DNA of 64,000 nucleotides. Source: Fastidiosipila sp. Its GTDB lineage: Bacteria; Bacillota; Clostridia; Saccharofermentanales; DTU023. The notes below the pieces were generated by a model. The model was not told where the DNA came from. It ran no database searches and saw only the letters and a program-made list of their open reading frames with translations. The position numbers and the translations under genes are program-made. This document shows positions 1-64,000 of this stretch, one piece after another (the first letter of the stretch is position 1; every line of letters begins with the position of its first letter). The stretch covers positions 1-64,000 of the forward strand of contig JAAZGO010000011.1 in assembly GCA_012511175.1 (NCBI GenBank). Direction: 5' to 3'.

Positions 1-225
1 CCTACGACGGCCCCATGGACCAACAAACGGGGGACTCCGCTCTACCGTTTGCAAAAAGCAATCACCGATGGCGGCTTAGGGAGAGTCCATTGAATTCTCT
101 TCTGACCTACAATAACTTGACTCGGTCGCTGGGTCTTTGCTAGAGGGAGTTTGTACCCGATTATGCTAAACTGATTCCGTCATCGGGGCCCCCGGTGGTT
201 GAATCAGGAAAGGAGCGGCTTGCCA
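1..225. other. Unresolved window edge upstream of mreC
   Basis: Short open stretches run in from the window edge (one + frame stays open to a stop near 141-143, another to 91-93). Neither gives a recognisable MreB or RadC C-terminus, the usual upstream neighbours of mreC. No convincing promoter could be fixed; TTGACT at 117-122 and TATGCT at 162-167 are too far apart to form one. Confidence 0.3.
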
Positions 226-1077
226 GTGAAGCGACGCGGACCCAGGGTCATGCTCATTGTTCTTGTGACCGTTGCACTCTTGGCAGCTTTAATTCTGACG
301 GCCCTTCCCGGAACAACGAGGTCCCGTATCGGCGATTATTTTGGGGGGATCTTCGACCCGCTCGTATCGAATTTCCAAAAGGGATTTTCACTGATAGGAG
401 GTTATTTCGGGGCTGTCAGCGAGAATAGGAAACTGCATCGCCGGATCGAAGAACTGGAGGAGGAAAAAGCCGGCCTGAATATGCAAATTCTGCAAAACCT
501 GAATAAAATCCGGGCCTACGAGGAATTGAAAGATGCCCTGAAACTGACGACTTCTTTTGAAGACAAGGATATTCATGGGGCGGCAGTCATTAACCGGGAA
601 CTGGGTCCGGCCTTTGATTTGATGAGAATCAAGGCGGGACGGGTACACGGGATTTCGCCCGGAGCCAACCAAACTCTTCCCGTCGTTGATCAGAACATGG
701 CTCTGATCGGGCGCATTCACTCGTCGGAGCTGATGTCGAGCAAGGTGCTCCCCCTGCTCCACGAGGCCTTTGCTGTCAGCGCACAGGTGGAAGGCAGTTA
801 CCGGTCTTCTTTTCGCGTTCGCGGCGATCTTGAATGGCAGCAGCAGGGCATGTGCCTGGCGGACAATATTGCTGAGGGTATTCCCATTCGTGTGGGTGAC
901 CGGCTTGTCACTTCGGGTGAAAGCGGTATTTACCCTGAGGGAATTCTGATTGGAACCGTGGCGGAAATCATTCCGGATGCCAGTGGCAGCATAATGTCCT
1001 GCCTTGTGATACCGGCAGCTGATTTTGATGATCTTCGCTACGTGTTCGTATTGGCGGATCCAGATCATGAATCGTGA
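226..1077 (+). CDS. mreC: Rod shape-determining protein MreC
   Basis: MreC is the bitopic scaffold of the elongasome and links MreB, MreD and PBP2. The 283-residue product has a basic N-terminus, one membrane segment (about residues 8-28), a charged coiled-coil (about 60-100) and the beta-rich periplasmic-side domain after it. The open frame extends to a TTG at 199, but GGAAAGGAG at 207-215 sits ten bases before GTG 226, so that start is preferred. mreD begins inside its 3' end, and the order mreC-mreD-pbp2 supports the call. Function is inferred from family pattern and context. Confidence 0.88.
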   Translation: MKRRGPRVMLIVLVTVALLAALILTALPGTTRSRIGDYFGGIFDPLVSNFQKGFSLIGGYFGAVSENRKLHRRIEELEEEKAGLNMQILQNLNKIRAYEELKDALKLTTSFEDKDIHGAAVINRELGPAFDLMRIKAGRVHGISPGANQTLPVVDQNMALIGRIHSSELMSSKVLPLLHEAFAVSAQVEGSYRSSFRVRGDLEWQQQGMCLADNIAEGIPIRVGDRLVTSGESGIYPEGILIGTVAEIIPDASGSIMSCLVIPAADFDDLRYVFVLADPDHES

Positions 1078-1639
1078 AGTGAATTTGGGAAGGCGCCTGG
1101 CTGTCTATGTGCCTGCCTTTATCATTTTGTCACTCCTGCAGCTTAGGATGTCCCTGGATACTGCTTTGCCCTTTCCTGACTTTCTTTTGATTTTCCCTTT
1201 GCTGGTCGCTTTGTGGACGCCGGGTTATGACAGTTTTTTCCTGGGTCTTGCAGCGGGATTTATCCGCGACTACGCAGCAGGAAGAGGCTATGGCCCGGGC
1301 ATGCTGGCAGCTATGATTCTCAGTCTTTGCGCAAACGCTCTGGCGGGCAATGGCTGGAAAAACTTTGCCGTCCGGGGCGGGCTTCTTCTCCCGGGCGCAA
1401 CAATGGTCCACGAGCTGACCATGGCCGTGTATGCCTGGCTGATTCCGCTCGATCAAAACCTTCCTTCATTCGGCACTGCCATCAAGGTGTCATTTTCCCA
1501 GCTGCCATTGAAGCTTGCGGCCAACATGGCGGGAGCGCTTGCGGTCACCGGATTTTTCAGCCTGGCCTTTTATGAAAGGCGGGCCGGCAAAGAAGCGGAG
1601 GGGCTGACGGGGATAGTCAGGGAGGTGGATCATGATTGA
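1067..1639 (+). CDS. mreD: Rod shape-determining protein MreD
   Basis: Small hydrophobic protein of 190 residues with about five to six membrane segments. MreD works with MreC and PBP2 in lateral wall synthesis. The ATG at 1067 lies in the last codons of mreC (overlap 11 bases), which suggests translational coupling; the frame is open further upstream, but the extension lies wholly inside mreC. The end of the gene overlaps the pbp2 start. MreD sequences diverge quickly, so the call rests on topology, length and position between mreC and a class B PBP. Confidence 0.83.
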   Translation: MNREVNLGRRLAVYVPAFIILSLLQLRMSLDTALPFPDFLLIFPLLVALWTPGYDSFFLGLAAGFIRDYAAGRGYGPGMLAAMILSLCANALAGNGWKNFAVRGGLLLPGATMVHELTMAVYAWLIPLDQNLPSFGTAIKVSFSQLPLKLAANMAGALAVTGFFSLAFYERRAGKEAEGLTGIVREVDHD

Positions 1640-3941
1640 TCAGGCTGGCAGACCTGAACCGGTGCAACCGTCCTTTCTGCCTGCAGCAACTGTCAGGAAG
1701 ACAGAAGGGGACAGAACTTCCCTGCTCTTTCCCGGGGGCCGGAGGTTTGCCCTTCTGATCAGCATGGTTGTCGCAGCCCTCCTGATTATTCTGGTACGGA
1801 CAGGGTCGCTTCAGCTCTTCGGCAGACACGACGCCTTCATTCCTGAAACGGTGGGAAAGATGAGCGAGATCACGCTTGAAGCGCCGCGAGGTGATATTGT
1901 GGACCGTAATGGGATACCGCTGGCTGTTTCCGATGCAGTTGACCGGGTTGAACTCGTCTCCACCCGGATGACCAACGAGCAATTGAACAGATTCTTGCTT
2001 GATTTGGCCATCCTTTTCGACGACTACCACAGCAGTTTTAACAGTCCTTTACTGAACTGGTTCGACCTGCCGCAGGAATACAGGGAAGAGAATCTTCTCA
2101 AGACCGAGGAATCGCTCCGGTTTGTATTCCGCCGGCCGGCTGACGAGATCAATTATTGGCAAACTGACAAGGATCTCTTCAACTTGATTGATCGCGACAA
2201 GGCAACCACGGAACGCCAGAAGCGCCGCATGGTCCGGGAAGACCCGGATGAGTTTTTCGACTTCCTGCTCTACGACTTCTTTCGGATTGAGCCGGACCGG
2301 GCTTCAGGCAGCAGACTTTATACCGATGGAGAGGCTTTCCTGATCATTCAGCTCCGCTATCTTCTTCTCGAAAACAACTGGCTCTTCGCCAGCCGCCGGC
2401 CTGTCACGCTGGCAGACGCAGTTCCGGAGGGGCTTTCGGCCAGACTCATCGAGCAAAACTATAAATACCCCGGCGTGGTTGTGACTAAACACTACAAGAG
2501 GCGCTACACCGAGAACAGCCGCTATCTTGGCCATGCACTCGGCTACATGGGCCGTATTTCATCGCCGGAATACAGCCGTTTGAAGTCGGCAGGCTATTCC
2601 ATCAATGACTTGATTGGTAAAACGGGCGTCGAACAGGCAGCCGAACCTTATCTGCGTGGCGAGTCAGGGACGGCGACACTGGTTTCCTGGCACGGCGAGG
2701 GTTCAGCCAATCCGGTTACCTTCCCGGGGGAAACGTCTGTACGGCCCATGGCGGGGAAAGAAGTCAAACTCACCCTTGATCTGAACCTTCAGAAGGTAGC
2801 CCGTGAAGAGCTCGAGCGCAAAATCATGGAATTCCGGGGCGGCACACACAAGGACAGAAAGATGGAGGCGCCGGGCGGCTGTGTGATCGTCCTTGATGCC
2901 AGGACCGGCGCCGTACTGGCCAATGCCAATTACCCGGATTACGATCCAGCCGACTTTTTGCTGCAGGACAAGGACCCCGAGGCTGCGAAACGCGTGGCGG
3001 ACCTGCTCAAAGATACCCGCTACCGTCCTCTCCTGAACAGGGGGATCTCGGAAGCCTACACGCCGGGATCGACATTCAAGCCTGTGACTGCCATGGCCGC
3101 ACTGGAAGCCGGGGTCATCACACCCTACCGCAATGTATTGAAGTGCCGGGGTGTCCAGGAGATCGGCGGCTTTATCTGGCGCTGCTACGGATGGCATGGG
3201 GATATCGGACTGACCCGTGCCATCGTGACTTCCTGCAACCTGTACTTTTTCCAGATCGGGGTTGAGACGGGGATTGACCGGATCAGCGAACTGGCCCGGT
3301 CTCTGGGGCTGGGTGAGATGCCTGGCCTTGACATCTCCGGTGAAGCAGCTGGTGTGCGCCCTTCGCGGGAGGTCAAGAAACAGCTGAATGCCCTGGCTGA
3401 GGACCAGACATGGTTCATTGCCGATACCTGTCAGACTTCTATTGGCCAGTTTTACAACAGTTACAGCATGCTGCAGATGGCCAGGGCCATTGCCGGCCTT
3501 GCGACCAACCGGCTCCCTACACCCCACTTCATCAAGGAAATTACCTCCCCCGAAGGGGAAATTATCATCCCCGAGCAAATCGAATCGGTCGAGCTTGGAC
3601 TTAATCCTCTTAATGTGTCCGCGCTTCGCGAAGGCATGGTTGGCCTGTCGAAGGAAATGAGCAACCGGACAGGAGTGCTCCTGCACGATTTTCCGGTTCG
3701 CGTGGCCTGCAAGACCGGAACAGCGGAATCCTATAATGAAAAAATGGAGCCCATCTCCAATTCTGTCTTTGTCTGTTACGCGCCGGCGGACGATCCTGAG
3801 ATTGTCATCGCTCACGCCATATCGGACGGTGCCTACGGAGAGTACTCAGCAGATATCTCATACCGGATACTGTGTGAGTATTTCGGTGTCGAACCGGTCC
3901 ACGCCCGGATGGGATCCTATGATGCCTATCGGGGCCGCTAG
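1632..3941 (+). CDS. mrdA: Penicillin-binding protein 2, elongasome transpeptidase
   Basis: Class B penicillin-binding protein of 769 residues that crosslinks peptidoglycan during rod elongation. It has one N-terminal membrane anchor (about 38-60), a PBP dimerisation domain and a C-terminal transpeptidase domain with all three active-site motifs: STFK with the nucleophile at about S480, SCN at 534-536 and KTG at 694-696. An acidic insertion at about 120-280 makes it longer than proteobacterial PBP2, as is common in Clostridia. GGGAGGTGG lies just before the ATG, which overlaps the mreD stop. The usual partner rodA and the min genes do not follow it here. Confidence 0.93.
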   Translation: MIDQAGRPEPVQPSFLPAATVRKTEGDRTSLLFPGGRRFALLISMVVAALLIILVRTGSLQLFGRHDAFIPETVGKMSEITLEAPRGDIVDRNGIPLAVSDAVDRVELVSTRMTNEQLNRFLLDLAILFDDYHSSFNSPLLNWFDLPQEYREENLLKTEESLRFVFRRPADEINYWQTDKDLFNLIDRDKATTERQKRRMVREDPDEFFDFLLYDFFRIEPDRASGSRLYTDGEAFLIIQLRYLLLENNWLFASRRPVTLADAVPEGLSARLIEQNYKYPGVVVTKHYKRRYTENSRYLGHALGYMGRISSPEYSRLKSAGYSINDLIGKTGVEQAAEPYLRGESGTATLVSWHGEGSANPVTFPGETSVRPMAGKEVKLTLDLNLQKVAREELERKIMEFRGGTHKDRKMEAPGGCVIVLDARTGAVLANANYPDYDPADFLLQDKDPEAAKRVADLLKDTRYRPLLNRGISEAYTPGSTFKPVTAMAALEAGVITPYRNVLKCRGVQEIGGFIWRCYGWHGDIGLTRAIVTSCNLYFFQIGVETGIDRISELARSLGLGEMPGLDISGEAAGVRPSREVKKQLNALAEDQTWFIADTCQTSIGQFYNSYSMLQMARAIAGLATNRLPTPHFIKEITSPEGEIIIPEQIESVELGLNPLNVSALREGMVGLSKEMSNRTGVLLHDFPVRVACKTGTAESYNEKMEPISNSVFVCYAPADDPEIVIAHAISDGAYGEYSADISYRILCEYFGVEPVHARMGSYDAYRGR

Positions 3942-3944
3942 CTC

Positions 3945-3973
3945 TTGTGCTCCTGGCTGGCATCGTTTACAAT
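3945..3973 (+). promoter_or_regulatory. Possible promoter before the MgsA-like gene
   Basis: TTGTGC (3945-3950), 17-base spacer, TACAAT (3968-3973). It sits just after the pbp2 stop and would start transcription about 75 bases upstream of the next gene. The -35 is weak. Confidence 0.4.
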
Positions 3974-4053
3974 AATGAACAGCGCTTCAGGTAAAGTGCA
4001 TAGAATCGGGAAAGGGGATACGTCTGCGTTGCCGGCGTATCAGGGTATACGGC

Positions 4054-4446
4054 ATGAAAATTGTACTGCTGTCTGATATGACCAGAAATGAATTGCTCGT
4101 AAACTTTTGCATTGCATATAAACAGATTTTGAGCAGGCATGATCTCATTTCGCCGCTTGGCACGGCCCGGCTTATCAAAGAAGCGACTTCGCTCCTGCCG
4201 GAAACCTATTCGTCAGATATTGACAGCATATACAGCCGACTGGCTTCGCTGGCCCTGTACAACGAAATTGATGCGGTCATCTGTTTGCGCGATCCGGCTC
4301 AAACCGCCACCGAATCCCAGCAGCGTCTTTTCCAGGCATGTGATGTGAACAGCATCCCCTTTGCGACCAACACGGCGACAGCCGAAATCCTGGTGCACGC
4401 AGTCAACCGGGGGGACCTTGACTGGCGCGAGCTCCTGCGTCAATGA
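4054..4446 (+). CDS. Methylglyoxal synthase-like protein, active-site residues replaced
   Basis: The 130-residue protein has the length and pattern of MgsA, which converts dihydroxyacetone phosphate to methylglyoxal. The C-terminal half is clearly family-like: an RDP motif at about 87-89 and the stretch CDVNSIPFATNTATAEIL. The catalytic signature is not kept. Compared with the E. coli enzyme from memory, the AHD motif (His19-Asp20) is SD, the GGDQQ motif with the catalytic Asp71 is absent (Tyr at the aligned site), and the VPHDPD motif with His98 and Asp101 reads ATESQQ. It is therefore likely not a methylglyoxal synthase, though it may still bind phosphate. Its stop overlaps the next ATG by four bases. 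No good Shine-Dalgarno sequence is seen. Confidence 0.75.
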   Translation: MKIVLLSDMTRNELLVNFCIAYKQILSRHDLISPLGTARLIKEATSLLPETYSSDIDSIYSRLASLALYNEIDAVICLRDPAQTATESQQRLFQACDVNSIPFATNTATAEILVHAVNRGDLDWRELLRQ

Positions 4447-5117
4447 TGAGATGGCTGCCAATTACAAGTGAACTATCCTATTCCCCGGAAAGATTCCGCC
4501 GCTGCAATACTTTTTTGCTGACGCTTGCCGGTCAGTCAGTTCTCTTCGATCCTTCCATTTTGCCGGATTTAGTGCCGGGTTATGAAACTGTCAGGACCCT
4601 CTACGCAACACATGCACATTATGACCACATTGGCGCCATCAAGCTCTGGAAAGAAAAACTGCCCGCGGCTCACTTTGTCATGCATGCCGAAGATGAACCC
4701 ATGCTGGGGGATGCGGTGGCCAATGCCTCCATTCTTTTTGGCCGGCCTTCCACCTTCTGCCGCCCCGACCTGATACTGGGGAACGATGACGAAAGGATCT
4801 TTGATGACCGCTTTGGTGTAAGGCTTGTCCACACACCCGGCCATACCATGGGTTCATCCTGCTTTTTGATTGCCAGACGAGACGGAAACCAATGGATTCC
4901 ACAGGCCCTCCTTACAGGGGATACCCTGTTTGACTGCGGCTGGGGCCGGACAGACTTCGTGACAGGGAACGACCAGCTGATGCGCCGTTCACTGGAGGCC
5001 TTGTATCGTCTGCTGAAGGACTTGCCCGCCGATCTGCCCGTGTGTCCGGGGCATGGGGGGATTACCAATGCCTCCCAGGCATGCCGCTTTCTCCATAGCA
5101 GCGGCTTTTCCGGCTGA
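4443..5117 (+). CDS. Metallo-beta-lactamase-fold hydrolase (glyoxalase II-like)
   Basis: A 224-residue MBL-fold protein. The metal-binding motif THAHYDH is at about 56-62 (H57, H59, D61, H62); further ligands are probably in HTPGHT (near 134), LTGDTLF (near 157) and the terminal CPGHGG. This is the pattern of YcbL/glyoxalase II-type thioesterases and related hydrolases, so a binuclear zinc or iron site is expected; the substrate is unknown. ATGA overlap with the MgsA-like gene implies coupled translation. That pairing recalls methylglyoxal metabolism, but the upstream enzyme looks inactive, so the link is only inference. Confidence 0.82.
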   Translation: MMRWLPITSELSYSPERFRRCNTFLLTLAGQSVLFDPSILPDLVPGYETVRTLYATHAHYDHIGAIKLWKEKLPAAHFVMHAEDEPMLGDAVANASILFGRPSTFCRPDLILGNDDERIFDDRFGVRLVHTPGHTMGSSCFLIARRDGNQWIPQALLTGDTLFDCGWGRTDFVTGNDQLMRRSLEALYRLLKDLPADLPVCPGHGGITNASQACRFLHSSGFSG

Positions 5118-5154
5118 TCCAAGAAGAAAACCCAAGGACAAAAAGGCCAAAGCC

Positions 5155-5184
5155 GACGGCCTGTGTCAGGAGCAGGCCGTCTTT
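5155..5184 (+). terminator. Rho-independent terminator after the MBL gene
   Basis: Perfect 9-bp stem GACGGCCTG / CAGGCCGTC with a nine-base loop, followed by TTTGT. It separates the MgsA-like/MBL pair from the pseudopilin-like genes. Confidence 0.7.
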
Positions 5185-5227
5185 GTCAGGCCAGTCCACG
5201 CCATGATAGGTGGCAAAGGAGGGGGAC

Positions 5228-5527
5228 ATGGGGTTTTCTCTTGAAGCCATGGTGGCGATTCCCTGCTGTCTGACCATTTTGGCTAATCTGACCGGCCTGG
5301 CCGGCCCTCTTGCTGTGAGCGTCAGGACGACAGGAAGCATTGCGGCCTATGCGGCCATGCGAAAAGAGGACAGCGGCTATACCTGCCGGCATTACACCGC
5401 AGAAGGTGCAGGGTCGGCCATTCCCGCCGTTGAGACATGTCCGCAAAAACTTGTTGAAGCACTTTCCCTGGCAAAAGATCTGGCAGGATATATCCGGCCA
5501 GGGGGGCATGGAGCGGCTCCTCCGTGA
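5228..5527 (+). CDS. Small membrane-anchored pseudopilin-like protein
   Basis: A 99-residue protein of no family I can name. It opens with GFSLEAMVAIPCCLTILANL, a hydrophobic segment with an early glutamate as in TadE/type IV pilin-like N-termini; the same SLEA-x5-P-x2-LT pattern recurs in the third gene of this group. The rest is short, with three further cysteines and no repeats. The start is set by AAAGGAGG at 5216-5223 five bases before ATG 5228; an upstream GTG at 5210 has no such signal. Its stop overlaps the next ATG by one base. A minor pseudopilin role is inferred. Confidence 0.6.
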   Translation: MGFSLEAMVAIPCCLTILANLTGLAGPLAVSVRTTGSIAAYAAMRKEDSGYTCRHYTAEGAGSAIPAVETCPQKLVEALSLAKDLAGYIRPGGHGAAPP

Positions 5528-6921
5528 TGCCACGCCAGCCCAAATCCCCCCCCGGGCTTAAAGCCGCCGGTTCAGTCAGCCTTGCCCTGTGCCTGGTGCT
5601 GCCTCTCATCATGGTTTTGTTCAGCAGCATTCTCTTGCATAGCAGGAGGACACGGGCCGAGGTCGACCTGGTCCGGGGAACGGCACTGACAGCCGAATCA
5701 ATTCTCGCGCTTTATGACCGGGAGCTTTACCGGAAATTTGGCCTTTTCGCCTATGACTGCCTGTCAGCCGATCGCGCCTCCTCAACTTTGATAGGCCCCG
5801 GCAGCGATGTCCGTTACGGCTATACCCCGCAGGCACCTTTGAGCGATCCATCTGCCATCAGGCAGGGTATTGCGCGCCACATGACCATTCGGTCGGCGAC
5901 CTCATTGATTGCTGAGGCGGTGGACAAATTCGGAAAGATTCGGGCACTGAAAAGGGACATACCGCTTGACGCCCTGGAAGATCTGATCCCCGGCGCAGCA
6001 GACAGCAGCTATGCGTCTGCTGACCCTGACCTGAGCTACGAGGACGAACCTGACTGGTTGGACCAATACCAGGCTTACATGGACGATGAGTTGCGTGCCG
6101 TTTACCAGAAAGGATTATCCCAGCTGGCGCCCGCCCTTCTTCCCGCTCCGGACGGGAAGATGGAATACTTGCATTACGACCCCTTTGACAACAGTGGGCT
6201 GGACCGCCTGGGAACCTTGGTCGATCATGCGCTTTTCGTAGTTCCCGACGGTTTCCTGGACCGAATCCTCCTCATGGAATACACCTTGTCTTATTTTTCG
6301 AATGGCGTTCCTTTTGTCGTCCGTGACGGGATCAGGATCGATGACAGGACGCCGGACGGCCGGGTGCTTGCATCTTTTTCAGCCCTGCGGGATCGCGAGG
6401 CTGAGGAGATCGCAACGGGCCTGGGCGGAAATGCAGGTTCATACGCCCTGACTCTTTTCATCAGCTCCATCCGCATGGTCATGCATTTTCTCCACGTATT
6501 GACGGATGAGTCGCTGCTGTCCATGTACGAAATTGCTGCCGGGGTTATCGCGACTGCTGTTGCGGCCATCACCCTTGGCGAGGTAGTCCTTCCCCCCGAG
6601 GCGGTGATGTGGGTGCTGGTGGCCGCAGCTGTCCTGGGTCAGGCGGCCCAGGATACCTTCCGCTTGCAGAGAGGTTATGAAGTAGACCTCTGGCCTGGAA
6701 CCAGCTCAATCAACGTAGGCATGCGCTACCGCGACTACCTGCGCCTCCTGATTCTGGTGCAGCAGCCCGAGGTCATATCGGAAAGGATTGCCGTGGTGGT
6801 CGGCCGGCTTGTTCCCGGGCCTCATTATACGGAGGTGATATGCCATGGTGAATGGGAGGGTGTGAAGGTGACACATGCTGCCTCCTATCTTTCGCGGGAA
6901 TATGCCCCCGCCTTGCCATGA
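5527..6921 (+). CDS. DUF5702 (TadG-like) membrane-anchored protein
   Basis: A 464-residue protein with one N-terminal membrane segment (about 17-36, GSVSLALCLVLPLIMVLF) followed by TAESILALYDRELYRKFGLFA, the typical start of the clostridial DUF5702 family. Further family-like stretches are MEYTLSYFS near residue 250, a hydrophobic stretch near 330-385 and RYRDYLRLLILV near 400. DUF5702 proteins are usually encoded in Tad/Flp pilus loci beside TadE-like proteins. ATG 5527 overlaps the upstream stop (TGATG) and the gene ends in ATGA with the next one, so the three genes are probably one operon. The biochemical role is unknown. Confidence 0.7.
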   Translation: MPRQPKSPPGLKAAGSVSLALCLVLPLIMVLFSSILLHSRRTRAEVDLVRGTALTAESILALYDRELYRKFGLFAYDCLSADRASSTLIGPGSDVRYGYTPQAPLSDPSAIRQGIARHMTIRSATSLIAEAVDKFGKIRALKRDIPLDALEDLIPGAADSSYASADPDLSYEDEPDWLDQYQAYMDDELRAVYQKGLSQLAPALLPAPDGKMEYLHYDPFDNSGLDRLGTLVDHALFVVPDGFLDRILLMEYTLSYFSNGVPFVVRDGIRIDDRTPDGRVLASFSALRDREAEEIATGLGGNAGSYALTLFISSIRMVMHFLHVLTDESLLSMYEIAAGVIATAVAAITLGEVVLPPEAVMWVLVAAAVLGQAAQDTFRLQRGYEVDLWPGTSSINVGMRYRDYLRLLILVQQPEVISERIAVVVGRLVPGPHYTEVICHGEWEGVKVTHAASYLSREYAPALP

Positions 6922-7907
6922 AAAGCCTGAATGATAAAAGTGAGAAGGGTCGACTGCACGGGATGCTGTCCCTCGAGGCAGCTCTCATTTTTCCGGTCAT
7001 CCTCACCCTGCTCCTTGTCTTCGTCGGGGCAATCCATGGTGAACAGGATGCCATGATCATTTCGCATGCGCTTGATCAGACCTCACGGGAAATCGCGCTC
7101 CTTTTGCCTCTGGCTGATTTGCTTGACAATATGGCTGAACCGCTTTCCGGAATCAGGGAGCTGATTCCGGACCGGACCTTGGCCGGCATGGTGGAGAGCG
7201 GCCTTTCCGACATTGCGGCAACCGTATTGGCATCACCTTTCATACTCCAGCGGGTTGATCACTGGGTCCGGGCCACGGCACACAGCCAGGGAAGAAGAGC
7301 GCCATCCGGAGCCAGGCGGCTTGCCATCGATTTTGACAAGGATCGGAGGACCATCTGGCTTTGCCTCTCATTTCAACAGAACGGATTTCTGGCCGGTCAA
7401 ATAATTGAGGTCAAGTCACGGGTTCCTGTTTGGAATGCGCATCCGTTTTCTGAGGGGCCGGAAGAGGATGAGCAGTCTAAAGAAGGAATCTGGTCACTCC
7501 CCAATTTCGAACGGGGACAGGCCTTCAGAAGAATTTTTGGCGGCCATCTGCCGCACTTTTATCCGGTCATCGCCGGCTGGAACGGCCATGAAGCAGTCTC
7601 GATCAAGAGCATGGACTTGACCGCTCCCTCCTGGTCCTCGTCTGCAGCAGCCGGACGCCGTGTCAGGCAGCTGGTCGACCAGCTGGCTTCCTTTGAGGGA
7701 GCAGGGGGCGAAGGGCCCCTGCCCGGACAGATTCAATCAAGGAGGCTGATCCTGGTCATTCCAGACAATGAAATTGCCTGGAAGACATCCGAAACCCTTG
7801 GTCAATGGAGGTACCAGGCCAGCCTGGCCGGCGTTTCGCTCGATATCCGTGAATACGGCACCAGTCACGCCCATCAGTCTCCTGATTGGCCGGCAGGCGC
7901 ACCTTAA
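6918..7907 (+). CDS. TadE-like pseudopilin protein
   Basis: A 329-residue protein with an N-terminal GMLSLEAALIFPVILTLLLV segment (about 15-34). This is the TadE-type prepilin helix with an early Glu, matching the pattern in the first gene of the group. The remainder is soluble and has no motif I recognise. ATG 6918 shares four bases with the DUF5702 stop; the open frame runs to 6852 upstream, but that extension lies inside DUF5702. The gene is followed by secA after 52 bases. No tadA, tadB, tadC or prepilin peptidase gene is present in the window. Confidence 0.65.
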   Translation: MKSLNDKSEKGRLHGMLSLEAALIFPVILTLLLVFVGAIHGEQDAMIISHALDQTSREIALLLPLADLLDNMAEPLSGIRELIPDRTLAGMVESGLSDIAATVLASPFILQRVDHWVRATAHSQGRRAPSGARRLAIDFDKDRRTIWLCLSFQQNGFLAGQIIEVKSRVPVWNAHPFSEGPEEDEQSKEGIWSLPNFERGQAFRRIFGGHLPHFYPVIAGWNGHEAVSIKSMDLTAPSWSSSAAAGRRVRQLVDQLASFEGAGGEGPLPGQIQSRRLILVIPDNEIAWKTSETLGQWRYQASLAGVSLDIREYGTSHAHQSPDWPAGAP

Positions 7908-7959
7908 CTTAAAATAGAGTAAGATAAACAAGATATGACGATGGCCGGGATGAAATGAA

Positions 7960-10809
7960 ATGAGTTTGATTGAAAGAGTAATCGGAACCTATTCAGATCG
8001 CGAGCTGAAGAAGATCCGCCCCCAGGTGGCTGCAGTGATCGCGCAGCAAGAGCGTTTTCGCGATATGTCCGAAGCTGAACTCCGGGGATCCACGGATCAG
8101 TTCAGGCAACGCCTCGGGCAGGGGGAAACACTGGACGACCTGCTCCCGGAAGCCTTTGCGGCTGTCCGCGAGGCCAGTACGCGTGTGCTCGGCATGACCC
8201 ACTTCCCTGTCCAGATACAGGGTGGCATTATCCTGCATCAGGGCCGTATCGCAGAGATGCGGACCGGCGAGGGCAAAACACTGGTGGCTACTCTGCCAGC
8301 CTACCTCAATGCCCTGACGGGTGAGGGTGTCCATATCGTCACGGTCAACGATTATCTGGCAAGGCGGGACAGCGAGTGGATGGGAAAGATCTACCGCTAT
8401 CTGGGCCTCGAGGTCGGACTGATTGTTCACGGCCTGGACCGGGATGAGCGGCGGCGCTCCTACGCTGCCCATGTGACCTACGGCACCAACAATGAATTCG
8501 GCTTTGACTATTTGCGCGACAACATGGTCATGTCCATTGAAGACTGCGTCCAGCGCCGGTTGAATTTTGCCATTGTTGACGAGGTTGACAGCATTCTGGT
8601 TGATGAGGCGCGCACACCCCTGATTATCTCCGGTGCAGGAACCGACTCTTCCGAGCTCTACCTGCGAGCCGAAGAGTTTGTCCGCAAATTGAAACCCAAA
8701 TACGTCATTCAGAAGGAGGCCATGCGTACGGCGGAAGAGCTTGATGAGGCGGAATCCGGTGCGGATTATATTGTTGATGAGAAGGCAAAGAGCTCGGTTT
8801 TGACCAAGCGCGGCGTCAAACGGGCAGAAGACTATTTTGGCGTCGAAAACTTATCTGATCAGGAAAACTATGAGATCAACCATCACATCACCAATGCCTT
8901 GAAAGCGCACGGCACCATGCACGCCGACAAGGATTATGTCGTCAAGGACGGCGAAGTCATCATCGTCGATGACTTCACAGGCCGTCTTATGTTTGGAAGA
9001 CGGTACAGCAACGGCCTTCATCAGGCGATCGAGGCCAAGGAAGGTGTCCATATCCAGGACGAAAATAAAACACTCGCAACCATCACCTTCCAGAATTATT
9101 TCCGCATGTATAAGAAGCTTTCCGGCATGACGGGCACGGCCCTGACAGAGGAAAATGAATTCCGTCAGATCTACAACCTCGATGTGGTATGCATTCCCAC
9201 CAATATGCCCATGATTCGTTATGATGCGCCGGATGCCGTTTACCGTACGGAAGAGGGCAAGTACCGGGCTCTTCTGGAACAGGTCAGGGAGATCCACCAG
9301 ACGGGCCAGCCGGTCCTGGTTGGTACCGTTTCAGTCGAAAAGTCCGAGCTCCTGTCGCGCCTTTTCCTGCGTGAAGGGATCAGGCACAACGTCCTGAATG
9401 CCCGCCATCACGAACGTGAAGCTGAGATCGTTGCCCAGGCGGGCCGTTTCGGTGCGGTTACCATCGCCACCAACATGGCAGGCCGGGGAACGGATATCCT
9501 GCTGGGAGGCAATCCTGAGTTTCTGGCAAGGCAGGAAATGCGCCGCCAGGGCTACGAAGATGAGCTTATCGAACAGTCAACGGCTCACAACGTCACGGAT
9601 GATGAGGAGATCATCAGGGGGAGGCAGCTTTTTTCCTCCCTCCAGGACCGGTATGCAAAAGAGATCGCGGAAGAGAAAAAACGGGTGATTGAAGCCGGGG
9701 GGCTGTGCATCGTAGGGACTGAACGCCACGAGTCCCGCCGGATTGACAACCAGTTGAGGGGCCGGGCCGGCCGGCAGGGAGACCCGGGTTTTTCAAAATT
9801 CTTTCTCTCACTTGAAGATGATCTGATGAGGCTTTTCGGAGGCGATCGCATGGATCGGATCTTCTCCACTCTGGGTGTGGATGACGAGATGGAAATCGCG
9901 CATCCCATGTTGTCACGAAGCATTGAAACGGCGCAGAAGCGGGTGGAGGGCATGAACTTTGCCATCCGGAAAAATGTTCTGGAATATGACGATGTCATGA
10001 ATATTCAGCGCAACCTGATCTACCGGCAGCGACGGGAGGTCCTGGAGGGCCAGAACCTGCATCCTTACTATCAGCGGATCATCCCGGCCATTTTGGAGAG
10101 CACCCTGGCGGACTTCGTCACTGCATCGGGAAACACTTCCAATTGGGATCTGGAAGCATTCTCTACCAGGCTGCTTGATCTCTTTGGGCCGCTGCCGTCG
10201 CTGGAACACTTTCTGCGGACAAAAGAACCGGAAGATGGCTACGAGTTGCAGCAGCTGCTCCAGGAAGATGCGCTTGGGAGGCTGGAGGCCAGGGCAGCCG
10301 AACTCGGTTCACAGGAATTACTGCAGGTCGCTGAACGCGTCATCCTGCTCCAGGCCGTCGACAGCCACTGGATGGACCATATTGATCTCATGGATGACCT
10401 GCGGGACAGCATCGGCATGAGAGGTTATGCCCAGCATGATCCCGTTGTTGAGTATAAGCGCGAAGGCTTTGAAATGTTTGAGGCCATGAATGACGCCATT
10501 CAGGTCGACGCGGTCCGCATGATCATGCGGGCCAGGCTGACCCGGGAAGAGGAGCCGGTAAAACGCCGCGTGCCCAAACGTTTGCTGGAAGGGCGCGGAT
10601 CCAGCGGCTGGTCCAGGGAAGCTGCCATGACAGCCGCCCGCCAGCTGGCAGGGGAGAGCCAGTCCATGCAGGCCGGGGAACAGGCCCAGGCAAAGACCGA
10701 TCCCGTGCGTGTGAAACAGCGGCCGGGGCGCAATGATCCCTGCTGGTGCGGCAGCGGAAAAAAATATAAGAACTGCCATCTGGCGCAGGATGAAAAGGAA
10801 ATGAATTAA
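7960..10809 (+). CDS. secA: Preprotein translocase ATPase SecA
   Basis: SecA drives protein export through SecYEG using ATP. The 949-residue product carries the DEAD-type motor with Walker A MRTGEGKT (K106), DEVDS Walker B (near 210), the preprotein crosslinking domain, [16 protein letters not shown], the [10 protein letters not shown] region, and a C-terminal SEC-C zinc finger CWCG...NCH (C928, C930, C939, H940) that in other species binds phospholipid or SecB. Length is slightly greater than B. subtilis SecA. A long transcript with the next gene is possible, as only 15 bases separate them. Confidence 0.97.
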
Positions 10810-10824
10810 TGGGGAGACAGACTT

Positions 10825-12810
10825 ATGAAAAACAGATGGATGGATGATCGTGCGGTCACGGCAGTCCGTGTCCTTTCGATCGAGGCAGTGGAGAAGGCCC
10901 GTTCCGGCCACCCCGGCCTGCCTTTGGGGGCAGCGCCTATGGCCTTTGAGCTCTGGGCCCACCACATGAAACACAATCCGGCAAATCCCGGCTGGCTGAA
11001 TCGGGATCGTTTTGTCCTGTCTGCCGGGCACGGTTCCATGCTTCTGTACGCGCTCCTTCACCTTTTTGGTTATGGGCTTCCCACTGAGGAACTGGCTTCC
11101 TTCAGACAGTGGGGCAGTCTGACTCCCGGCCACCCAGAGTATGGGCTCACCGTGGGGGTGGAGACAACGACCGGCCCCCTTGGCCAGGGATTTGCGACGG
11201 CCTGTGGCATGGCCATGGCAGAGGCGCATCTGGCAGCCATGCTCAACACTGCTGATCACCGGATCATCGATCACCGGACCTATGTCCTTTGCAGCGATGG
11301 CGACCTGATGGAAGGTATTTCAAGTGAGGCCGCCTCGCTTGCGGGATCGCTCAAACTGGGAAAACTGATTGTTCTCTATGATGACAATGACATCAGCATT
11401 GAAGGATCAACTGAGCTGGCTTTTACTGAAAATGTCAGCCTTCGATTTGAGGCTTATGGCTGGCATGTGCTCGAAGTGCCGGACGGCAATGACCGCGATG
11501 CGGTATCACGGGCGCTTGATGAGGCCAGGTCACGCGATGACCGCCCCTCGCTCATCCGGGTTAAAACCAGGATCGGCTACGGATCGCCTCTGGAAGGTTC
11601 AGAAGCCTCACACGGAGCGCCTCTCGGTCCGGAAAATCTCGAGATCACCAAGCGGAAACTTGGCTGGCCTGAAGATCTTGAGCCCTTTACGGTTCCGCAA
11701 GAGATTCTCGATTACTGCAAGTCGCTTACGGGCAGACTCAGCCAGGCCGAAGCGGGCTGGCAGGCGGTCTATGATGAATGGGCTCTGGCAAACCCCCTGC
11801 TTGCGGGCACTTTCCAGGCAGCCTTGGAAAAGAGAGATCTTGACGACCTCACCCTGGCGGAGCTTGTTGATTTGACGGACAAAGATGAAGCGACCCGTGT
11901 GACCTCGGGGCGTGCCTTGAACTATCTTTCGGGTAAAACACCCTACCTCTTCGGCGGCAGCGCAGATCTGGCGCCCTCCACCAATACTGCCATCCGGGGA
12001 GCCAGCTCTTTTTCGCACGCACACCCGGAAGGCGCCACCATCCATTTCGGCGTCCGCGAAGCCGCCATGGCAGCGGCGGCCAACGGCATCGCCCTGCATG
12101 GAAGCTTGAGGCCCTATGTAGGGACCTTCCTGGTCTTTTCCGATTATCTGAAGGGATCGATCAGGCTTTCTGCCTTAATGAAACTCCCGGTTATCTACAT
12201 CCTTACCCATGACAGCATCGCTGTCGGCGAGGACGGGCCGACCCACCAACCGGTTGAGCATTTGAATATGCTCCGTTCCATCCCAGGGCTGAAAGTTTAC
12301 CGGCCGGCAGGCTGCCGCGAGACTGCAGCCGCCTGGTACCAGGCCATCCACAACAAGGGACCCTCGGTGCTGGTTCTGTCACGCCAGTCAATCCCCGCAG
12401 CGGGGACGGATCCGCAGGGTGTCAGCAGGGGAGCCTACATTGCCCGAGACTGCGGGGAACCGGACATCCTGATCCTTGCCTCGGGATCCGAGCTGCCGCT
12501 TGCCCTGGAGGCCGCAAGCATGCTTGAGCCTGAAGGCATTAAAGCACGCGTTGTTTCCATGGTTTCCATGGAGGTTTTCGAAGATCAGGACCAGGAATAC
12601 CGCGACAGGATTCTGCCGCCTGGCCTGCGAAAGAGGCTGGCCGTGGAAGCGGCTTCCCCGATTCCCTGGTACCGGTACACGGGGCTTGACGGCAGGATCA
12701 TGGGAATCGGCCGCTTTGGAGCGTCGGCGCCTGGATCCAGGGTCATGAAGGAATACGGATTTACAGCCGAAGCCATCGTCGAGGCCTCCAAGAAGCTTGC
12801 CAGAGATTGA
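10825..12810 (+). CDS. tkt: Transketolase
   Basis: Thiamine-diphosphate enzyme of the non-oxidative pentose phosphate pathway that transfers two-carbon units between sugar phosphates. The 661-residue protein has the complete three-domain layout: the N-terminal ThDP-binding domain with [22 protein letters not shown] and CSDGDLMEG (near 156-164), the pyrimidine-binding domain with [15 protein letters not shown], and a C-terminal domain. GGGGAG lies eight bases before the ATG. No transaldolase is nearby, and a long AT-richer spacer follows. Confidence 0.95.
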
Positions 12811-13078
12811 GAAAGGGTTGAGAATCCAAAGGGCTGTCTTTCATGGGGGATGGCGAACGCTTTGAGATTGAGCCGGATTAAAGCAAACCAGGTGAAAAGT
12901 CAGGGCTTCGTTGTTCGATTATCAAAAAGAAGATGTACTAAGAAAATGACATACGGTGAGCGTCGGCTTCCTTTAAGATACTTACTTTTATTTGACCTAT
13001 ACATCGAGTTGTGTGATTATACACTTTGGGAGTCGGGATTGATGTGAATCAACCACAGCCACTGAAAAGGAGATGCCG
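12811..13078. other. AT-rich spacer before the adhesin gene
   Basis: No supported gene. A 65-codon open frame (12850-13047) has no ribosome-binding site and looks random. A weak promoter may lie at TTGACC (12992-12997) with TTATAC (13017-13022), spacing 19, preceded by TG; it would serve the surface protein. Base composition is visibly more AT-rich than the flanking housekeeping genes. Confidence 0.35.
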
Positions 13079-14572
13079 ATGAAGAAGGGATTTGCAATTA
13101 TTCTGGCCGTTATGCTGGCCTTGGGGGTGGTCGCGCTCTGGCAGGGTTCTGCTGAAGAGATCTTTGCGGATCCGCAATTGATTGATCCTCAGGATCCGAA
13201 TGTTGATGGTAATATCAGGACCCATGGTACGGGAGGCTACCTGCTTATGGATCCTTTAGTAACGGAAACCGCGTATACGGCTACGAGTTTTCGATTCGAT
13301 CTCACTTATGAAGTTCCCGCTAGTGTGCAGGCGGGTGACTTCACCTTCATCGAGCTCTGTGGGCCTCTTTTGCAAGGTTATGGCGAGGCTGAAATTACAG
13401 ACGGCGCAACGACTCTCGCCCACCTTACCTTTGCCGACAAGCTCCTGACTGTCACTTATACGGACGCCTTCAGCAATGGCTACAAAGAGATCAGCTTTGA
13501 ATTTTTTGCTGACCTTGATTGGCAAAATGCCATTGACGGTGAAACCTATGACGTCGGATTAAAGTTTAATAACGAAGAACCGGAGATACTGGGCAGAATC
13601 CAGTACGAATATGCTTTGGAATTTGATGATGAGGCTCTCAACAAACATTTCCAAGGGCTGGTATCAGCTGATGCGTCCGGTGTTGTGATGGGTTACAGGA
13701 TTCGGATCAATGCCTCAGGATGTGAGCTCGGCGCTGTCTTGCTTGCGGATGAGATCAAAAAAGCGGGACCCTCTTACGTAAAAGACAGTGTGAAAATTTG
13801 GAAGGTGAAATTCACCTGGGATCCGGTTGAAAAAACCTACCAATTTGATGCCAACAAAAATTCCTGGATTGATGTTACAAATCAATTCCAGGCAGATATT
13901 ATATTCGCAGAGAGCACTGAAGGGCTGCCCGTATTTGGCATCTGGCTTGGCAACCTGGAGGAAACCGATCAATACATTATCGAATACAATCTCAGGGCGG
14001 ACTTCGCAGACAAAGTTTCGTTTGTAAACCAAGCAGAGCTCATGTCATTCGGCGAAATATTTCTCGGCCAAGTGACCTTGTTTAACGATTACATCAAGCC
14101 CGAAGGTGGTGAAAAAGAGTCCGCTGATTTCCGGATACACAAGGTGGATGAGAAAGGCTTGCCGCTGGAGGGCGCCAGCTTTATGTTGAGAAGTCTCGAT
14201 GACAGTCAAAGTGAGTTTGAGCCTTATGTAACGAATGAGAGTACTGATGAAAACGGTGAAATTCTATTTGAAGGTCTTGAAATAAGAGATTATGAGCTTA
14301 TCGAAACTTCTCCGCCCGAGGGTTACGAGTTGGATGACCAGGTCAATCGCTGGATTATCGAAGCAAAAGCCTTGAAGTCAGACGAAATCCTCGTCAAAAG
14401 AATTGTGAATAAGAAGAAAGCTGCGCCGCCTACGACCTCGGTTCAGGAAAAGGACGAGGAGTCGGTCCCCGCAACGGGCATCAAGACGCGCTTTGCCGTC
14501 GCGGGGGCCTTCTTCCTGTCACTGGCTGCCCTGCTGCTTGTATTCGGCCAAAGAAAAGTCGAAGAGAAATAA
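13079..14572 (+). CDS. Sortase-anchored Cna_B-domain surface protein
   Basis: A predicted cell-wall-attached adhesin of 497 residues. An N-terminal signal peptide (MKKGFAIILAVMLALGVVAL) is followed by about 300 residues of beta-rich adhesin-like sequence and then one Cna_B/SpaA-type domain (about 345-440). That domain has FRIHKVD (candidate isopeptide Lys), YELIETSPPEGY (catalytic Glu) and RIVNKK (candidate Asn). The C-terminus is a sorting signal: VPATG, hydrophobic helix, basic tail RKVEEK. AAAAGGAG at 13065-13072 abuts an ATG at 13073 but is six bases from ATG 13079, so 13079 is chosen. The gene is AT-richer than its neighbours. No sortase gene is in the window, and the ligand is unknown. 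Confidence 0.85.
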   Translation: MKKGFAIILAVMLALGVVALWQGSAEEIFADPQLIDPQDPNVDGNIRTHGTGGYLLMDPLVTETAYTATSFRFDLTYEVPASVQAGDFTFIELCGPLLQGYGEAEITDGATTLAHLTFADKLLTVTYTDAFSNGYKEISFEFFADLDWQNAIDGETYDVGLKFNNEEPEILGRIQYEYALEFDDEALNKHFQGLVSADASGVVMGYRIRINASGCELGAVLLADEIKKAGPSYVKDSVKIWKVKFTWDPVEKTYQFDANKNSWIDVTNQFQADIIFAESTEGLPVFGIWLGNLEETDQYIIEYNLRADFADKVSFVNQAELMSFGEIFLGQVTLFNDYIKPEGGEKESADFRIHKVDEKGLPLEGASFMLRSLDDSQSEFEPYVTNESTDENGEILFEGLEIRDYELIETSPPEGYELDDQVNRWIIEAKALKSDEILVKRIVNKKKAAPPTTSVQEKDEESVPATGIKTRFAVAGAFFLSLAALLLVFGQRKVEEK

Positions 14573-14607
14573 GGCGGGCCATCAATCGGTTCATCCCATC
14601 TTAAAAT

Positions 14608-14636
14608 GGGTGCTGTCCCAAAAGGAGACAGCACCC
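14608..14636 (-). terminator. Terminator of tRNA-Thr
   Basis: A perfect 10-bp stem GGGTGCTGTC / GACAGCACCC with a nine-base loop. Read on the - strand it lies immediately after the tRNA and is followed by ATTTT. On the + strand it could also end the adhesin transcript, but no U-run follows there. Confidence 0.7.
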
Positions 14637-14637
14637 A

Positions 14638-14712
14638 TGGAGCCGAAGGTGAGAATCGAACTCACGACCTATTCATTACGAGTGAATTGCTCTACCGCTG
14701 AGCCACTTCGGC
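14638..14712 (-). tRNA. tRNA-Thr (anticodon CGT)
   Basis: 75-base cloverleaf with encoded CCA. The acceptor stem GCCGAAG pairs with CTTCGGC, the anticodon stem ATTCA/TGAAT encloses loop CTCGTAA with anticodon CGT (reads ACG), and the T arm has GTTCGATTC. Confidence 0.95.
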
Positions 14713-14723
14713 GGTCGATACCC

Positions 14724-14752
14724 ATCTTACAAGTCAAAAAAAATCGTGTCAA
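14724..14752 (-). promoter_or_regulatory. Promoter of tRNA-Thr
   Basis: On the - strand TTGACA (14752-14747), a 17-base spacer and TAAGAT (14729-14724), about 12 bases before the tRNA. Confidence 0.8.
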
Positions 14753-14773
14753 GCAAAATTTTTCCGGAACCGC

Positions 14774-14800
14774 AAAGACGGCCCCTTCGGGGCCGCCTTT
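14774..14800 (-). terminator. Hairpin terminator after the ferritin gene
   Basis: A 12-bp stem with one G-T pair, AAAGGCGGCCCC / GGGGCCGTCTTT, around a three-base loop, 20 bases past the ferritin stop on the - strand. The only U-run there is a weak AAAAATTTT further on. On the + strand TTCTTTTTTTG follows at a distance, so it may block read-through in both directions. Confidence 0.6.
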
Positions 14801-14820
14801 CAAGTCGGTTCTTTTTTTGT

Positions 14821-15345
14821 CTAGTCCTCGAGGTAGGGGATCTCATCGGGAACAAATTCGCGTGCGGCGTATTGCCTGTCCAGAGACAGGACGGCACCCG
14901 GATGATCACCGGCCCGCTTCCAGAACATGACGTTGTCGTTTCCGTTCACTTCCTCTTCAACCTGTTCAAGGATGTACCAGTCAAGGAAAAGCCTGGCGGC
15001 GCGATCGCCGTCCTCTTCAGCCGCGATGGCCATTTTATCGATGGAATCCGTGATGTATTCCTCATGCGCCAAAGCGGCTTCGAATACCTCAAGGGGGCTG
15101 TTCCACTGACCCTCGGGTGCCTCCATGGGCAGGAGCTCGACCGGTTCACCGCGCATCATCAGGTAGCGGATGAATCCCTCTGCGTGAACGACCTCCTCTT
15201 TGTACTGAACATACATCCAGTTGGCTGCCCCGGGCAGATCGTTCTGGTTGAGCCAGTTGCTCAAGGCCAGGTAGAGGTAAGCTGAAAAATACTCTTTGTT
15301 GATCTGTTCATTAAACAGTTTTCTTAATTTTCCGGTCATCTTCAT
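14821..15345 (-). CDS. ftnA: Ferritin
   Basis: Non-haem ferritin of 174 residues that oxidises Fe2+ and stores iron in a 24-subunit shell. The four-helix signature is present: NEQINKEYFSAYLYLAL (Glu18 as ligand), EEVVHAEGF (Glu51 and His54), an EQVEEE stretch near 127-132, and a final DRQYAAREF helix. I start at ATG 15345 (MKMTGKLRK), preceded by a weak AGTGAG; ATG 15366 and 15339 are alternatives. The gene is transcribed alone, away from the YhaN-like gene, from a promoter overlapped by a perfect inverted repeat. Confidence 0.93.
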   Translation of the reverse strand: MKMTGKLRKLFNEQINKEYFSAYLYLALSNWLNQNDLPGAANWMYVQYKEEVVHAEGFIRYLMMRGEPVELLPMEAPEGQWNSPLEVFEAALAHEEYITDSIDKMAIAAEEDGDRAARLFLDWYILEQVEEEVNGNDNVMFWKRAGDHPGAVLSLDRQYAAREFVPDEIPYLED

Positions 15346-15417
15346 CGTCGTTGTTCTCACTTTCATAAGATAGAGATGGTGGCTTGAACGGATGACAAGC
15401 CATCAAAAACTGATTTG

Positions 15418-15438
15418 AATATTGCTTCCAATATTATA
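15418..15438 (-). promoter_or_regulatory. Ferritin promoter -10 with overlapping operator-like inverted repeat
   Basis: On the - strand a consensus TATAAT (15438-15433) lies about 90 bases before the ferritin start. A perfect inverted repeat AATATTG-CTTC-CAATATT (15418-15435) covers its 3' half and the expected start site near 15426. The placement fits a repressor operator, possibly of a metal- or peroxide-responsive regulator (inference). No good -35 is seen. Confidence 0.6.
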
Positions 15439-15588
15439 GTCCCCCAGCGGCCGGTCACTGTTTCGCGTGTTACTGAGAATCGCAAGAATCCGGATTTTTG
15501 GCCTTGCATTTGGATCGGGCCCCGTGAATTCATGGTAAAGTAATGAGGCAGGTAAGAATGGGTGATTGGACGGGGGAGCGGGGCTACC

Positions 15589-17886
15589 ATGCAGATTACG
15601 GAGATCCGATGGGCTACCGGACACCCCGGCAAGGAAGGTCCGCGTTACCGTATGACGCTCAGGCCGGGAATCACCTTCATTCATTTCCGACCGTCCGAAC
15701 AATCCACCGCCCTGCTTTGCCGGCTCCAGTCAGACCTGACCCGCCCTCCGGACGATTTTCTGAATGATGACGGCAGCCCCGGGGATTACTGGCAATTTAT
15801 TTTTCACGAAAAAGATCTTTTCTATTCGTATTCCAGCGATCAATCGACCCGGGAAGCTGACCAGTTTTTCCGGCAGGCCATTGTAGGCTGCGAAGGTGAG
15901 GTGCTTGAGAGCCGGATCAATTATGCCGCCCTGTGCAATACAGAGGAATCACCGGAGGTTAAAAGGGAGCGGCTGGAACAATTGCTTTCGAGACTGGATG
16001 AGTCACGCAGCTATCTGTACGACCAGGCCGGGGGGCAGGGGAAATTGCTCTCTCTCCAGGCGGGTATCCGGAAGTGCAGCCAGGAGATCAGCCGGTTGAG
16101 AGACTGTGCAGAAACCGCCCCCAATCTGTCTGAAGCCCTCACAGAGGCGGAAAAGCGGCTGGCAGGTCTGAAAGCAGAAGATCAGAAACTGGCAGACGAA
16201 CAGCGGCGGATCAAGCATCTTATGACCCGGGCCGAATATGAGATCTACACCGGATTTCGGCGGGAACTGAAGGAAACTCTGGACAGAGAAGGGGTTTTTG
16301 GATCCCGCATCACTGAAAAAGGGCACAATATCACGGTGCACGAAATGACCTGCCTGACAGGTCTGCGAAAAGAGCTGGCCGACATTGAGGAGGAAGCCGG
16401 ATCCGTCGAGCGAAAACTCGGATCCGTGAAAGCAGACCGGATCAAAGCGGAGCAGGAGCGGATCATGACCGGGCGCCAGCTCCAGGGGCTTAACCGCGAG
16501 AGAGATCAGATCCTGGAGCAGGTAAGGCAGGCGGAAGCAGGTGATCGACAGAAGGTGATTTCCTCCGACAAAGGGGGCCATCTCTTTCCGACGAAGACCC
16601 AGCTTGCCTGGCTGGCCGCCTTGCTGCTCTTCACAGCCGGTCTTCTCCTAACGCTTTTTGCGCGAATCCCGGGCTTGGTTCTCAGCGGCCTGGGAGTTTT
16701 GTCCTTCGTTGCAACCGCCCTATGGACTTTCAGACGGAATCTCCTGACAGGCATCCGGTCACTTTCCGGAAACCGCCGCCAGGAGGAATTAAGTCAGTTG
16801 CGAAGCCAAGGCCATCAGCTTTCAGCCCGAATCGCCACAAGCACAATCAATCTGGATCGGCTGGAGAAACACATCCTGGAGCTTGACAGCAAAGAAAAAG
16901 GGCTGCTGGCTGACGCCGCCAGGATAGGAAGAAAGTACAGGCAGACAGAAAGTGAGCTGATGCGCCTGATCAGGCAATACGCGGGGCCCAGTGAAAGCAG
17001 TGAAGCGGATGAAATTATTACCGCCCTGTCGCGGCAGCGGGAATCGAGCGCCTATTACAGTGAAATGGTTGCCGATCTGCAAAGGAAGATGGCTGACCTC
17101 AGGCATGGCCGGTCCGAAGAAGAGATGGAAAGGGAGTACCAGCACGCCTGCAAAGAGCTTGGTGAAACGGAGGAAGGGGGGGACATGGCCGGCCTGAAAG
17201 ATCTGTCACTGGAGATTTCCAGACAACGGATTAAACTTGCCGCAGCCATTGAGGAAGGCCAGGAAACGCTTCGCGAAAGCAAAGAAAAACTGAAGACCTC
17301 GAGAGAATCGGTCCTTGCCCTGGGAGGGCTCGAACGCAAATGCCAGGCCTTGTCCGAATCATACCAGTCAACTGTCCACGATTACGTGTGCATCAGAGGG
17401 GCAATCGGCTGGCTGAAAGAAATACTCAGTCAATGGACGAAGATAGATGTCATGGCGTGGATGTCCTTGTCAGCGGGCTATCTCAATCGTTTGACCGGGA
17501 GGCGGCCGGAAGGTCAGCCCCTGTCGCTGCCCGGGGTGACCCCCCGCGAAAGAATTCGCCCGCCGAGATTCTCTCCTGCAAGATCAAAAGCGGATCAGGC
17601 CGGGGCGGCCGGCCTTTCTGCTTTTTCAACGGCACCCCAGTCCGCCCGCTATCTGGCAATCAGGCTGGCCTTGATTGCCGCCCAGATCAAGAGCGGATGG
17701 CCCGGGACACCGCTTTTGTTTTTTGACCCCGAGATCCCTGCCGGCCGCGCACAAAGAGAGAATATCCTCAGTACACTGGAAGAATGGTCCATGGAGACAG
17801 GTTTGCAAATCATTTATTTTAGTGATGACCAACAGCTGGTTTCGATCGCCAGGGCCAGGGAAATGACGATATACTATCCAGGGTGA
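15589..17886 (+). CDS. YhaN-like coiled-coil membrane protein with lost ATPase motifs
   Basis: A 765-residue protein with the layout of YhaN/SbcC-type AAA proteins: an N-terminal beta half-domain (ITEIRW...MTLRPGITFI), long coiled coils (about 125-330), two central membrane segments (about 340-385), more coiled coil (about 400-600) and a C-terminal half-domain (ARYLAIRLALIAAQI...PLLFFDPEIP...LQIIYFSDD). Where YhaN has the Walker A GPNEAGKST, this protein reads FRPSEQST. The signature region has no SxGT, and Walker B DDPF has become FDPEIP. ATP hydrolysis is therefore unlikely. GGGGGAG precedes ATG 15589; an upstream in-frame GTG at 15562 is possible. No SbcD-like partner is adjacent. Confidence 0.6.
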   Translation: MQITEIRWATGHPGKEGPRYRMTLRPGITFIHFRPSEQSTALLCRLQSDLTRPPDDFLNDDGSPGDYWQFIFHEKDLFYSYSSDQSTREADQFFRQAIVGCEGEVLESRINYAALCNTEESPEVKRERLEQLLSRLDESRSYLYDQAGGQGKLLSLQAGIRKCSQEISRLRDCAETAPNLSEALTEAEKRLAGLKAEDQKLADEQRRIKHLMTRAEYEIYTGFRRELKETLDREGVFGSRITEKGHNITVHEMTCLTGLRKELADIEEEAGSVERKLGSVKADRIKAEQERIMTGRQLQGLNRERDQILEQVRQAEAGDRQKVISSDKGGHLFPTKTQLAWLAALLLFTAGLLLTLFARIPGLVLSGLGVLSFVATALWTFRRNLLTGIRSLSGNRRQEELSQLRSQGHQLSARIATSTINLDRLEKHILELDSKEKGLLADAARIGRKYRQTESELMRLIRQYAGPSESSEADEIITALSRQRESSAYYSEMVADLQRKMADLRHGRSEEEMEREYQHACKELGETEEGGDMAGLKDLSLEISRQRIKLAAAIEEGQETLRESKEKLKTSRESVLALGGLERKCQALSESYQSTVHDYVCIRGAIGWLKEILSQWTKIDVMAWMSLSAGYLNRLTGRRPEGQPLSLPGVTPRERIRPPRFSPARSKADQAGAAGLSAFSTAPQSARYLAIRLALIAAQIKSGWPGTPLLFFDPEIPAGRAQRENILSTLEEWSMETGLQIIYFSDDQQLVSIARAREMTIYYPG

Positions 17887-17926
17887 GAGTCAGCTACATG
17901 ATAAAGAGCAAAGGACGAGGTGAGCC

Positions 17927-19114
17927 ATGAAAGAAGGAATCAGAATCATCGAACAGGAACTGGAAGCTCTGAAGGCATCGGGAGTCTACAGTGAGGAACG
18001 TGTCCTGACGGTGCCGCAGGGGAGCAGGATCGACACCAGCGACAAAAAGGATGTCGTCAACATGTGCGCCAATAATTACTTGGGGCTGTCCAATCATCAA
18101 GAGTTGCTTCAGGCGGCCAGGGACAGTTATGACCAATGGGGTTACGGCCTGTCCTCCGTCCGCTTCATCTGCGGAACCCAAGTTTTGCACAAGGAGCTGG
18201 AGGCCAGGCTGGCCGAATTTTTCGGCTTTGAGGATGCCATTCTCTACTCTTCCTGTTTCGATGCCAACGGAGGGCTCTTTGAGACCATTTTGACTGAGGC
18301 GGATGCGGTCATCAGCGACCGCTTGAATCATGCCAGCATCATCGACGGGATCCGCTTAAGCAAAGCCAGGCGGTATGTTTACGATAATAATGATATGCGC
18401 CAGCTGGAGGCCCGTCTCAAGGAAGCAGACGGGGCGGGGGCCCGCATCAAGCTGATCGCGACAGATGGCGTCTTTTCAATGGACGGGATTATCGCGGATC
18501 TGAAGACGATCTGCGACCTTGCTGACACTTACGGAGCCCTGGTCATGGTGGATGATTCACACGCGTCCGGTTTTGTCGGCAGGACGGGGCGCGGGACACC
18601 GGAGCACTGCGAAGTCAAAGGCAGGATCGATATCATGACCAGCACACTGGGCAAGGCCATGGGGGGGGCATCCGGCGGCTTCACCATGGCAAAAAAACCG
18701 GTCATCGACTGGCTCCGGCAGAAGAGCAGGCCCTACCTTTTTTCCAATACCCTGGCTCCGGCAATCGCCGCCACATCGCTCAAGGTTCTTGAGCTGCTCC
18801 AGCGTGACAGCCTTTTAATCGATCGCTTGAACGACAACACGCTTTATTTCCGGCAGGGGGCTGAAAGAATCGGTCTCGATGTCATCCCCGGTACGCATCC
18901 CATTGTTCCCGTCATGATCTATGACGCTGTCAAGTCCATCGAAGTGGCGGATTATCTGCTTGAACTTGGCCTTTATGTCATCGCTTTTAAATTTCCGGTT
19001 GTCCCTCAGGGCAAGGCCCGCATCCGGACGCAGGTATCAGCCGCCCACTCCCGGGAGGACCTTGATTTTGCCCTTGACTGCTTTGCCAGAGCCAAGGCCA
19101 AATTTGATCTTTGA
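17927..19114 (+). CDS. kbl: Glycine C-acetyltransferase (2-amino-3-ketobutyrate CoA ligase)
   Basis: PLP-dependent alpha-oxoamine synthase that interconverts 2-amino-3-oxobutyrate plus CoA with glycine plus acetyl-CoA, usually after threonine dehydrogenase. At 395 residues it has the family length. Motifs seen include NNYLGLSNH near the N-terminus, [16 protein letters not shown], and [13 protein letters not shown] with the PLP lysine at K243. GAGGTGAG precedes the ATG. No tdh gene is adjacent, so it could serve threonine breakdown with a distant tdh or act in glycine metabolism. The related BioF is less likely given the closer fit to Kbl. Confidence 0.88.
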
Positions 19115-19139
19115 CAAATAAAATAAGTCCTCCTATAAT
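19111..19139 (+). promoter_or_regulatory. Consensus promoter of tRNA-Lys
   Basis: TTGACA (19111-19116), exactly 17 bases, TATAAT (19134-19139): a perfect match to the vegetative sigma consensus. The TGA inside the -35 box is the stop codon of kbl. Transcription would begin about five bases before the tRNA. Confidence 0.92.
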
Positions 19140-19150
19140 GACCGGTGTTC

Positions 19151-19226
19151 GCACCATTAGCTCAGCTGGCAGAGCAACTGACTCTTAATCAGTGGGTCCG
19201 GGGTTCGAATCCCCGATGGTGTACCA
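19151..19226 (+). tRNA. tRNA-Lys (anticodon CTT)
   Basis: 76-base cloverleaf with encoded CCA. Acceptor GCACCAT pairs with ATGGTGT, anticodon stem ACTGA/TCAGT encloses CTCTTAA with anticodon CTT (reads AAG), and the T arm has GGTTCGAATCC. Confidence 0.96.
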
Positions 19227-19260
19227 GAAAAGGCGGCGACTGTTGGTCGCCGCCTTTTCC
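19227..19260. terminator. Bidirectional terminator between tRNA-Lys and the DUF3048 gene
   Basis: A perfect 14-bp stem from GAAAAGGCGGCGAC to GTCGCCGCCTTTTC around a five-base loop. Both strands end the stem with TTTTC, so it can stop the tRNA transcript and the convergent DUF3048 transcript. Confidence 0.85.
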
Positions 19261-19284
19261 TGATTTGATTATTTGGCCGGTAAG

Positions 19285-20331
19285 TTACCGGTATTCCACG
19301 GTCTTGAGCGCGCTGTCATCCACGACAATCACCCAGGTCAGGCCCGGATTCAAAATCAGCTCCTCGCCGTCCAGGAAGTAAACAATGGGTTCCGTGTGCG
19401 ACGCTTTCTTCCAGCTAATCTGATATTTACGGGCGCCGGTAAGATAGACAGCTTCCGCCTCATCGACCCAGTTGATCTTGTTATGGACACCGTTTGGCAT
19501 CAAGCTGTGCGGGCGGTGCAGGACAATGATATTGGCGATATCCAGCACTTCACCCGTCGCTTCATCCACCAGCACTTCGCCATTGTTGAACTTGTGGTAA
19601 ACCTTCTTGTCGGCGTCATACTTAAACGATTCCTGCAGACTCGTGTAGTGGTAATGGAGCTCGGTCACCCTTTCCCCGATGCCCGGCCGGGCGAAATGGT
19701 CACGGACGTGGAGGCCTTTGACAGGTTCCACGGGCAGAATGGAACCGTACTTCTTCTCAGCCCGGCTGTAACACTTTTCCAGGCTGGTGTAAAGATTGTG
19801 TGGCACCACCCGGTGGTCCGTGCGGTTAAAGATTGAATAATCACCTTTTAATGCGTCGAGAATCCGGATCTCATCAACCAGAGGGCTGGCCTCTATAACA
19901 CGATAGTTGCCCGCATAGCAATAAAAGGCCTGATGCTGGGCGACCAGGTCAAGATAGGCGGGCCGGGCACTTCGGACGGGTCCGATGACCCCCTCGTCAG
20001 CATCGGTCAGAAGGAGCAGGCGGGTGGTGCGTGCCTCGGTCATCATCTGGTAGATCAGTTTTGCCTTGGACAAACCTGATTGAGGTCTGGCGGCAGCCAC
20101 ATTATTGATCATGAATGCAATCGGATACCGGTCAGGAAAAAGAAACCTGATGACCGGTACCGCTTCAGCTTCCGTCTCTGCCGGCCTGCTTGACGGGTCG
20201 GTTGCAGGCCTTTCAGGAACCGGCCCCGGGTCAGGCAGACCGGTTTCTGATCCTCCCGGCTCTCTTTTGCCGCAGGACATGGCGGTCACGGCAAGGAACA
20301 CTATCAGCAACAGGGTTACCGTCTTTTTCAT
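19285..20331 (-). CDS. DUF3048 (YerB-like) lipoprotein
   Basis: A 348-residue secreted protein with a lipoprotein-type signal (MKKTVTLLLIVFLAVTAMSC, Cys20 as likely lipidated residue, though the box is atypical), a Pro/Glu-rich linker (about 25-55) and the DUF3048 core. Core stretches include AFMINNVAAARPQSGLSKA, VIGPVRSARPAYLDL, FNRTDHRVVPHNLY and a C-terminal second domain (about 230-340). Family function is unknown; B. subtilis YerB is a homologue by recollection. The best Shine-Dalgarno-like GGAGGT lies 18 bases upstream and is better placed for an out-of-frame ATG, so expression may be weak. It is convergent with tRNA-Lys. Confidence 0.82.
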   Translation of the reverse strand: MKKTVTLLLIVFLAVTAMSCGKREPGGSETGLPDPGPVPERPATDPSSRPAETEAEAVPVIRFLFPDRYPIAFMINNVAAARPQSGLSKAKLIYQMMTEARTTRLLLLTDADEGVIGPVRSARPAYLDLVAQHQAFYCYAGNYRVIEASPLVDEIRILDALKGDYSIFNRTDHRVVPHNLYTSLEKCYSRAEKKYGSILPVEPVKGLHVRDHFARPGIGERVTELHYHYTSLQESFKYDADKKVYHKFNNGEVLVDEATGEVLDIANIIVLHRPHSLMPNGVHNKINWVDEAEAVYLTGARKYQISWKKASHTEPIVYFLDGEELILNPGLTWVIVVDDSALKTVEYR

Positions 20332-20489
20332 CTTCAGGCATGCAGGCAGACCTCCATCCGGCCGCTTGCTTTACCTCCCTACGTGATGGATATGGCTCAA
20401 TCATAACACGGCGGCCTGTGCTATCATGCAAGTGTCCGGGGATGGCAGCAGCATACGGCTGCGTGGCATGGCCTGGATATGGGCAGACC

Positions 20490-21233
20490 ATGACTGATCA
20501 AAGATTTATCTCTAAACTTACCCAATGGCTCCACGAATCGGCTGACACAGTTTTTTTCGGCGGAGCCGGCGTTTCGACGGAATCGGGTGTGGCTGATTTT
20601 CGAAGTGCCACGGGCATCTACTCCCAAATGGGCGGGGCGGAGCGCTATCTGACCCTTGAATTCATGAATAGTCAGCCAGAGGAGTTTTATTCATTTTACA
20701 GAAAATTTTTTATGAAGGCGGGGATACGCCCCAACCCTGCGCATACAAAGCTGGCGGAAATGGAAGCGGCAGGAAAGCTTTCCGCCATCGTTACGCAAAA
20801 TGTTGACGGCCTGCATCAGGCAGCAGGCAGCAGGCGGGTTTACGAACTTCACGGGAACGGGAACAGATTCTATTGCCAGCGCTGCTCCCGTAAATATACT
20901 TTTGACGAAGCGGCATCAGCTGCCGGTGCTTTTTATTGCCGGGACAATAATTGCGGCGGTCTTGTGCGCCCGGATATTGTCATGTATGGCGAGCCGCTGG
21001 ACGAAGAAGTGATTGGCGGCGCTGTCAATGCCATTGCCGGGGCTGATTTGCTTATCGTGGGCGGCTCATCCATGACCGTTTATCCGGCAGCCGGTATGAT
21101 CCACTACAGAAAGCCCGGCTCCAGACTGGTACTCATTAACCTGGAAGCAACCCCTTACGACAGCACGGCCGACCTGGTGGCACATGAGTCGATCGGGGAG
21201 CTGTTCTCAAGCATTGAGCTCGAATCCCGTTGA
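20490..21233 (+). CDS. cobB: NAD-dependent protein deacylase (sirtuin, Sir2 family)
   Basis: Removes acyl groups from lysines using NAD+. The 247-residue protein shows GAGVSTESGVADFRS for NAD binding near residues 25-40, TQNVDGLHQAAG, the catalytic HG at H121, the zinc-binding cysteines C129, C132, C150 and C155, and GGSSMTVYPAA near the C-terminus. The frame is open far upstream, but the family start pattern (MTDQRFISKLTQWL) fits ATG 20490. No strong ribosome-binding site is visible. Its stop codon forms part of the -35 box of the next gene. Confidence 0.92.
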   Translation: MTDQRFISKLTQWLHESADTVFFGGAGVSTESGVADFRSATGIYSQMGGAERYLTLEFMNSQPEEFYSFYRKFFMKAGIRPNPAHTKLAEMEAAGKLSAIVTQNVDGLHQAAGSRRVYELHGNGNRFYCQRCSRKYTFDEAASAAGAFYCRDNNCGGLVRPDIVMYGEPLDEEVIGGAVNAIAGADLLIVGGSSMTVYPAAGMIHYRKPGSRLVLINLEATPYDSTADLVAHESIGELFSSIELESR

Positions 21234-21258
21234 AAACCAGGATGTTTTTTGCTAGCAT
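21230..21258 (+). promoter_or_regulatory. Promoter of the CNNM/CBS gene
   Basis: TTGAAA (21230-21235), 17-base spacer, TAGCAT (21253-21258). The -35 contains the sirtuin stop codon. Confidence 0.6.
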
Positions 21259-21295
21259 GGCTTAGGTCCCTGTGGACAAGTGGAGGTAAAGCCCT

Positions 21296-22735
21296 TTGGA
21301 CGGCAGCAGCTGTACCGGCCCTCTGATGAGGGCAATTCTGGAAAAACAAGTTATCGTCGCAAGCAATAGCGGTTCGCTTCTGTTCGATTTGATCCTGATA
21401 TTCGTTCTCATACTCATCAATGGCTTTTTTTCGGCTGCCGAAATGGCGGTCGTGACACAAAATGACAACCGGATCAGGCAGATGGCGCAATCAGGCCACA
21501 GCAAGGCCAAGCGGCTCTTGAGGTTTGTCGATAACAAAAGCCGCTTTCTTTCGACGACTCAAGTGGCCATCACAATTGCGGGATTTCTCTCAAGCGCCTT
21601 CGCGGCTGATAAAATTGCGGGAAGGATCTACACTGCCCTTGATCCTCTTTATGAGACGCCATCGCTGCGAACCATCGCTGTCATTGGGCTCACCATCCTG
21701 CTTTCCTACATAAGCATGGTTCTGGGAGAACTGGTTCCGAAAAGGCTGGCCATGCGCAGGCCCGAAGCGCTGGCTCTGTCAATTGCAGGCATTTTGCGCG
21801 GATTCGATATCTTTTTCTATCCTTTTACCCGCTTGCTTGAATTCTCAGGCAACGTGGTCATCCGTCTTTTCGGCATCGATCCTTCCGAGACGGCCAAACA
21901 GGTCACGGAGGAGGAGATCAGAATCCTGGTTGAGGCGGGGACGGGAAGCGGTGACCTTCACGAAGAGGAAGCTACTTTGATCAATAACATATTTGCTTTT
22001 GACGATAAGTACGTTTCAGAGATCATGACACCCCGTGTATCCGTGACGGGGGTCCCGCTTGACTCCAGTTACGATGAGGCGGTTGAAATCGCGGCCAATG
22101 CACGTTATTCACGATTTCCCGTCTACGAAGAGGACATTGATGACATCGTGGGTGTCCTGACAGTTAAGGACCTTCTGCGGGTCACCCGGGACCAGCGGGA
22201 AAGCGGCTTCAATCTGGGCGACATACTCAGGCCGACCTATTTCGTCCCGGAAGGAAAAAAGATCGACGTCCTTTTCAATGAGATGAAGAGGCGCCAGATC
22301 ACCATGGCGGTCGTTGTCGATGAGTATGGCGGAACGGAGGGCATTGTGACCCTGGAGGATCTGCTGGAGGAGATCGTCGGCGAGATTGAAGACGAGTACG
22401 ATGCGCCTGAGACGAGTGTAACCCTGAATCCCGACGGATCCTATGTCTTCAGCGGTCTCCTCACCCCCGCAGAGGCGGGCCGCTATGTCCCTGAACTTGA
22501 CGCCCTGAAGGAAGATGATGATTTTGATACCATTGCCGGCTTTGTTCTTTCCCTGCTGGGGCATATCCCCATGCAGGATGAAAAACCGGAGGTCATATTC
22601 AATCACCTGAAATTTACTGTCCTGGAGATGGAGGACAGGAGGATCGCCAAGATTAAGCTGGAGATCCTTCCGGAAAAGAGTAAGGACAGCGGCCCGAGGG
22701 ACGGGGAAGCCTCCGGTTCACACGATCCCCTCTGA
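21296..22735 (+). CDS. HlyC/CorC (CNNM) family membrane protein with CBS pair
   Basis: A 479-residue protein of the DUF21-CBS-CorC_HlyC family, annotated as haemolysin-like but likely involved in Mg2+ or other divalent-cation efflux. Order of parts: DUF21 membrane domain (about 20-200, with [12 protein letters not shown] and [12 protein letters not shown]), two CBS motifs (about 220-340, VSEIMTPR and [24 protein letters not shown]), and the C-terminal CorC_HlyC domain (about 370-455). A TTG start at 21296 is chosen because GGAGGT lies eight bases upstream; the later ATG 21326 has no such site. The P-type ATPase gene follows after ten bases, suggesting a cation-handling operon. Confidence 0.88.
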
Positions 22736-22745
22736 GTGAACAGAA

Positions 22746-25562
22746 ATGAAGAAAGCGCTTGAAAAAGGGGCAGGGCCCCCGGCCGGGTTGATTTCCAATG
22801 AGGAGGCCTGTACAGTGCCGGTGCCCGAGGTCGTTGCCCTGCTGCAAACCGATCCCCTGGCGGGCCTGACTGTCAGTGAGGCAAAGGACAGGCTTGCCAG
22901 GGTCGGACCTAATGAACTGGAGGAGGAGAAGAAGACGCCCCTGGCTGTGAAACTCTTCTACCAGTTCAAGGATTTCCTGATTGTTATCCTGATCGGGGCC
23001 GCCGCCATTTCCGCTGCGCTTGGGGAAACAGCTGACGCCATCATCATCTTTGCGGTTGTCCTGATCAATGCCGTACTGGGAACCATTCAGGAGCACCAGG
23101 CGGAAAAGGCTCTGGATGCCCTGAAAAAAATGGCGGCGCCCTACGCCCGGGTCATCCGCTCCGGAGAAACACGCCAGGTTCCAGCCGCGGAACTGGTGCC
23201 GGGAGATCTCGTCCAGCTGGAGGCGGGTGACATTGTTCCGGCGGACATCCGGCTTCTGACAAGCGTCAATCTGAAAGCCAATGAATCAGCCCTGACAGGT
23301 GAGTCAGTACCTGTGGCCAAAGACGCCGCCGTCTATTTTGCGGAGATTCCCGGTCTTGGAGACCGGGTCAACATGGTCTTCAGCAGCATGGAAATCACTT
23401 ACGGCAAGGGGGAGGGTCTGGTAGTATCGACCGGGCCAGCCACCGAGATCGGCAGGATTGCCGACCGCCTGAAACAGATTGAAACTGAAATGACCCCCCT
23501 CCAGGTCAATTTGAATAAGCTGGGTAAAGTTCTCGGGATCGGCTGTCTTCTAATCTGCGCGGTGATTTTCGGTGCAGGCCTGATCCAGGGAGGTGAGCCG
23601 CTGGCCCTCTTCATGGCAGCGATCAGTCTGGCTGTTGCCGCCATCCCCGAAGGCCTGCCTGCTGTTGTGACTATCCTGCTGGCAGTCGGAATGAAGAGGA
23701 TGGCCAGGGAGAATGCCATCGTCAAACGCCTTCTGGCGGTTGAAACGCTGGGAAGCGTCAATACCATTTGCTCGGATAAGACGGGAACCCTGACCCGCAA
23801 TGAAATGACGGTGACCCGCCTTTTCGCGGGCGGGCGGAGATTTCTCGTAACGGGAACCGGTTATACAAGGCAAGGGGCGATTTATCCGGAAGACGGGGAA
23901 GGGGAAGAGGCTTCTTCCCCGGTGGTTGACCGCATGCTCATCATCGGCGCACTCTGCAATGATGCGGTGCTGGTCGAGCCGGAACAAGAGGGCCAGGTTA
24001 TTCTGATCGGGGATCCAACGGAAGGTGCCATCCTGGCAGCCGCCGCAAAGAGCGGTCTTTCTGTCGGAGATATCCGCCGTTCCTATCCGGTCGTCTGGGA
24101 GAAGCCCTTTGATTCGGAGCGGAAAATGATGTCTGTCGGATGCCTGTTCGATGACGGGCAGTTCCAATCGCTGACAAAGGGCGCGCCGGATCAACTTCTG
24201 ATGCGATGTGACCGGGAGATGACTGATTCGGGACCGGCCCCCCTGACGGAGGAAAGGCGACGGTTCATTTTGGAGCAGAATTCCTCCTATGCCCGCCAAG
24301 CGCTTCGTGTGCTGGGTTTTGCCTTTAAGGTCCATAAGAACGACCGTTTCGACGGGGCGGAAGAAGGCATGGTATTCACCGGCCTGATGGGCATGATCGA
24401 TCCGCCCAGGCCGGAAGTGAAAGTGGCCATTGAGGTTTGCCACCAAGCGGGAATCGATGTGGTCATGATCACGGGAGACCATGAGGAAACAGCCGCTGCC
24501 ATCGCCGATGAACTCAAATTGCGGGCTCCTGGCGATGGGGTCCTGACCGGAAGTCAGCTTCAGCAGATGACGGATCAGGAACTCTTTGAAAGAAGCGTGG
24601 CTACGTCGGTTTACGCACGGGTCTCTCCGGATCACAAGGTCAGGATCGTTGAGGCCTTGAAGCGGGCTGGCAGGATCGTCTCCATGACGGGCGACGGCGT
24701 CAATGACGCACCCGCCCTGAAGCGGGCTGACATTGGAGTGGCCATGGGGATTACGGGAACTGAGGTGGCTAAGGGGGCCGCCGACATGATTCTGACCGAT
24801 GACAACTTCGGCACCATTGTCAAGGCGGTGGAGGAGGGGCGGATCATCTACGCCAATATTCGCAAAGTTGTCGGTTTCCTTCTCTCCTGCAATGTCGGCG
24901 AAATCCTTGTAATTTTCTTAACCTCCATGCTTTTCGGTCCCGCTTACGCGCCGCTGATCCCAGTCCAGCTGCTCTGGCTCAACCTGGTGACCGACAGTTT
25001 CCCCGCCCTTGCGCTGGGCAGGGAACTGTCGGAGGAAGGCATTATGCTCCGCCCGCCACGCGCGAAAAATGAAAGAATCCTGGATCGCCCCATGACGGTG
25101 TCGATCGTCCTGCAATCCCTGGCAATTTTTGTGACGGTTTTCCTGGCCTTCAATGCCGGCAGGTATTTTTACCCGGATCTTCTGGCGGACGGCACAGCGG
25201 CGGCCTCTTTCACGCTGATGCCCCTGCCGGGCGCGCTTCCCTCCTGGGGCGCCCATACCTACGCCTTTGCCACCTTGATTCTGGCTGAACTGCTGCGGGT
25301 CTTTTCGGCAAGATCCGAACAAGCTTCCGTTTTTCAGCTCGGCCTCTTCACCAATAAGATGCTGAACGGGGCGGTAATCCTGTCCCTTGCCCTGACGCTG
25401 GCAGTGATCTACATTCCTTTGCTTGACCGCTATTTTCGAACCATTCCGCTTGCTCCCAGGGACTGGGCCATCATATTTCTCCTGGTCCTGATACCTTTTC
25501 TCTCGGGCGAATTCTTTAAAGGGATTCGCAGGAAGAAGGCGGGCTGGCGTGCAGGCACTTGA
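22746..25562 (+). CDS. Calcium-transporting P-type ATPase (type IIA)
   Basis: A 938-residue cation pump. It has the actuator motif LTGESVPV, the phosphorylation motif CSDKTGTLT (Asp344), the KGAPDQLL nucleotide-binding stretch, and the hinge motif TGDGVNDAPAL. The membrane signature AAIPEGLPAVV in helix 4 and NLVTDSFPALALG in helix 6 match type IIA (SERCA/PMR1-like) pumps, so Ca2+ export is the likely role. A proteobacterial-type signal peptide is absent, as expected. It probably shares a transcript with the CNNM gene. The gene's final TGA lies within the -35 box of the infC promoter. Confidence 0.93.
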   Translation: MKKALEKGAGPPAGLISNEEACTVPVPEVVALLQTDPLAGLTVSEAKDRLARVGPNELEEEKKTPLAVKLFYQFKDFLIVILIGAAAISAALGETADAIIIFAVVLINAVLGTIQEHQAEKALDALKKMAAPYARVIRSGETRQVPAAELVPGDLVQLEAGDIVPADIRLLTSVNLKANESALTGESVPVAKDAAVYFAEIPGLGDRVNMVFSSMEITYGKGEGLVVSTGPATEIGRIADRLKQIETEMTPLQVNLNKLGKVLGIGCLLICAVIFGAGLIQGGEPLALFMAAISLAVAAIPEGLPAVVTILLAVGMKRMARENAIVKRLLAVETLGSVNTICSDKTGTLTRNEMTVTRLFAGGRRFLVTGTGYTRQGAIYPEDGEGEEASSPVVDRMLIIGALCNDAVLVEPEQEGQVILIGDPTEGAILAAAAKSGLSVGDIRRSYPVVWEKPFDSERKMMSVGCLFDDGQFQSLTKGAPDQLLMRCDREMTDSGPAPLTEERRRFILEQNSSYARQALRVLGFAFKVHKNDRFDGAEEGMVFTGLMGMIDPPRPEVKVAIEVCHQAGIDVVMITGDHEETAAAIADELKLRAPGDGVLTGSQLQQMTDQELFERSVATSVYARVSPDHKVRIVEALKRAGRIVSMTGDGVNDAPALKRADIGVAMGITGTEVAKGAADMILTDDNFGTIVKAVEEGRIIYANIRKVVGFLLSCNVGEILVIFLTSMLFGPAYAPLIPVQLLWLNLVTDSFPALALGRELSEEGIMLRPPRAKNERILDRPMTVSIVLQSLAIFVTVFLAFNAGRYFYPDLLADGTAAASFTLMPLPGALPSWGAHTYAFATLILAELLRVFSARSEQASVFQLGLFTNKMLNGAVILSLALTLAVIYIPLLDRYFRTIPLAPRDWAIIFLLVLIPFLSGEFFKGIRRKKAGWRAGT

Positions 25563-25587
25563 CGGCAGGTGCTTCAAGGGCTATACT
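25559..25587 (+). promoter_or_regulatory. Promoter of infC-rpmI-rplT
   Basis: TTGACG (25559-25564), 17-base spacer, TATACT (25582-25587). The -35 overlaps the stop codon of the ATPase gene. The predicted leader is about 127 bases long. Confidence 0.78.
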
Positions 25588-25675
25588 CACTTGCGTGTAA
25601 GTAGAAGTTCCGCTTCTCACCTCAAGCGCAAGCGAAAAGGTTGACAGATACCAGCCGGGGCAGGCGGTTTTGTGG

Positions 25676-25697
25676 AGCGGGGCTGATCCGCTTTTTT
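25676..25697 (+). terminator. Leader attenuator upstream of infC (L20-leader type)
   Basis: AGCGGG-GCTGA-TCCGCT forms a six-pair stem (one G-T) followed directly by TTTTT, located in the leader nine bases before the infC Shine-Dalgarno sequence. A terminator before the first gene of an infC-rpmI-rplT operon fits the L20-controlled attenuation known in B. subtilis. The L20-binding structure itself was not verified. The U-run can also pair with the AAAAGGAG of the ribosome-binding site. Confidence 0.65.
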
Positions 25698-25720
25698 CTT
25701 GCCCGAAAAGGAGGCTCGAT

Positions 25721-26242
25721 ATCAGACAATCAAACAGGGCCCACGCGATAAATGAGGAGATCCGTTTTCCTCAGGTCAGACTGGTGGATGAAGAGGGAAA
25801 GATGGTGGGTGTTGTTCCCGTCGAGGACGCCAGGCGGAGAGCCTACGATGCCAATCTCGATCTTGTGCTTATTTCACCCTCCCCGGATAATCCGGTTTGC
25901 AAAATCATGGATTATGGGAAGTTTGTTTTTGAACAGGAGAAAAAGAAGCGAGAAGCGAGAAAGAACCAGAAAATCGTCAACGTAAAAGAAGTCCAGCTGA
26001 AGCTGACGACTGAGGAACACGATTTTGATGTCAAGGTTCGCAACGCTCGGCGTTTTCTTGAGGCGGGAGACCGCGTCAAGGTGGTGATTCGTTTCCGCGG
26101 CCGGGAAATGACCCATACTGACCAAGGCTACGATGTGATGGAGGACTTTGCCGACGCCGTGTCGGATCTTGGGTCCGTCGAACGCCAGGCCAAGGCCGAA
26201 GGCCGGAATATGATCATGTTTTTGTCGCCTCTTAAGGATTAA
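25721..26242 (+). CDS. infC: Translation initiation factor IF-3, probable AUC start
   Basis: IF-3 binds the 30S subunit and enforces initiator tRNA and start-codon fidelity. The 173-residue protein has the N-domain (INEEIRFPQVRLVDEEGKMVG), a basic linker (about 75-90) and the C-domain (KVVIRFRGREMTH). No ATG, GTG or TTG is suitably placed. AAAAGGAGG at 25706-25714 lies six bases before the in-frame ATC at 25721, which gives the usual IF-3 length. A TTG at 25670 would put the attenuator inside the coding region. Rare AUU/AUC starts are known for infC and underlie autoregulation. rpmI and rplT follow. Confidence 0.92.
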   Translation: MRQSNRAHAINEEIRFPQVRLVDEEGKMVGVVPVEDARRRAYDANLDLVLISPSPDNPVCKIMDYGKFVFEQEKKKREARKNQKIVNVKEVQLKLTTEEHDFDVKVRNARRFLEAGDRVKVVIRFRGREMTHTDQGYDVMEDFADAVSDLGSVERQAKAEGRNMIMFLSPLKD

Positions 26243-26302
26243 GATCGGGGCCGGGCCCCTGATCATACATAGAAGATAAAGAAAGGCTGAAGGGAGGCTA
26301 AA

Positions 26303-26500
26303 ATGCCTAAGCAGAAAACACACAGCTCATCAAAGAAGCGCTATAAGGTGACCGGAACGGGGAAGTATCTCCGCTCGCAGGCGTTCACCAGCCATATTTT
26401 GACCAAAAAGACACCAAAAAGAAAACGCAAACTGCGTAAAACCACCCTGGTCTCGGCACAGGATGCCAAGCGGTTGCGCCGGCTTTTGCCATACGAGTGA
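26303..26500 (+). CDS. rpmI: 50S ribosomal protein L35
   Basis: A 65-residue, strongly basic protein beginning [20 protein letters not shown], as is typical of L35, with the [14 protein letters not shown] stretch. GGGAGG is seven bases before the ATG. Middle gene of infC-rpmI-rplT. Confidence 0.96.
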
Positions 26501-26534
26501 CAGGTGATTTTGTCAGGGAGGGGAGGAATACAGC

Positions 26535-26897
26535 ATGTCCAGAGTGAGAAGAAGCACGGTTTTACGCCGTAGACATAAAAGAGTATTAAAGCAAGCCAAG
26601 GGTTATTTCGGCCGCAAGGGGGCACAATACCGTGTCGCCAACCAGGCGGTTATGAAATCAGGCCAGTACGCCTACAGGGACCGCCGCAGGAAGAAACGCG
26701 ATTTCCGCCGCTTGTGGATCGCCCGCATCAATGCGGCCGCACGGGCCAACGGGATGAGCTACAGCCGTTTTATCAACGGACTGAACCTTGCCGGCGTAGC
26801 GCTTGACAGGAAGGCACTGGCGGATCTGGCCGTCAACGATAAGAACGGATTTACCGAGCTGGTCAATATCTCCAAGAGCGCCTTGAATCTTTCCTGA
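26535..26897 (+). CDS. rplT: 50S ribosomal protein L20
   Basis: A 120-residue L20 with the basic N-terminal extension ([20 protein letters not shown]) that threads into 23S rRNA and the globular C-domain ([20 protein letters not shown]). L20 is needed early in 50S assembly and in Firmicutes represses its own operon through the leader, which fits the attenuator found upstream of infC. Confidence 0.97.
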
Positions 26898-26929
26898 AGG
26901 AAGAAGCAGATCGGGATAGACTTGATATG

Positions 26930-26949
26930 AGGGCGGAGTGATCCGCCCT
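26930..26949 (+). terminator. Hairpin after rplT, weak or partial terminator
   Basis: An 8-bp perfect stem AGGGCGGA / TCCGCCCT around a GTGA loop, 32 bases after the rplT stop. Only TTGATG follows, so termination would be inefficient; it may simply be a 3'-end stabilising hairpin. Confidence 0.45.
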
Positions 26950-26983
26950 TGATGCGTTGATGCAGATTTGAAAGGGGGATCGC

Positions 26984-27838
26984 GTGAGAAAGATCCAATC
27001 CAGGCACAACCCGCTCTTCAAAAAGCTTGCCGCCCTGAAATCAGTGTCTTATGCCAGGAAAAACCAGCTGATACGGCTGGAGGGGCTGCGGCAGGTCCTG
27101 GATGCATTGGAATCGGGCTTTATTCCGGACCACATCTTTTTTTCCGATGACAGGAAGGGTCGCGGGCTTTTCCATCTTATCGGCAGCCGCCTGGGCGAAA
27201 AGGGGATTCAAATTGAAGACGATCGGATGATTCTGCTTTCCGCCTCCCTCTTTAGCCACGCGTCGGGGCAAAAATCGCCGCAGGGAGTGATGGCGTTCCT
27301 GACCTATCGACCGGGGCGGCTTTCGGCCTGTCTTGAATCGCTGCCAAAAGAAGCTTCCCCCAAGAGGCTCCTGGTTCTTGAGGCCATTCAAGATCCGGGC
27401 AACCTGGGGACTTTGATCCGGACAGCCGATGCCTTTGATTTTGATGGCATCATCCTGACAGATTCATCCGCTTCAGTCTGGAATTCCAAGACAGTTGCGG
27501 CCTCAATGGGGTCACTTTTTCATCTGCCCCTATTCGAGGAGGAGCATGACATCCGCACCACCTTGCGACTTCTGAAACAAGCGGACTTTGAGATAATTGC
27601 CTCGGTTCTGGAAGGAGAAGATTTGAGGGAGGCCAGGCCTTTTCATACCCGGATGGCCCTGCTGCTGGGAAATGAGGGGAGCGGCCTGTCAGCCGGGGCT
27701 GTTGAGGAATCCGACAGGCTGATTAAGATCCCTATGGCTGGCCGGGCCGAGTCGCTCAATGTCGCTTCGGCAGGTGCCATCATGCTATGGGAAATTGCCG
27801 GCCGGTATGGCGCAGTGAAGGACTTTGTGCTAGAATAG
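26984..27838 (+). CDS. TrmH/SpoU-family rRNA 2'-O-methyltransferase
   Basis: SPOUT-class RNA methyltransferase of 284 residues. An N-terminal substrate-binding domain (about 1-110, with RHNPLFKKLAAL) precedes the SpoU domain, which shows all three motifs: motif 1 AIQDPGNLGTLIRTADAF near 130-147, motif 2 LLLGNEGSGLS near 222, and motif 3 IPMAGRAESLNVASAGAIML near 246-266. These form the deep-knot SAM site. It resembles YsgA-type proteins often found near rplT. The GTG start follows a GAAAGGGGG site. The exact modified nucleotide is unknown. Confidence 0.9.
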   Translation: MRKIQSRHNPLFKKLAALKSVSYARKNQLIRLEGLRQVLDALESGFIPDHIFFSDDRKGRGLFHLIGSRLGEKGIQIEDDRMILLSASLFSHASGQKSPQGVMAFLTYRPGRLSACLESLPKEASPKRLLVLEAIQDPGNLGTLIRTADAFDFDGIILTDSSASVWNSKTVAASMGSLFHLPLFEEEHDIRTTLRLLKQADFEIIASVLEGEDLREARPFHTRMALLLGNEGSGLSAGAVEESDRLIKIPMAGRAESLNVASAGAIMLWEIAGRYGAVKDFVLE

Positions 27839-27912
27839 GCGCCGGTTCATTCCCTTTCATGGTCACGGGCCTTGTCCGGCCCTGACGCTGATACGGGAGT
27901 ATAGGAGGAAAA

Positions 27913-28176
27913 ATGGACAAAGAAACAAAACAAACCATTATTGACGCTTATGCGACGCATCCGGATGATACAGGATCTCCGGAGGTGCAGGTGGCGCTCC
28001 TCACCTGGAGGATCAACCACCTGACGGAGCATCTGAAGGTTCACAAAGGGGATTTCCATTCCCGGCGGGGGCTCCTGAAACTGGTCGGTCAAAGGCGGGC
28101 TTTGCTCGATTATCTTGCCAAGTCGGATATCGAGCGTTACCGGACTTTAATCGCCCGGCTGGGACTCAGACGTTAA
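27913..28176 (+). CDS. rpsO: 30S ribosomal protein S15
   Basis: An 87-residue S15 with the typical [22 protein letters not shown] helix and [19 protein letters not shown]. It binds the 16S rRNA central domain and helps form bridge B4. AGGAGG is placed before the ATG. The rpsO-pnp order is widely conserved. Confidence 0.97.
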
Positions 28177-28189
28177 AGCAAACAACCTG

Positions 28190-28213
28190 GACGGCGGCCT
28201 TCTGACCGCCGTC
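28190..28213 (+). terminator. Hairpin in the rpsO-pnp gap
   Basis: Perfect 8-bp stem GACGGCGG / CCGCCGTC with an eight-base loop, 14 bases after rpsO. No U-run follows (ATCCTTGCGG), so it may be a partial terminator or a 3'-processing structure. Confidence 0.45.
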
Positions 28214-28268
28214 ATCCTTGCGGGTTGGGGGACAGCCGACAGGCAGTGGGACGTAGATTGCGCCGCTC

Positions 28269-28378
28269 TTCACGGGGAAGGGATGCGGACTCTACACTCT
28301 ATTGCCTGAAACCTGTCTCCAAGTGACAATTGAAACATTGCGCCTGCTCCCAACGAAGCAATTGCGGAGACGGGGCGC
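28269..28378 (+). promoter_or_regulatory. pnp leader: possible promoter and long imperfect hairpin
   Basis: A weak promoter, TTCACG (28269-28274), 18 bases, TACACT (28293-28298), is followed by an interrupted stem pairing GCGCC (28340-28344) and CTCC (28347-28350) with GGAG (28366-28369) and GGCGC (28374-28378). Elsewhere pnp leaders hold an RNase III-cleaved stem used in autoregulation; here that is only a suggestion. Confidence 0.35.
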
Positions 28379-28405
28379 GCTACCTGTTATGGAGGAATAA
28401 CAAGC

Positions 28406-30742
28406 ATGGAAAAAAGAAACTATGAAATGGAGCTGACGGGATCTCCTCTTATTCTGGAGACGGGTGAACTGGCTCAGTTCGCCAATGGCGCTGTTCTTGT
28501 CCGTTACGGCGATACAGCGATCCTGACAACCGTTACAGCGTCAGCTGAGCCGCGTGAGGGGATTGATTTCTTTCCGCTTTCTGTTGACTACGAAGAAAAG
28601 ATGTACAGTGTCGGGAGAATTCCCGGAGGCTTTTTGAAGAGGGAGGGACGGCCAACTGAAAACGCAGTGCTGACCGCGCGGTCCATCGACCGGCCTATCA
28701 GACCGCTTTTCCCTCATGATCTTCGAAATGATGTTGTCGTCAACAACCTGATTTTATCGGTTGATCATGACCATTCGCCGCAGGTTGCTGCCCTGATCGG
28801 AACTTCGGCAGCCGTTGCCATCTCCGACATTCCCTGGAATGGCCCGGTAGCTGGCGTCCAGGTCGCCATTGTTGATGGCCAGATACTGGTTAATCCCGAT
28901 CTGGAAAACCAGAAGAAATCCGATCTGGATCTCTTCCTGGCAGGAACAGAAGACAAGATCTGCATGATCGAAGCGGGGGCCAATGAGGTATCCGACGAGA
29001 TGATGCTCCAAGCGATTGAACAAGGTCATGAGGCCATCCGCGAGGTATGCAGGCTGATCAGCCGGATGCGAAGCGAAATCGGCAAGGAAAAATTTTCCTA
29101 TGAGTCGAAAGATGTGCCGGCCAAGCTGTTTGATCTTGTGCATGAGCGCTATTTTGACCGCATGAAGGAAGCTGTTCTTTCGAAGGACAAATCCGTTCGG
29201 GATCAGACGGTTAAAGAACTCGCCGATGAGATCGGCCTCTTCATCAATGAAGAGCACGGAGACCTGGCCGCCTTTAAGGCAGATGCTGTCGATGCCCTGG
29301 AAAAACAGGTGGTGCGCCACTATCTGCTCAATGAGCAGCGGCGTGTTGACGGCCGGAATCTCGAAGAGATCCGGGAGCTTAAAGCTGAGATCGACCTCTT
29401 CCCCCGTGTTCACGGTTCCGCCCTCTTTTCGCGGGGTCAGACCCAGGTTATGACCATTTGCACCTTGGGCACGGTTGACGATGCCCAGCGCCTGGACGGT
29501 GTCGATACACAGGATTCCAAGCGTTATATGCACCAGTACAATTTCCCTGCCTACAGTGTGGGTGAGGCGAGGCCAAATCGTTCACCCGGCCGGCGGGAAA
29601 TCGGCCACGGCGCCCTGGCTGAGCGTGCACTCATTCCCGTTTTGCCAAGCCTGGAAGAATTTCCCTACACCATCCGCTGCGTGTCCGAAGTGACCATGTC
29701 GAATGGCTCCACATCCCAGGCCTCGGTCTGTTCCAGCTCCCTGGCCCTCATGGCGGCCGGAGTACCGGTCAAGAAGCCCGTCGCTGGGATTTCTTCCGGC
29801 CTGATTATTGATCCCGAGGATGAGAGTCGTTACCGGGTGTTTATGGATATCCAGGGCATCGAAGACTTCTTCGGCGACATGGACTTCAAAGTGGCGGGAA
29901 CCCGCGACGGTATCACGGCTGTTCAGGTTGACATCAAAGTAGATGGCCTGACACTTGATATCATCCGTGACGCCTTCGCCCTGACGCAAAAGGGCAGGCT
30001 CCAGATTCTTGACCAGGCCATGGATCCTGTTATCGCGAAGCCGAGATCCGAGCTGTCACCCTACGCTCCCAAGATCGATCAGCTTGACATTCCCTCCGAC
30101 AAGATCAGGGACGTGATCGGCACGGGAGGCAAGGTCATCCGCAGAATCGTGGAATTGACCGGCGCCCAGATCGATGTGGAGGAGGAAGGCCCGGTAGGCC
30201 ACGTTTACATCGCATCCACTGACACCGAAGCCCGGGAAAAGGCCATGGAGATTGTCCGTGCCATCGTCTTTGATCCTGAGCCCGGTACGGTCTTTGATGG
30301 CATCGTCACCCGCCTGATGACTTTCGGCGCTTTTGTCGAGATCGCCCCCGGCAAGGAGGGTCTGGTCCATATTTCAAAAATGGCCTGGCACCGTGTCAAC
30401 AAGGTTGAAGACGCCGTCTCGGTCGGGGATCATGTCAAGGTCCTGGTTACTGAAATTGATGATCAGGGCAGGTTGAACCTTTCCATGCGCGACCTGATGG
30501 AAAAGCCGGAAAACTACGTCGAAAGAGACGAGGGACGGCCCGCAGGCCGCGGCGAAAGGAGGCCTGACGGCCAGCGGAGCAGGGGCTACCGCAGCAGCGG
30601 CGACCGTAGCAGCGGAGACCGTGGCAGCCGTGACGGCTCGCGCGGCAGCTCTGCCAGGGGAACTTATGAACGTCGCGAGAGGCGGGATGAAGAAGACCGC
30701 GGCAGCCAGCGGGGTGAACCGAGAAAAGGCCGTCAATTCTGA
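28406..30742 (+). CDS. pnp: Polyribonucleotide nucleotidyltransferase (PNPase)
   Basis: Phosphorolytic 3'-5' exoribonuclease of the RNA degradation machinery, acting as a trimer. The 778-residue protein has two RNase PH-like domains (about 10-220 and 310-545) joined by a helical domain, then a KH domain with IRDVIGTGGKVIRRI (near 570) and an S1 domain (about 625-695). The catalytic-side motif FFGDMDFKVAGT is present near 490. After S1 there is a roughly 70-residue tail of Arg, Gly, Ser, Asp and Glu (RGG/RSSGD-like repeats) that is longer than usual and probably disordered. GGAGG precedes the ATG. Confidence 0.97.
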   Translation: MEKRNYEMELTGSPLILETGELAQFANGAVLVRYGDTAILTTVTASAEPREGIDFFPLSVDYEEKMYSVGRIPGGFLKREGRPTENAVLTARSIDRPIRPLFPHDLRNDVVVNNLILSVDHDHSPQVAALIGTSAAVAISDIPWNGPVAGVQVAIVDGQILVNPDLENQKKSDLDLFLAGTEDKICMIEAGANEVSDEMMLQAIEQGHEAIREVCRLISRMRSEIGKEKFSYESKDVPAKLFDLVHERYFDRMKEAVLSKDKSVRDQTVKELADEIGLFINEEHGDLAAFKADAVDALEKQVVRHYLLNEQRRVDGRNLEEIRELKAEIDLFPRVHGSALFSRGQTQVMTICTLGTVDDAQRLDGVDTQDSKRYMHQYNFPAYSVGEARPNRSPGRREIGHGALAERALIPVLPSLEEFPYTIRCVSEVTMSNGSTSQASVCSSSLALMAAGVPVKKPVAGISSGLIIDPEDESRYRVFMDIQGIEDFFGDMDFKVAGTRDGITAVQVDIKVDGLTLDIIRDAFALTQKGRLQILDQAMDPVIAKPRSELSPYAPKIDQLDIPSDKIRDVIGTGGKVIRRIVELTGAQIDVEEEGPVGHVYIASTDTEAREKAMEIVRAIVFDPEPGTVFDGIVTRLMTFGAFVEIAPGKEGLVHISKMAWHRVNKVEDAVSVGDHVKVLVTEIDDQGRLNLSMRDLMEKPENYVERDEGRPAGRGERRPDGQRSRGYRSSGDRSSGDRGSRDGSRGSSARGTYERRERRDEEDRGSQRGEPRKGRQF

Positions 30743-30752
30743 GTATTGCGGA

Positions 30753-30782
30753 TTGACACGGCTTTCATCCCTTTGCTATGAT
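30753..30782 (+). promoter_or_regulatory. Promoter of the tRNA-Trp/tRNA-Pro unit
   Basis: TTGACA (30753-30758), 18-base spacer, TATGAT (30777-30782), 36 bases before tRNA-Trp. Confidence 0.8.
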
Positions 30783-30818
30783 GAACGCCGTCCGGTGACG
30801 CAAAACGCGTCGCCTGAT

Positions 30819-30893
30819 AGGGGAGTGGCTCAATGGTAGAGCAACGGTCTCCAAAACCGTGGGTTGCGGGTTCGAATCCTGTCTCCCCTGCCA
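30819..30893 (+). tRNA. tRNA-Trp (anticodon CCA)
   Basis: 75 bases with encoded CCA end. Acceptor AGGGGAG pairs with CTCCCCT, anticodon stem ACGGT/ACCGT encloses CTCCAAA with anticodon CCA, and the T arm has GGTTCGAATCC. Confidence 0.96.
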
Positions 30894-30895
30894 GA

Positions 30896-30926
30896 GGGGA
30901 CCCCGGCAGACACGCCGGGGATCCCC
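30896..30926 (+). other. Spacer hairpin between tRNA-Trp and tRNA-Pro
   Basis: GGGGA-CCCCGGC pairs with GCCGGGG-ATCCCC around the loop AGACAC, with one unpaired T. No U-run follows, so it is more likely a processing structure in the shared tRNA transcript than a terminator. Confidence 0.55.
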
Positions 30927-30935
30927 ATACAAGAT

Positions 30936-31012
30936 CGGGGTGTAGCTCAGGTGGCTAGAGTGCTTGCTTGGGGTGCAAGAGGTCGCAAGTTCAAGTCTTG
31001 TCACTCCGACCA
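30936..31012 (+). tRNA. tRNA-Pro (anticodon GGG)
   Basis: 77 bases with encoded CCA. Acceptor CGGGGTG pairs with CACTCCG (one G-T), anticodon stem CTTGC/GCAAG encloses TTGGGGT with anticodon GGG (reads CCC), and the T arm has AGTTCAAGTCT. Confidence 0.95.
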
Positions 31013-31017
31013 TGATG

Positions 31018-31051
31018 AAAGGGACTGTTTCGTCTGAAGCAGTCCTTTTTT
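31018..31051 (+). terminator. Terminator of the tRNA-Trp/tRNA-Pro unit
   Basis: AAAGGGACTGTTTC pairs with GAAGCAGTCCTTT (two G-T pairs) around a short loop, followed by a U-run to 31051. Confidence 0.85.
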
Positions 31052-31077
31052 GCGGATAGGATGGACCAGCGCTCATG

Positions 31078-31083
31078 TATAAT
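31078..31083 (+). promoter_or_regulatory. Candidate -10 box of rnhA, close to its start codon
   Basis: TATAAT with a preceding TG, 27 bases after the tRNA terminator. It ends seven bases before A of ATG 31090, so the expected transcript start would coincide with the start codon. No clear -35 is seen. Confidence 0.45.
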
Positions 31084-31089
31084 CATGTC

Positions 31090-31566
31090 ATGAGTCTTGA
31101 AAAAAATCAGGAACAAGCGCTCACGCAGGTTATCATCCACACTGACGGAGCCTGCTCAGGCAACCCGGGCCCTGGCGGATGGGCTGCCATTATCCGGGCC
31201 ATGGACGTCGAAAAGGAGATTTCCGGCTATGAACCCGTTGCGACCAATAACCGGATGGAATTGACCGCGGCGCTCAAGGCTCTGCAGTCGCTCAACCGCC
31301 CCTGCCGTGTCGACCTATACAGCGACAGTGCCTATCTGGTTTCAGCCTTCAATGAAGGCTGGATCGAAAACTGGCAGAAGCGCGGCTGGAAAAATGCCGC
31401 AAAAATGCCTGTTGCCAACCAGGATCTTTGGGAAGCGCTCCTTGCCGAACAGCTTCGCCATGACATCACCTGGCACAAGGTCAAGGGACATTCAGACAAT
31501 GAATACAACAACCGCTGTGATAAAATGGCGGTCAATGAAATACTTCGAAATTCGACTCGGAGCTGA
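31090..31566 (+). CDS. rnhA: Ribonuclease HI
   Basis: Endonuclease that cuts the RNA strand of RNA-DNA hybrids. The product (158 residues from this start) has all four carboxylates of the family: Asp in HTDGACSGNPGPGG, Glu in NNRMELTAAL, Asp in LYSDSAYL and Asp in NNRCDKMA, plus the basic protrusion WQKRGWKNA and the HxxxGHSDNEYNN loop. The frame also opens at ATG 31075, but a TATAAT box overlaps that codon, so ATG 31090 is preferred. No Shine-Dalgarno sequence is present. A second RNase H (type II, fused) occurs further along the window. Confidence 0.93.
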   Translation: MSLEKNQEQALTQVIIHTDGACSGNPGPGGWAAIIRAMDVEKEISGYEPVATNNRMELTAALKALQSLNRPCRVDLYSDSAYLVSAFNEGWIENWQKRGWKNAAKMPVANQDLWEALLAEQLRHDITWHKVKGHSDNEYNNRCDKMAVNEILRNSTRS

Positions 31567-31584
31567 ACCGGAGGACCAATCAGG

Positions 31585-32265
31585 ATGAGTCAGCAGCCGG
31601 ATAAGAACCGCAAAAAGCGGCTTCGCCAACCCGGGCGGCGGGCAGCAGATGTCCGTACGCCTCCGACAATGGCCGGGCAAGTTGGGGCAGCCGGACCGGG
31701 ACGCCCTCACTGTGCTGCTGAACCGCTTTTATCTGAGGAAGTTCTCAGCCTTGACCCGAGATTTATCGGCCGGATCTTTTCCGTTGAAGTCCAGCAAGTC
31801 AAACTGCCCGACGGCCGGCTTACAAGCCGCGAAGTGGTCCGTCATCCCGGTGGTTCCTGCGTGGTGGCGCTTGACCAGGAGGGCTGCATCTATCTTGTTC
31901 ATCAATACAGGGTAGGTACCGGCGGCCCTTCCCGGGAGATTCCTGCTGGCAAGCTGGATCCGCCGGAAGACGCTTTGAGCTGCGCCCGCAGAGAATTGGC
32001 TGAGGAAACTGGTTTGACTGCGGATCGCTGGGATCTGTTGATTCGCTTCTTCCCCTCGCCGGGCTATACCGATGAAGTGATCCATATTTACCTGGCCCGG
32101 GACTTGATTAAAGGACCCGCTAACCCGGACCAAGGTGAATTTATTTCCTGTGAACGCATTCGCCTCGAAACCGCACTTGATGAAGTATTGGACGGCATCC
32201 TGACAGACGGCAAAACCTGTCTCGGCATTCTTTTGACTGCCATTTCGGTGGGTCTTATGAGGTAG
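31585..32265 (+). CDS. nudF: Nudix hydrolase, ADP-ribose pyrophosphatase type
   Basis: A 226-residue protein with a perfect Nudix box, GKLDPPEDALSCARRELAEE followed by TGL, near residues 125-147, preceded by the PSREIPAG stretch typical of ADP-ribose pyrophosphatases and followed by FFPSPGYTDEVIHIYLA. It probably hydrolyses ADP-ribose to AMP and ribose 5-phosphate. About 45 extra N-terminal residues, rich in Arg, Pro and Gly, precede the family core (LSEEVLSLDP); they look disordered. GGAGGA lies nine bases before the ATG, supporting this start. ftsK follows after seven bases. Confidence 0.88.
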   Translation: MSQQPDKNRKKRLRQPGRRAADVRTPPTMAGQVGAAGPGRPHCAAEPLLSEEVLSLDPRFIGRIFSVEVQQVKLPDGRLTSREVVRHPGGSCVVALDQEGCIYLVHQYRVGTGGPSREIPAGKLDPPEDALSCARRELAEETGLTADRWDLLIRFFPSPGYTDEVIHIYLARDLIKGPANPDQGEFISCERIRLETALDEVLDGILTDGKTCLGILLTAISVGLMR

Positions 32266-32272
32266 CAGGCTG

Positions 32273-34858
32273 ATGGCTGAATCGGAAAGACAAGGGGGTT
32301 CTGCACTGACAAGGCGTCAGCAGCGTGATATTCTTGGGGTCTTATTTCTGGCCCTTTCATTGCTGATGGCCTTTGCTCTTTACGCCCCGGCGTCCTGGAC
32401 GGGTTGGCTGGGCCGTGCGCTTTCCACCGTCAATACAGGCCTTTTCGGTACAGCGGCCCTTATTTTGCCTCTGATTCTTCTTGCTTTCTCTTTGATGTTC
32501 TTTCTCCAGCGGCTGGCCGCAGTTACAGCAAAGCACGCCGGAGCTTTTTTTATGATCTATCTGATCGGAACCTCATTGGTTTCGCTCTTTGTCCTGCCCT
32601 ATAGCCAGCTTGAACTGGCAGTCGAACCCACCCCTCCGGGCGGGATTGCCGGATGGCATCTGGTCAGGGAGCTTTGGCGTTTCGGCCGCTTCCCCCAGGC
32701 CATCCAGCCGGGGAATCGCTGGAGCGGCGGACTGGCAGGTGGCCTGATCGCCAATTCCCTGGAGCGCGTTGCCGGACTGACGGGAGCCCTGATTATTCTC
32801 TTCGCCCTTCTTGTTACCCTGCTGGTTTTTGCCTTTGGCCTGTCGCCCTCGAGGATGGCCGGTCTGGCTTCACTGGTACGCGATGAGCTTCCAGGACCTC
32901 CTGAGGAGGGGAGCGGGGAAGCGGAAGCCGTGGAACGGCGGAGTTTCTTTGCCCGTCTCATCAAACGCCGCCCTCCCGCTGATGGGGAGGGGGAGGGGGA
33001 AAGTCCCGCCGACTCAGTTCCTCCGGCCGCTGCCGGGCCCGCAGGATGGACCACCCTTTGTCCGCCGTCCGAAGCCGGGGACCCGGCTTCGCAGGAAACG
33101 GGGAGGATTGCCTTTCAGAAGCCGCCGCCGGGATATCCCTCGTCGGGAGGGGAGACCAGGCCACGCATGCCCCTGCAGGGTGTTCCCTACTTGTTTACAC
33201 CTTCAACGGCAGCTCCTTCCCGGTCCCTTGCAAGAGAAGCCGCCGAAGAGACTGCCGGTTCACGTGAAACATCCATGAGGCCGCCGGAACGCCTGACTTC
33301 AGCCAATGGGCGCGGCATACTGCCCAAGAAACCGGTCAAGCGCTACCGTGCCGAGCAGCTGAGTCTTTTATCCGAATACCGGCCGCCTCCTCTTTCGCTC
33401 TTGAAAGAGGACAGCGGCATGAAAAAGACCCCCCAGGAGATCAGGGAGATCCGTGAACTGGGGCGCAAGCTTGAACAGACCCTGGACAGCTTCGGTGTTG
33501 ACGCCCACATCGTCAATTATACAACCGGCCCAACCATTACACGTTTTGAATTGGCGCCCGGACCGGGGATCAAGGTGAGCCGGATTGTCAATCTGGCCGA
33601 TGACATCGCGCTCAGCCTTGCGGCCATGGGTGTCCGAATCGAAGCACCCATTCCGGGCAAGGCGGCCATCGGGATTGAGATTCCCAACAAGAACATGAGC
33701 CCTGTTTTGTTGAGAAGCCTGCTTGAGTCAAAGGAATTTCAGCAAAACCGCGGCCCGCTTGTCGCTGCACTTGGACGCAATGTCGGCGGTGAAGCCATCC
33801 TGTGTGATCTCAGCAAAATGCCCCACCTGCTGATTGCAGGGGCAACCGGTTCCGGCAAGTCGGTCTGCATCAACGCCATCCTGATCAGCATTCTCTACCG
33901 ATCCTCGCCTGTTGATGTGCGGATGCTGATGATCGATCCCAAAATTGTTGAACTCAATGTCTACAATGGGATCCCGCATCTGCTTCAGCCTGTGGTAACC
34001 AATGCCGAAAAGGCATACGGTGTTCTCAATTACGCCTGTTCGGAAATGGAAAGACGCTACCGTCTGTTTGCGGACAAAAAAGTTCGGGATATCACTTCCT
34101 ACAACCAGGCAGTCCGCCGTGCCGGCAAGACAGATCCGGAAGAAGGGCCGATTCCCAACATCCTGATCGTGATCGACGAACTGGCTGATCTGATGGCACT
34201 GACCCAGCACCAGGTTGAGAGTGCCATTTCGAGATTGATGGCAAAAGCCCGCGCGGTCGGCATCCATGTCATTATCGCGACTCAACGGCCTTCAGTAGAT
34301 GTCATTACGGGGATCATCAAGGCCAACATCCCCTCACGTATCGCCTTTGCCGTTGCCTCTCAGGTCGATTCACGGACCATCATTGATTCGGGTGGAGCAG
34401 AGAAATTGCTTGGCAGAGGGGACATGCTTTACTTTCCGCTCGGTTCAATCAAAGCGATCAGAGGACAGGGAGCCTTCGTCAGCAACAGGGAAGTTGAGCG
34501 CATTCTGGCCCACATCAAGAGCTATTATCCGGAAAACTACGACGAAAGAGTAGCCGATGCCATCGAGAATCCGGAAACGGAGGACAAAGCTTCCATGGCG
34601 GAAGACGGTGAAGACGAATTGTTGATGGAAGCGCTGCGAGTGGTTGTGGAGGCTGATTACGCGGCCGTCTCCCTTTTGCAGAGAAAACTTCAGATCGGTT
34701 ACCCCAGGGCCGCAAGGCTGGTGGATCGCCTGAGCGAACTCGGTTATGTCGGACCCTTTGAAGGCAGCAAACCCAGAAAACTCCTTATTACCCATGACCA
34801 GTACGAGCGGCTTTCACCCGAGGCTCCCGGCAAGGAAGACCATGACAGCCGCGCCTGA
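32273..34858 (+). CDS. ftsK: DNA translocase FtsK/SpoIIIE
   Basis: Septal DNA pump that moves chromosome ends into daughter cells. The 861-residue protein has an N-terminal membrane domain with about four helices (residues 20-205), a Pro/Gly/Arg-rich linker (about 215-370), the alpha-beta motor with GATGSGKSVCIN (K529) and ILIVIDELADLMAL, and a C-terminal gamma winged helix (about 785-850, DYAAVSLLQRKLQIGYPRAA) that would read directional DNA motifs. GAGGTAG in the end of nudF serves as the ribosome-binding site. cinA begins inside its 3' end. Confidence 0.95.
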   Translation: MAESERQGGSALTRRQQRDILGVLFLALSLLMAFALYAPASWTGWLGRALSTVNTGLFGTAALILPLILLAFSLMFFLQRLAAVTAKHAGAFFMIYLIGTSLVSLFVLPYSQLELAVEPTPPGGIAGWHLVRELWRFGRFPQAIQPGNRWSGGLAGGLIANSLERVAGLTGALIILFALLVTLLVFAFGLSPSRMAGLASLVRDELPGPPEEGSGEAEAVERRSFFARLIKRRPPADGEGEGESPADSVPPAAAGPAGWTTLCPPSEAGDPASQETGRIAFQKPPPGYPSSGGETRPRMPLQGVPYLFTPSTAAPSRSLAREAAEETAGSRETSMRPPERLTSANGRGILPKKPVKRYRAEQLSLLSEYRPPPLSLLKEDSGMKKTPQEIREIRELGRKLEQTLDSFGVDAHIVNYTTGPTITRFELAPGPGIKVSRIVNLADDIALSLAAMGVRIEAPIPGKAAIGIEIPNKNMSPVLLRSLLESKEFQQNRGPLVAALGRNVGGEAILCDLSKMPHLLIAGATGSGKSVCINAILISILYRSSPVDVRMLMIDPKIVELNVYNGIPHLLQPVVTNAEKAYGVLNYACSEMERRYRLFADKKVRDITSYNQAVRRAGKTDPEEGPIPNILIVIDELADLMALTQHQVESAISRLMAKARAVGIHVIIATQRPSVDVITGIIKANIPSRIAFAVASQVDSRTIIDSGGAEKLLGRGDMLYFPLGSIKAIRGQGAFVSNREVERILAHIKSYYPENYDERVADAIENPETEDKASMAEDGEDELLMEALRVVVEADYAAVSLLQRKLQIGYPRAARLVDRLSELGYVGPFEGSKPRKLLITHDQYERLSPEAPGKEDHDSRA

Positions 34859-36113
34859 GAACTCTTTTGAAGCGGGTTCAGCTGAGGTGATCTCGGTCGG
34901 AACTGAGTTGCTGGTCGGGCAAATCATCGACAGCAATGCCTGCTTTTTATCACAGCAATTGGCCGAACTGGGTATCTCAACTTATCGGCACACTGTTGTC
35001 GGTGATAATCCGGATCGTCTGGAGAAGGCCATCCGGATGGCCCTGGAAGACAATGACCTGGTCGTCACCACAGGCGGACTGGGCCCGACAGCTGACGATT
35101 TGACCGCGGAGGTGGCCGCCTCGGTGGCCGGCCTCCCCCTCCTGAAAGACAAGGCGGTGACGGAGGAACTCCGAAGAAGATATCCTGACCGGACGCGTTA
35201 CGATTTTTCTGTCTATCCAAAGGTTCCCTCAGGAGCCGTGGTTTTCAAAAATGAAACAGGAACGGCACCCGGCTCTTTCGTTTTTCTTAAAGCTTATGAC
35301 AACAGAAAAGCCATACTGATGCTTCCCGGCCCGCCTGATGAGATGGAGCCGATGTTTCTGGTTTCTGTCAGGCCTTTTTTGGAAACTTTCAGCCGTTATC
35401 GCTTCAGGCACCGCTACGTCCGTTTATTTGGCATCGGAGAATCAAAGGCAGAGGAACGCATCCGGGATCTTGTCGAAAGCCAGAAAGAAGTGACCATCGC
35501 TCCCTATGCCTCAATCAAGGAGGTCGTGATTCGTGTTTCCCAGCGAATGGACAAAGCAGGAGGAGAAGATCTCACGAAAGCCATGACAGAGAGTCTGGCC
35601 GGGCGTTTCGGACCGGATGTGTTCGAGGTTGGCTCCCGGCCCCTGGAAGCCGTTCTTCTTGATTTACTGGCAGAAAGGCAAATGACCATGGCCCTTGCCG
35701 AGTCCTGTACAGCGGGGATGGCCGCATCAACGCTGGCAGGTATTCCCGGTTCATCGGCAGTTCTTCTGGGCGGAGTGGTCACCTACAATAATGAGATGAA
35801 GAATCGCTTGCTGGGGGTGTCCAGCAAGATCCTGACATCCGCGGGAGCCGTCAGCTGTCCGGTTGCTATTGCCATGGCCGAAGGCTGCAGGGCAAGAACA
35901 GGGGCTGATGTGGCCCTGTCCTTCACCGGGATTGCGGGGCCGGGAGGCGGCACTGAGGAGATGCCGGCGGGAACGGTTTGGATTGCCTGCGCCAGGGCCG
36001 GGGCATCAACCGTGGCAAAGAAATACCATTTCGCAGGAGACCGCAACCGTGTCCGCACACGGGCGGTGTACACCGGTCTGGATCTCGTTCGGAGGCTGTT
36101 GCTCGGCCTATGA
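34842..36113 (+). CDS. cinA: CinA family protein (competence/damage-inducible, NMN deamidase)
   Basis: A 423-residue protein with an N-terminal MoaB/COG1058 domain (AEVISVGTELLVGQIIDSN, TTGGLGPTADD; about 10-175) and a C-terminal PncC domain (about 265-415; LAESCTAGMAASTLAGIPGSS, GGVVTYNNEMK, FTGIAGPGG) that in other species deamidates NMN. The frame is open upstream, but AAGGAAG precedes ATG 34842, which fits the family start and overlaps ftsK by 17 bases. cinA is often linked to recA, as here with one gene between. ATGA overlap with murJ suggests coupling. Confidence 0.92.
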   Translation: MTAAPENSFEAGSAEVISVGTELLVGQIIDSNACFLSQQLAELGISTYRHTVVGDNPDRLEKAIRMALEDNDLVVTTGGLGPTADDLTAEVAASVAGLPLLKDKAVTEELRRRYPDRTRYDFSVYPKVPSGAVVFKNETGTAPGSFVFLKAYDNRKAILMLPGPPDEMEPMFLVSVRPFLETFSRYRFRHRYVRLFGIGESKAEERIRDLVESQKEVTIAPYASIKEVVIRVSQRMDKAGGEDLTKAMTESLAGRFGPDVFEVGSRPLEAVLLDLLAERQMTMALAESCTAGMAASTLAGIPGSSAVLLGGVVTYNNEMKNRLLGVSSKILTSAGAVSCPVAIAMAEGCRARTGADVALSFTGIAGPGGGTEEMPAGTVWIACARAGASTVAKKYHFAGDRNRVRTRAVYTGLDLVRRLLLGL

Positions 36114-37735
36114 GAAGGCGCAGGGAGGAACACAGCTGGCTCTTGACGGATCCGCGAAAGACCGGCATGCGCGTCTTATCCACGGGAAGAGCGACGGCCG
36201 TCCTGATGTTTTCACTTGCCACGGCCAAGCTGACGGGTTTCGCAAGGGAGATCCTGATCGCGCCGACTTTTGGGTACGGGGTCAACACCGACGCCTATTT
36301 CATCGGTTTCCAGATTCCCGATCTGTTTTACCAGCTGCTTATTGGCGGCACCTTTGCCGCGGCGGTCACACCCGCCATGTCTGCAGCCCTGGCCCGTGAC
36401 GAAGAAAAGAAGATCTGGCGGAGCCTCAGCACCCTGATCAATGTCTTTCTGATTGCTTTTTTGACGGCTATCCTGTTGGGGGAACTATTCGCAGGCCCCA
36501 TTATCCGGCTCTACAATCCAAACAAGGACGCTGCCATCATTGAACGGGCGATCTCGGTTGCCCGGATGCTTTTTCCCCAGATCATCTTTCTCTTTTTGGC
36601 CGGCATGTGCGTGGGAGTCTTGAACGGTCACAAACTCTTTCAACGGGCTGCTTTTACGACAACACTCTACAACCTGGTCTGCATCTTTTTCATGATCCGC
36701 TGGGGGGATCAGTCAGCAGGGGCGCCTGCCAGAGTGGCCCTCGGCGTCGTGATCTCTTCGGCCGTCAACTTTCTATACCTGGCCTTTATGGCCAGGCGCG
36801 TCATTCACTATAAACCGATTATTGATTTGCAGGACAGGGGATATAGGAAGCTGATGAGGCTCGCCGTCCCGACGCTGATTTCGGGTACGGCCATCCAGCT
36901 CAACTCCATCATTCAGACTGGTTTCGCCAACCAGTTTACCGGGGCCGTGACATCGCTCCGCCATGCTCAAACCATGTGGAAGCTGCCCTATGGGATATTT
37001 GCGCTCGCCGTCGCCAGCGTGATGTCCCCCAGCCTGACCCGGGCCTTTGCCAACCGTCGTTTTGAGGACATGAGGAAGATCTACACCGAATCGCTCCGCC
37101 GCGCGCTCTATTTTGTCACGCCCTTCGTCCTCATCTTCGCCGTCATGGCGGAGGAGACAGTCGAAGCGGTTTTTCAATGGCGGGGTGCCATCCCCCTTGA
37201 AAATCTCCTCATTGAAGGGAGCCTGCTGCGCCTGTATAGCCCGGCCATTTTCTTCCTGACCTTCTATGAAGTAGCCAACCAGGCTTTCTATGCCCGTCAT
37301 ATGACGCGCGTATCGCTTCTGACATCCATCGTTTCCCTGGTGCTCAACCCCCTGTTTTGTGTTTTGTTCACACAGGTTTTCGATTGGGGTATTTACGGCC
37401 TTCCAGTCGCTTACATCCTGAACAGCGCCATCAACATGGTCATGATTTCATTTCTCTACCGCCTCCACATAAAAAAGGCCAGACCCTACCGGATGTTGCC
37501 CTTCTACCTCCGGCTGGCCTTCTGCTCAGCGACAACGGTCATTGTGATACTGGGACTGAACACACTGCCATTGGAGCCGTCAGGGAAAATTGGCCAGCTC
37601 CTTATCTATTCCGTCAAGGCACTGATGGCCATCCTGACTTATTATCTGACGGGCCTTGCCATCAATTTCCGCGAATCAAAGGATTTGCAGGGCATGATCC
37701 GCCGGTTTTTAAAACTGTCACCCGCGCGTTCTTGA
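36110..37735 (+). CDS. murJ: Lipid II flippase MurJ
   Basis: Polytopic MOP-superfamily protein of 541 residues with about 13-14 membrane helices. It carries family stretches such as TGFAREILIAPTFGYGVNTDA near the start, PDLFYQLLIGGTFAAAVTP and LYSPAIFFLTFYEVANQAFYA. MurJ flips lipid II across the membrane for wall synthesis. ATG 36110 overlaps the cinA stop (ATGA); the longer open frame lies inside cinA. A related O-antigen or polysaccharide flippase is a less likely alternative. Confidence 0.88.
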   Translation: MRRRREEHSWLLTDPRKTGMRVLSTGRATAVLMFSLATAKLTGFAREILIAPTFGYGVNTDAYFIGFQIPDLFYQLLIGGTFAAAVTPAMSAALARDEEKKIWRSLSTLINVFLIAFLTAILLGELFAGPIIRLYNPNKDAAIIERAISVARMLFPQIIFLFLAGMCVGVLNGHKLFQRAAFTTTLYNLVCIFFMIRWGDQSAGAPARVALGVVISSAVNFLYLAFMARRVIHYKPIIDLQDRGYRKLMRLAVPTLISGTAIQLNSIIQTGFANQFTGAVTSLRHAQTMWKLPYGIFALAVASVMSPSLTRAFANRRFEDMRKIYTESLRRALYFVTPFVLIFAVMAEETVEAVFQWRGAIPLENLLIEGSLLRLYSPAIFFLTFYEVANQAFYARHMTRVSLLTSIVSLVLNPLFCVLFTQVFDWGIYGLPVAYILNSAINMVMISFLYRLHIKKARPYRMLPFYLRLAFCSATTVIVILGLNTLPLEPSGKIGQLLIYSVKALMAILTYYLTGLAINFRESKDLQGMIRRFLKLSPARS

Positions 37736-37784
37736 CCGGCAGGACAAAAAGGCAGTCAAAAGCGGATTCAGAATGCCGGTTCCA

Positions 37785-37813
37785 TTGACGGAGACAGACA
37801 CTTTCGGTAAGAT
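37785..37813 (+). promoter_or_regulatory. recA promoter
   Basis: TTGACG (37785-37790), 17-base spacer, TAAGAT (37808-37813), about 70 bases before recA. Confidence 0.82.
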
Positions 37814-37829
37814 GGAATTAATCGAGAAG

Positions 37830-37841
37830 GAACAAAAGTTC
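37830..37841 (+). promoter_or_regulatory. LexA/DinR SOS box upstream of recA
   Basis: GAACAAAAGTTC is an exact match to the GAAC-N4-GTTC core of the Firmicutes SOS operator. It begins 16 bases after the -10 box, just past the expected start site, where LexA would block transcription. lexA itself is not in the window. Confidence 0.8.
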
Positions 37842-37887
37842 TGAACAAAAGAATCATGAGATTGAATGAAATCTGCGGGAGGTTGCC

Positions 37888-39018
37888 ATGGCCAAGGGAG
37901 CCAAATCGAAACAGGATATCAAGCCAAGAGAAGATAAAGACCGCCAGGCTGCACTCAAAGCGGCGCTGGACAGGATCGAAAAAGATTTCGGCAAGGGAGC
38001 CGTCCTGACACTCGGAGATACAGAAGTCATGGAGGTGGAGTCGATCCCGACAGGAGCGCTCTCCCTGGATGTGGCGCTTGGCATCGGCGGTTTGCCCAGA
38101 GGCAGGGTGATCGAGGTGTACGGGCCTGAGTCTTCCGGGAAAACGACCGTGGCCCTCCACAGCATCGCGGAGGCCCAGAAACGCGGAGGCATCGCGGCTT
38201 TCATTGACGCGGAGCATTCACTCGATCCGTCCTATGCTGAGAATTTGGGTGTTGATATTGAGAACCTGATTGTATCCCAGCCCGATTACGGGGAGCAGGC
38301 GCTTGAAATTGCCGAGGCATTGGCGCGGTCGGGAGCCGTTGACGTAATCGTGATTGATTCAGTGGCAGCACTTGTTCCCCGTGCCGAAATTGACGGGGAA
38401 ATGGGTGATGCCGTCGTCGGCCTTCAGGCAAGGTTGATGTCCCAGGCTTTGCGCAAACTGGCTGCTGTCATCAATAAAAGCCGTACCATGGTCATTTTCA
38501 TCAATCAGCTGCGCGAAAAGATCGGTGTTATGTTTGGCAGCCCGGAAACAACGACAGGGGGCAGGGCGCTTAAATTCTACGCCAGTGTCAGGCTCGACAT
38601 CAGGCGAATCGGCAAGATCGAAATGGGAGATAAGCTGATCGGATCAAGGACCAGGGCCAAGGTGGTCAAGAATAAAGTGGCGCCCCCTTTTCACGAGGCG
38701 GAATTTGATATCCTCTATGGCCGGGGCATTTCCCAAACCGGCTGTGTCCTTGATATGGGTGTTGATGCAGACATTATCAAGAAGAGCGGATCATGGTTTT
38801 CCTATCAGGACAAGCGCCTGGGCCAGGGTCGGGACAATGTGCGGGCTTTTCTTGAAGAAGAGGCGAATCGTGAACTTTATGAGGAAATCGAAGAGCAGGT
38901 TCGCAGCTACTACCTGGACGAATCCGGCCGAAAAAGTGTCGATACCGGACAGGCGGGCCATGATGACAGTGACTTGCTTGATGCCGATGTTGACGCCATG
39001 CTCGGACTCGATTTATGA
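37888..39018 (+). CDS. recA: Recombinase RecA
   Basis: A 376-residue strand-exchange protein and SOS co-protease. Motifs: Walker [10 protein letters not shown] near 72-80, [15 protein letters not shown], the L1/L2 region [21 protein letters not shown], and an acidic C-terminal tail ending [16 protein letters not shown] is placed before the ATG. A small deviation is AEHSLDP where AEHALDP is usual. Expression is probably SOS-controlled through the upstream box. recX overlaps its stop by four bases. Confidence 0.98.
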
Positions 39019-39470
39019 GCCTTCCGCAAGCATTCGAGGAAGCCCGGCAAAAGGCGGCAGCTTTCATTGGCATTGACCGTTCGAAGTCGTCCGGCCGTGT
39101 CAGGCAGAACCTGCTGAAAAAAGGAATCGATCCAAAAGTTGCCGATGAAGTCGTAGACTATTTCATCAAAATTGACTACATCAATGACCAGCGGGCAGCG
39201 GCAGCGGTTGCTGCCCGGTACCATGGGCGAAAAATCAGGTCAAGGCGCTGCATGAAGGATGTATTCATTCGAAATGGCATTGATGCGGATGTGGCCGGAC
39301 AATACGTATTGCGTCTTGATGAAGACAGGGAAACGGCCACCCGGCTCTGCCGGCACGCTTTCCCGGACGCTTCGCCCGGCCAGGAAACAGAAATGATGAA
39401 ACTCCTGACCCGGCGCGGCTATCCCGCGGGGCTGGCGCGTGAGGTGATCCGAAACCATCTGGAATTATGA
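39015..39470 (+). CDS. recX: RecA regulator RecX
   Basis: A 151-residue, helix-rich RecX that binds the RecA filament and limits its activity. It shows the tandem three-helix repeats of the family (e.g. [53 protein letters not shown]). ATGA overlap with recA and overlap with rimO imply coupled translation. It is shorter than B. subtilis RecX but typical of Clostridia. Confidence 0.85.
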
Positions 39471-40819
39471 ATCAGTCTTATTATCTTCTGTCTCTTGGCT
39501 GTCCCAAAAATGAAGTTGATTCCGAATGCATGAGCGCCCTTCTGAAAGAGGCAGGGTATTCTTTCACCGATGATCCTTCCTCGGCCAGATATTTGATTGT
39601 CAATACTTGCGCCTTCATTGAGCCGGCCGTTGAAGAAGCCATCGGGGCCATTCTTGATCTGGCCGGGCAGAAGGGGGAGAACTCCTTTCTGGTTGTTGCC
39701 GGCTGTCTCTCCCAGCGTTACAAAGAAGAAATTTTCGAAGAATTTCCTGAAGTGGATGCCATTCTTGGAACCGGGGAGTTCAGCCGGATTGCGGACACGC
39801 TGAGAAGTCTGGCAGACGGGTTGGGACTGCGTTCGCACCGTCCCGGTCCCCCGGAGGATGTCTCCCATCTTGATGTTGTCCGGGTTCCGTCCGCTCCTCA
39901 AGGCACTTATGCCTACCTGAAAATTGCAGAAGGTTGTTCCAATGCCTGTGCCTATTGCACCATCCCCCGCTTGCGCGGGCCCCAGCGATCCAGGCCGCCT
40001 CAGGCCATTATAAAAGAGGCCCGCTGTTTGGCGGATCAGGGCGTCCGTGAACTGATTCTGATTGCCCAGGATACGACACGCTATGGTCATGACCTGCCGG
40101 GAAGGCCGACTTTGGCCTCGCTTTTAAAACAGCTGTCGCGGGAACTGCCCGCGATCGAGCTGATCCGCTGCCTCTATTTTTATGCCGGTGCAGTGACTGA
40201 TGAATTGATCGAAGAGATGGCTGTCAACCCCAAGGTTGCGCACTACATCGATCTTCCCATTCAACACGCTTCCAACGCGGTTCTGGAACGGATGGGGCGG
40301 CACGAAACCATCGGGGAGATCACCGGAAAAATTGAACAATTCCGGCGATTGATTCCGGATGTCATCATTCGTTCGACTGTCATCACTGGTTTTCCTGGTG
40401 AAAAGGAAGAGGATTTCCAAAAACTGCTTGATTATGTCAGGGATATCCGATTTGACAGGCTGGGTTGTTTTGTCTTCTATCCGGAGGAGGGGACGCCTGC
40501 GGCTCTGATGGCGGATCAGGTCCCCCGCACCCTGGCGTCATCCCGGGCAACAAAAATCATGGAAGTCCAAAAAGGCATTGCGCTTGAGGCCAATCGAAAA
40601 AGGATCGGTTCAGTAACACCTGTCCTTTTTGAAGGGGTCCATGCGCGTGGTATACTCTTTCAAGGGAGAAGCTACGGCGAGGCGCCGGATATTGATCCTC
40701 TTATTTTTGTTGCGGCCACAAGGGACGACCTTGCGATTGGCAGCAGGCCGGCCGTACGAATTGTAGAGGCTCGTCCCTACGAGCTGATAGGAGTATCTGT
40801 TCATGAACATTGCCAATAA
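39467..40819 (+). CDS. rimO: Ribosomal protein S12 methylthiotransferase RimO
   Basis: Radical-SAM methylthiotransferase that modifies an aspartate of ribosomal protein S12. The 450-residue protein has the UPF0004 domain with LGCPKNEVDSE, NTCAFIEPA and VVAGCLSQRY supplying three cluster cysteines, the radical-SAM motif CSNACAYC (C157, C161, C164), and a C-terminal TRAM domain (about 375-445). The CPKN motif and ACAYC pattern favour RimO over MiaB. It overlaps recX by four bases and pgsA by 17. Confidence 0.94.
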   Translation: MNQSYYLLSLGCPKNEVDSECMSALLKEAGYSFTDDPSSARYLIVNTCAFIEPAVEEAIGAILDLAGQKGENSFLVVAGCLSQRYKEEIFEEFPEVDAILGTGEFSRIADTLRSLADGLGLRSHRPGPPEDVSHLDVVRVPSAPQGTYAYLKIAEGCSNACAYCTIPRLRGPQRSRPPQAIIKEARCLADQGVRELILIAQDTTRYGHDLPGRPTLASLLKQLSRELPAIELIRCLYFYAGAVTDELIEEMAVNPKVAHYIDLPIQHASNAVLERMGRHETIGEITGKIEQFRRLIPDVIIRSTVITGFPGEKEEDFQKLLDYVRDIRFDRLGCFVFYPEEGTPAALMADQVPRTLASSRATKIMEVQKGIALEANRKRIGSVTPVLFEGVHARGILFQGRSYGEAPDIDPLIFVAATRDDLAIGSRPAVRIVEARPYELIGVSVHEHCQ

Positions 40820-41426
40820 GCTGACGCTGTCAAGAATCATCATGATTCCCTTCATTCTGTTCTTTCTCCTGCCCTTGCCTTACTGTGAGACCTGCGCCTT
40901 TTCCGGCTTCATCGTATCGGCTCCTGGCCGCGTGATTGCCTTTGTCCTCTTTATTTTGGCAGCCATGACTGACCTGCTTGACGGAATGCTGGCGCGGAAG
41001 CAGGGCCTGGTTTCCAATTTCGGAAAGCTGGTTGATCCCATCGCTGACAAACTCCTGGTTTTATCTGTTTTTACCGCCTTTGTACAGCTGGGACGGATCT
41101 CCACTTACGTCATTGTCCTGATCGCGGCTCGCGAGTTTTTTGTGACGGGAATCCGTGTTGTCAGTATTGAACAGGGGCAGGTGATTGCGGCGAGCTGGTT
41201 TGGAAAAATCAAGACAATCTTCCAGATCATTGCCCTGGGATCTTTAATGTTTGAACCGATTATTGTCCAGTGGTTCGATCCATCCCTTCCTTTTTTGGGT
41301 TATGGACAGCCATGGACCATACCCGGGGATGTTCTGGTGGCCGTCACCCTGCTGCTGACCGTCTTCTCAGGTCTTGACTACTGGCTTAAAAATAGAGAGC
41401 TCTTGACGGGTGCTTTCCGGGTCTAG
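40803..41426 (+). CDS. pgsA: CDP-diacylglycerol-glycerol-3-phosphate 3-phosphatidyltransferase
   Basis: Membrane enzyme that makes phosphatidylglycerol phosphate, the precursor of phosphatidylglycerol. The 207-residue protein has several membrane segments and the CDP-alcohol phosphotransferase motif: MTDLLDGMLARKQGLVSNFG continuing to KLVDPIADK (DGxxAR...G...D...D) near residues 58-85. It starts NIANKLTLSRIIMIPF, as is typical for PgsA. The rimO-pgsA overlap and the recA neighbourhood match many clostridial genomes. Confidence 0.94.
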   Translation: MNIANKLTLSRIIMIPFILFFLLPLPYCETCAFSGFIVSAPGRVIAFVLFILAAMTDLLDGMLARKQGLVSNFGKLVDPIADKLLVLSVFTAFVQLGRISTYVIVLIAAREFFVTGIRVVSIEQGQVIAASWFGKIKTIFQIIALGSLMFEPIIVQWFDPSLPFLGYGQPWTIPGDVLVAVTLLLTVFSGLDYWLKNRELLTGAFRV

Positions 41427-41478
41427 CGGATTTCATACCTGAAGGGCTGCCTGAAATTTGAATTTATGGAGGGTTCTT

Positions 41479-41718
41479 ATGACGAAACAGGAAATCTTGG
41501 AACGTATCCGGACCATACTGGCGGATCAGCTCAGCATTGACAAAGAGTCAATCGAAATGACTTCAAGCATCATCGAAGATCTTAATGCGGACTCTCTTGA
41601 CATCGTAGAAATGGTCATGTCCCTTGAATCTGAGTTTGACTTGCAAATCATGGACGAAGAAGCGGAACGCATCCGTACCGTCGGGGATGCCGTCGACTTC
41701 ATCCACGCCCATTTATAG
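41479..41718 (+). CDS. acpP: Acyl carrier protein
   Basis: A 79-residue acidic ACP. The phosphopantetheine attachment site is Ser39 in [19 protein letters not shown] is placed before ATG 41479; an upstream in-frame ATG at 41458 lacks a site. It carries acyl chains in fatty-acid synthesis. It is followed directly by rnc, a common pairing. Confidence 0.95.
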
Positions 41719-42473
41719 TGAGTGGCGTACCGTCCCTGAAAACCAGGGCGCACCCATCAGACGACGTGCCAATCGATTTTTCCATTTTGGAGAACCGTCT
41801 CGGTTACTCTTTTGAAAACCGCCGGTTGCTTGCAGAAGCGCTGACGCATCCTTCCTATGCCTACGAACAGCAAAATGCAACCCGGGATAATCAGCGGCTT
41901 GAGTTCCTGGGTGACGCTGTCCTCCAGCTGATCGTGACGGAACATCTATACGCAGAAAACCCGGATGCCCCCGAAGGAATGATGACCAAAATCCGCGCGG
42001 GTCTGGTCTGTGAGCGGACGCTTGCCCAGCTGGCACTGTCGCTCGAACTGGGGAACTTTCTCAGGCTCGGGCATGGCGAATTCCTGACAGGAGGCGGATC
42101 CAACCCTTCCAATTTATCCGACGCTGTCGAAGCGGTCCTCGGTGCCATTTACCTTGAAAGGGGAATGGAGGCTGCCCGGCAAGTGGTGATCCGCTTGCTG
42201 CAACCCTACTTCAAGCTGGCCGTCAACGGCGGTCTCGACAACGATTTTAAAAGCAGGCTTTTCGAGTGGACCCAGTCGCATAAAAAGATGGATCTGGAGT
42301 TTCGGGTTCTTGAAACAAGCGGACCGGACCATGACCGGCAATACACCGTAGGCCTTTACATCGACAGTCAGCTGAAAAAAACGGGTGTAGGGAAAACCAA
42401 AAAGGCAGCGGAACAGGAAGCTTCGCGCCGGTTTCTGGAAAGCTTGACGGGAGATGAAACAGGACCATGCTGA
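41718..42473 (+). CDS. rnc: Ribonuclease III
   Basis: Double-strand-specific endoribonuclease for rRNA and mRNA processing. The 251-residue protein has the catalytic domain with NQRLEFLGDAVLQ (near 58-70) and the second metal-site stretch LSDAVEAVLGAIYLE, then a C-terminal double-stranded RNA-binding domain (about 175-245, with GKTKKAAEQEASRRFLE). The GTG start at 41718 shares a base with the acpP stop; a GTG at 41766 is a possible shorter start. smc overlaps its end by seven bases, the conserved rnc-smc-ftsY order. Confidence 0.95.
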   Translation: MSGVPSLKTRAHPSDDVPIDFSILENRLGYSFENRRLLAEALTHPSYAYEQQNATRDNQRLEFLGDAVLQLIVTEHLYAENPDAPEGMMTKIRAGLVCERTLAQLALSLELGNFLRLGHGEFLTGGGSNPSNLSDAVEAVLGAIYLERGMEAARQVVIRLLQPYFKLAVNGGLDNDFKSRLFEWTQSHKKMDLEFRVLETSGPDHDRQYTVGLYIDSQLKKTGVGKTKKAAEQEASRRFLESLTGDETGPC

Positions 42474-45400
42474 AATCGCTTGAGATCCAGGGGTTTAAAT
42501 CATTTCCCGAATATACGCAAATCAATTTTCACAAAGGTATCACAGCGATCGTTGGTCCTAATGGGGCCGGCAAATCGAACATAACCGACGCCATCCGCTG
42601 GGTGCTGGGCGAGCAGAGCGCAAAAACCCTTCGGGGACAGCGAATGGAAGACGTGATCTTTGACGGGACCGCACAACGACGCCCGGTCAGCTTTTCTGAA
42701 GTGACCCTGACCCTTGACAATTCCAAGAAGATTCTACCCATTGACTACGAAACAGTTTCGCTCACCAGACGGTATTTCCGGTCGGGTGACAGTGAATATC
42801 TGATCAATAAAACTCCCTGCAGGCTGAAGGATATCAACAGGCTGCTGATGGACACAGCGGTGGGCCTGGACGGTTACTCGATCATCGGGCAGGGGCGTGT
42901 GGATGAAATTCTGAGCAATAAATCAGAGGATAGGCGGGCCATATTCGAGGAAGCGTCCGGCATTGTCCAGTTCAGAAGCCGCAAGGAAGAGGCACTGCGC
43001 AAGATTGAGCGGAGTGAACAGAATCTTGTCCGTGTCGACGATCTGCTCGCAGAACTGGAAAACCAGGCGGTACTGCTTGAAAAACAAGCTGAAGATGCGC
43101 GTTCCCACATGGATCTGGCGTCGCGGTTCCGCAAGCTTGACACAGCTCTTGTCTTGAGGCAGCTGGAAACGCTGGAAAGCCAGAAAGCGAAAAAGGAGAG
43201 CGAAGCCTCCCTGATTGAAGCAGATCTTGAAGAAGCAAGAAAAGCACAAGACCATGAGCGGGCAAACCATGAATCTTCTATACATACCATTGATCAGCTC
43301 GACCGTAAACTGGAGCTTGAACAGACGCATTTCAACGAGTTATCTGTGAAAGAGACCGAGCATATTGGCCTTGAAGCACTTTACAAGGAAAAATACTCCA
43401 GCTCCAAAGAGGGAGCGGAATCGCTTCTGGAAGAAAAGAACAGGCTGGTCATGCAGGTCATGGCAGCTGAGCAGGATCTGGCGGGACGTGCGTCTGAGCG
43501 TGATGATCTTATGCAGCGCCGCAATGTTCTGGAAAAACAACTGGAAGGCGAAAAGAAGCGGCTTTTGTCTTTGAAAGAAAGGGCTGACGGCCATGGAAAA
43601 GACCTCTCCGATCTGACTGTCAGGCGGGAAGAGAGAATGAGCCGGCTGGCGGACATCCGCGCCTCACTCCAGGAAATGGCGGGGGAAAAGCAGGCTCTGG
43701 AGAAAAGTTTCCAGCGCCTTAAAACTGACAAATCAACCTTGGCAGAAGAAATCGCCACCGCTGCCGAATACCTGAAAAATCTCGGCCGTGACAGGTCATC
43801 CTGTGAAGATGGCATTACGGTTTTGCAAAGCCGGGCGGCTGAAGCCAAAAAGAATACACAGCAGGGTCACCGTCAGACTGATTCCATTGAACAGGCGGCG
43901 GAGGAGCTCAGCCGAAAAATTAAACAATTGGCTTATGAGGCGGATACACTTGAACGGCTCGAACTGGATTATGAGGGATATTCGCAACCGGTCAGGCAAA
44001 TCATGCAGGAAGAGGGGAAGACGGCCCGCGGGGGAATTTACGGCCCTCTGGGTTCTCTGCTGACCGTCCCTGAAACACTTCGGCAGGCGGTTGAAATAGC
44101 CCTTGGCGCCTCTGCCCATCACCTGGTGTGCGACAAGGAGGAAACAGCCGAGTACTGGATTGACTGGCTTCGGCGAACCCGTCAAGGCCGTGCCACCTTT
44201 TTGCCGGTTCAATCACTCTCCTTTGGCACCGTGGATCAAAAAACGCTGGATACCGCTTCAACAAGCAAAGGCTGGATAGGGCTTGCCAGTGAGGCCGTCA
44301 TCTGTGATCAGGCTATCCTCCCCGCGGTCCGCTATACCCTGGGGCGGACCCTGCTGGTGCAAACGCTCGAGGATGCCGTCGAGCTGAGCCGGAAGACCGG
44401 CCGCCGTTATTCAGTGGTAACACGTGACGGTGACGTTGTCCACAGGGGAGGGTCCATGACAGGCGGTCACCGGTCGGCACGGTCAACGGGCGTGCTGGGG
44501 CGTCCCGGGCGCATCCAGGCAGCCAGGCAGGAGGCTGCGGAAATGGCGGGAGAGCTTGAAGAGACCAGGAGAAAGTTCGATGCAGCCAAAGAAGAACTCC
44601 GTTCCTTTGCCGAGTCGGAGGAAGGCATCCTGGAGGAATTGGCTCAGGCCCGGCGTGAACTTGTGAGGCTTGAAGCCGAAGAGGAAGCGAAAGAATCAGC
44701 TCTCCGGCGAATCCAAACAGAGAGGGAAAAGTTGGAGGAAGAGGAAGCCCGGCTCACGGAACGGCTTGCCGAGCTTGACGGCTCCATGGCCCGGATGGGG
44801 CAGGATATCCAGGAGGGGGAAAGAGAACGTCAGGATCTGGAGGAAGGCATCGGGACACTCAAAACGGAGCATGAAGAGGAGCTAAGCCTTTATCATGATT
44901 GCCGGGAAACCGTAACCAAACTGGAACTTTCCATCGCTTCGATCGCTGACTTGCTGGCTGGTTTTGATAAAAGGGCGGCGCAGTCGGACCGGGAAATCGA
45001 AGCAGCCCGTCTGCGGCTTTCTTCACTTGAACGGGAGTGGGAGAGCCAGACTCGGAAAATGGAACAAGCCAGGAACGACATTGAGCTGAATGAAAAGGCC
45101 CTGGGTCAGATCGGGGAAATGATTAAGGCGAGCCGGGCCTCTTTGGAGGACCTGCTGACCCGCCGCGAAGAGGCCTTTACCCGCCAGCGTGCTCTCTTGG
45201 GTTCCATGAACAGCGCGGGGGATCTCGTCGCCTCACTCCAAACGGTACTCGAACGCCGAAAGGCCGAAACGCAGCGGGCAGAGCAACAGATCGACGATCA
45301 GCTGAACCGGCTTTGGGAAACACATGGCTTGACGCGGGCGGAAGCGGAAGGTGAGGCGGACTCCATCCCGTCGCTTGCCAAGGCAACGGCAGAGCGCGAC

Positions 45401-46039
45401 GAACTTAAGCGCCGGATTGACGAACTGGGCCCCATCAACCATAACGCCATCCGCGACTTTGAGTCTTTGAAGTCCAGAATCGATTTCACCGTATCACAGC
45501 GGCAGGACATCGAAGCGGCACAAGCTGAGCTCCAGAGTGTTATAGGCCAGCTTGATCAATCCATGCGGGAACAGTTCAGCGAAACCATCCATCAGGTAAA
45601 TCAGAATTTTAACCAGGTCTTTGCTGAATTGTTTTCAGGAGGACAGGCGGAACTGGTCCTGGAGGGTGACGAAGATGTCCTGACAGCTGACATCGGGATC
45701 AGGGCACAGCCGCCGGGCAAGAAACTGCAAAAACTCTCTCTTTTATCGGGTGGTGAGCGGTGCCTGACCGCGATCGCGCTCCTTTTCGCCATCCTGAAGC
45801 TCAAACCCGCCCCTTTTTGCGTCTTTGACGAGGTGGAGTCGGCCCTGGATGATGCCAATGTCAAACGCTTTACCGACTATATCAGACGTTATGCCTGGTC
45901 CATGCAATTCATCCTTGTCACGCACCGTAAAGGTACCATGGAAGCTGCAGACAGGCTTTATGGCGTGACCATGCAGGAGCGGGGAATATCGCGCGTTTTG
46001 TCAATGGTACTCTCAACGGCGCTGCCCTACGGGGACTGA
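42467..46039 (+). CDS. smc: Chromosome partition protein SMC
   Basis: The 1190-residue SMC ATPase compacts and segregates chromosomes with ScpAB. The N-terminal head has GPNGAGKSNITDAIRWVLGE (near 32-51). Two long coiled coils (about 170-500 and 680-1020) flank a hinge (about 510-660, YGPLGSLLTVPETLRQAVE). The C-terminal head has the signature LSGGERCLTAIALLFA and Walker B FCVFDEVESALDD. The signature carries Cys where Ala is usual. All parts are complete. Confidence 0.97.
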   Translation: MLKSLEIQGFKSFPEYTQINFHKGITAIVGPNGAGKSNITDAIRWVLGEQSAKTLRGQRMEDVIFDGTAQRRPVSFSEVTLTLDNSKKILPIDYETVSLTRRYFRSGDSEYLINKTPCRLKDINRLLMDTAVGLDGYSIIGQGRVDEILSNKSEDRRAIFEEASGIVQFRSRKEEALRKIERSEQNLVRVDDLLAELENQAVLLEKQAEDARSHMDLASRFRKLDTALVLRQLETLESQKAKKESEASLIEADLEEARKAQDHERANHESSIHTIDQLDRKLELEQTHFNELSVKETEHIGLEALYKEKYSSSKEGAESLLEEKNRLVMQVMAAEQDLAGRASERDDLMQRRNVLEKQLEGEKKRLLSLKERADGHGKDLSDLTVRREERMSRLADIRASLQEMAGEKQALEKSFQRLKTDKSTLAEEIATAAEYLKNLGRDRSSCEDGITVLQSRAAEAKKNTQQGHRQTDSIEQAAEELSRKIKQLAYEADTLERLELDYEGYSQPVRQIMQEEGKTARGGIYGPLGSLLTVPETLRQAVEIALGASAHHLVCDKEETAEYWIDWLRRTRQGRATFLPVQSLSFGTVDQKTLDTASTSKGWIGLASEAVICDQAILPAVRYTLGRTLLVQTLEDAVELSRKTGRRYSVVTRDGDVVHRGGSMTGGHRSARSTGVLGRPGRIQAARQEAAEMAGELEETRRKFDAAKEELRSFAESEEGILEELAQARRELVRLEAEEEAKESALRRIQTEREKLEEEEARLTERLAELDGSMARMGQDIQEGERERQDLEEGIGTLKTEHEEELSLYHDCRETVTKLELSIASIADLLAGFDKRAAQSDREIEAARLRLSSLEREWESQTRKMEQARNDIELNEKALGQIGEMIKASRASLEDLLTRREEAFTRQRALLGSMNSAGDLVASLQTVLERRKAETQRAEQQIDDQLNRLWETHGLTRAEAEGEADSIPSLAKATAERDELKRRIDELGPINHNAIRDFESLKSRIDFTVSQRQDIEAAQAELQSVIGQLDQSMREQFSETIHQVNQNFNQVFAELFSGGQAELVLEGDEDVLTADIGIRAQPPGKKLQKLSLLSGGERCLTAIALLFAILKLKPAPFCVFDEVESALDDANVKRFTDYIRRYAWSMQFILVTHRKGTMEAADRLYGVTMQERGISRVLSMVLSTALPYGD

Positions 46040-46058
46040 TCAAATTCGAGGTGGCCGG

Positions 46059-46970
46059 GTGAGTTTGTTTGAAACCTTCAAGAATGGCCTGAAGAAGTCA
46101 CGTGAATTCATGACGGCCAACCTCAACAGGATGGCCGCAGGGCTTGGCATTTTCGATGACGAGATGCTGGACGAACTCGAGATGATGCTGATCCAGGCCG
46201 ACTGCGGCATGACCGCGTCAACGGAAGCCATCGAAGCCATCCGTGAACATATCCGGCTGACGGGAGATGCTTCAAGAGAAAGCGTTCTTGCTGTCTTGAA
46301 ATCCTCGCTCGGTGCCATGATGGCGGAGAAAACCCTGACCGTCAAGGAAGGCATGCTGTCCCTTTACCTGATGGTCGGCGTAAACGGAACCGGCAAGACG
46401 ACAACGGCGGCAAAACTGGCACAAAGGGCCAAGGAAAAAGACTTCCGGGTCATGATGGCTGCCGCTGATACCTTCCGTGCCGCAGCAATCGAACAGTTGA
46501 AAGTGTGGGGGGAGCGTACCCGGACAACGGTCATTGCGCACGCTGCCGGATCTGATCCTGCAGCCGTGGTATTTGACGCGATTCAGGCGGCCCATGCAAG
46601 AAAAACGGAACTGCTCATTGTTGATACAGCCGGCAGGCTTCATACGAAAAAGAACCTCATGGATGAGCTGGGGAAAATTCGTCGCGTTATTGACCGGGAG
46701 GCTCCGGACGCCGTTCTTGAAACCATTCTGGTTATCGATGCGACTACCGGCCAGAATGCCATTGTCCAAGCCCGAGCCTTCCATGAAGCGACTCAGGTAA
46801 CCGGCCTGGCCGTCACTAAACTGGACGGCAGCGCCAAAGGCGGAGTTGCCATAGCCGTCGCCCGGGAGACCGGCCTGCCACTGTGCTTGGCCGGCCTGGG
46901 GGAGGGGGTGGGCGATCTGCAGGATTTTGACCGCTCGCTCTTTTTGGAAGCCTTATTGCCGCAAGCCTGA
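46059..46970 (+). CDS. ftsY: Signal recognition particle receptor FtsY
   Basis: SRP receptor GTPase that docks ribosome-SRP complexes at the membrane. The 303-residue protein has the N-domain (MSLFETFKNGLKKSREF), G1 GVNGTGKTTTAAKLA near 108-122, ADTFRAAAIEQL, DTAGRLHTKKNLMDEL and TKLDGSAKGG. The long acidic A domain of E. coli FtsY is absent, as in many Firmicutes. The GTG start follows GAGGTGG. Confidence 0.96.
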   Translation: MSLFETFKNGLKKSREFMTANLNRMAAGLGIFDDEMLDELEMMLIQADCGMTASTEAIEAIREHIRLTGDASRESVLAVLKSSLGAMMAEKTLTVKEGMLSLYLMVGVNGTGKTTTAAKLAQRAKEKDFRVMMAAADTFRAAAIEQLKVWGERTRTTVIAHAAGSDPAAVVFDAIQAAHARKTELLIVDTAGRLHTKKNLMDELGKIRRVIDREAPDAVLETILVIDATTGQNAIVQARAFHEATQVTGLAVTKLDGSAKGGVAIAVARETGLPLCLAGLGEGVGDLQDFDRSLFLEALLPQA

Positions 46971-46990
46971 AGGTCTGTCAATACAATTAC

Positions 46991-47019
46991 TTGACAGTAT
47001 GGCGGCACCTGATTATACT
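46991..47019 (+). promoter_or_regulatory. Promoter of ylxM-ffh at leaderless distance
   Basis: TTGACA (46991-46996), exactly 17 bases, TATACT (47014-47019). The base seven positions after the -10 is the A of ATG 47026, the chosen ylxM start. Confidence 0.75.
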
Positions 47020-47025
47020 GATTTC

Positions 47026-47418
47026 ATGAAAGATGAAGCCAAGCCTTTACAGGCCTCTTTTCACACCGATGTTTGCCTTTGGCTGGACTACTATGGCGAT
47101 CTGCTCAGCAGGCGTCAACGTCAGGTTCTGACCCTCTATTTTGATGAGGACTGGTCACTTTCAGAAATCGCCAAACACACCGGCTTGTCGCGGCAGGGAA
47201 TCCATGACCAGATCAGGAGAGGGGTGGCACGGCTCAGCACCCTGGAGGACACGCTTGAGCTGGCCCGGCGTGATCGGCAGATGCAAGCCCTGATCAAAAA
47301 GGGCATGCATCTGCAGGAAACGGGGGATAGGGAGGAGCTTGGCCTGACACTTGAAGCCATGATGAAATTGCTGGAACAGGGGCCCGGCGGGAAGGATAAC
47401 TTGAATGGCGCTCTTTGA
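47026..47418 (+). CDS. ylxM: YlxM family DNA-binding protein
   Basis: A 130-residue helix-turn-helix protein of the YlxM/p13 family, associated with SRP genes. The core SRRQRQVLTLYFDEDWSLSE and the following IAKHTGLSRQGIHDQIRRGV form the sigma-like HTH (about 24-65). Upstream in-frame starts exist (46999, 46927), but a strong promoter lies over them and ATG 47026 best fits the family start. No Shine-Dalgarno sequence is present. It overlaps ffh by 14 bases. Its role in SRP function is not settled. Confidence 0.85.
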   Translation: MKDEAKPLQASFHTDVCLWLDYYGDLLSRRQRQVLTLYFDEDWSLSEIAKHTGLSRQGIHDQIRRGVARLSTLEDTLELARRDRQMQALIKKGMHLQETGDREELGLTLEAMMKLLEQGPGGKDNLNGAL

Positions 47419-48751
47419 GAATCTCAGTTCACGGCTGACCCGGATCACCGATGCCATGCGCGGCAAAAGCCGTGTGACCGAGAAGGACATCAAGGACATG
47501 ATGCGGCAGATCCGGTTGGCTTTGCTGGAAGCTGATGTCAACTATCAGGTTGTCAAAGACCTGTCGGAGGAAATTGCCGAAAAAGCGCGCGGTGCTGAAG
47601 TTTTGCAGAGCCTGACGCCAGGCCAGCAAGTGGTTAAAATCGTGCACCAAGCCCTGGTCGGTGTCCTTGGAAAGGAAGAAAAACTTGCCGTCTCACCGAC
47701 CGGCTTTACGGTCATCATGCTGTACGGATTGCAAGGAACCGGAAAGACAACAACGGCGGCAAAGCTGGCGCTTCATCTGAAAGAAAAAGGCAAGAAGCCA
47801 ATGCTGGTGTCAGCCGACGTCCATCGGCCTGCCGCACAGGAACAATTGCAGATACTGGCGGACCAGACAGGCGTTGATTGCTTCATCAATCCCGAAGAGA
47901 AGAGCGCCCCGGCCCTCGCAAGGCAGGGCCTGGAGCGGGCTCGCTACATGATGTGCGATACCGTGATTATTGACACGGCCGGCCGCATGACGGTCGATGA
48001 CGGGCTGATGGAAGAACTGAAATCCATCCATGAGGCTATCAAGCCGGATGAAAGTCTGCTGATTGTTGATGCCATGATCGGCCAGGAAGCCGTCCATATT
48101 GCGGAAGCTTTTGACAGCCAGGTCGGGCTGGACGGCTTTATTATGACCAAGCTGGACGGGGACGCCAGGGGCGGGGCGGCACTGTCTATCCGGCGGATGA
48201 CCGGCAAGCCCATCAAAATGATCGGCACAGGTGAAAGGCCGGGCGACCTCGAGGTCTTTCGCCCTGATCGCCTGGCCTCCCGCATTCTCGGAATGGGTGA
48301 CGTTTTGACCCTGATCGAAAAGGCCTCTGATATCTATGACGGGAAGCAGGCCGCAAAAACTGCCGAGCGCCTTAAGGCAAATACCTTCACCATGCAGGAC
48401 ATGCTGGAGCAGCTGGAACAGATCCAGGGCATGGGCTCCATCAAAGAAATGATGGCCATGATACCGGGGGCCGGCAGAAAACTCAAAGACATGGACATTG
48501 ATGAGAAAGACCTGGCCAGGACAAAGGCCATCATCCAATCCATGACTTTGCGTGAACGGGAAAACCCGAGGGTACTGGATGCCTCACGCAGACGGCGTAT
48601 CGCCAGGGGGAGCGGCCTTGAGGTACAGGATGTCAACCGGGTGGTACGACGCTACGATGATATGATGAAAATGATGAAACAATTCGGATTCCTGGGACAG
48701 GGCGGCAGACGCCGCCGGAGCAAGCTGCCCTTTGGGGGGCTCGGCTTCTAA
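47405..48751 (+). CDS. ffh: Signal recognition particle protein Ffh
   Basis: The 448-residue SRP54 GTPase binds signal peptides as they leave the ribosome. N-domain, then G1 GLQGTGKTTTAAKLAL (near 105-120), DVHRPAAQEQL, DTAGRMTVDD, TKLDGDARGGAAL, and the Met-rich M domain (about 300-435) with MAMIPGAGRKLKDMDID and the RNA-binding SRRRRIARGSG. The tail is short and basic (GRRRRSKLPFGGLGF). AAGGA lies before the ATG. No SRP RNA gene was recognised in the window. Confidence 0.97.
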   Translation: MALFENLSSRLTRITDAMRGKSRVTEKDIKDMMRQIRLALLEADVNYQVVKDLSEEIAEKARGAEVLQSLTPGQQVVKIVHQALVGVLGKEEKLAVSPTGFTVIMLYGLQGTGKTTTAAKLALHLKEKGKKPMLVSADVHRPAAQEQLQILADQTGVDCFINPEEKSAPALARQGLERARYMMCDTVIIDTAGRMTVDDGLMEELKSIHEAIKPDESLLIVDAMIGQEAVHIAEAFDSQVGLDGFIMTKLDGDARGGAALSIRRMTGKPIKMIGTGERPGDLEVFRPDRLASRILGMGDVLTLIEKASDIYDGKQAAKTAERLKANTFTMQDMLEQLEQIQGMGSIKEMMAMIPGAGRKLKDMDIDEKDLARTKAIIQSMTLRERENPRVLDASRRRRIARGSGLEVQDVNRVVRRYDDMMKMMKQFGFLGQGGRRRRSKLPFGGLGF

Positions 48752-48810
48752 CGCTTATGACGGGCGCCAAGGCCCGGCAAAGATAAATCTACCTTATTAT
48801 GGAGGAACTT

Positions 48811-49056
48811 ATGGCAGTAAAAATCCGCCTCAAACGAGTAGGCAAGAAAAAACAACCGTACTACCGCGTTGTAGTCGCTGACGCGCGTTTCCCGCGCGAT
48901 GGCCGCTTCATCGAGGAAATCGGCACTTACAACCCCCACACTGATCCGTCAACCTTCAAAGTCGACGGCGACAAAGTCAGGGACTGGATCGCCAAGGGTG
49001 CCCAGCCAACAGATACCGTAAAAAAATTACTCAAGTATAACGGAATTTTGGAGTAA
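48811..49056 (+). CDS. rpsP: 30S ribosomal protein S16
   Basis: An 81-residue S16 starting [20 protein letters not shown], with the [14 protein letters not shown] motif. GGAGG precedes ATG 48811, so the in-frame ATG at 48799 is rejected. First gene of rpsP-khpA-rimM-trmD. Confidence 0.97.
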
Positions 49057-49059
49057 AAA

Positions 49060-49290
49060 ATGAAAGAATTGCTAAAATCTGTCATCGAACCACTGGTCCG
49101 TTTTCCTGAGGAACTGGTCATCGAGGAAAAAATCCAGGGAAGAGAAATCGTCCTTACTGTAAGCGCCAATCCTGATGACATTGGCCGGGTAATCGGCCGC
49201 GGCGGCCGGCGTGCACATGCGGTCAGAACCATCATGAAGGCCAAAGGGGCCATGGACAACAAACGTGTTTCTGTAGATATCCTTTCATGA
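49060..49290 (+). CDS. khpA: KhpA-type KH-domain RNA-binding protein
   Basis: A 76-residue single KH domain (UPF0109) with the GxxG loop in VIGRGGRRAHAVRTIMKA. KhpA acts with KhpB/Jag on small RNAs and cell elongation in other Firmicutes. Three bases after rpsP and overlapping rimM by four. Confidence 0.92.
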   Translation: MKELLKSVIEPLVRFPEELVIEEKIQGREIVLTVSANPDDIGRVIGRGGRRAHAVRTIMKAKGAMDNKRVSVDILS

Positions 49291-49847
49291 AACGTCCCTT
49301 CTTCCTTATTGGCGCCTGTCAGAGGGCGCACGGTATCAAAGGCGAAGTACTGGTCAGAAGCCTGACCGACGACCCCGAGCGTTTTTTCCAGGGCCTGGTT
49401 TGTTATGCCATGGATGATGCCGGGGAGGAACCGGTCGAAAAACTGACTCTGTCCGGATGCCGGCCGGTACCTCAGGGTCTTCTGCTGACCTTCCAGGGAA
49501 TTGCCGACCGGGAGGCAGCCCGCCGTTTGGCGGGGGTCAAGCTGGCTGTCAGGCGGGAAGATGCCCTTGAGCTGTCCGGCGAAGGCGAATTTTATTATGG
49601 CGACTTGCTGGGAGCAGCGGTGCGCGACCGTCAAAGAGGCCTGCTCGGCATGGTTACAGATGTAATGGACACGGGGAGCGGGGACATCCTGGTTGTTTCA
49701 CAAGCAGGACAGGCCGATGTCCTCATTCCCTTTTTGCGATCCATTGTCAAGGAAGTTGACCCTGATTTCAGGTCCATGGAAGTGGAACTTCCGGATGGAC
49801 TCTTTGAGCTTTACCGGCAGTTGGAAGACAGTCCGGTTGAGGACTGA
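49287..49847 (+). CDS. rimM: Ribosome maturation factor RimM
   Basis: A 186-residue 16S rRNA processing protein that helps assemble the 30S head around S19. N-terminal RimM domain (LIGACQRAHGIKGEVLVRSL) and C-terminal PRC-barrel (FYYGDLLGAAVRD, VLIPFLRSIVKEVD). ATGA overlap with khpA; trmD follows after two bases. Confidence 0.94.
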   Translation: MKRPFFLIGACQRAHGIKGEVLVRSLTDDPERFFQGLVCYAMDDAGEEPVEKLTLSGCRPVPQGLLLTFQGIADREAARRLAGVKLAVRREDALELSGEGEFYYGDLLGAAVRDRQRGLLGMVTDVMDTGSGDILVVSQAGQADVLIPFLRSIVKEVDPDFRSMEVELPDGLFELYRQLEDSPVED

Positions 49848-49849
49848 CC

Positions 49850-50614
49850 GTGCCGCTCAAGTTTTCTGTTTTGTCTCTTTTCCCCCAACAGGTGCGGCAG
49901 GCCCTGGATTTCAGCATGACCCGGCGTGCCCTGGAAAAAGGGCTGATCGAGCTGGAAACGGTTGACATCAGAGACTTCGCGGTCAACGAATACGGACAGG
50001 TCGATGACGCACCTTATGGAGGTGGTCGCGGCATGGTCATGATGTGTGAACCCATTTACAGGGCCTGGCAATCGGTGGTGTCTGATAGTCAGGATGTCCG
50101 GACCATTTACCTTTCACCTGCCGGGCAGGTCTTCGACCATCGAAAGGCCAGGGAGTATTCAGTGGAGGAACAGCTGGTTTTTATCTGCGGCCACTACGAG
50201 GGTGTTGACCGCCGGGTGCTGGACCAAATCGGGGTCGAGGAGGTGTCGATCGGCAACTTCATTTTAACCGGGGGTGAGTTGGCCGCCACTGTCATGATTG
50301 ATGCCATCAGCCGTTTCATCCCCGGCGTGCTGCCCGATGAGGAGGCCTGGAGAATCGACTCATTTTCGGATGGCCTGCTTGAATGGCCGCAATACACCCG
50401 GCCCGCAGTCTGGAGGGAGAGAGAAGTTCCAGGGGTGCTCCGATCCGGACACCAGGCTGACATCGACCGTGAAAGACGTTTGATGCAACTTCTGGAAACC
50501 CTGCAAAAAAAGCCTTTCCTCTTGCAGCAAACCCCGATCGACCCCCAGCTTTGGGAGCTTCTGGCCGAGCGCCTGGCCATGCAAAGAGATGCTTTAGACG
50601 AATCAACTGAATAA
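49850..50614 (+). CDS. trmD: tRNA (guanine-N1-)-methyltransferase TrmD
   Basis: SPOUT methyltransferase that makes m1G37 in tRNAs reading CNN codons and so prevents frameshifting. The 254-residue protein has DDAPYGGGRGMVM near the N-terminus, the knot motif ICGHYEGVDRRV and IGNFILTGGELAA, and a helical C-domain (about 165-250). GTG start, two bases after rimM. rplS usually follows directly but here lies more than 3 kb downstream. Confidence 0.96.
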   Translation: MPLKFSVLSLFPQQVRQALDFSMTRRALEKGLIELETVDIRDFAVNEYGQVDDAPYGGGRGMVMMCEPIYRAWQSVVSDSQDVRTIYLSPAGQVFDHRKAREYSVEEQLVFICGHYEGVDRRVLDQIGVEEVSIGNFILTGGELAATVMIDAISRFIPGVLPDEEAWRIDSFSDGLLEWPQYTRPAVWREREVPGVLRSGHQADIDRERRLMQLLETLQKKPFLLQQTPIDPQLWELLAERLAMQRDALDESTE

Positions 50615-50736
50615 ATCAGGGCAGATCTGTCAAATCCCGTCACTGTCACAAAGTAACCTCAAAGATGGAACCGGCGTCGTATAAGGCGGCGGATGAATGA
50701 TGCCGCCCATCATCGATTGAATCACAGGAGTTAAAA

Positions 50737-51231
50737 ATGAAAAGATTTCTCGTAATGGTGCTGCTCTTGTCGCTGGTTTTCGTATCGGCCTGTAAAGCTG
50801 CCGACAGCAAAGCGACGGATGGTGGAGAAGAAGAGATGGTCGACTTAAAGGATCTTATGACCGGTATGGTTGAAAAGGCCGGCATGAAAGAATTGCTTGA
50901 AAGCGGAAGCCTGGAAGAGACCGGGCAGGAGGAAGCCGCCTTTCTGATAGGCGCAGAGCGTCTTGAAACCTCGTTTGAACAGGGATACTCATTGCAACCA
51001 ATGATCAATGTCCATCCCTTTGCCATGGGGCTGTTCAAAGTGGCAGACAGTCAGGAAGCGTCCGCATTCGCCCGGGAGCTGAAGGAAAAAGCAGATCGCC
51101 GCAAGTGGATATGTGTCGAGGCTGAAACCATAGCTGCCGGCGTGAAGGGGCGCCTGGTCCTCTTTGTCATGGGAAGCGTTGAAGAGGTCAGCGCCATCAC
51201 CGGCGCAGCAGAATTTGACCTTGTCCCTTAA
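50737..51231 (+). CDS. DUF4358-like lipoprotein
   Basis: A 164-residue secreted lipoprotein with the lipobox VSAC (Cys19) after a hydrophobic signal, an acidic linker, and a C-terminal domain that resembles DUF4358 (GLFKVADSQEASAFARELKE, then GRLVLFVMG). DUF4358 proteins often sit beside MBOAT and DHHW genes in Clostridia, as here. The function is unknown; a helper role in cell-surface acylation is inferred from context. A short spacer after trmD has a GGCGGC/GCCGCC hairpin (50685-50707) but no clear terminator or promoter. Confidence 0.65.
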   Translation: MKRFLVMVLLLSLVFVSACKAADSKATDGGEEEMVDLKDLMTGMVEKAGMKELLESGSLEETGQEEAAFLIGAERLETSFEQGYSLQPMINVHPFAMGLFKVADSQEASAFARELKEKADRRKWICVEAETIAAGVKGRLVLFVMGSVEEVSAITGAAEFDLVP

Positions 51232-51242
51232 CAGGTCATTTC

Positions 51243-52643
51243 ATGCTCTTTTCCAGCATCACCTTTCTCTATTATTTTCTGCCAGCCCTTCTTCTTGTCT
51301 ATCACCTGACGCCGCGCCGGCTGAAGAATGCGGTTCTCCTCATGGCAAGCCTCCTTTTCTATGCCTGGGGGGAACCGCGTTTTACCCTGGTCATGGTCTT
51401 GACTGCCATGGCAGGCTATCTGTCCGGCATTACAGTCAATCGCCTGACAGGCAACCGCCTGCGCCGGCTGGCCCTTGCCTCGGCCATGGCGCTGATCACA
51501 GCCCCGCTTCTTGTTTACAAATACGGCGGATTCATCACCGGAAACTTGAATGCGGTCAGACCCGGCCTGATCGCCCCGCTGCAGCTTGTTTTGCCGATCG
51601 GTGTCAGTTTTTACACCTTTCAGATCCTGTCTTATGTGATTGATGTATACAGGATGGAGGTGGAAGCGGAACGCAACCCTTTCAACTTTCTTATGTACGT
51701 ATCTCTTTTTCCGCAGCTGATCGCGGGGCCGATCGTACGTTTCCGGACCATTCAGGGGGAAATCAGGCAAAGAAAGGTGACGATGGAACTTTTTGAGTCC
51801 GGCATCGTCCGTTTTGTCGCGGGACTAGGAAAAAAAGTCCTCTTGGCCAACACACTGGCGGAATTCCAGCAGAATCTGGTTTCCGGCGGTTCAGCTTCCC
51901 TGCTTTCTTCATGGATGACCGCACTTGCCTTTACTTTGCAGATCTATTTTGATTTTTCAGGCTATTCTGACATGGCTATCGGGCTGGGACGGATGTTTGG
52001 TTTTCAATTTCTGGAAAACTTTGATTATCCCTACCTTTCCCGGAGCGTCACGGAATTTTGGCGCCGCTGGCACCAATCGCTTGGATCGTGGTTCAGGGAC
52101 TACCTCTATATACCTTTGGGCGGAAGCCACGGCTCTGTTCTTAAAACCGGCCGCAATCTGCTGATCGTGTGGCTCCTGACCGGTCTTTGGCATGGCGCTT
52201 CATGGAATTTTGTGGCCTGGGGGTTTCTCTATTTCCTCCTCCTGATACTTGAACGCGCGGGCCTCGGGCGGCTGCTTGCGAAACTTCCGGCCCTTCTGAG
52301 CACCGCTTACACCTTTCTATTGGTTCTTTTGGGATTCGTCCTTTTCAATGCAGACAATCTGGCTGAGGCCTTGGGCAGGCTAAAGGGGATGTTCGGATTC
52401 AATTCCCTGCCGCTCACTGATGCCATGGCCGTCTATTACACAAAGAGTTATCTGCTGATCATGCTGATTGCGGCGATAGGTGCGACGCCCCTCCCCAAGC
52501 GGTTTATGGAAAGAATGAAGGGTTTTCTCGCGGGCACAATCCATAGTCTGGCCCAGGCGGCCGGCCTGGTTTTTGTTCTGCTTTTTTCAACAAGTTCACT
52601 GGTGGACGGATCCTTCAACCCATTCTTATACTTCAGGTTTTAG
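51243..52643 (+). CDS. MBOAT family membrane O-acyltransferase (AlgI/DltB-like)
   Basis: A 466-residue protein with about 10-12 membrane helices. Family stretches: FFSSITFLYYFLPALLL-like start (MLFSSITFLYYFLPALLLVY), FPQLIAGPIVRF near 160, YPYLSRSVTEFWRRWHQSLG near 260, and the catalytic His in LWHGASWNFVAWG near 318. AlgI-type MBOATs pass acyl groups across the membrane for O-acetylation of surface polymers. The DHHW partner follows after 11 bases. The acceptor polymer cannot be told from sequence; DltB is less likely because dltA and dltC are absent. Confidence 0.9.
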   Translation: MLFSSITFLYYFLPALLLVYHLTPRRLKNAVLLMASLLFYAWGEPRFTLVMVLTAMAGYLSGITVNRLTGNRLRRLALASAMALITAPLLVYKYGGFITGNLNAVRPGLIAPLQLVLPIGVSFYTFQILSYVIDVYRMEVEAERNPFNFLMYVSLFPQLIAGPIVRFRTIQGEIRQRKVTMELFESGIVRFVAGLGKKVLLANTLAEFQQNLVSGGSASLLSSWMTALAFTLQIYFDFSGYSDMAIGLGRMFGFQFLENFDYPYLSRSVTEFWRRWHQSLGSWFRDYLYIPLGGSHGSVLKTGRNLLIVWLLTGLWHGASWNFVAWGFLYFLLLILERAGLGRLLAKLPALLSTAYTFLLVLLGFVLFNADNLAEALGRLKGMFGFNSLPLTDAMAVYYTKSYLLIMLIAAIGATPLPKRFMERMKGFLAGTIHSLAQAAGLVFVLLFSTSSLVDGSFNPFLYFRF

Positions 52644-52654
52644 AAAGGCCTGCT

Positions 52655-53776
52655 ATGAAATACCGGAGTCTTTCAGTCATCATCCTCTTCTTAACAATCC
52701 TGTTTGCTGTCCCCCTGTTTTCGCTGGCGACCGCGGACCGGTCCGTGTCAGAAGTCGAGCGGCGGCCGCTTGCCCAGTCCATGAGTTTTCAGGAATACCT
52801 CAGCACCCACCCGGGCGCCGGCCTTGCTGACTATCTTTCTTATCTGGAAACCTGCCTTCTTGACCAATTCCCGGCACGTGACGATTGGCGGGAACTGAAT
52901 GCAGTCATCCGGGTTTTTGGCTTGCGTCAACGCGATTACAAGCTTTATTACCGGCAGGAAGGGCATCTGGGAAGATTGGATCCAATTCTGCATGACAGGG
53001 CAGTTGACAAGGCGCTGTCAGTTTTCAAGCAGGCGGACACAAGTTATCTGTATGGGAATGGCAAGCATTGTTTTGCCCTCATTCCCGACAAAAATGTCTT
53101 CATGGCTGACAGCGGCGGTTATCCGCACTATTCGTATAATTCCATGCTCAAACTGATCGAAGGGGGAATTGACCCCCGTATTTCACTATTGCCGCTCCTT
53201 GAGAACCTCTCCCTCGATGACTACTACAGGACTGATCCCCACTGGAAACAAACAGAGCTGCTGCAGGTTGCCAACCGGCTGCTGGAGGCACTGGGCTCAC
53301 TGTACCGGGTGAGCGGCCGGGACTACCGGCTTAAAAGCCTTTCCCCCTACCTGGGCACCTACGCAGGCCAAGCGGCCTTGCCAGTCGAGGCCGACACCCT
53401 GTCCTGGTTTGTCAATGAGGAGTTGAGCGGGATCAGAGTTCTTGACCTTGTCACGGGTGAAGTTTCGGGTATCTACAGGGAAGACAGGCTGGAGGGAGCA
53501 GATCTTTACGATTTGTTTATGGGCGGGGCCAGGCCGCTTTTGCGTCTTGACAACCCCGCACAAGCGAACGGAAGGCAGCTCCTTGTCTTTCGCGATTCAT
53601 TCGGATCCAGCCTGATTCCTCTTCTGACGGCTGCCTACAGCGAGATCCTTGTGATCGACCTGCGGTACATAACCATGGAGGCTGTGTCCAGACTTGCCGT
53701 CATCAACCCGGATGCCGACGTGCTCCATCTCTACTCAACTTCCGTGCTCAATTCGCCGGGAGCCTTTTTGGGCTAG
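52655..53776 (+). CDS. DHHW family protein (AlgX/AlgJ-like, SGNH-type)
   Basis: A 373-residue protein with an N-terminal signal or anchor (about 6-28) and an extracellular SGNH-like domain. Key motifs are YYRTDPHW near 190-197, a variant of the family TDHHW, and RDSFGSSLIPLL near 310, the serine block. Such proteins accept acyl groups from the adjacent MBOAT and transfer them to a surface polysaccharide. It directly follows the MBOAT gene. The D-P-H-W variant keeps His and Trp, so activity is plausible. Confidence 0.82.
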   Translation: MKYRSLSVIILFLTILFAVPLFSLATADRSVSEVERRPLAQSMSFQEYLSTHPGAGLADYLSYLETCLLDQFPARDDWRELNAVIRVFGLRQRDYKLYYRQEGHLGRLDPILHDRAVDKALSVFKQADTSYLYGNGKHCFALIPDKNVFMADSGGYPHYSYNSMLKLIEGGIDPRISLLPLLENLSLDDYYRTDPHWKQTELLQVANRLLEALGSLYRVSGRDYRLKSLSPYLGTYAGQAALPVEADTLSWFVNEELSGIRVLDLVTGEVSGIYREDRLEGADLYDLFMGGARPLLRLDNPAQANGRQLLVFRDSFGSSLIPLLTAAYSEILVIDLRYITMEAVSRLAVINPDADVLHLYSTSVLNSPGAFLG

Positions 53777-53788
53777 GGTTACAGGCGC

Positions 53789-53817
53789 TTGCGATGGCCC
53801 TTTCCATCTGTTATGAT
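53789..53817 (+). promoter_or_regulatory. rplS promoter
   Basis: TTGCGA (53789-53794), 17-base spacer, TATGAT (53812-53817), about 66 bases of leader before the rplS start. It allows rplS to be expressed apart from the DUF4358-MBOAT-DHHW genes. Confidence 0.72.
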
Positions 53818-53890
53818 GCTTGAGGCTTAACGGGTGGTCCGCTGCAATTGCGTGCAAGAACATCCGATGAATGTAAAGGAGGAACGCAAT

Positions 53891-54244
53891 ATGGACTACG
53901 TTAAAGCGGTTGAAGAACCTTTTTTGCGTGATCAGCATCATAAGGTGGAAATCGGAGACCGCGTCAATGTTCATCTCAGGATCACCGAAGGCTCGCGTGA
54001 GCGGATCCAGGTTTATGAAGGAACGGTAATCGGCCGCAAAGGCAAAGGATTGAATGAAACGATGACGGTCAGGCGGGTCGCCTATGGTGTGGGGGTCGAA
54101 CGGGTGATTCCCGTCCATTCGCCGAAAGTCGCCAAAATTGAGGTGTTGCGCAAGGGCCGGGTCCGGCGCGCCAAACTGTTTTACCTGCGTGACCGGGTCG
54201 GCAAGGCAGCGCGTGTACGCGAGAAACTTCCGACCAAAAACTGA
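53891..54244 (+). CDS. rplS: 50S ribosomal protein L19
   Basis: A 117-residue L19 of the subunit interface, with [39 protein letters not shown] and the basic [14 protein letters not shown]-like C-terminus. AAAGGAGG is placed before ATG 53891; in-frame starts further up (53834, 53867) lack support. It ends at a clear terminator. Confidence 0.96.
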
Positions 54245-54270
54245 TTGTCGTTATGCAAACAACAAGGATC

Positions 54271-54294
54271 AGACGGCAGTCATGCCGTCTTTTT
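54271..54294 (+). terminator. Terminator after rplS
   Basis: Perfect 8-bp stem AGACGGCA / TGCCGTCT with a GTCA loop followed by TTTTC. Confidence 0.85.
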
Positions 54295-54311
54295 CTTTGC
54301 CGCCGTTAGCG

Positions 54312-54317
54312 TATACT
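54312..54317 (+). promoter_or_regulatory. Candidate -10 box of rbgA, close to its start codon
   Basis: TATACT, 18 bases after the rplS terminator and eight bases before ATG 54326. The -35 region is poor (T-rich). No Shine-Dalgarno sequence can fit in the remaining space. Confidence 0.45.
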
Positions 54318-54325
54318 GTTTTGTG

Positions 54326-55198
54326 ATGAAAGGCAGAAACAGAAAGAGCGACAGGCAAATCCACTGGTATCCCGGTCATATGGCGGGTGCCGCCCGCCAA
54401 TTGGAAAACAACTGGCGTTACATTGACCTCGTCGTTGAAGTGGCTGACGCCCGCATCCCCCTGGCCAGCCGCAATCCTGTTTTTTTACAGTTTACCCCGG
54501 CCAAACCCCATTTGCTCATTCTCTCGCATGCCGACCTGGCTGATCAGGGCATCAGCGTGGACTGGGTGCGATCCTTCCAGGACCAGGGAATTCGAGCTTT
54601 GCCCTGTAATTTGAAAAAAAGGGCGGATATTGGCCTGATCCGGCAGGAATTGCTTCAATTCCATCGGCCCCTGCTCGAAAAAGCAAAGGGACGGGGCCGG
54701 ATTGCCCGGCCGCTCAGGGTTCTTGTCGCGGGCATCCCCAATACGGGAAAATCAAGCCTGATCAATCAGTTTGTCGGGAAGCGATCGGCCCGTGTTGAGG
54801 CCCGGCCGGGAGTGACGCGGGATTTAAATTGGTTAAGGTCGAGCAATGAACTGCATTTTCTGGATACGCCGGGTATCCTGCCAGCCAAACTTGATGATCG
54901 GCAGGCGGCCCTGTCTTTGGCTGCAACCGGTGCCATACGCGACAGCATCCTGCCCCTGGAGGAGGTCGCCCGATGGCTCTATGTTCAACTCTTTCAGTCC
55001 TATCCGGCTGAGATGGAAGCCCGTTACGGTCAAGACGGGGGCTTTGAGGATGCTGCCCGGGAGATGGGTTGCCTCCTTTCGGGCAGGGAGGCCGATTTAC
55101 TCAGGTTTTCCGCCATGCTGCTGGACGATTTCCGTTCCGGGAAAATTGGCCGCTTGACGCTTGAATGGCCGGCCGGGGACAAAACACTCCATGACTGA
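54326..55198 (+). CDS. rbgA: Ribosome biogenesis GTPase RbgA (YlqF)
   Basis: Circularly permuted GTPase for late 50S assembly. The 290-residue protein begins with the family hallmark QIHWYPGHMAGAARQ and has VVEVADARIPLASRNP, G1 GIPNTGKSSLINQ (near 137-149), DTPGI (G3), and the C-terminal RNA-binding region ending KIGRLTLEWP. The G4 motif, normally NKxD, reads SHAD in LILSHADLADQG, so guanine recognition may be altered. ATG 54326 (or the adjacent GTG 54323) is chosen; the longer frame runs through the rplS terminator. rnhB follows with an 8-base overlap, the usual order. Confidence 0.9.
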   Translation: MKGRNRKSDRQIHWYPGHMAGAARQLENNWRYIDLVVEVADARIPLASRNPVFLQFTPAKPHLLILSHADLADQGISVDWVRSFQDQGIRALPCNLKKRADIGLIRQELLQFHRPLLEKAKGRGRIARPLRVLVAGIPNTGKSSLINQFVGKRSARVEARPGVTRDLNWLRSSNELHFLDTPGILPAKLDDRQAALSLAATGAIRDSILPLEEVARWLYVQLFQSYPAEMEARYGQDGGFEDAAREMGCLLSGREADLLRFSAMLLDDFRSGKIGRLTLEWPAGDKTLHD

Positions 55199-56222
55199 AA
55201 AAGACGAGAATCCTGTAATCCGGATCAGCCGGCGTGATATTGAACGGTTCGAGGCCATGGGTCTTTTTGAAGAAGAGCTTCGAGCCAAAGGCTATCGGGC
55301 ACTGGCGGGCGTGGATGAAGCGGGCAGGGGGCCGCTTGCCGGGCCTGTCGTTGCAGCAGCCTGTATTTTGCCTGCAGATGTTTCCTTTTACGGGTTGAAT
55401 GATTCAAAAAAAATGTCGGCCAGACGCAGGGAGGTTCTTTACGAGCGCATCCGCAAGGAATCGCCGGCCTGGGCAATCGCCATGACGGGGCCGGAAGAAA
55501 TCGACCGGATCAATATTTTGCAGGCAACAAAGGCGGCCATGAAGCGGGCCTTGGATGACTTGCCCAGAAAGCCGGACATGGCTTTGGTCGATGCAGTGGC
55601 CCTGCAGGGTTTCGATTACCCGGTGCTTGCCGAACCGAAAGGTGATGCCAAACATAATGTGATCGCGGCGGCTTCTGTCCTGGCCAAGGTCGCAAGGGAC
55701 AGGATGATGGAAAACTGGGATAAGGTTTATCCGGTCTATGGTTTTGCCGCCCATAAGGGCTACGGCACCCAGGCCCACAGGGATGCCATCAGGCAATACG
55801 GGCCCTGTCCGATTCACCGCAGGACCTTTCTGTCCGGGATCATAGGAAAACCTTTGCCCCAGACACCCTACCATATCGGTTTGAGGGTGGAGCGGCAGAT
55901 TGCCCAGGAACTTATCAGCCGGGGGCATACCATCCTGGAGCATCGTTACGCTGTTCCTGGTATCGGAGAAATCGATTTTATTACACATCACAGGGGAAAA
56001 CTCTACGTTATTGAATGCAAGGGAAGGAGCATTGGCAGCGAGTCATTCGGGGGCATCGAGCAGTCGCTTCAAAAGAGGCAGATGGAGCAAATCCGTCGCA
56101 CGGCGGCCCGTTGGATCGGCGGGAAAACTAGCTTTGAAGATTGTCCGCTCACCTTTCTTTTCGCGGCAGCCAGGCTGGGGCCCAGGGGAGAGATTGACTC
56201 AATACAGTTTATTCCCTTCTAG
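55191..56222 (+). CDS. rnhB: Ribonuclease HII fused to a YraN (UPF0102) domain
   Basis: A 343-residue two-domain protein. Residues 35-215 are RNase HII: GVDEAGRGPLAGPV with D42 and E43, NDSKKMSARRRE, PKGDAKHNVIAAASVLAKV and the closing HRRTF. Residues 230-343 are a complete YraN domain: GLRVERQIAQELISRG, GEIDFITHHRGKLYVIECKG, a restriction-endonuclease-like E-x-D...E-x-K pattern. In most Firmicutes these are separate adjacent genes; no stop or frame change separates them here. RNase HII removes ribonucleotides from DNA; YraN's role is unknown, though a nuclease fold is evident. It overlaps rbgA by eight bases. Confidence 0.92.
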   Translation: MTEKDENPVIRISRRDIERFEAMGLFEEELRAKGYRALAGVDEAGRGPLAGPVVAAACILPADVSFYGLNDSKKMSARRREVLYERIRKESPAWAIAMTGPEEIDRINILQATKAAMKRALDDLPRKPDMALVDAVALQGFDYPVLAEPKGDAKHNVIAAASVLAKVARDRMMENWDKVYPVYGFAAHKGYGTQAHRDAIRQYGPCPIHRRTFLSGIIGKPLPQTPYHIGLRVERQIAQELISRGHTILEHRYAVPGIGEIDFITHHRGKLYVIECKGRSIGSESFGGIEQSLQKRQMEQIRRTAARWIGGKTSFEDCPLTFLFAAARLGPRGEIDSIQFIPF

Positions 56223-56257
56223 TTTTGCGGGATCCGGCTCATCGAAAAAAGCTTGTG

Positions 56258-56288
56258 CTGACAACTATCTGCTCCCGGTGTCTATGAT
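56258..56288 (+). promoter_or_regulatory. Possible promoter of the gntR operon
   Basis: CTGACA (56258-56263), 19-base spacer, TATGAT (56283-56288). The spacing is long; a second TATGAT at 56288-56293 overlaps it. Confidence 0.45.
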
Positions 56289-56323
56289 ATGATGTAAGCA
56301 TCAGTTTCGGAGGAGACATCAAC

Positions 56324-57049
56324 ATGAAACTTGACAGGCACAGCAGTGTTCCGCTCTATGCACAGCTTCGGGAATTAATTGTTGAGCGTATACAGGAAGG
56401 CGCTTACCGCCAGGGTGAGCGTATTCCTTCCGAGATGACCCTTTGCCAGGAACTTGACCTGTCCCGTCCGACGGTCAGGCAGGCGATCGCTGATTTGGTA
56501 TCAGACGGCATCCTGGAGATCCGGAAGGGGAGAGGGACCTTCGTCGCCGTCGAACCGGAGCGTTTTTCAATTCCTCATTTTAATGCCCTGACTTTCAGTT
56601 TCCTCAACCTGGCTTCTTATGACGACATCAATTTGCAGCCGGTCCAGCACATGGATCCGGATCCTGAGCTTGACGCTGCCTTCAGTATCCCTGACATCAA
56701 ACATGCAGGCTACTGGATGCTCCAGTGGCCCATCATGTTTGAGGAACGCATCTACGGCTGGTGTACTTCCCATATCTCCGCGCAGGTTTTCCCCAATCTT
56801 GGACAGAGTATTTCTTCGGGGAAACGCATGATTGAGATTAAAAGCAATAAGTATGCCTTCCTGCCGGTAAAAGGAAATGTGGCCCTTCTGGCAAGACCCG
56901 CAAAAAATAAGGAGGCCACAGCACTTGAGATCCCCCGCAGGACCATTGTTCTGGCCGTCACCGGTCAGCTCTACGGACGAAATGGAGCAGTCTGCGAGCA
57001 CTTGCGGGTGGTACTCCGGCCGGATCTCCTGCAACTGGAAATCAACTGA
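56324..57049 (+). CDS. GntR family transcriptional regulator (HutC/UTRA type)
   Basis: A 241-residue regulator. The N-terminal winged helix (about 1-70) shows PLYAQLRELIVERIQEGAY, GERIPSEMTLCQELDLSRPT and GILEIRKGRGTFV, the GntR signature. The C-terminal part (about 85-235) resembles a UTRA ligand-binding domain. GGAGGAG precedes the ATG. The cysteine desulfurase gene begins five bases after the stop, so it may regulate its own operon with the desulfurase and thiI. The ligand is unknown. Confidence 0.9.
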   Translation: MKLDRHSSVPLYAQLRELIVERIQEGAYRQGERIPSEMTLCQELDLSRPTVRQAIADLVSDGILEIRKGRGTFVAVEPERFSIPHFNALTFSFLNLASYDDINLQPVQHMDPDPELDAAFSIPDIKHAGYWMLQWPIMFEERIYGWCTSHISAQVFPNLGQSISSGKRMIEIKSNKYAFLPVKGNVALLARPAKNKEATALEIPRRTIVLAVTGQLYGRNGAVCEHLRVVLRPDLLQLEIN

Positions 57050-57054
57050 AGACC

Positions 57055-58209
57055 TTGTTTTTCGACTTTGACACCACAGCCACTTCTCCGGTTCTGCCCC
57101 AGGTGATGGAGCTTTATGCTCTCCATCTGACCCGGGCCGCCAACAATCCCTCTTCCGCCCACGCCGGCGGAATTCAGGCTGCAGGGCTTTATGAAGAGGC
57201 CCGCCGTTCCATTGCACGGTCACTTGACTGTTTACCTGAAGAAGTCTTCTTTACTTCGGGCGGTACGGAATCGATCAACCTAGCCATCAAAGGAACAGCC
57301 GGCCTGGTGCGGAGGAAGCCGAAACGGGCGGTTACATCAGCCGGCGAACACGACGCTGTCCTGGCTTCAATGGCCTGGCTTGAGGAAAGCCAGGGTTTTG
57401 ATCTGATCCGGATACCGCTGCTTAAGACCGGGCGGTTTGACCGCTCGGCGCTTGAGGGGGCCTTGCGGGATAATCCGCCTTTCCTTGTCAGCCTGATCAC
57501 GGTAAGCAATGAAACCGGCGCAATCAACGACCCTCAGTCATTCGTTCCGGCCATTCGCAACCTGGCGCCTCAGGCCGTCATTCACAGCGATATCGTCCAG
57601 GCCTGCGGCAAACTGCCTTTTTCTTTCCGGGCTTCCGGTCTTGACCTGGCATCAGCGGCGGGCCACAAGATCGGAGCCCCCAAAGGTACCGGCCTGCTGA
57701 TCAAGCGGGTGAACATCCAGCTGATGCCACTTCTCCACGGCGGCGGCCAGCAATCCGGCGTCCGCTCCGGAACGGTTGATGTTCCCGGTGCCCTGGCCCT
57801 GGCAGATGCGGTCAAGTACCATGTGGGTCGTCTGGCTTCCAATCTGGATCTCACAGCTGCTCGCAGGAGGCAGTTTCTCCATGAGCTGGCCCTGCGCGAA
57901 ATTCCCCATCGGATCCTGTCGCCGGAAGATGGCTCGCCCTATGTCTTAGCGCTTTCATTTCCGGGAATACGCGGGGAGACACTCATGCACGCCTTGTCAG
58001 CCGAATCCATCTATATCTCCACCGGTTCTGCCTGCGGATCAAAAAAGGGTGGCGAGAACAGAGTCCTGACCGCCATGGGCTTTGACAGGGCAACCATTCT
58101 GTCAGCGGTCCGGATCAGTTTCAATCCTAACCAGAGCCCCGAGGAAATCCGGCATCTGGCAGACCGTATTGCCGCCCATCGTTCGCACTATGCCCTTGAA
58201 GGGCAGTAG
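57055..58209 (+). CDS. Cysteine desulfurase (ThiI-linked NifS-like)
   Basis: PLP enzyme that takes sulfur from cysteine as a persulfide. The 384-residue protein has FDFDTTATSP at its start, EVFFTSGGTESINLAIKG, GEHDAVLAS, the PLP lysine K205 in AAGHKIGAPKG and the catalytic Cys327 in STGSACGSKKGG. A TTG start at 57055 is the only one that keeps the N-terminus. Adjacency to thiI, as for NifZ-ThiI in B. subtilis, suggests it supplies sulfur for 4-thiouridine. It differs from the second desulfurase in the window, which is linked to iscU. Confidence 0.9.
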   Translation: MFFDFDTTATSPVLPQVMELYALHLTRAANNPSSAHAGGIQAAGLYEEARRSIARSLDCLPEEVFFTSGGTESINLAIKGTAGLVRRKPKRAVTSAGEHDAVLASMAWLEESQGFDLIRIPLLKTGRFDRSALEGALRDNPPFLVSLITVSNETGAINDPQSFVPAIRNLAPQAVIHSDIVQACGKLPFSFRASGLDLASAAGHKIGAPKGTGLLIKRVNIQLMPLLHGGGQQSGVRSGTVDVPGALALADAVKYHVGRLASNLDLTAARRRQFLHELALREIPHRILSPEDGSPYVLALSFPGIRGETLMHALSAESIYISTGSACGSKKGGENRVLTAMGFDRATILSAVRISFNPNQSPEEIRHLADRIAAHRSHYALEGQ

Positions 58210-58226
58210 GGGAGCCAGTGGCGGCC

Positions 58227-59444
58227 ATGGCATATGATCCGTTGATCCTGGTCCGACTGGGTGAGATCACCCTTAAAGGGCTCAACCGTGGCCGCTTTGT
58301 CAGCCGCCTGATCGGCAATATGAAAAGGCGCCTGGCAGAGCTGGGTTCTTTTGAGATCGAACAGAGTCACTCCCGCATTTGGATCAGGAGCGCCGCTGAC
58401 CAGGCCTTGAGGGACAGGGCGGTTATGGAGGAGGCGATCAGCCGGCTTTCCCGGGTCTTCGGCATCGTCTCCCTCAGTCCCGCCCTTGAACTGGAAACGG
58501 ATTATGAGCAGCTCAAATCGACTTTGCTGGACCATGCGGAAGGCCTTTTGAAGGGAGCGGGGGCTAAAAGTTTCAAGATAGACGTGCGCCGCGTTGACAA
58601 GACCTTTCCCCTGAACTCCTATGAACTCTGTTGCGCACTGGGTGATCTTCTCCTGCAGCGATGGCCCCATCAGCTGTCGGTCAGGATGAAAGACCCCGAT
58701 CTGACTTTTTTTGTCGAGATCAGGGACCGGATCTATCTCTACCATGACATCGTGGAAGGGGCAAAAGGATTGCCGGTCGGCATGAGCGGGCGGGGCATGC
58801 TTTTGTTGTCCGGCGGGATCGACAGCCCGGTCGCAGGCTACATGATGGCATCCCGGGGCATGATGATTGACGCTGTCTATTTTCATACCTTTCCTTATAC
58901 GGGGCCGCAGTCGCTTGCCAAGGTTGAAAAGCTGGCTGCTCTGCTGGCCCGATACGCCGGTCGCATCAATCTTTATGTCGTCGATTTTACGGACATCCAG
59001 CTGGAATTGAACCGCTTCTGCCCCCAGGACATGCTGACGCTTGTGATGCGCCGTGTCATGACTCGGATTGCCTCCAGACTGGCGGAGGAGGCAGGCGCCA
59101 AGGCCCTGATCACAGGAGAGAGCCTCGGCCAGGTAGCCAGCCAGACCCTGGAGGCCCTGGTTGCAACCGATGCGGCGGCGGACAGACCGGTCTTCCGGCC
59201 ACTCATCGGCATGGACAAAAATGACACCATCGGGATTGCGCGCCGGATAGGAACTTTTGAAACCTCAATTCTCCCTTACGATGACTGCTGCACCGTCTTT
59301 GTCTCCAAACATCCAAAAACCCACCCCTCGCCCGAAGATGCCTTGCGGGCCGAAAGGGATCTGGACATGGACGATCTGGTCAGCCAGGCCATGGCCAGGG
59401 TAAGCAGGAAACTGATTGACCCTCACTTGGGCGCGGAAGCCTGA
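58227..59444 (+). CDS. thiI: tRNA 4-thiouridine synthase ThiI (rhodanese-less)
   Basis: Adenylates uridine 8 of tRNA and installs sulfur. The 405-residue protein has a ferredoxin-like/THUMP region (about 1-170), the PP-loop LLLSGGIDSPVAGYMM near 190-205, and ALITGESLGQVASQTLEAL near 295. It lacks the C-terminal rhodanese domain of E. coli ThiI, as in Bacillus, where the partner desulfurase delivers sulfur directly. ATG 58227 follows GGGGAG by 12 bases; an in-frame GTG at 58218 is also possible. Confidence 0.93.
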   Translation: MAYDPLILVRLGEITLKGLNRGRFVSRLIGNMKRRLAELGSFEIEQSHSRIWIRSAADQALRDRAVMEEAISRLSRVFGIVSLSPALELETDYEQLKSTLLDHAEGLLKGAGAKSFKIDVRRVDKTFPLNSYELCCALGDLLLQRWPHQLSVRMKDPDLTFFVEIRDRIYLYHDIVEGAKGLPVGMSGRGMLLLSGGIDSPVAGYMMASRGMMIDAVYFHTFPYTGPQSLAKVEKLAALLARYAGRINLYVVDFTDIQLELNRFCPQDMLTLVMRRVMTRIASRLAEEAGAKALITGESLGQVASQTLEALVATDAAADRPVFRPLIGMDKNDTIGIARRIGTFETSILPYDDCCTVFVSKHPKTHPSPEDALRAERDLDMDDLVSQAMARVSRKLIDPHLGAEA

Positions 59445-59491
59445 CTTTTCGGCCAGGCCTTTCTTCCTTACCCGAAAAGCATTTGTGTTAC

Positions 59492-59497
59492 TATACT
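59492..59497 (+). promoter_or_regulatory. Possible glyA -10 box
   Basis: TATACT about 38 bases before glyA, with no convincing -35. A short dyad TTGT-GT-ACAA follows at 59498-59507. Confidence 0.35.
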
Positions 59498-59534
59498 TGT
59501 GTACAAAATTTCCCTTTCAAGGAGGTGTTAGATA

Positions 59535-60779
59535 ATGCCATATGAGCACGTTAAAGCTGTTGATCCTGATATTTACGGATCCCTGCTGAACGAACTGAGC
59601 CGTCAGCGCCAGAACCTCGAGCTGATTGCCTCGGAAAATTTCGTCAGCCAGGCTGTCTTGGAAACCATGGGTTCCATCATGACCAATAAATACGCTGAGG
59701 GCTACCCCGGCAGGCGCTATTACGGCGGTTGCGAATTTGTTGACGTTGCCGAGCAATTGGCCATTGACCGTCTGAAAAAGCTCTTCGGGGCGGAGCATGC
59801 CAATGTCCAGCCACATTCAGGGGCTTCGGCCAATACGGCAGTCTATTTTGCCATGCTGGAGCCGGGGGATACCATCCTGGGCCTGGATCTCGCCCATGGA
59901 GGCCACCTGACCCACGGGATGAAGATCAATATTTCCGGCAGATATTACCGCGCCGAGGCTTATCAGGTTGACCCGGTGACGGAGCAGATCGATTACGACA
60001 TTGTCCGCAAGCGTGCCCGTGACTTCAGGCCAAAAATGATCGTGACAGGTGCCAGCGCCTACCCGAGGGCCATTGACTTCAAAGTATTCCGTGAAATAGC
60101 CGATGAAGTCGGAGCCTTCCTGCTGGTTGACATGGCGCACATCGCCGGCCTGATTGCTGCGGGTCTCCACATGAACCCTGTCCCATACGCCGATTTCGTC
60201 ACCTCCACCACACACAAAACGCTCCGTGGCCCGCGCGGAGGGATTATCCTCTGCAAGGAGGAATACCGCCGCAAGATCGACTCGGCCATATTCCCCGGAC
60301 TTCAGGGCGGTCCTTTGATGCATGTCATCGCGGCTAAAGCTGTGGCCTTTAAAGAGGCACTCGACCCCTCCTTCAGCCAATACCAGACCCGGGTTGTCAA
60401 CAATGCCCGTATCTTGGGAGAGGCGCTCAGTCAGCGCGGCATCGATCTGGTTTCTGGAGGGACGGATACCCACCTGCTTCTTCTCAAATTGAAAAAGGCG
60501 GGTGTGACCGGGAAAGAGATGCAGGATCGCCTGGACAGCGTCCGCATCACAACCAACAAGAACACGATTCCTTTCGAAACCGAGTCGCCGATGGTGACCT
60601 CCGGACTGCGTATCGGCACGCCAGCTGTCACGACGCGTGGCATGGGCGAGGCTGAAATGCATGAAATAGCTGAACTGATTGCCAAAGCGATCTTCCAGTT
60701 CGACCAAAGTCAGGAGGAAATCCGCAGCCGTGTGGCTGTGCTTTGCGAGCGATTCCCGCTCTACCATGATCTCGTCTGA
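59535..60779 (+). CDS. glyA: Serine hydroxymethyltransferase
   Basis: PLP enzyme that interconverts serine and glycine with tetrahydrofolate, the main source of one-carbon units. The 414-residue protein has the family length and motifs: [48 protein letters not shown], and the PLP lysine K228 in [15 protein letters not shown] strong AAGGAGGTG lies seven bases before the ATG. rarA starts inside its 3' end. Confidence 0.97.
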
Positions 60780-62115
60780 GCAGGAAACTGCCGGCGGGCG
60801 GCGCGAACCGCTTGCCTTCCGCATGATGCCGGAGACGCTGGCCGATTTTGTCGGCCAGCGTCATGTTCTGGCGGAAGGAAAGATGCTGTGGCGCATGATC
60901 ACGGCCGACCGGCTTTCCTCCATCATTCTCTTTGGCCCTCCCGGAACGGGGAAAACGTCCCTGGCACATGTGATTGCCAACACGACCCGGACTGGCTACA
61001 GGCAGCTGAACGCAGTGACTTCGGGTGTCGCAGACATCAAAAGAGTGATCGCCGATACGGAGAATCCGCTTCTGACTCCCAGCGGGCGGACCCTTCTTTT
61101 TATCGATGAAATACACCGCTTCAATAAAGCCCAGCAGGATGCTCTCCTGCCCTCGGTCGAAAGCGGCCGCCTGATTTTGATCGGGGCGACAACCGAGAAC
61201 CCCTTCTTTCAGGTCAATAAATCCCTGATCTCCCGGTCAACTGTTTTTCAGCTTCATCCCTTGTCCGAAGAGGAGGTCCTGGAGGTGATGAATCGCGCAC
61301 TCCGGGACAAAGACCGGGGACTGGGCCGCCTTGCCGTCAAAGCTGACCAGGCTGCCCTGGAAATGATTGCCAGGCTTTCCGGCGGCGACGCACGCATTGC
61401 CCTGAACGGCCTGGAGCTGGCTGCACTGACGACGCCCGTCGACGAAAATGGCTCCATCGTCCTGACCCGGGAGACCATCCTGGACTCCATGCAGAAGAAA
61501 ATTTCACGTTTCGATCCAGATGGCGAGGAACACTATGATACGGTGTCCGCTATGATCAAGTCCATGAGGGGAAGTGACCCGGACGCGGCGGTATTTTACC
61601 TGGCCAGGGCTTTGGCCGGAGGTGAGGACATCAGTTTCATCGGCCGCCGCATTACCATTTGCGCGGCAGAGGATGTCGGGCTTGCCAATCCCCAGATGCT
61701 TTCCATTGCCCACGATGCCTGGCAGGCTGCCCTGATGACGGGAATGCCGGAGGCCCGGATTGTTCTTGCAGAGGCTGTGATCGCTGTTGCGACCAGTCCC
61801 AAATCCAACCGCGCCTGTCTGGCCATTGACAAGGCACTTGCCGATATTGAAGAAGGCCGGCCGGTTTCCATTCCTTTCCACCTGAGAAATGCGCCGGTGA
61901 AAAAGATGAAAGACTTGGGTTACGGGCAAGGCTACCTCTACGACCATGATTTCCCCCAGTCCATATCAGGCCAGTCTTTTCTGCCCGAAGAACTGGCCGG
62001 AACGGTCTATTATGAGCCGTCAGAAAATGGCTACGAGTCCAAAATCGCTGAATGGATGGACAGGGTTAAAGAGATCAGGCGCAGCCGTCATGAAAAATCC
62101 GAAGAAATGAGGTGA
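60766..62115 (+). CDS. rarA: Replication-associated recombination protein RarA (MgsA-type AAA ATPase)
   Basis: A 449-residue clamp-loader-like AAA ATPase that acts at stalled replication forks. It has [16 protein letters not shown], Walker [15 protein letters not shown] near 57-70, Walker [21 protein letters not shown], the sensor [11 protein letters not shown], and the C-terminal tetramerisation region (about 250-425). ATG 60766 overlaps glyA by 14 bases; the longer open frame lies within glyA. iscS follows after six bases. Confidence 0.93.
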
Positions 62116-62121
62116 AAGACC

Positions 62122-63405
62122 TTGGATAATCGATTGGAAGAGCGGATACGGAATGCACCCGGGCTGCCGCGGGTCTATTTCGATCATGCCGCGACAACGG
62201 CGCCCCGCCCGGAGGTCATTGATCTTGTCATGTCAATCCTGCGTGACAGCTACGGAAACCCTTCATCTTTCTATAAAGAAGGCCACCAGGCCGCCCGGAT
62301 CCTGGAAGAGGCGCGCGCATCCATTGCCGGCGGCCTCGGGGTGCTGCCCGAGGAAATCTTTTTTACCTCCTGCGGGACGGAGTCGGACAATTGGGCCATC
62401 AAAGGCGTGGCCCACGCAAGACAGGGGAGGGGACGCCATCTGATTACCTCAGCCATCGAACACCATGCGGTTTTGCACACCATGGAGGCGCTTGAAAAAG
62501 AGGGCTTTGAGGCCACTTACCTGGAGGTGGATGATCAGGGCCTGGTCGATCCGCAGGCAGTCGAGGCGGCCATTCGCCCCGACACCATTCTGGTTTCCGT
62601 CATGATGGCCAATAATGAAATTGGAACGGTTGAGCCCATTGAGGAAATCGGCGCCATCTGTAAAAAATCGCATGTCATTTTTCATTCCGACGCGGTCCAG
62701 GCCCTGGGGGCCCTGCCGGTTAAGCCGCGCGGCATGAACTGTGATCTCATGTCTTTTTCGGGCCATAAACTCTACGCGCCGAAAGGGATCGGCGTCCTCT
62801 ACAAACGAAAGGGGCTCCGTCTCGAACCCTTCATGGATGGCGGTGCCCAGGAGAGGCGCCAGCGGGCAGGGACAGAAAATGTCGCCTTTGCGGCAGCCTT
62901 TGCCAAAGCCCTCGAGCTGGCAATCCAGGAGAGGGAAGAAGAATCAAGAAGGCAAATTGCTTTGCGGGACCGCCTGATCAAAGGCGTCATTGAGAGTGTG
63001 CCTCACACCAAACTGAACGGCCATCCTGAAAAGCGGCTGCCCAATAACGCCAACTTCTCTTTTGAATTCATCGAAGGAGAATCCATCCTTCTTCTGCTGG
63101 ACACCCTGGGTTATGCCTGCTCAAGCGGTTCGGCCTGCACGTCCGCCTCTCTTGATCCATCCCACGTACTGCTCGCCATCGGGATGCCGGCCGAAATCGC
63201 GCACGGCTCCCTGCGCCTTACCATCGGCAGGGAAACAGAGGAGGACGATATCGATCGTTTCCTTATTGATATTCCCCTGGTCATCGAGCGCTTGAGAGAG
63301 ATGTCACCTCTTTACGCCGACTACAAAAGACAAAAATTGACGGCCCTGATTCCGCCGGAGGGGGGAACAGATGTTAAAATAAGGGGCGGCTACGGCCTGG
63401 CTTGA
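62122..63405 (+). CDS. iscS: Cysteine desulfurase (IscS/NifS, IscU-linked)
   Basis: PLP-dependent sulfur donor for Fe-S cluster assembly. The 427-residue protein begins VYFDHAATTAPRPEV, as most IscS/NifS do, with EIFFTSCGTESDNWAIKG, the PLP lysine K216 in SFSGHKLYAPKG and the catalytic Cys339 in SSGSACTSASLDPSHVLLA. The TTG start has AGGTGA six bases upstream. iscU follows after 11 bases. No iscR or iscA is adjacent. Confidence 0.95.
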   Translation: MDNRLEERIRNAPGLPRVYFDHAATTAPRPEVIDLVMSILRDSYGNPSSFYKEGHQAARILEEARASIAGGLGVLPEEIFFTSCGTESDNWAIKGVAHARQGRGRHLITSAIEHHAVLHTMEALEKEGFEATYLEVDDQGLVDPQAVEAAIRPDTILVSVMMANNEIGTVEPIEEIGAICKKSHVIFHSDAVQALGALPVKPRGMNCDLMSFSGHKLYAPKGIGVLYKRKGLRLEPFMDGGAQERRQRAGTENVAFAAAFAKALELAIQEREEESRRQIALRDRLIKGVIESVPHTKLNGHPEKRLPNNANFSFEFIEGESILLLLDTLGYACSSGSACTSASLDPSHVLLAIGMPAEIAHGSLRLTIGRETEEDDIDRFLIDIPLVIERLREMSPLYADYKRQKLTALIPPEGGTDVKIRGGYGLA

Positions 63406-63416
63406 GGGAGGACACA

Positions 63417-63851
63417 ATGGAATACAGTGAAAAAGTCCTTGATCATTTCATGAACCCGAGGAACATGGGGGAGATTCCCGACGCTGATGCGACAGGTACC
63501 GTGGGGAATCCCATCTGCGGCGATATCATGAAAATGGATCTGAAGATCGAAAATAATGTCATTGTCGACGCCAAATTCAAGACTTTTGGATGCGGCTCCG
63601 CCATTGCCACTTCCAGCATGGCGACCGAATTGATTATCGGCAAGACAACAGACGAGGCGCTCGATATGACCAATCAGGTTGTCGCGGAGGCTCTGGACGG
63701 TTTGCCGAAAGTGAAAATGCACTGCTCGGTCCTGGCAGAACAGGCTGTAAAAAAGGCCCTTGAACAGTATTATATCGATCACGGCATGATGACACCGGAA
63801 CGCCTGGCCAAGTTTAAGATCCTGAACCAGGATGAAAACAAGCAAAAATAA
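63417..63851 (+). CDS. iscU: Fe-S cluster scaffold protein IscU (NifU-like)
   Basis: A 144-residue scaffold on which Fe-S clusters form from sulfur supplied by the upstream desulfurase. All three ligand cysteines are present: Cys34 in NPICGD (with Asp36), Cys59 in FGCGSAIATS and Cys103 in MHCSVLAE. GGGAGGA precedes ATG 63417; an in-frame TTG at 63402 is rejected. Confidence 0.95.
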   Translation: MEYSEKVLDHFMNPRNMGEIPDADATGTVGNPICGDIMKMDLKIENNVIVDAKFKTFGCGSAIATSSMATELIIGKTTDEALDMTNQVVAEALDGLPKVKMHCSVLAEQAVKKALEQYYIDHGMMTPERLAKFKILNQDENKQK

Positions 63852-63871
63852 ACGGGATGAAAGGAAAAGGC

Positions 63872-64000
63872 ATGAGCAAACTGGATGACAAACAAAAGGA
63901 AGAAATTGAAAAACTGCGCAAACAATTGACCTTTTCATTCAAAAATCTCTGGGACCCTGAAAACAAAGAAGAAATGAAAGCCATCATGGACTTCTGCGAG
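63872..64000 (+). CDS. 5' end of a probable M18-family aminopeptidase (partial)
   Basis: The window ends within this gene. The first 43 residues, beginning MSKLDDKQKEEIEKLRKQLT with FKNLWDPENKEEMKAIMDFC further on, resemble the start of clostridial M18 aminopeptidases (a W...E..K..v.dFcE pattern by recollection). GGAAAAGG precedes the ATG. The catalytic region is not in view, so the family is tentative. Confidence 0.5.
   Translation, partial: MSKLDDKQKEEIEKLRKQLTFSFKNLWDPENKEEMKAIMDFCE

Follow-up and report, generated by a model that had tools for sequence, protein, structure and literature searches.

A YhaN (SbcE) ortholog without nucleotide-binding motifs is maintained in a group of uncultured Clostridia

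The window, meaning the whole stretch of 64,000 nucleotides from Fastidiosipila sp. that was analyzed, encodes an ortholog of YhaN (SbcE), a Rad50-like protein with a head in two halves, linked by a coiled coil that carries a membrane hairpin at its tip. The yhaO gene has been lost, as have all three nucleotide-binding motifs; the gene for this ortholog is under purifying selection and the membrane hairpin is kept. Our main reading, to which a probability of about two in three is assigned, is that the product is maintained as a pseudo-ATPase and forms a coiled-coil scaffold, tethered to the membrane, that would act without an ATP cycle and make its key contact through a conserved mid-arm. SMC and Rad50 proteins are thought to work by using ATP to open and close their heads. 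Here the ATPase has been lost, but the arms, the membrane anchor and the mid-arm joint are conserved, and the protein thus offers a natural experiment on the arms alone.

Reading frame and lost motifs

The gene occupies 15589..17886 on the + strand, from an ATG at 15589 to a TGA that ends at 17886, and the 765 intact codons claimed in the original prediction are borne out. Its GC3 resembles that of the adjacent genes, and the chance of so long an open frame at this base composition is about 2e-14. An alternative GTG start at 15562 would add nine codons; the orthologs begin at the ATG.

The order of parts first noticed in the sequence (half-head, coiled coil, membrane hairpin, coiled coil, half-head) agrees with hydropathy and with AlphaFold models of both the window protein and an intact YhaN. 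Residues 1-115 form the N-terminal half of the head (15589..15933, + strand) and residues 641-765 the C-terminal half (17509..17883, +). The membrane hairpin at the apex of the coiled coil (residues 335-385; 16591..16743, +) contains two hydrophobic helices at about residues 337-381, seen both in the hydropathy profile and in the model, and is present in intact YhaN too. No zinc hook CxxC was found at the apex; no Cys lies between residues 319 and 395, and the two hydrophobic helices are located there.

The loss of Walker A, signature and Walker B, also part of the original prediction, proved correct. At the Walker A site (residues 32-40; 15682..15708, +) HFRPSEQST is aligned to YGxNESGK[ST]T of the intact relatives. 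The signature site (FSTAPQSARYLAIRLA; 17623..17670, +) is aligned to YSxG[TL]xDQxxLALRLA, with FSTAPQS replacing YSxG[TL]xDQ, and the Walker B site (PLLFFDPEIP; 17710..17739, +) to PLILDDPF, with LLFFDPEIP replacing LILDDPF. In the alignment all three motifs are gone from the window protein and from 17 relatives, and both the Walker A Lys and the first Asp of Walker B are missing in 18 of 18 degenerate copies. Searches of Pfam and NCBIfam gave no model at its cut-off for the window protein; AAA_27 (PF13514) did not match it at E <= 5, against 37-38 bits for intact relatives (cut-off 22). It is very unlikely that the protein is a still-active YhaN ATPase with non-canonical residues. Motif loss judged by sequence is compatible with weak nucleotide binding, and an Asp-Pro remains near Walker B in some orthologs, but no conserved Lys, Ser/Thr or Asp is found at the three motif positions among the orthologs.

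Ancestry and predicted fold

The gene sits between secA-tkt-ferritin and a block that runs from kbl to hlyC and a P-type ATPase gene. In the sister genera g2, g4, g5 and g7, the corresponding interval is occupied by a metallophosphoesterase gene (PF00149) and, after it, YhaN; this metallophosphoesterase is related to SbcD, its NCBIfam match being below the cut-off. In the YhaN proteins of these four genera, all three ATP motifs are intact in 10 of 12 aligned sequences; the remaining two, both of g2, have Glu for the Gly that precedes the Walker A Lys. A profile of 15 window-type proteins was aligned with a profile of these 12 YhaN proteins by hhalign, and the two were co-linear over 729 columns (probability 99.9%, E 1.5e-33). 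Since part of this profile score comes from the coiled coil, the locus and the fold are important as separate lines of support.

The AlphaFold2 model of the window protein has a mean pLDDT of 78 and a pTM of 0.49. The order of strands and helices in its heads (strand-strand-helix in the N-terminal half, helix-strand-helix-strand in the C-terminal half) equals that of the intact YhaN model, and the sheet lobe is shorter. When the model was compared with the PDB by Foldseek, the best match was Rad50 (7zr1, E 3.9e-10), and all 22 matches under 0.001 were SMC/Rad50-like chains or a YydD model; TM-scores of the matches were low because of the long arms. Rad50 was also the best match of the intact YhaN used as a control. 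A PDB sequence search with the protein alone found nothing, and its profile gave weak, non-significant and mostly coiled-coil matches.

The common locus, the full-length profile match and the predicted fold support the earlier identification of the protein as YhaN-like, and the structural similarity to YhaN and Rad50 that could have been missing is present. That this is an unrelated coiled-coil membrane protein with nothing of YhaN beyond its layout is extremely improbable. Such a view would draw on the absence of any Pfam or NCBIfam family match and on an identity to intact YhaN of about 14% over the profile alignment; the yhaN locus, the co-linear profile match over the full length, the Rad50/SMC fold match and the intermediates in sister genera all speak against it.

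Distribution and stages of loss

The non-ATPase form was found in 12 of the 14 species of genus g1, to which the window belongs, the two without a match being 69-74% complete, and in all five sampled species of the sister genus g3, where one copy is split over two contigs. In none of these 17 genomes is the frame interrupted by an internal stop or a frameshift. An assembly error or a pseudogene was considered and rejected, the same form being open in all 17.

Among the sister genera the states are graded: both genes intact, nuclease motifs intact beside a dead ATPase, and a dead ATPase alone. A yhaO gene lies directly upstream of yhaN in g2, g4, g5, g6 and g7 and is absent in g1 and g3, where no yhaO remnant near the gene was detected by tblastn. 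In g6 (L042, L043, L044, L094), a yhaO with catalytic motifs adjoins a YhaN without any ATP motif; judged from these motifs, the g6 YhaO may be a nuclease that works without an ATPase partner. Genus g2 comprises four species with intact motifs, two with early Walker A changes (SEKTT, EIEKTI) and one, G059, without Walker A. In the two intermediate species (L062 and L064), Glu replaces the Gly in front of the Lys of Walker A, and one of them has NDPF for DDPF and the other an altered signature; these changes likely represent early stages of ATPase loss. In G059 (L095; 1950-3822), the catalytic GNHD of YhaO has changed to GNSD and its HGD to HAD, and the Walker A site of YhaN reads FNENKNNELL, so that both genes look dead; the contig ends inside YhaN.

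The separate loss in G059 implies that the ATPase was lost at least twice. The gene tree groups g1, g3 and g6 along long branches; the tree of neighboring genes places g6 with g5, and a clade of g1, g3 and g6 was not rejected (AU p 0.18). At one further locus (L040, G036:C6:31636-32825), in-frame stops appear to interrupt the yhaO frame close to its 5' end, and the downstream yhaN is intact.

Selection on the non-ATPase form

Pairwise dN/dS (Nei-Gojobori) was 0.10-0.21 for the dead form, 0.08-0.10 for intact YhaN of g2 and 0.02-0.06 for the neighboring kbl, values that are approximate because dS is high and near saturation in several pairs. In the dead form, dN/dS was below 0.35 in all five protein regions and in every pair. 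No relative with intact motifs was seen in g1 or g3. The dead YhaN is thus, as judged from substitution patterns, maintained, though it evolves faster than its neighbors.

A slowly decaying relic of yhaN, which lost its function together with the nuclease and whose frame is still undisrupted, is an improbable alternative that these data already largely refute. It would account for the loss of the nuclease gene, for a dN/dS somewhat above that of intact YhaN and for the fast change of the protein, which is 47% identical to that of the nearest species, compared with 86% for Kbl. Against such decay stand the 17 genomes without an internal stop or frameshift, the dN/dS range of the dead form, a loss older than the split of g1 and g3, and the strong conservation of the mid-arm block described below. 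The earlier suggestion that the protein is probably maintained is therefore upheld by the intact frames and by dN/dS values well below 1. The structural or regulatory role that was also proposed is a putative one. Related to a DNA-repair ATPase and anchored in the membrane, the protein has been kept intact in almost every species of a group of uncultured Clostridia, and its role is now probably structural or scaffolding.

Constraint in the mid-arm

The two half-heads contain 33 of the 35 invariant residues of intact-type YhaN (g2, g4, g5 and g7). The corresponding count for the dead form is 15 of 57; the difference between the two sets, head versus rest, gives a Fisher p of 5e-11, which serves as a guide, the two alignments differing in depth and their columns not being independent. 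Residues 194-256 and 464-526 hold 29 of the 57, these two stretches having been picked after seeing the data, unlike the head-versus-rest split. The N side of the mid-arm joint (16168..16356, + strand) ends in GSRIT..GH[DN]ITVHE[LM] and has 16 invariant positions out of 63 among 15 orthologs; the C side (16978..17166, +), YAGPSE ... HGRS[DE]EEMxREYxxAC, has 13 out of 63.

In the model, the arm helices are interrupted in both stretches, at roughly equal distances from the membrane hairpin, and these matching distances suggest that the two stretches probably lie opposite each other and form a joint. Intact YhaN of g5 and g2 has mid-arm sequence that is equivalent but less conserved, which indicates that the joint is inherited and did not arise anew. 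The idea that the GR[ST]DEE block is new in the dead lineage was dropped, as g2 has an equivalent block, LKGxYS...FYxAY, which suggests inheritance.

In the pseudo-ATPase that we favor, the heads would still fold and may pair, would neither bind nor hydrolyze ATP, and would serve as passive pairing or capping domains. The arms would form a rod tethered to the membrane, making the protein a fixed coiled-coil scaffold, and the mid-arm joint, rather than the head, would make the essential contact with itself or with a partner. The conserved mid-arm probably binds a partner; no partner gene was found to co-vary with the dead YhaN.

Relation to known systems

YhaN, or SbcE, is described as an SMC-like protein in break repair and competence (Krishnamurthy et al. 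2010, as cited in PMC3896406 and PMC4205851). The window protein shares with YhaN the split head and the coiled coil with a membrane hairpin seen in its intact relatives, and its gene holds the position orthologous to yhaN of the sister genera. It differs in having no Walker A, signature or Walker B and no yhaO partner, and in being constrained in the mid-arm instead of the heads. With Rad50 and SbcC, of which Rad50 is the best structural match, it has in common the predicted split ABC head fold; however, it has no ATP motifs and no adjacent Mre11/SbcD, and the membrane hairpin replaces the zinc hook. The archaea-specific SMC-related proteins (ASRPs; ClsN/Sph, PMC9389158) are also SMC-like and stand outside the SMC and Rad50 families. 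Walker A and B are present in these, and ClsN is described as having a zinc hook, whereas the window protein has neither and carries a membrane hairpin.

A recurrent evolutionary route might lead from the YhaO-YhaN DNA-repair ATPase-nuclease to a membrane-anchored coiled-coil scaffold that needs no ATP and interacts through a site in the mid-arm. This "pseudo-SMC" class is put forward here tentatively, at somewhat under even odds. No description of an ATPase-dead YhaN or of such a class was found in the searchable literature, a scope outside which most subscription papers fall.

Genomic context

The genes adjoining the window ORF are a ferritin-like gene upstream (14821..15366, - strand), which belongs by synteny to the conserved locus and matches NF007638 below its cut-off, and kbl (glycine C-acetyltransferase, TIGR01822; 17927..19114, + strand), which follows after a gap of 40 bp. 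No nuclease gene flanks the ORF, as originally stated, and the relatives show that such a partner was formerly present. In the measured loci of g1 and g3, kbl or tdh-kbl lies downstream in the same direction at 15-141 bp, and across its 40-bp gap the window yhaN is probably co-transcribed with kbl. Since an intact yhaO-yhaN precedes tdh-kbl in g5, this co-transcription predates the loss of the ATPase, and a metabolic link is thus not indicated.

The only match of the SbcD/YhaO type in the host genome is an SbcD beside SbcC on contig C35. This SbcD-SbcC pair (L096) is complete, its SbcC having GETGSGKT and a CPVCG zinc hook, which fits YhaO-YhaN as an extra pair whose repair role could be dropped. 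Searches of the host genome detected no YhaO and no second YhaN, and a second, intact YhaN supplying the ATPase was accordingly rejected. By analogy with the degenerate-site dimers known in ABC exporters (PMC7756269), the protein might be the degenerate half of a two-headed ATPase, pairing with and tuning an intact SbcC or SMC head. SbcC and SMC are both encoded in the same genome, and the head fold is kept in the model; this arrangement is nonetheless unlikely, every motif being lost, even the signature needed to complete the site of the partner, and the dead-form genera having SbcCD or a different long pair, so that they have no SbcC-type partner in common.

Nearly all genomes of the same family seem to have a single main pair of the Mre11/Rad50 type, which is SbcCD in some and a longer YhaO-YhaN-like pair (about 750-1090 aa) in others. 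SbcCD and the longer pair were not seen together in any genome, the short YhaO-YhaN being an addition to the main pair. Elsewhere in the window, at 13073-14572, lies a gene for a SpaA-type pilin-like surface protein with a VPATG sortase-like tail.
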